Assembly: GCA_020200935.1 (NCBI GenBank)
Contig: JAIVHR010000206.1
Location: forward strand, 1 to 10,007
Direction of reading: 5' to 3'
Source of the DNA: Sphingomonadales bacterium
GTDB taxonomy: Bacteria; Pseudomonadota; Alphaproteobacteria; Sphingomonadales; Sphingomonadaceae
Length of the DNA: 10,007 bases
In this document: positions 1 through 10,007 of the stretch, in pieces
Layout of the letters: each line of letters starts with the position of its first letter
Numbering within the stretch: position 1 is the first letter of the stretch
Notes under the pieces: generated by a model
Told to the model about the DNA's origin: nothing
Database searches by the model: none
What the model saw: only the letters and a program-made list of their open reading frames with translations
Made by a program: the position numbers and the translations under genes

Positions 1-1114
1 TATTGGCGCCGGCGCCGATCGTCGCATCGCCGAGATAACTCAAGTGGCTGGCCTTGGCGCCGGCGCCGAGCGTCGCCCGCTTCATCTCGACAAAATTACC
101 GACCTTGGCGCCTTCCTCCATCACCGCACCGGGACGCAGCCGGGCGAAGGGACCGACGGTGCAGCCCGGCCCGACTCGCGCCCCCTCGATATGGCTGAAA
201 GCGTGGATCACCGCCCCTTCGGCGACTTTCGTGCCGGGGCCGAAGCGGACATGGGGCTCGACCGTTACGTCGCGGCCGACCTCGGTATCGTGGCTGAACC
301 AGACGGTTTCGGGATCGACGAGGCTCGCCCCTTCGTCCATCGCTCGGGCGCGGCGGCGATCCTGCCAGGCGCGCTCGACGGCGGCAAGCTCGGCGCGGCT
401 GTTGATTCCGGCGACCTCCCATTCCTCGGCTTCGATCACCGCCGAGGGACGGCCTTCGCGCGCCGCGATCATGACGATGTCGGGCAGATAATATTCGCCC
501 TGCGCATTGTCGCTGCCGACCCGATCGAGCAGCGCGAACAGCTCGGCCGCCCGGGCCACGATCAACCCCGAATTGCACAGCTCGCAGGCGCGCTCCTCGT
601 CGTCCGCATCCTTGTGTTCGACCATCTTGGTGATCCGGCCGCTGCCGCTGGTGATGATCCGGCCATAGGCCCTGGGGTTCTCGGGGCGGAAGCCGAGCAC
701 CACCGCGCCCGGATCATCGTCGTCATGCAATCGCCGCAACATCTTCCCGATGGTTTCGGCGCGGACCATCGGCACGTCGCCGAAACAGACGAGCACGTCG
801 CCGGCGAAACCATCCAGCGCATCCTTCGCCTGCAGAGCCGCATGGCCGGTGCCGAACTGCTCCTGCTGGATCGCGACCGTCGCCCCACGCGCTTCGGCCA
901 GCGGCTCGAGCTGCTCGCGCCCCATGCCAAGCACGAGCACCGTCTTAGCCGGTTCGAGCCGGCCGAGTTCGTCGAGCAGATGGCCGATCATCGGCTTGCC
1001 GGCGATCGGATGCAGCACCTTGTGGAGCGAGGATTTCATCCGCGTTCCCTGCCCGGCGGCGAGCACGACGGCGGCGAAGGACGCGGGAATGGCGAGCGGA
1101 TCGGCGTCGGTCAT
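1..1114 (-). CDS. glmU: Bifunctional UDP-GlcNAc pyrophosphorylase / glucosamine-1-phosphate N-acetyltransferase (3' end beyond window)
   Basis: GlmU makes UDP-N-acetylglucosamine for peptidoglycan and lipopolysaccharide in the cytoplasm: the C-terminal domain acetylates glucosamine-1-phosphate and the N-terminal domain transfers UMP from UTP. The minus strand reads without a stop from ATG at 1114 to the left edge, giving 371 residues. The uridyltransferase signature LAAGQGTRMKS is at about 18-28, followed by KVLHPIAGKPM at 32-42, QEQFGTGHA at 84-92 and the metal-site GDVP with D113. Hexapeptide repeats of the left-handed beta-helix start near residue 265. The acetyltransferase segment HLSYLGDA places the expected catalytic histidine at 357. 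E. coli GlmU has 456 residues, so roughly 85-90 are missing at the C-terminus because the window ends. No clear Shine-Dalgarno precedes the ATG, but the N-terminus fits the family. A 153-base gap with an inverted repeat separates it from the upstream nucleotidyltransferase gene, so co-transcription is uncertain. Identification is secure. Confidence 0.97.
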   Translation of the reverse strand, partial: MTDADPLAIPASFAAVVLAAGQGTRMKSSLHKVLHPIAGKPMIGHLLDELGRLEPAKTVLVLGMGREQLEPLAEARGATVAIQQEQFGTGHAALQAKDALDGFAGDVLVCFGDVPMVRAETIGKMLRRLHDDDDPGAVVLGFRPENPRAYGRIITSGSGRITKMVEHKDADDEERACELCNSGLIVARAAELFALLDRVGSDNAQGEYYLPDIVMIAAREGRPSAVIEAEEWEVAGINSRAELAAVERAWQDRRRARAMDEGASLVDPETVWFSHDTEVGRDVTVEPHVRFGPGTKVAEGAVIHAFSHIEGARVGPGCTVGPFARLRPGAVMEEGAKVGNFVEMKRATLGAGAKASHLSYLGDATIGAGAN

Positions 1115-1169
1115 GGCGCGAAGCTGTGCCAGCTATCGGCCGGTATTTCCATAGGTGTCACGCTCATTC

Positions 1170-1255
1170 GTGCTCCAGCGAAAGCAGGAGACCAGGCCGC
1201 CCTCATAGAGCGAAGCCGAACCGTTAGGCCTGTGTTCCTGCCTGCGCGGGATCAC
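1170..1255. repeat. Imperfect inverted-repeat element, about 86 bp, in the gap upstream of glmU
   Basis: Two 27-base arms, 1170-1196 and 1229-1255, are inverted copies of each other with 20 of 27 positions matching by my alignment, around a 32-base centre. The arms carry the core GTGCTCCAGCGAAAGCAGGA or its variant. The same core recurs at 3610-3630, where 18 of the first 21 bases match the left arm, so this is a dispersed family and not a chance palindrome. It resembles the small intergenic REP-like repeats I associate with sphingomonad genomes; that is recollection. It fills most of the 1115-1267 gap, where I see no other feature. It could form a long stem in the transcript between the nucleotidyltransferase gene and glmU. 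Confidence 0.6.
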
Positions 1256-1267
1256 CGGTCGCGTCGC

Positions 1268-2296
1268 TCACCCCTTTCGCCACTTCGTCCACAAATGCCG
1301 CGCCAGCATCGCCGGCGGCATTCTCAGCCAGTGCGAACGGATGTAGAAAGCCTGGCGCAGCCCCTTGCGCGTCTCGCGGCCCCAGCCGTCGCGGGCGAGC
1401 AGGCGGCGGATATAGAGCGCATCGCCGGCCCTGCCCCGCCCCGCCACATCGCCGTCGACCGGCGTGCCGTAGAGCGCCTCGGCCAGCCGCAGCGCGCGGG
1501 CGACGGGCTTGGTCAGCTGGTGGCGCTCGGCGCGCGCGGCAAGATCGTCCCAGAAGCCCTCTCGCTCGCCGAAATCGCGCAACAGCCGGTCAATATCCCA
1601 GAGGTTGCGCAGCCCGCCCGCAAGATCGCCGTCGGCGAGCATATGGCATGCGGCGTGGCAGATCATGTCGGGCGGCGACAGGACGCGCAGGCCCCTTGGT
1701 TCGGAAGGGTCGAGCGCCTCGCTGTCGGCGATCAGCGCGTCGGCATCGGGCGTGGGGCGCGCGGTCGGCGGCAGGATCGTGTGGTGGACGTCGATCATCC
1801 GATCGCGTTCCTTGTGGATCAGCGGCGGCAGCTCATGCATCCAGCGCCGGTAATAGGCGTCGTCATAATCGTCTTCCTTGACCCATTCCCAACCGCCGCG
1901 ACCGATCAGCGCCCGCTCGACCGCATCGAGCGAAGCGCGCGGGACGAGAATGTCGAGGTCGCCTATCGAGCGGCCGATACCGGCCGACAGACCCGCCGCG
2001 ACATAGGCCGTGCCCTTCAGGAGGATCACCCGCGCATCGATATCGGCGAGCGCGCGCCGCGCCATCTCAGCCTCCCACAGCGCGGTGCGCCGCGCATGAT
2101 CGGCGGAGGCGCGCGCGGCGGCGAGCAATTCGGCGACCTTGTCGGACTGCGCCAGGCCATCGAGCCGGTGCGCGAGGCTGCCGAGCAGCTGCTCGGCCCG
2201 CGCCATCGCGATCAGCGGCGTCCAATCGGCCGGGCCGAAGGAGGCCGTGCTCGGCGGATCGGCGAGCGCGCGGGTCAGGAGGCGGGCATCCGTCAT
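1268..2296 (-). CDS. Nucleotidyltransferase-fold protein of the HprK/PqqD-like cassette
   Basis: This 342-residue protein looks like the uncharacterised nucleotidyltransferase family (PF14907 type). An N-terminal helical part is followed by LLKG at 92-95 and GRSIGDLDILV at 108-118, which matches the polymerase-beta-type pattern of Gly-Arg/Ser followed by two metal-binding aspartates (D113, D115). DVHHTIL comes further on, then a helical, Arg-rich C-terminal half. There is no signal peptide or membrane segment, so it is probably cytoplasmic. Related enzymes occur with HPr-kinase-like proteins, including in some lasso-peptide clusters, but the nucleotide donor and target here are unknown. The start is supported by GGAG seven bases upstream; that sequence lies inside the hairpin of the repeat at 2302-2456. 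The gene is the last of the three cassette members and is followed by glmU on the same strand. The family call is fairly sure; the function is open. Confidence 0.82.
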   Translation of the reverse strand: MTDARLLTRALADPPSTASFGPADWTPLIAMARAEQLLGSLAHRLDGLAQSDKVAELLAAARASADHARRTALWEAEMARRALADIDARVILLKGTAYVAAGLSAGIGRSIGDLDILVPRASLDAVERALIGRGGWEWVKEDDYDDAYYRRWMHELPPLIHKERDRMIDVHHTILPPTARPTPDADALIADSEALDPSEPRGLRVLSPPDMICHAACHMLADGDLAGGLRNLWDIDRLLRDFGEREGFWDDLAARAERHQLTKPVARALRLAEALYGTPVDGDVAGRGRAGDALYIRRLLARDGWGRETRKGLRQAFYIRSHWLRMPPAMLARHLWTKWRKG

Positions 2297-2301
2297 GAAG
2301 A

Positions 2302-2456
2302 CTCTCCCCGGACCGGGGAGGGAGACCGAACGAAATGCGGTGGAGGGGTCTTGCGACCAAGGGGCGACGATGCGCCGGGCCGATGGCGGGAGCTCGCCAC
2401 GATCGAGCCCCCTCCGTCTCGCCTTCGGCGAGCCACCTCCCCGTGCCGGGGAGGAT
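2302..2456. repeat. Compound palindromic repeat between HprK-like and nucleotidyltransferase genes
   Basis: The 172-base gap is almost filled by a structured element. Its ends are near-identical palindromes: CTCCCCGGACCGGGGAG at 2304-2320 and CCTCCCCGTGCCGGGGAGG at 2436-2454. Inside are a third hairpin, CTCGCC-TTC-GGCGAG (2418-2432), and a longer-range pair, GGAGGGG (2342-2348) with CCCCTCC (2409-2415). The whole could fold as a multi-branched stem in either strand's RNA. The pattern of terminal CTCCCC/GGGGAG palindromes around a charged-looking translation is typical of intergenic repeats I recall from Sphingomonas, Brevundimonas and relatives. Short open frames across it, such as an Arg/Pro-rich 64-residue one on the minus strand (2487 to 2293), are translations of the repeat and not genes. 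The right-hand palindrome lies 15 bases past the HprK-like stop codon. Confidence 0.72.
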
Positions 2457-2468
2457 TTTCATGCTCCC

Positions 2469-3323
2469 TCACGCCAAATCCTCGCACAACCGCTCCACCG
2501 CCTCCACCGCGCTTTCGGTGTCGGGATAATCGACCGCGCGGACCGGCACGGTGCGGATCAGCCGCGCCAGCGCCTCGAACCCCCGCTCTTCGAGAGCGAC
2601 ATAGTTGGTCGAGGCCTGTGTCAGCCGAACGAAAGCCTCGCCCTGCCCGACCTCGCGGATCTCGGCGGCATGGCCGAAACGCGGAAAGAGCAGCAGGGCA
2701 GGCATCGCCGTCTCCTCCATCCGCGCGATCGCATCGTCATTCGGCCGCAGATGCCGGATCGTCCCCTTCGGGGTATCGGCAAGCAGCGGGCCGAGCCGGC
2801 CGGGATCGACGTCGTCGAACAGATCGACCGCCGCGTTCTTGAGGCTGACTGCGCGGGGGAACGGATGCAGCGCGCCGCTGTCGCAATCGACCAGCGCGAA
2901 TTCGTCGCCGAGCAGCCGCCAGCCGCACTCGCCGAGCAGGGCGGCAAGCGTCGACTTGCCGGCGCCCGACAGCCCGGTCATCAGCAGCGCGCGCCCGCCC
3001 TTCTCGACCCCCGAGGCATGGAGCAGCAGATAGCGCCGCTGGCCCAGCGCCATCTGCAGATTCATCCCCATTTCCGCCGCCAGCAGCCCATGGGCGAGCG
3101 AGAGCGGCGCGGCGTCGGGCAGCATGTAATCGCCGCCGATATGGACCTTGGGACGCAGCCAGCGCCGCCAGGGCCGCGGCGCTTCGAGGCGCACCGTGAA
3201 ATCGGCGATCGCGGGTTCGGGATAGCCCGCATAGAGGCGGTCGAGCGCGGCGAGCGGCGCGGCCCAGTCCGACCCGATGCGGAAGCCGACCGGGCCGACC
3301 TGGATCCGGCGCTCATGCCTCAT
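2469..3323 (-). CDS. HPr kinase-related ATPase/kinase (HprK-related kinase A type)
   Basis: This 284-residue cytoplasmic protein has a P-loop, GLSGAGKST at 117-125, directly after YLLLHASGVEKGGRALLMT. It is followed by WRLLGDEFALVD at 135-146. Together these copy the HPr kinase/phosphorylase core: a histidine before the P-loop (here H102), the Walker A motif, and an acidic pair (D140, E141) in place of the catalytic DD. The N-terminal 90 residues are not the usual HprK N-domain, and a canonical PTS-linked HprK is not implied. The substrate is unknown. Family members in lasso-peptide clusters phosphorylate a precursor peptide, so a peptide or small-protein target is a reasonable inference from the PqqD-like neighbour. 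The ATG overlaps the stop of the upstream PqqD-like gene in ATGA (3320-3323), which indicates translational coupling. A second ATG at 3316 is possible but less likely. Confidence 0.85.
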   Translation of the reverse strand: MRHERRIQVGPVGFRIGSDWAAPLAALDRLYAGYPEPAIADFTVRLEAPRPWRRWLRPKVHIGGDYMLPDAAPLSLAHGLLAAEMGMNLQMALGQRRYLLLHASGVEKGGRALLMTGLSGAGKSTLAALLGECGWRLLGDEFALVDCDSGALHPFPRAVSLKNAAVDLFDDVDPGRLGPLLADTPKGTIRHLRPNDDAIARMEETAMPALLLFPRFGHAAEIREVGQGEAFVRLTQASTNYVALEERGFEALARLIRTVPVRAVDYPDTESAVEAVERLCEDLA

Positions 3324-3601
3324 GCCCGGCGCACCAGGCCTGCCGCCTCGAGCTCGGCCAGCCGCGCATCGAGCGCCTCGCTTAGCCCTTCCTCATCCGC
3401 AATCTCGTGATCGCGCCGCAGCCGCGCGAGCAGCGTCTCGGCGTCGGCCTCCCCCTCGCCCAGCGCGTCCAGGATCTCGGGCGCCGGCGGGGCGACGATA
3501 TGCGTCTGGCCCGACAGGCGATGAAAGATCAGCGCCACGCCGTCGAGCGCGATCAGCCGCCGCGTATCGGGCGGATCGGCGATGTAGATCGCTGCGGTCA
3601 T
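3320..3601 (-). CDS. PqqD-like small protein (RRE/peptide-chaperone type) of the HprK-related cassette
   Basis: This 93-residue acidic protein has the PqqD layout. A short beta-rich N-terminal half (IALDGVALIFHRLSGQTHIV) leads into the turn APPAPEILDALGEG, then a helical C-terminal half rich in Glu and Ala (DAETLLARL, LSEALDARLAELEAAGLV). PqqD-type domains bind the leader of a peptide that is being modified and present it to an enzyme. Small members like this one travel with an HprK-related kinase and a nucleotidyltransferase; I recall the name 'HPr-rel-A system PqqD family peptide chaperone'. The four-base overlap with the kinase gene supports joint action. AGGAG lies 11 bases before the ATG, a long spacing, inside the hairpin at 3610-3633. 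The family is assigned by overall pattern and neighbours, because such short proteins carry few fixed residues. Confidence 0.78.
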   Translation of the reverse strand: MTAAIYIADPPDTRRLIALDGVALIFHRLSGQTHIVAPPAPEILDALGEGEADAETLLARLRRDHEIADEEGLSEALDARLAELEAAGLVRRA

Positions 3602-3609
3602 CGGATGGG

Positions 3610-3633
3610 GTGCTCCTGCGAAGGCAGAAGCAC
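3610..3633. repeat. Hairpin half-copy of the dispersed repeat, just upstream of the PqqD-like gene
   Basis: GTGCTCCTGCGAAGGCAGAAGCAC folds as an 11-position stem with one C-A mismatch, around a two-base loop or a slightly larger one. The first 21 bases match the left arm of the repeat at 1170-1196 at 18 positions. On the minus strand the arm carries AGGAG (3617-3613), the only plausible ribosome-binding site for the PqqD-like gene, so folding would hide it. The rest of the 3602-3705 gap holds only a short GCGGTT-C-AACCGC palindrome (3690-3702) after the exported-protein gene. Confidence 0.5.
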
Positions 3634-3705
3634 TCGAAGAATAGTCTGCCTGATTCCCGCCATTCCGGTACGATCCGCCATTTCGCGAGGCGGTTCAACC
3701 GCTCT

Positions 3706-4101
3706 TCAGCGCGGCATCTGGATCGAGGCGTAGCAGGTGAAGCCGCTCATGCCCGTTTGCAGGCGGCGGATATAGTTGGTGTAGGCCTGGCTCTGCTCGT
3801 AACTATAGCCCGGATAGCTGCGCCCGCCGCGGATCGCCGCCTTGACCTCTTCGCCGGTGAGGTTGCGGCCCGGCGGCGGGAAGGCGCCGGGGGTTCCGGG
3901 CGGCACAATCGAGCCGTCCGAAGCGATGAAGTTGCCGCTGTTGCCGGGATCGGGCACCGGGATCTGACAGGTCAGCACCGAACCGGCGGTCTGGGCGAGC
4001 GCGGGCCGCACGGTGACGACGGTCGATGCCGCCGCCGCGCCGATCATCAGCACCCGGCGGCGTCCGGGCATGACATCCTCGCGGTCGATCGGTTCGTCCA
4101 T
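3706..4101 (-). CDS. Small exported protein of unknown function with signal peptide
   Basis: I do not recognise this 131-residue protein. It has a clear export signal: MPGRRRVLM (11-19), a hydrophobic run GAAAASTVVTV, and a likely cleavage site after ALA (A36|Q37). The arginine cluster followed by V-L fits a twin-arginine signal weakly, and a Sec signal is equally possible. The mature part is about 95 residues, with a Pro/Gly-rich stretch (about 48-79) and LTGEEVKAAI. Its C-terminal half is rich in Tyr and Gly, and it has just two cysteines, C45 and C123, which could form a disulfide in the periplasm. ATG at 4071 (Met11) has GAGG five bases upstream and may be the true start. Upstream of 4101 there is only AGGG. 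The gene is 104 bases ahead of the PqqD-like gene on the same strand and may belong to that cassette. Confidence 0.72.
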   Translation of the reverse strand: MDEPIDREDVMPGRRRVLMIGAAAASTVVTVRPALAQTAGSVLTCQIPVPDPGNSGNFIASDGSIVPPGTPGAFPPPGRNLTGEEVKAAIRGGRSYPGYSYEQSQAYTNYIRRLQTGMSGFTCYASIQMPR

Positions 4102-4164
4102 TTCCGCCCTGTCCCCTGTTTGCGTCGCGCCCTTCGGGCGCCCTGCCGCTGCAACTGGCTCCGA

Positions 4165-4184
4165 TGTGACTGGTGAGTGTCACA
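4165..4184. promoter_or_regulatory. Inverted repeat in the divergent promoter region upstream of phoR
   Basis: TGTGAC (4165-4170) and GTCACA (4179-4184) form a perfect six-base inverted repeat with an eight-base spacer. It lies in the roughly 104-base region between the minus-strand exported-protein gene (start 4101) and plus-strand phoR (start 4206). It is suitably placed for an operator acting on one or both directions. It is not a standard Crp site, because the TGTGA/TCACA spacing is ten bases, not six, and the second half-repeat of a Pho box is absent. A separate GCGCCC-TTC-GGGCGC hairpin (4127-4141) lies in the same region and would be in the leader of the minus-strand transcript. Confidence 0.3.
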
Positions 4185-4205
4185 AAGGCGCACTATCATC
4201 GTCTT

Positions 4206-5263
4206 ATGGCCGGAATAACGCCTCCGCGAGCGCTTGTCGCCCTGTTAACCACGATTGGGCTGGGATTGCTGGTCGGCGCGCTCGGCGCGCCGCCGGCGGC
4301 CGCGATCGCCGCCGGCGCGGGCGCCTTGCTCTTCGCGCTGGTGATGGCCTCGACCGCCCCCACCGCCGAGCCCGAAATGGTGTACGCGCCCGAACCCGAC
4401 GACCGGTCCGGCGAGCCGACGCTCGAGGAACTGATGGATGCGATCGACGAGCCCGCCTTGCTTGTCTCGGGCCGCCGCGTTTCCCGCGCAAACCCGGCGG
4501 CGCTGGCGCTGCTCGGCGACCATATCGTCGGCCAGGATGTCAGGCTCGCGATCCGTCACCCGGCCGCTGCCGAGCGGCTGATCGGCAAAGGACCCGACGA
4601 GGACGGCGAATCGCGCACCGCGCTCGAACTGGTCGGCATCGGCGAACGCAACCGTCCGTGGGAGCTCGTCATCCACGAACTTTCGGGCAACGGCCGCTTC
4701 GTCCGCCTCGCCGATCGCAGCCGCACCCAGGCGGCGGAAAAGATGCGCGTCGATTTCGTCGCCAATGCGAGCCACGAATTGCGCACGCCGCTGGCCTCGC
4801 TGCTCGGCTATATCGAGACGCTGCAGGACAGCAGCAGGGGTCCGCCCATACGATTCCCGGCGATCGGGTACAGCTCGTCCAGCTGGTCAGCAATCTGGTC
4901 GGCAATGCGCTCAAATACAGCGATAGCGAGGCCGCGGTGACCGTGCGGCATGGCGTGGCGAAGCCCGACGGCTATGTGATCCGCGTGATCGATCGCGGCG
5001 AGGGAATCGCCACCGAGCACCTGCCCCGGCTGACCGAGCGATTCTATCGCGTCGATGCGAGCCGCAGCCGGTCGATGGGCGGCACCGGGCTTGGCCTCGC
5101 CATCGTCAAGCATATCGTCGAGCGCCATCGCGGCCGGCTCAAAATCGAAAGCGAGCCCGGCGAAGGCACCGAAGTCATTGTCGAATTGCCGGGCGGATCG
5201 CCGCGAATGTCATCAAACCGTAACGCACCATCCGCATTGACGGGCAACGAGACTGCAGCATAG
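4206..5263 (+). pseudogene. phoR: PhoR phosphate-sensing histidine kinase, disrupted by an internal deletion and frame change
   Basis: PhoR is the membrane kinase that phosphorylates PhoB when phosphate is scarce. From ATG 4206 the frame gives two hydrophobic segments (about 9-28 and 31-50), a PAS-like region (about 70-165) and the histidine box ANASHELRTPLASLLGYIETLQD with H190. After the D codon at 4827-4829 the homology moves to another frame. From 4856 it reads PGDRVQLVQLVSNLVGNALKY (N box), then DRGEGI, ERFYRV and GGTGLGLAIVKHIVERH, ending at 5263. E. coli PhoR has about 80 residues between these points and here there are about nine codons, so helix 2 of the dimerisation domain and the start of the ATPase domain are lost. 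The original frame stops at 4940. No other decay is visible, so the lesion is recent or is a sequence/assembly error. A GTG at 4173 is an alternative start. pstC follows after 158 bases. Confidence 0.88.
5207..5224 (+). promoter_or_regulatory. Candidate Pho box for the pst operon, inside the 3' end of phoR
   Basis: ATGTCAT-CAAA-CCGTAAC matches the PhoB-binding layout of two seven-base direct repeats (CTGTCAT) separated by four bases. The first repeat fits at 6 of 7 positions and the second at 4 of 7. It ends 197 bases before the pstC start and overlaps the last codons of phoR. An internal promoter here would let pstC to phoB be induced independently of phoR transcription, which is the expected regulation of pst genes. 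No convincing -10 hexamer is visible at the expected distance downstream. Confidence 0.4.
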
Positions 5264-5367
5264 CCGTCCGGGGCGGGGCACGTCTGACACCTATCGCCGG
5301 TTCCGTGCGGATCGGATGCGAACGGCAAGGGATATGCCCGCCGCCGCGGATCGCTGCCATGGATTTC

Positions 5368-5395
5368 GCGGCGTCCCTGTTTTAGGGCACGCCGC
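5368..5395 (+). other. Strong leader hairpin upstream of pstC
   Basis: GCGGCGT-CCCT (5368-5378) pairs with AGGG-C-ACGCCGC (5384-5395) to give an 11-base-pair stem with one bulged C and a GTTTT loop. It ends 26 bases before the pstC TTG codon. No T-tract follows on either strand, so it is not a typical intrinsic terminator. It may be a transcript-processing or stabilising structure in the pstC leader, or may damp read-through from phoR. The rest of 5264-5421 shows no gene. Confidence 0.45.
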
Positions 5396-5421
5396 AACGA
5401 CGAACGGGATTCGCCAGCGCC

Positions 5422-6801
5422 TTGCCCTTCTTCATTCTATTCCTCCTGATCGCGGGCCTGGCCGTCATCGGCTGGGTCGCCGCACGCGGACGCGCGCTGC
5501 AATTGAGTCGCGTGCATGACCGGCGACCGCATTCGCTCCCCGGCCATCACGGCAGCTATGTCGCGCTGTGGCTCGCGCTTCCGGCGCTCATGTTTCTGAC
5601 CGTCTGGAGCGCCGTTTCTCCGGGGCTCGTCGAACAGTCGGTGCTCGCGAGTCCGGCCGCCGAAATGCTGCCCGAAGCCGGCATCCAGCGCACCGCGATC
5701 CTGTCCGAGGCCGGCGCGCTCGCCGACGGCACGATGGCCGCCGCCTTCAATGAAGAGGCCGAGGCGCTGGTGCCGGCCTTCCGCGAAGCCAACGCATTTT
5801 ATCGGACGATCGGCATCGCCGCGACCCTGGTGCTCGCCTTCGCCGGCGGCGCCTTCGCATTCCTCCGCGTGCGCCCCGATTTCCGCGCCCGCAACCGAGT
5901 CGAACGGGTGGTCATGTGGGCGCTGCTGATCGCCTCGCTGATCGCCATCCTGACGACGGTCGGCATCGTCGCCTCGCTGCTGTTCGAGACGATCCGCTTT
6001 TTCGAGCGCGTGTCGATAGTCGAATTCCTGTTTGGGACCGATTGGTCGCCCAAATCGGCGACTTTCGGCGGCGACGAGGGCAGCTTCGGCGCGATCCCGC
6101 TGTTTTGGGGCACGGTGCTGATCGGCGCCATCATCGCGATGATCGTCGCCATACCGTTGGGGCTGCTGAGCGCGATCTATCTGACCCAATATGCCCATCC
6201 CAAGGTGCGCACCGTCATGAAACCCGTGCTCGAGATCCTCGCCGGCGTGCCGACCGTCGTCTATGGCTATTTCGCCGCGCTAACCGTCGCCCCGGCGATC
6301 CGCGACTTCGCGGTCAACTATCTCGGCGTCACCAGCGCGAGTTCCGAATCGGCGCTTGCCGCCGGCGTCGTGATGGGCGTGATGATCATCCCCTTCGTCT
6401 CCTCGATGGCCGACGATTCGCTCGCCGCGGTGCCCGGCGCGATGCGCGACGGCAGCCTCGCGATGGGCGCGACGCATTCCGAAACCATCAAGCGCGTGCT
6501 GGTCCCGGCCGCGCTCCCCGGTATCGTTGGCGGCGTGCTCCTCGCCGTCAGCCGCGCGATCGGCGAGACGATGATCGTGGTGATGGCCGCCGGCCTCGCC
6601 GCCAACATGACCGCCAACCCGTTCGAAAGCGTCACCACCGTCACCGTGCAGATCGTCCAGCTGCTGACCGGCGACCAGGAATTCAACAGCTCCAAGACTC
6701 TGGCCGCCTTCGCGCTCGGCCTCGTATTGTTCATCGTCACCCTGCTGCTCAACGTCGTCGCGCTCAGCGTCGTCAAACGCTTCCGCGAGGCTTACGAATG
6801 A
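5422..6801 (+). CDS. pstC: Phosphate ABC transporter permease PstC (extended form)
   Basis: PstC and PstA form the inner-membrane channel of the high-affinity phosphate importer. The protein is 459 residues against about 319 in E. coli PstC. Hydrophobic segments lie at about 2-20, 47-66, 128-148 and 163-187, ahead of the permease core (about 225-455). The core carries the EAA-type cytoplasmic loop, DGSLAMGATHSETIKRV to LPGIVGG (343-370), that contacts PstB, followed by SRAIGETMIV. The long N-terminus with an extra loop (about 67-127) is, as I recall, usual for alphaproteobacteria. The start is TTG, the first possible initiation codon after the in-frame TAG at 5383-5385; it opens a good hydrophobic helix (PFFILFLLIAGLAVIGW) but has only a weak upstream CGGGA. 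No pstS precedes it. Its stop overlaps the pstA start (ATGA). Confidence 0.95.
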   Translation: MPFFILFLLIAGLAVIGWVAARGRALQLSRVHDRRPHSLPGHHGSYVALWLALPALMFLTVWSAVSPGLVEQSVLASPAAEMLPEAGIQRTAILSEAGALADGTMAAAFNEEAEALVPAFREANAFYRTIGIAATLVLAFAGGAFAFLRVRPDFRARNRVERVVMWALLIASLIAILTTVGIVASLLFETIRFFERVSIVEFLFGTDWSPKSATFGGDEGSFGAIPLFWGTVLIGAIIAMIVAIPLGLLSAIYLTQYAHPKVRTVMKPVLEILAGVPTVVYGYFAALTVAPAIRDFAVNYLGVTSASSESALAAGVVMGVMIIPFVSSMADDSLAAVPGAMRDGSLAMGATHSETIKRVLVPAALPGIVGGVLLAVSRAIGETMIVVMAAGLAANMTANPFESVTTVTVQIVQLLTGDQEFNSSKTLAAFALGLVLFIVTLLLNVVALSVVKRFREAYE

Positions 6802-8087
6802 GGGACACCGTCGATCCGACCCCCACCGACTGGAATTCGAGGGCGATGCAGAAGCGCATCCGCGCCCGCTATCGCGCCGAAAAGCGATTCAAATTCTACG
6901 GCCTCTTCGCCGTCCTGTTGAGCGCCGGCTTCCTCGCATTTCTGCTGGTGACGATGATCTCCAACGGCGCGCGCGGTTTTACCCAGACCCAGATCGCGGT
7001 GCCGGTCAATTTCGCCGCATCCGACCTGTTCCTCGAATCGTCCTCGCTCGAGGGAGACGGCGCCGCGCAGGCGCTCGCGGGGGCCGATTTCGAAGGCCTC
7101 GTCGAAGAGGCTGCGCGCGAGGCCTATGGAGCGGACGGCGAGGATCTGGTCTCTCCGGCCGCGTGGCTGAAGGTGCGCGAGGCGGTAAGCGACGATCCCG
7201 AGCTGCTCAACGGCGAGCAGACCTTCTGGCTGCAAGCCTCGACCGCGCTCGATTTCGCCTCGCGTGGCGAGGTCAAAGGGCGCCAGGCCCAACGTCCGGA
7301 ACGTCAGGCGATGATGGCCCGCTACGAGCGGCTCGAAGACGCCGATCGGGTCCGGCGCTCGCTGAGCCAGAATTTCCTCGTCAATTCCGATTCGAGCGAT
7401 CCGACCCAGATCGGCATCTGGGGGGCGCTCAAGGGATCGCTGCTGACGATGATCGTCACCCTCGCCATCGCCTTCCCGATCGGCGTGCTGTCGGCGGTCT
7501 ATCTCGAGGAATATGCGCCGCGAAACCGCTGGACCGACATGATCGAGGTCTCGATCAACAATCTCGCCGCGGTGCCCTCGATAATCTTCGGGCTGCTCGG
7601 CCTTGCCGTCTTTCTCAACACCTTCCACCTGCCAAGATCGGCGCCGATCGTCGGCGGTCTGACCTTGGCGCTGATGACCATGCCGGTGATCGTCATCGCC
7701 GGCAGAAACGCGATCAAATCGGTGCCGCCCTCGATCCGCGACGCCGCCTATGGCGTCGGCGCCTCGCCCGTCCAGGTGCTGTCGCATCACGTGCTGCCGC
7801 TGTCGCTGCCCGGCATCCTGACCGGCACGATTATCGGCATGAGCCGCGCGCTCGGCGAGACGGCGCCGCTGCTGCTGATCGGCATGCGCGCCTTCGTTGT
7901 CGAACCGCCCGACGGCTTTACCGACCCGGCGACCGTGCTGCCGGTGCAGATCTTTCTCTGGTCGGACGAGCTCGATCCCGGCTTCGTCGAAAAGACAAGC
8001 GCGGCGATCATCACGCTGCTCGCCTTCCTGCTCGCCATGAACGCTATCGCCATCTGGCTGCGCAACCGATACGAACAACGCTGGTAG
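6798..8087 (+). CDS. pstA: Phosphate ABC transporter permease PstA (extended form)
   Basis: This is the second membrane subunit of the phosphate importer, 429 residues against about 296 in E. coli. A basic cytoplasmic N-terminus (AMQKRIRARYRAEKRFKF) precedes a membrane helix at about 34-55. A hydrophilic insert follows (about 60-200), of the kind assigned to the DUF3333 N-terminal domain in alphaproteobacterial PstA and presumably periplasmic. The permease core has helices near 212-235, 256-274, 284-301, 338-360 and 400-421. Its EAA-type loop, DAAYGVGASPVQVLSHHV to LPLSLPGI (315-340), is followed by SRALGETAPLL. The ATG at 6798 overlaps the pstC stop and has GAGG seven bases upstream. The same frame is open much further upstream, but that part is antisense-style noise within pstC. 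pstB begins three bases after the stop. Confidence 0.96.
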   Translation: MRDTVDPTPTDWNSRAMQKRIRARYRAEKRFKFYGLFAVLLSAGFLAFLLVTMISNGARGFTQTQIAVPVNFAASDLFLESSSLEGDGAAQALAGADFEGLVEEAAREAYGADGEDLVSPAAWLKVREAVSDDPELLNGEQTFWLQASTALDFASRGEVKGRQAQRPERQAMMARYERLEDADRVRRSLSQNFLVNSDSSDPTQIGIWGALKGSLLTMIVTLAIAFPIGVLSAVYLEEYAPRNRWTDMIEVSINNLAAVPSIIFGLLGLAVFLNTFHLPRSAPIVGGLTLALMTMPVIVIAGRNAIKSVPPSIRDAAYGVGASPVQVLSHHVLPLSLPGILTGTIIGMSRALGETAPLLLIGMRAFVVEPPDGFTDPATVLPVQIFLWSDELDPGFVEKTSAAIITLLAFLLAMNAIAIWLRNRYEQRW

Positions 8088-8090
8088 ATT

Positions 8091-8903
8091 ATGACCCAAA
8101 CCGCTCTTACCCAGATCGCCGAGAAGCGAAACGCCGTCGAGGTCGACACGCCGAAGATGACGGCGCGCAATGTCGACGTCTTCTACGGCGCGGCCCAGGC
8201 GATCGACGACGTCTCGATCGATATCGGCATGGAGAATGTCACCGCCTTCATTGGCCCGTCGGGCTGCGGCAAATCGACTTTTCTGCGCTGCCTCAACCGG
8301 ATGAACGACACCATCCCGATCGCCCGGGTGACCGGCGATATCCGGCTCGACGGCAAGGATGTCTACGATTCGTCGATGGATGTGGTGCAGCTGCGCGCGC
8401 GGGTCGGAATGGTGTTTCAGAAGCCCAATCCCTTTCCCAAATCGATCTTCGAGAATGTCGCCTACGGCGCGCGCATCCACGGCCTCGCCAGTTCGAAAGC
8501 GGAAATGGACGAGATCGTCGAACGCTCGCTCAAGCGCGCCGGACTGTGGGACGAGGTCAAGGACCGGCTGCCCGACAGCGGCACCGCATTGTCGGGTGGC
8601 CAGCAGCAGCGCCTCTGCATCGCCCGCGCGATCGCCGTCGATCCCGAAGTGATCCTGATGGACGAGCCGTGCAGCGCGCTCGACCCGATCGCCACCGCCA
8701 AGATCGAGGAACTGATCCACGAATTGCGCGGCCGCTATGCGATCGTCATCGTCACCCACAATATGCAGCAGGCCGCTCGTGTTTCCCAGCGTACCGCTTT
8801 TTTCCATCTCGGCACGCTCGTCGAATATGGCGACACCTCCGAGCTGTTCACCAATCCGCATGAAGAGCGGACCAAGGATTACATCACCGGCCGTTACGGC
8901 TGA
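8091..8903 (+). CDS. pstB: Phosphate ABC transporter ATP-binding protein PstB
   Basis: This ATPase drives phosphate import by PstCA on the cytoplasmic face. At 270 residues it is a normal length. All motifs are present: Walker [10 protein letters not shown] (55-63), Q-loop Q110 in [10 protein letters not shown], signature LSGGQQQR (167-174), Walker B VILMDEP (187-193), D-loop SALD (195-198) and switch histidine H223 in VTHNMQQA. The ending, [16 protein letters not shown], is typical of PstB. About 20 N-terminal residues before the conserved start ([11 protein letters not shown]) are variable. The ATG follows the pstA stop by three bases with no strong ribosome-binding site, so translation is probably coupled. 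By family knowledge PstB together with PhoU also signals importer state to PhoR. Confidence 0.98.
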
Positions 8904-8917
8904 GGAGACAAGACCCG

Positions 8918-9649
8918 ATGCCCCAGAGTGGTGAACATACGGTCAAGGCCTTCGACGACGATATCGGCGAATTGCGCGCGCTGGTCTCCGAAATGGGCGG
9001 CATCGCCGAGACCGCGATCGGCGACGCGATGCATGCGCTGATGAAGCGCGATCTGGAGACCGCCAAAAGGGTCGTCGAGGAGGATCCCAAGCTCAACGAG
9101 CTCGATGCCCGCTGTGAGCGGCTGGCGGTGCGGCTGATTGCGCTGCGCGCGCCGATGGCCGACGATCTGCGCGAAGCGGTGGCGGCGATGAAGATCGCCA
9201 ACGTCCTCGAACGGATCGGCGACTATGCCAAGAATATCGCCAAGCGCGTGCCCGATTTCGAGCAACGCGGCGATATCGAACCTTTGTCGATCCTTCCGGC
9301 CATGGCGCAGGTGGTGTCGGAGATGGTGCACGATGTGCTCGACGCCTTCGCCGCGCGCGATGCCGACAAGGCGCTCGCGGTGATCGAGCGCGACGACGCG
9401 GTCGACGATTTCTACAACAGCCTGTTCCGCACCTTGATGACCTATATGGTGGAAAACAGACACAATATAGCCCTGTCGACCCACCTGCTCTTTATCGCGA
9501 AGAATCTCGAACGGGTCGGCGACCACGCCGCCAATATCGGCGAGATGGTCTATTTCGCGGCGACCGGCGAGCATCTCGCCGATCGCTATGATTTCGTCGG
9601 CGAGCCCGGCGGCACGGCCGTCCCGGGCGCCGCGGAGGACGAAGAGTGA
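8918..9649 (+). CDS. phoU: Phosphate signalling protein PhoU
   Basis: PhoU is a cytoplasmic all-helical adaptor that reports phosphate sufficiency from the Pst importer to PhoR and restrains import. The 243-residue protein has the two expected PhoU repeats. Each holds the metal-binding signature: ERIGDYAKNIAKR (E98, D102) and ERVGDHAANIGEM (E198, D202). The N-terminal motif, HTVKAFDDDIGELRALVSEMGG, is typical of the family. The ATG has AGGAG (8903-8907) ten bases upstream, overlapping the pstB stop. The last 15 or so residues are Gly/Ala/Glu-rich and unconserved. Its stop overlaps a possible GTG start of phoB. Because phoR next door appears broken, PhoU's usual signalling partner may be absent in this strain, although control of the importer could persist. 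Confidence 0.98.
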   Translation: MPQSGEHTVKAFDDDIGELRALVSEMGGIAETAIGDAMHALMKRDLETAKRVVEEDPKLNELDARCERLAVRLIALRAPMADDLREAVAAMKIANVLERIGDYAKNIAKRVPDFEQRGDIEPLSILPAMAQVVSEMVHDVLDAFAARDADKALAVIERDDAVDDFYNSLFRTLMTYMVENRHNIALSTHLLFIAKNLERVGDHAANIGEMVYFAATGEHLADRYDFVGEPGGTAVPGAAEDEE

Positions 9650-10007
9650 AGCACATGCCCGCCCGCCTCCTCCTCGTCGAAGACGACATGGCGCTGTCCG
9701 AATTGCTCAAGTTCCATTTCGAGCGCGAGGATTTCGAGGTCAGCCATACCGCCGACGGCGAAGAAGCATTGCTGCTCGCGCGCGAGAACCCGCCCGACAT
9801 CGTGCTGCTCGACTGGATGATCGAGGGCCTCTCGGGAATCGAGGTCTGCCGGCGATTGCGGCGGATGGATGAGACCGCGAACGTCCCGATCATCATGCTG
9901 ACCGCGCGCGGCGAGGAAGAGGATCGGGTGCGCGGACTCGAAACCGGCGCCGACGATTATGTCACCAAGCCCTTCAGCCCGCGCGAACTCGTCGCCCGGG
10001 TCGGCGC
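9646..10007 (+). CDS. phoB: Phosphate regulon response regulator PhoB (3' end beyond window)
   Basis: PhoB is the DNA-binding response regulator that activates the phosphate regulon once phosphorylated. Only the receiver domain is inside the window. Numbering from GTG 9646, it shows LLLVEDD with the acidic pair E12-D13, phospho-acceptor D56 in IVLLDWMIEG, T86 in IIMLTARGEE and K108 in DDYVTKPFSPREL, so all active-site residues are present. The frame stays open to the right edge (about 120 residues); the winged-helix DNA-binding domain should follow. GTG 9646 overlaps the phoU stop (GTGA) and has GGAGG seven bases upstream. ATG 9655 is the alternative start, removing three residues. Identification as PhoB, not another OmpR-type regulator, rests on the pst-phoU context and the LLDWMIEGLSG sequence. 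Confidence 0.94.
   Translation, partial: MKHMPARLLLVEDDMALSELLKFHFEREDFEVSHTADGEEALLLARENPPDIVLLDWMIEGLSGIEVCRRLRRMDETANVPIIMLTARGEEEDRVRGLETGADDYVTKPFSPRELVARVG

Follow-up and report, generated by a model that had tools for sequence, protein, structure and literature searches.

A four-gene cassette of Sphingomonadales and other Proteobacteria that may modify its own exported protein

Gene content of the cassette

The window, that is, the whole stretch of 10,007 nucleotides analyzed here, carries a cassette of four minus-strand genes in the order SP, PqqD-like, kinase, and nucleotidyltransferase. SP (positions 3706 to 4101) encodes a small exported protein of 131 amino acids (aa) that is without a named family and is the proposed substrate. 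It is followed by PqqD_rel_X, a PqqD-like RiPP recognition element (RRE) of 93 aa (3320 to 3601; TIGR04353), the HprK_rel_A kinase of 284 aa (2469 to 3323; TIGR04352), and the NTP_transf_5 nucleotidyltransferase of 342 aa (1268 to 2296; PF14907). An earlier note on this DNA had described these genes as one cassette with an ATGA overlap between the PqqD-like and kinase genes, and both observations hold, as every gene lies on one strand where that note had placed it and the ATGA is found at 3320 to 3323. The kinase and nucleotidyltransferase genes are separated by a 172-nucleotide spacer (2297 to 2468) that is an interspersed repeat, probably inserted later: five more long copies (79 to 89%) occur in the same metagenome-assembled genome, and the two genes abut or overlap in most mapped relatives. 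Inverted repeats were sought in the spacer, and none was found.

Besides the cassette, the window contains a partial glmU, a broken phoR, pstC, pstA, pstB, phoU, and the 5' part of phoB, so it holds neither a lasso cyclase nor a transglutaminase-like protease, in agreement with the earlier note. Neither an SpI-type peptidase nor an MsbA-like exporter is among the window genes (in other loci, the scan covered sampled neighbors), and an Rfam scan of the window at the gathering threshold and a tRNA scan were both empty.

Recognition element, kinase, and nucleotidyltransferase

The PqqD-like protein exceeded the cutoff of TIGR04353 (61.7 versus 35 bits) and fell below that of Pfam PqqD (17.5 versus 23.4 bits). 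Its best match among solved structures is TfuB1 (E = 8.6e-4), a lasso RRE, and its AF2 model (pLDDT 91.5) consists of four strands, a helix, a short strand, and two helices. TIGR04353 and TfuB1 thus place it, by sequence, among the relatives of PqqD and lasso B1 recognition elements.

The kinase scored 231.7 bits against TIGR04352 (cutoff, 200) and only 15.1 bits against TIGR00679, the canonical HPr(Ser) kinase family (cutoff, 240), which it therefore does not join; its best solved-structure match is HprK (E = 0.0013). The residues His102, Lys123 (P-loop), and Asp140-Glu141 (alignment A2) are intact at the catalytic places of HprK and the lasso kinases, the latter being described with a His-Lys-Asp-Asp catalytic set (PMC9266682). 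The nucleotidyltransferase scored 172 bits against PF14907 (cutoff, 31.2), and its KG..GR..D113-x-D115 motif and Asp169 are invariant (alignment A6).

The exported small protein

SP matched no family in NCBIfam, and its sole Pfam match was a weak one to a Tat-signal segment (PF10399; 13.9 bits, cutoff 24). Judged by its conservation, SP is a genuine gene, because 2,720 of 2,785 word-sharing candidates matched it at an E value of ≤0.01 and 31 columns are invariant in a 68-member alignment (A5). Residues 14 to 36 (3994 to 4062, minus strand) form a putative twin-arginine-type (Tat) signal, assigned by pattern, with likely cleavage between ALA and Q. R15, P33, A34, and A36 are invariant and R14 is nearly so among the 68 members, which were collected without regard to the signal, and both the window SP and the alignment show the twin arginine, hydrophobic stretch, and AxA of Tat substrates. 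The Tat profile TIGR01409 gave 15.8 bits, under its cutoff of 16.7, on the SP of locus L191.

The mature part holds three residues of interest. Cys45 (3967 to 3969, minus strand) is invariant in the 68-member alignment, and Cys123 (3733 to 3735, minus strand), in the C-terminal TCYAS motif, is invariant there and in four distant SPs; the two cysteines might pair in a disulfide. Ser126 (3724 to 3726, minus strand), the sixth residue from the end, is invariant in the same two sets, and we propose it as the phospho-acceptor (see also the motif statistics below). Across the four distant SPs, invariance is limited to Met1, Pro4, eight residues of the signal, Ser41, Cys123, and Ser126. The structure model of SP is poor (mean pLDDT, 61.4), with residues 1 to 42, 118 to 122, and 129 to 131 below 50.

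Co-occurrence within the family

In a profile search of 298 genomes of the family, SP was matched in 102 of 104 kinase-positive genomes and in none of 194 kinase-negative ones, and a divergent SP adjoins the kinase in both misses (L131 and L142). The exported SP thus tracks the kinase, which gives the enzymes the stable small-protein partner on which the earlier note had let its reading depend. In seven mixed genera (g19, g32, g40, g47, g50, g65, and g85), the kinase and SP states agree in each genome drawn. Nine of the 10 kinase-negative genomes from these genera were examined for an empty site, and in six of the nine phoR adjoins gph-glmU; these six gave zero matches to any of the five cassette profiles, all four genes being absent. 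In the gene maps of relatives (made with an earlier kinase profile that included antisense translations, with some reverse ORFs labeled kinase; the other counts use profiles rebuilt after an orientation check), the four genes come and go together, as one block that sits between (gph-)glmU and phoR. Therefore, their arrangement reflects more than chance adjacency. Six genomes (five of seven in genus g39, plus G036) keep SP away from the kinase, and in genus g39 it remains beside phoR. A link to the phosphate regulon was dropped as a general explanation, as other clades have different neighbors.

Alternatively, the kinase might control the nitrogen PTS as an HPr kinase, with incidental neighbors, and the distant sequence match to HprK is consistent with this. 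The possibility that it acts on HPr, raised in the earlier note, met with a divided result: six genomes of the window's genus contain HPr but yielded no small HprK of the canonical type, whereas all 12 genomes from five other genera (six with and six without HprK_rel_A) have a canonical-type small HprK, with matches that are all under the family cutoff. Canonical-type HprK adjoins HPr in four of the four cases checked, and HprK_rel_A travels with SP, the PqqD-like gene, and the nucleotidyltransferase, making an HPr kinase extremely unlikely.

A toxin-antitoxin-like or other defense pair of kinase and nucleotidyltransferase, an idea prompted by the transferase's weak resemblance to AbiEii/Rv1045, is extremely unlikely: the cassette mostly occupies one chromosomal site among housekeeping genes in Sphingomonadales, an exported protein and an RRE are co-conserved with the pair, and no toxin or antitoxin family was matched over its cutoff in the NCBIfam and Pfam scans.

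Finally, all three enzyme types are known as lasso tailoring genes (PMC9266682), and the cassette might be the remnant of a lasso-peptide cluster or a helper acting on one in trans. The lasso leader-peptidase domain PF13471, searched for in 60 of the 104 kinase-positive genomes, is present somewhere in 27 of them, but 33 have it nowhere, in keeping with the stand-alone system envisaged in the earlier note. Moreover, the leader motif of lasso peptides and linear polyphosphorylated peptides (LPPs), [YW]xxPx[LVIAFY] or FETxxS, occurs in 0 of the 124 SPs assigned across Proteobacteria. We therefore regard a lasso origin or helper role as very unlikely.

Kinase loci and SP classes across Proteobacteria

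At least 585 relatives of the HprK_rel_A kinase were found, and those among the matches listed come from Sphingomonadales, Magnetococcales, Methylococcaceae, Chromatiaceae, Oxalobacteraceae, and others. In 136 kinase loci, which are not independent (L098/L184 and L149/L150 are near-duplicates), a PqqD-like gene lies upstream in 125 and a nucleotidyltransferase on the same strand in 124. SP was assigned within 119 of these loci and by eye in one further (L208), leaving 16 without a complete linked SP. Among these 16, SP lies elsewhere for five g39 loci and L129, three loci abut the end of a contig (L217, one of these, carries an SP-like tail), and seven are unexplained (L100, L101, L104, L157, L198, L200, and L201).

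In other Proteobacteria, the slot is usually filled by a dissimilar protein that carries the same twin-arginine-type signal. A profile of this signal, made from slot proteins, scored at least 15 bits in the slot at 88 loci, in five of five unlinked-SP loci, and in only three places elsewhere, all SP-like by eye. The 124 assigned SPs, five of them from the unlinked-SP loci, were found by the signal profile (101), by hand (19), by a second profile (2), or by the SP profile (2). RR or RK occurs in 123 of the 124, partly by construction; because SPs outside Sphingomonadales were partly picked by their signal and 19 by hand, the shared signal there is not independent evidence.

The C terminus is a further point of conservation. 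A terminal [ST]C-x-x-S occurs in 65 of 123 SPs (one of the 124, with a mature part of <40 residues, was omitted), compared with 0.06 expected from shuffling, and in 5 of 4,383 non-SP ORFs, two of the five being pieces of SPs. The motif was first noticed on part of the set later counted; among loci fetched afterwards it occurs in 24 of 71 (0.05 expected). About half of the SPs are without the strict C-terminal motif, and one class (Massilia, Thiobacillus, Nitrotoga, and others) has C-x-x-S-G or similar near the mature N terminus, so the acceptor residue cannot be the same everywhere. SP classes A, B, and C, set by regular expressions that left 8 of 119 as "?", change 11 times on the kinase tree compared with 50.4 times when shuffled, and 0 of 200 shuffles were as low. 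The central fork of the tree (96/88) separates class B from A and almost all of C, although at least one SP labeled C (L151) resembles B by eye and another (L147) is split. The match between SP class and kinase tree could also arise if the entire cassette has simply been inherited together.

The neighbors of the cassettes suggest another role for SP, namely, that it is a partner rather than the substrate, with a small molecule, sugar, or polysaccharide as the target of the enzymes and SP serving as a periplasmic carrier, anchor, or user. Among 39 fetched Sphingomonadales loci, the cassette adjoins glmU in 26 and glmS in 23, and these sugar-nucleotide genes stay beside the enzymes where SP has moved. 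Among 21 loci outside the class, XrtA/PEP-CTERM exopolysaccharide genes recur (amidotransferase, 7; glycosyltransferase, 6; PrsT, 5). Neighbor clusters are single-linkage and may hold antisense shadow ORFs, as the gph cluster does. Nevertheless, the PqqD-type RRE and the lasso and LPP precedents, as far as they are described, favor a peptide substrate, and direct contact best explains the serine motif as well as the agreement between SP class and kinase tree. We thus consider a nonsubstrate SP unlikely. An asparagine-synthetase-like neighbor of some cassettes (cluster c14) was rejected as a lasso cyclase (NF033535, 250.6 bits versus a cutoff of 525); the one representative scanned is an XrtA amidotransferase (TIGR03108, 870.6 bits versus 816.9).

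Proposed mechanism

We favor, at a probability of roughly 60%, a self-contained four-gene protein-modification cassette that has the co-encoded SP as its substrate and the conserved C-terminal Ser as the target of its kinase. Here we infer the identity of the substrate, the site, the order of events, the Tat route, and the nature of the second modification, and the chemistry is modeled on lasso-tailoring kinases and the LPPs described in 2026. In the cytosol, the PqqD-like RRE would bind SP at its N-terminal signal/leader region and present it to the HprK-like kinase, which would phosphorylate, and perhaps polyphosphorylate, the conserved Ser near the C terminus (Ser126 of C-x-x-S here). The NTP_transf_5 enzyme might then place a nucleotide or sugar on the phosphate. 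The general Tat pathway would export the modified SP, and a housekeeping signal peptidase would remove the signal, a route that would explain why the window has no dedicated peptidase or exporter.

There are published precedents for these reactions. PadeK and PsmK are reported to modify a C-terminal Ser and PsmN to add hexose to the phosphate (PMC9266682), and LppK, whose cluster also encodes a discrete RRE and an NTP transferase, is reported to polyphosphorylate a Ser (PMC13381572). The transferase step is the weakest, because no effect of LppN was detected in the LPP study (PMC13381572).

More broadly, and only tentatively, the cassettes may define a widespread and so far unrecognized class of secreted proteins in Proteobacteria that undergo cytosolic Ser (poly)phosphorylation by a dedicated, RRE-guided HprK-like kinase, capping of the phosphate by a nucleotide or sugar, and folded export by Tat. 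This would amount to a RiPP-like pathway whose substrates are entire Tat proteins, and these could possibly anchor or prime surface polysaccharide, given the glmU/glmS and XrtA neighborhoods.

Comparison with known systems

Among the nearest described systems, the LPPs (Bacillota, lppA-K-B-S-D-N) share with the window a discrete RRE, an HprK-like kinase, and an NTP transferase beside the precursor, and likewise have no macrolactam cyclase (PMC13381572). They were first found in capsular polysaccharide loci, and their kinase acts on one Ser (PMC13381572). In contrast, an SpI-type leader peptidase, an MsbA-like exporter, and a YxxPxVLxHQxIxFETxxS leader are features of LPPs and not of the window or the SPs, and SP differs from the LPP precursor in its twin-arginine-type signal and, often, a C-terminal C-x-x-S (PMC13381572). 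The main text of the LPP paper does not mention Proteobacteria, Pseudomonadota, Tat, twin-arginine, PqqD, or Sphing- (PMC13381572).

In the tailoring of paeninodin and pseudomycoidin, as described, the HprK-like kinases PadeK and PsmK act on the C-terminal Ser of the precursor, as proposed for SP, and PsmN, a nucleotidyltransferase homologue, works on the phosphate, as proposed for the cassette (PMC9266682). Unlike those clusters, the window has no lasso cyclase or B2 protease, and its cassette would act on an exported protein (about 130 to 270 aa) rather than a short lasso peptide (PMC9266682). HPr kinase/phosphorylase shares the His, P-loop Lys, and Asp-Asp/Asp-Glu positions with the window kinase but has different neighbors.

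Because both exceed the curated cutoffs, the window kinase and PqqD-like protein are members of the NCBIfam "HPr-rel-A system" (TIGR04352 and TIGR04353). A literature search found no paper naming the HPr-rel-A system, HprK-related kinase, or TIGR04352, and the family names give no substrate. The partner protein, its motif, and the co-inheritance are new here, and a co-inherited secreted protein with a conserved Ser makes the HPr-rel-A system directly testable. If the proposed reading is true, the chemistry of RRE, HprK-like kinase, and transferase would extend from short peptides to Tat-exported proteins and would be linked to surface-polysaccharide loci.

Gene order and enzymes of the cassette

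The window spans a single contig (G000:C300) from a MAG of 66% completeness. On its minus strand, a partial glmU at the left end is followed by genes for an NTP_transf_5 nucleotidyltransferase (PF14907; 2296-1268), an HprK_rel_A kinase (3323-2469), a PqqD-like protein that is a putative RiPP recognition element (RRE; 3601-3320), and a small exported protein of 131 amino acids (SP; 4101-3706), the proposed substrate. To the right of SP, phoR, pstC, pstA, pstB, phoU, and the start of phoB lie in that order on the plus strand. All coordinates of the four-gene cassette described in the earlier note were correct when the window was re-read. The phoR gene (4206-5263) seems broken: its first part covers only positions 8 to 142 of the 333-position PhoR model and the remainder runs on in another frame, while mapped relatives have one long gene; the break would be either an assembly error or a deletion that shifted the frame. 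The kinase-nucleotidyltransferase spacer (2297-2468) is an interspersed repeat, and five other long copies of it (79 to 89%) occur in the same MAG. The two genes abut or overlap in most mapped relatives.

Judged from sequence, the cassette enzymes look intact. The window kinase scores over the TIGR04352 cutoff, and both it and the PqqD-like protein belong to NCBIfam HPr-rel-A families. Alignment of 23 diverse kinases revealed an invariant His, GKST P-loop, Asp-Glu, and further residues, and HprK entries were the best matches of the kinase profile among solved structures (E 0.0013, with the alignment limited to the His/P-loop/Asp stretch). The transferase keeps KG..GR..D-x-D plus a third Asp in 20 of 20 aligned members. 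For the PqqD-like family, which has a confident predicted structure, the sole solved structure matched under an E value of 0.01 was TfuB1 (8.6e-4), presumably a lasso-peptide recognition protein. According to PMC9266682, lasso kinases require His-Lys-Asp-Asp, whereas the cassette kinase has His-Lys-Asp-Glu. A canonical-type small HPr kinase was not found in six genomes of the window's own genus (G070, G135, G184, G224, G254, and G280; loci L232 to L234), in which HPr is present; it occurs in 12/12 genomes of five other genera.

Co-occurrence of SP and the kinase

SP matched no named family, but it was matched by 2,720 of the 2,785 candidates sharing words with it, including proteins of Parasphingopyxis, a Sphingomonadales genus. 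Across 68 aligned members, R15 of the twin arginine is invariant and R14 nearly so; also kept are Cys45, a cleavage end of the ALA type, and the block S-G-F-T-C-x-A-S-x-Q at the C terminus.

The earlier note had proposed a neighbourhood survey for a small protein accompanying the PqqD-like/kinase pair, and SP proved to be one. Among 298 family genomes (drawn evenly at a requested completeness of at least 90%, own MAG added), the kinase was over the cutoff in 104 and SP was matched in 102, giving 102 with both, 2 with the kinase only, 0 with SP only, and 194 with neither. In both exceptions (G094 and G199), a divergent SP adjoins the kinase (L142 and L131). SP matches were weak or partial in five genera (g6, g37, g49, g53, and g80), so divergent SPs of kinase-negative genomes might likewise escape the profile. 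Because relatedness inflates p-values for this co-occurrence, agreement within genera is the better evidence, and kinase and SP agree in every genome drawn from the seven genera with both states.

In 9 of the 10 kinase-negative genomes of these genera, we sought glmU and phoR. In six they lie ~1 kb apart, with phoR, gph (named by reading), and glmU side by side, and the six fetched stretches contained no SP, signal, kinase, PqqD-like, or transferase profile match; in the remaining three genomes, glmU and phoR lie far apart or on separate contigs, or the genome is fragmented. SP adjoins phoR in five of seven g39 genomes, with the three enzymes elsewhere beside gph-glmU-glmS, and in G036 it is on a different contig from the kinase; SP is thus kept without linkage. 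In the g39 loci (L132 to L141), SP is divergent from phoR, and the enzymes and gph-glmU-glmS lie behind a MarR-like gene (also named by reading). In L240 (G192), the SP gene is split over two frames, and all three enzyme genes are there.

Distribution beyond the family

The kinase was over the cutoff in 51 of 397 genomes sampled across the phylum: 13 in the family, 2 in the order, 0 elsewhere in the class, and 36 outside it. A one-genome-per-species scan found at least 585 kinase relatives, the best 80 of which were kept for study. Among 136 kinase loci, same-strand neighbours included the PqqD-like gene upstream in 125 and the transferase in 124, and a protein of mostly 130 to 275 amino acids with the consensus signal RRRLLKGGAAAAPVVLTLRSGAALA occupied the SP position or its vicinity. 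SP was assigned in 119 loci (96 by signal profile, 19 by hand, and 4 by other profiles) and in one more by eye (L208); since SPs were picked partly by their signal, the fact that they share it does not count as independent evidence. In a control comparison, the first signal profile reached at least 15 bits at only three places outside the SP position, all SP-like. The 16 other loci comprise six whose genomes encode SP elsewhere, three that are cut off by a contig edge, and seven that are unexplained. Mature SP parts form 25 BLAST groups, 19 of them single.

SP is downstream, divergent, or one gene away in a few loci (L148, L156, L186, L209, L213, and L226); it lies downstream rather than upstream of the cassette in L186, L209, L213, and L226, with a tandem pair of SP-like genes at L213. 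An orphan HprK_rel_A kinase lies inside an XrtA exopolysaccharide locus (L101), with no PqqD-like, transferase, or SP match in its vicinity.

C-terminal serine motif and SP classes

The motif [ST]-C-(hydrophobic)-x-S-(hydrophobic) occurs within the last 30 residues of 65 of 123 mature SPs (0.06 expected from shuffling) and in only 5 of 4,383 other ORFs of the loci, two of these being SP pieces. The count includes the initial loci on which the motif was first noticed (41/52); in loci fetched afterward, 24 of 71 SPs carry it (0.05 expected). Counted from the C-terminal end, its serine is between the 2nd and the 17th residue (median, 6th). Positions 118 to 122 and 129 to 131 of the predicted SP structure, around the motif, have pLDDT values below 50, as a flexible tail would, in a model that is weak as a whole. 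In another set, comprising Methylococcaceae, Accumulibacter, and others, a serine is present near the terminus but the Cys is missing. A third class (Massilia, Thiobacillus, Nitrotoga, and others) carries C-x-x-S-G or a similar sequence close to the mature N terminus, in many cases with an SPGYW-like stretch after it.

When mapped on the kinase tree (119 loci), SP classes (A, B, and C, our own regular-expression labels) need 11 changes versus 50.4 when shuffled (0/200 shuffles as low). The central fork (96/88) separates all 36 class B rows from all 61 class A rows; of the class C rows, 13 fall on the A side and 1 on the B side. A substrate-adapted kinase would give such a match, as would shared descent of the whole cassette; the match therefore supports association, not catalysis.

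Genomic context and proposed modification

Of 39 fetched Sphingomonadales loci (34 with the kinase), 26 have glmU and 23 have glmS in the vicinity of the cassette. Among 21 loci from outside the class, XrtA/PEP-CTERM exopolysaccharide genes are a recurrent feature: 7 loci have an amidotransferase, 6 a glycosyltransferase, and 5 PrsT; one representative each was over the cutoff for TIGR03108, TIGR03088, and TIGR02917, as well as TIGR03087, TIGR03019, and TIGR03694. Some of these loci group among Magnetococcales in the kinase tree. Both settings hint at a possible link to sugar-nucleotide chemistry.

Tat transports folded proteins and ATP is located in the cytosol, so the economical reading is that SP would be modified in the cytosol before Tat export, which would require no private peptidase or exporter. 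There are close precedents for such modification. In PMC9266682, PadeK, ThcoK, and SyanK are described as adding one or several phosphates to the C-terminal Ser of lasso precursors, with a hexose being placed on that phosphate by PsmN. A 2026 paper on linear polyphosphorylated peptides (LPP; PMC13381572) describes an HprK-like kinase that puts several phosphates on one Ser of a linear precursor, in a cluster that also has a discrete RRE and NTP transferase, and reports no visible change upon lppN deletion.

Our literature search, with most subscription papers outside its scope, found no mention of an HprK-related kinase, the HPr-rel-A system, or TIGR04352 and no paper pairing PqqD with exosortase or with an HprK-related kinase. 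The kinase and PqqD-like families are already named in NCBIfam; the novel part is the proposed assignment of SP as substrate. The cassette shares with LPP the kinds of RRE, HprK-like kinase, and NTP transferase, and their partner here is a protein with a twin-arginine-type signal. By analogy, the cassette may resemble both lasso tailoring and LPP in its proposed working, but it lacks tested defining features of each.
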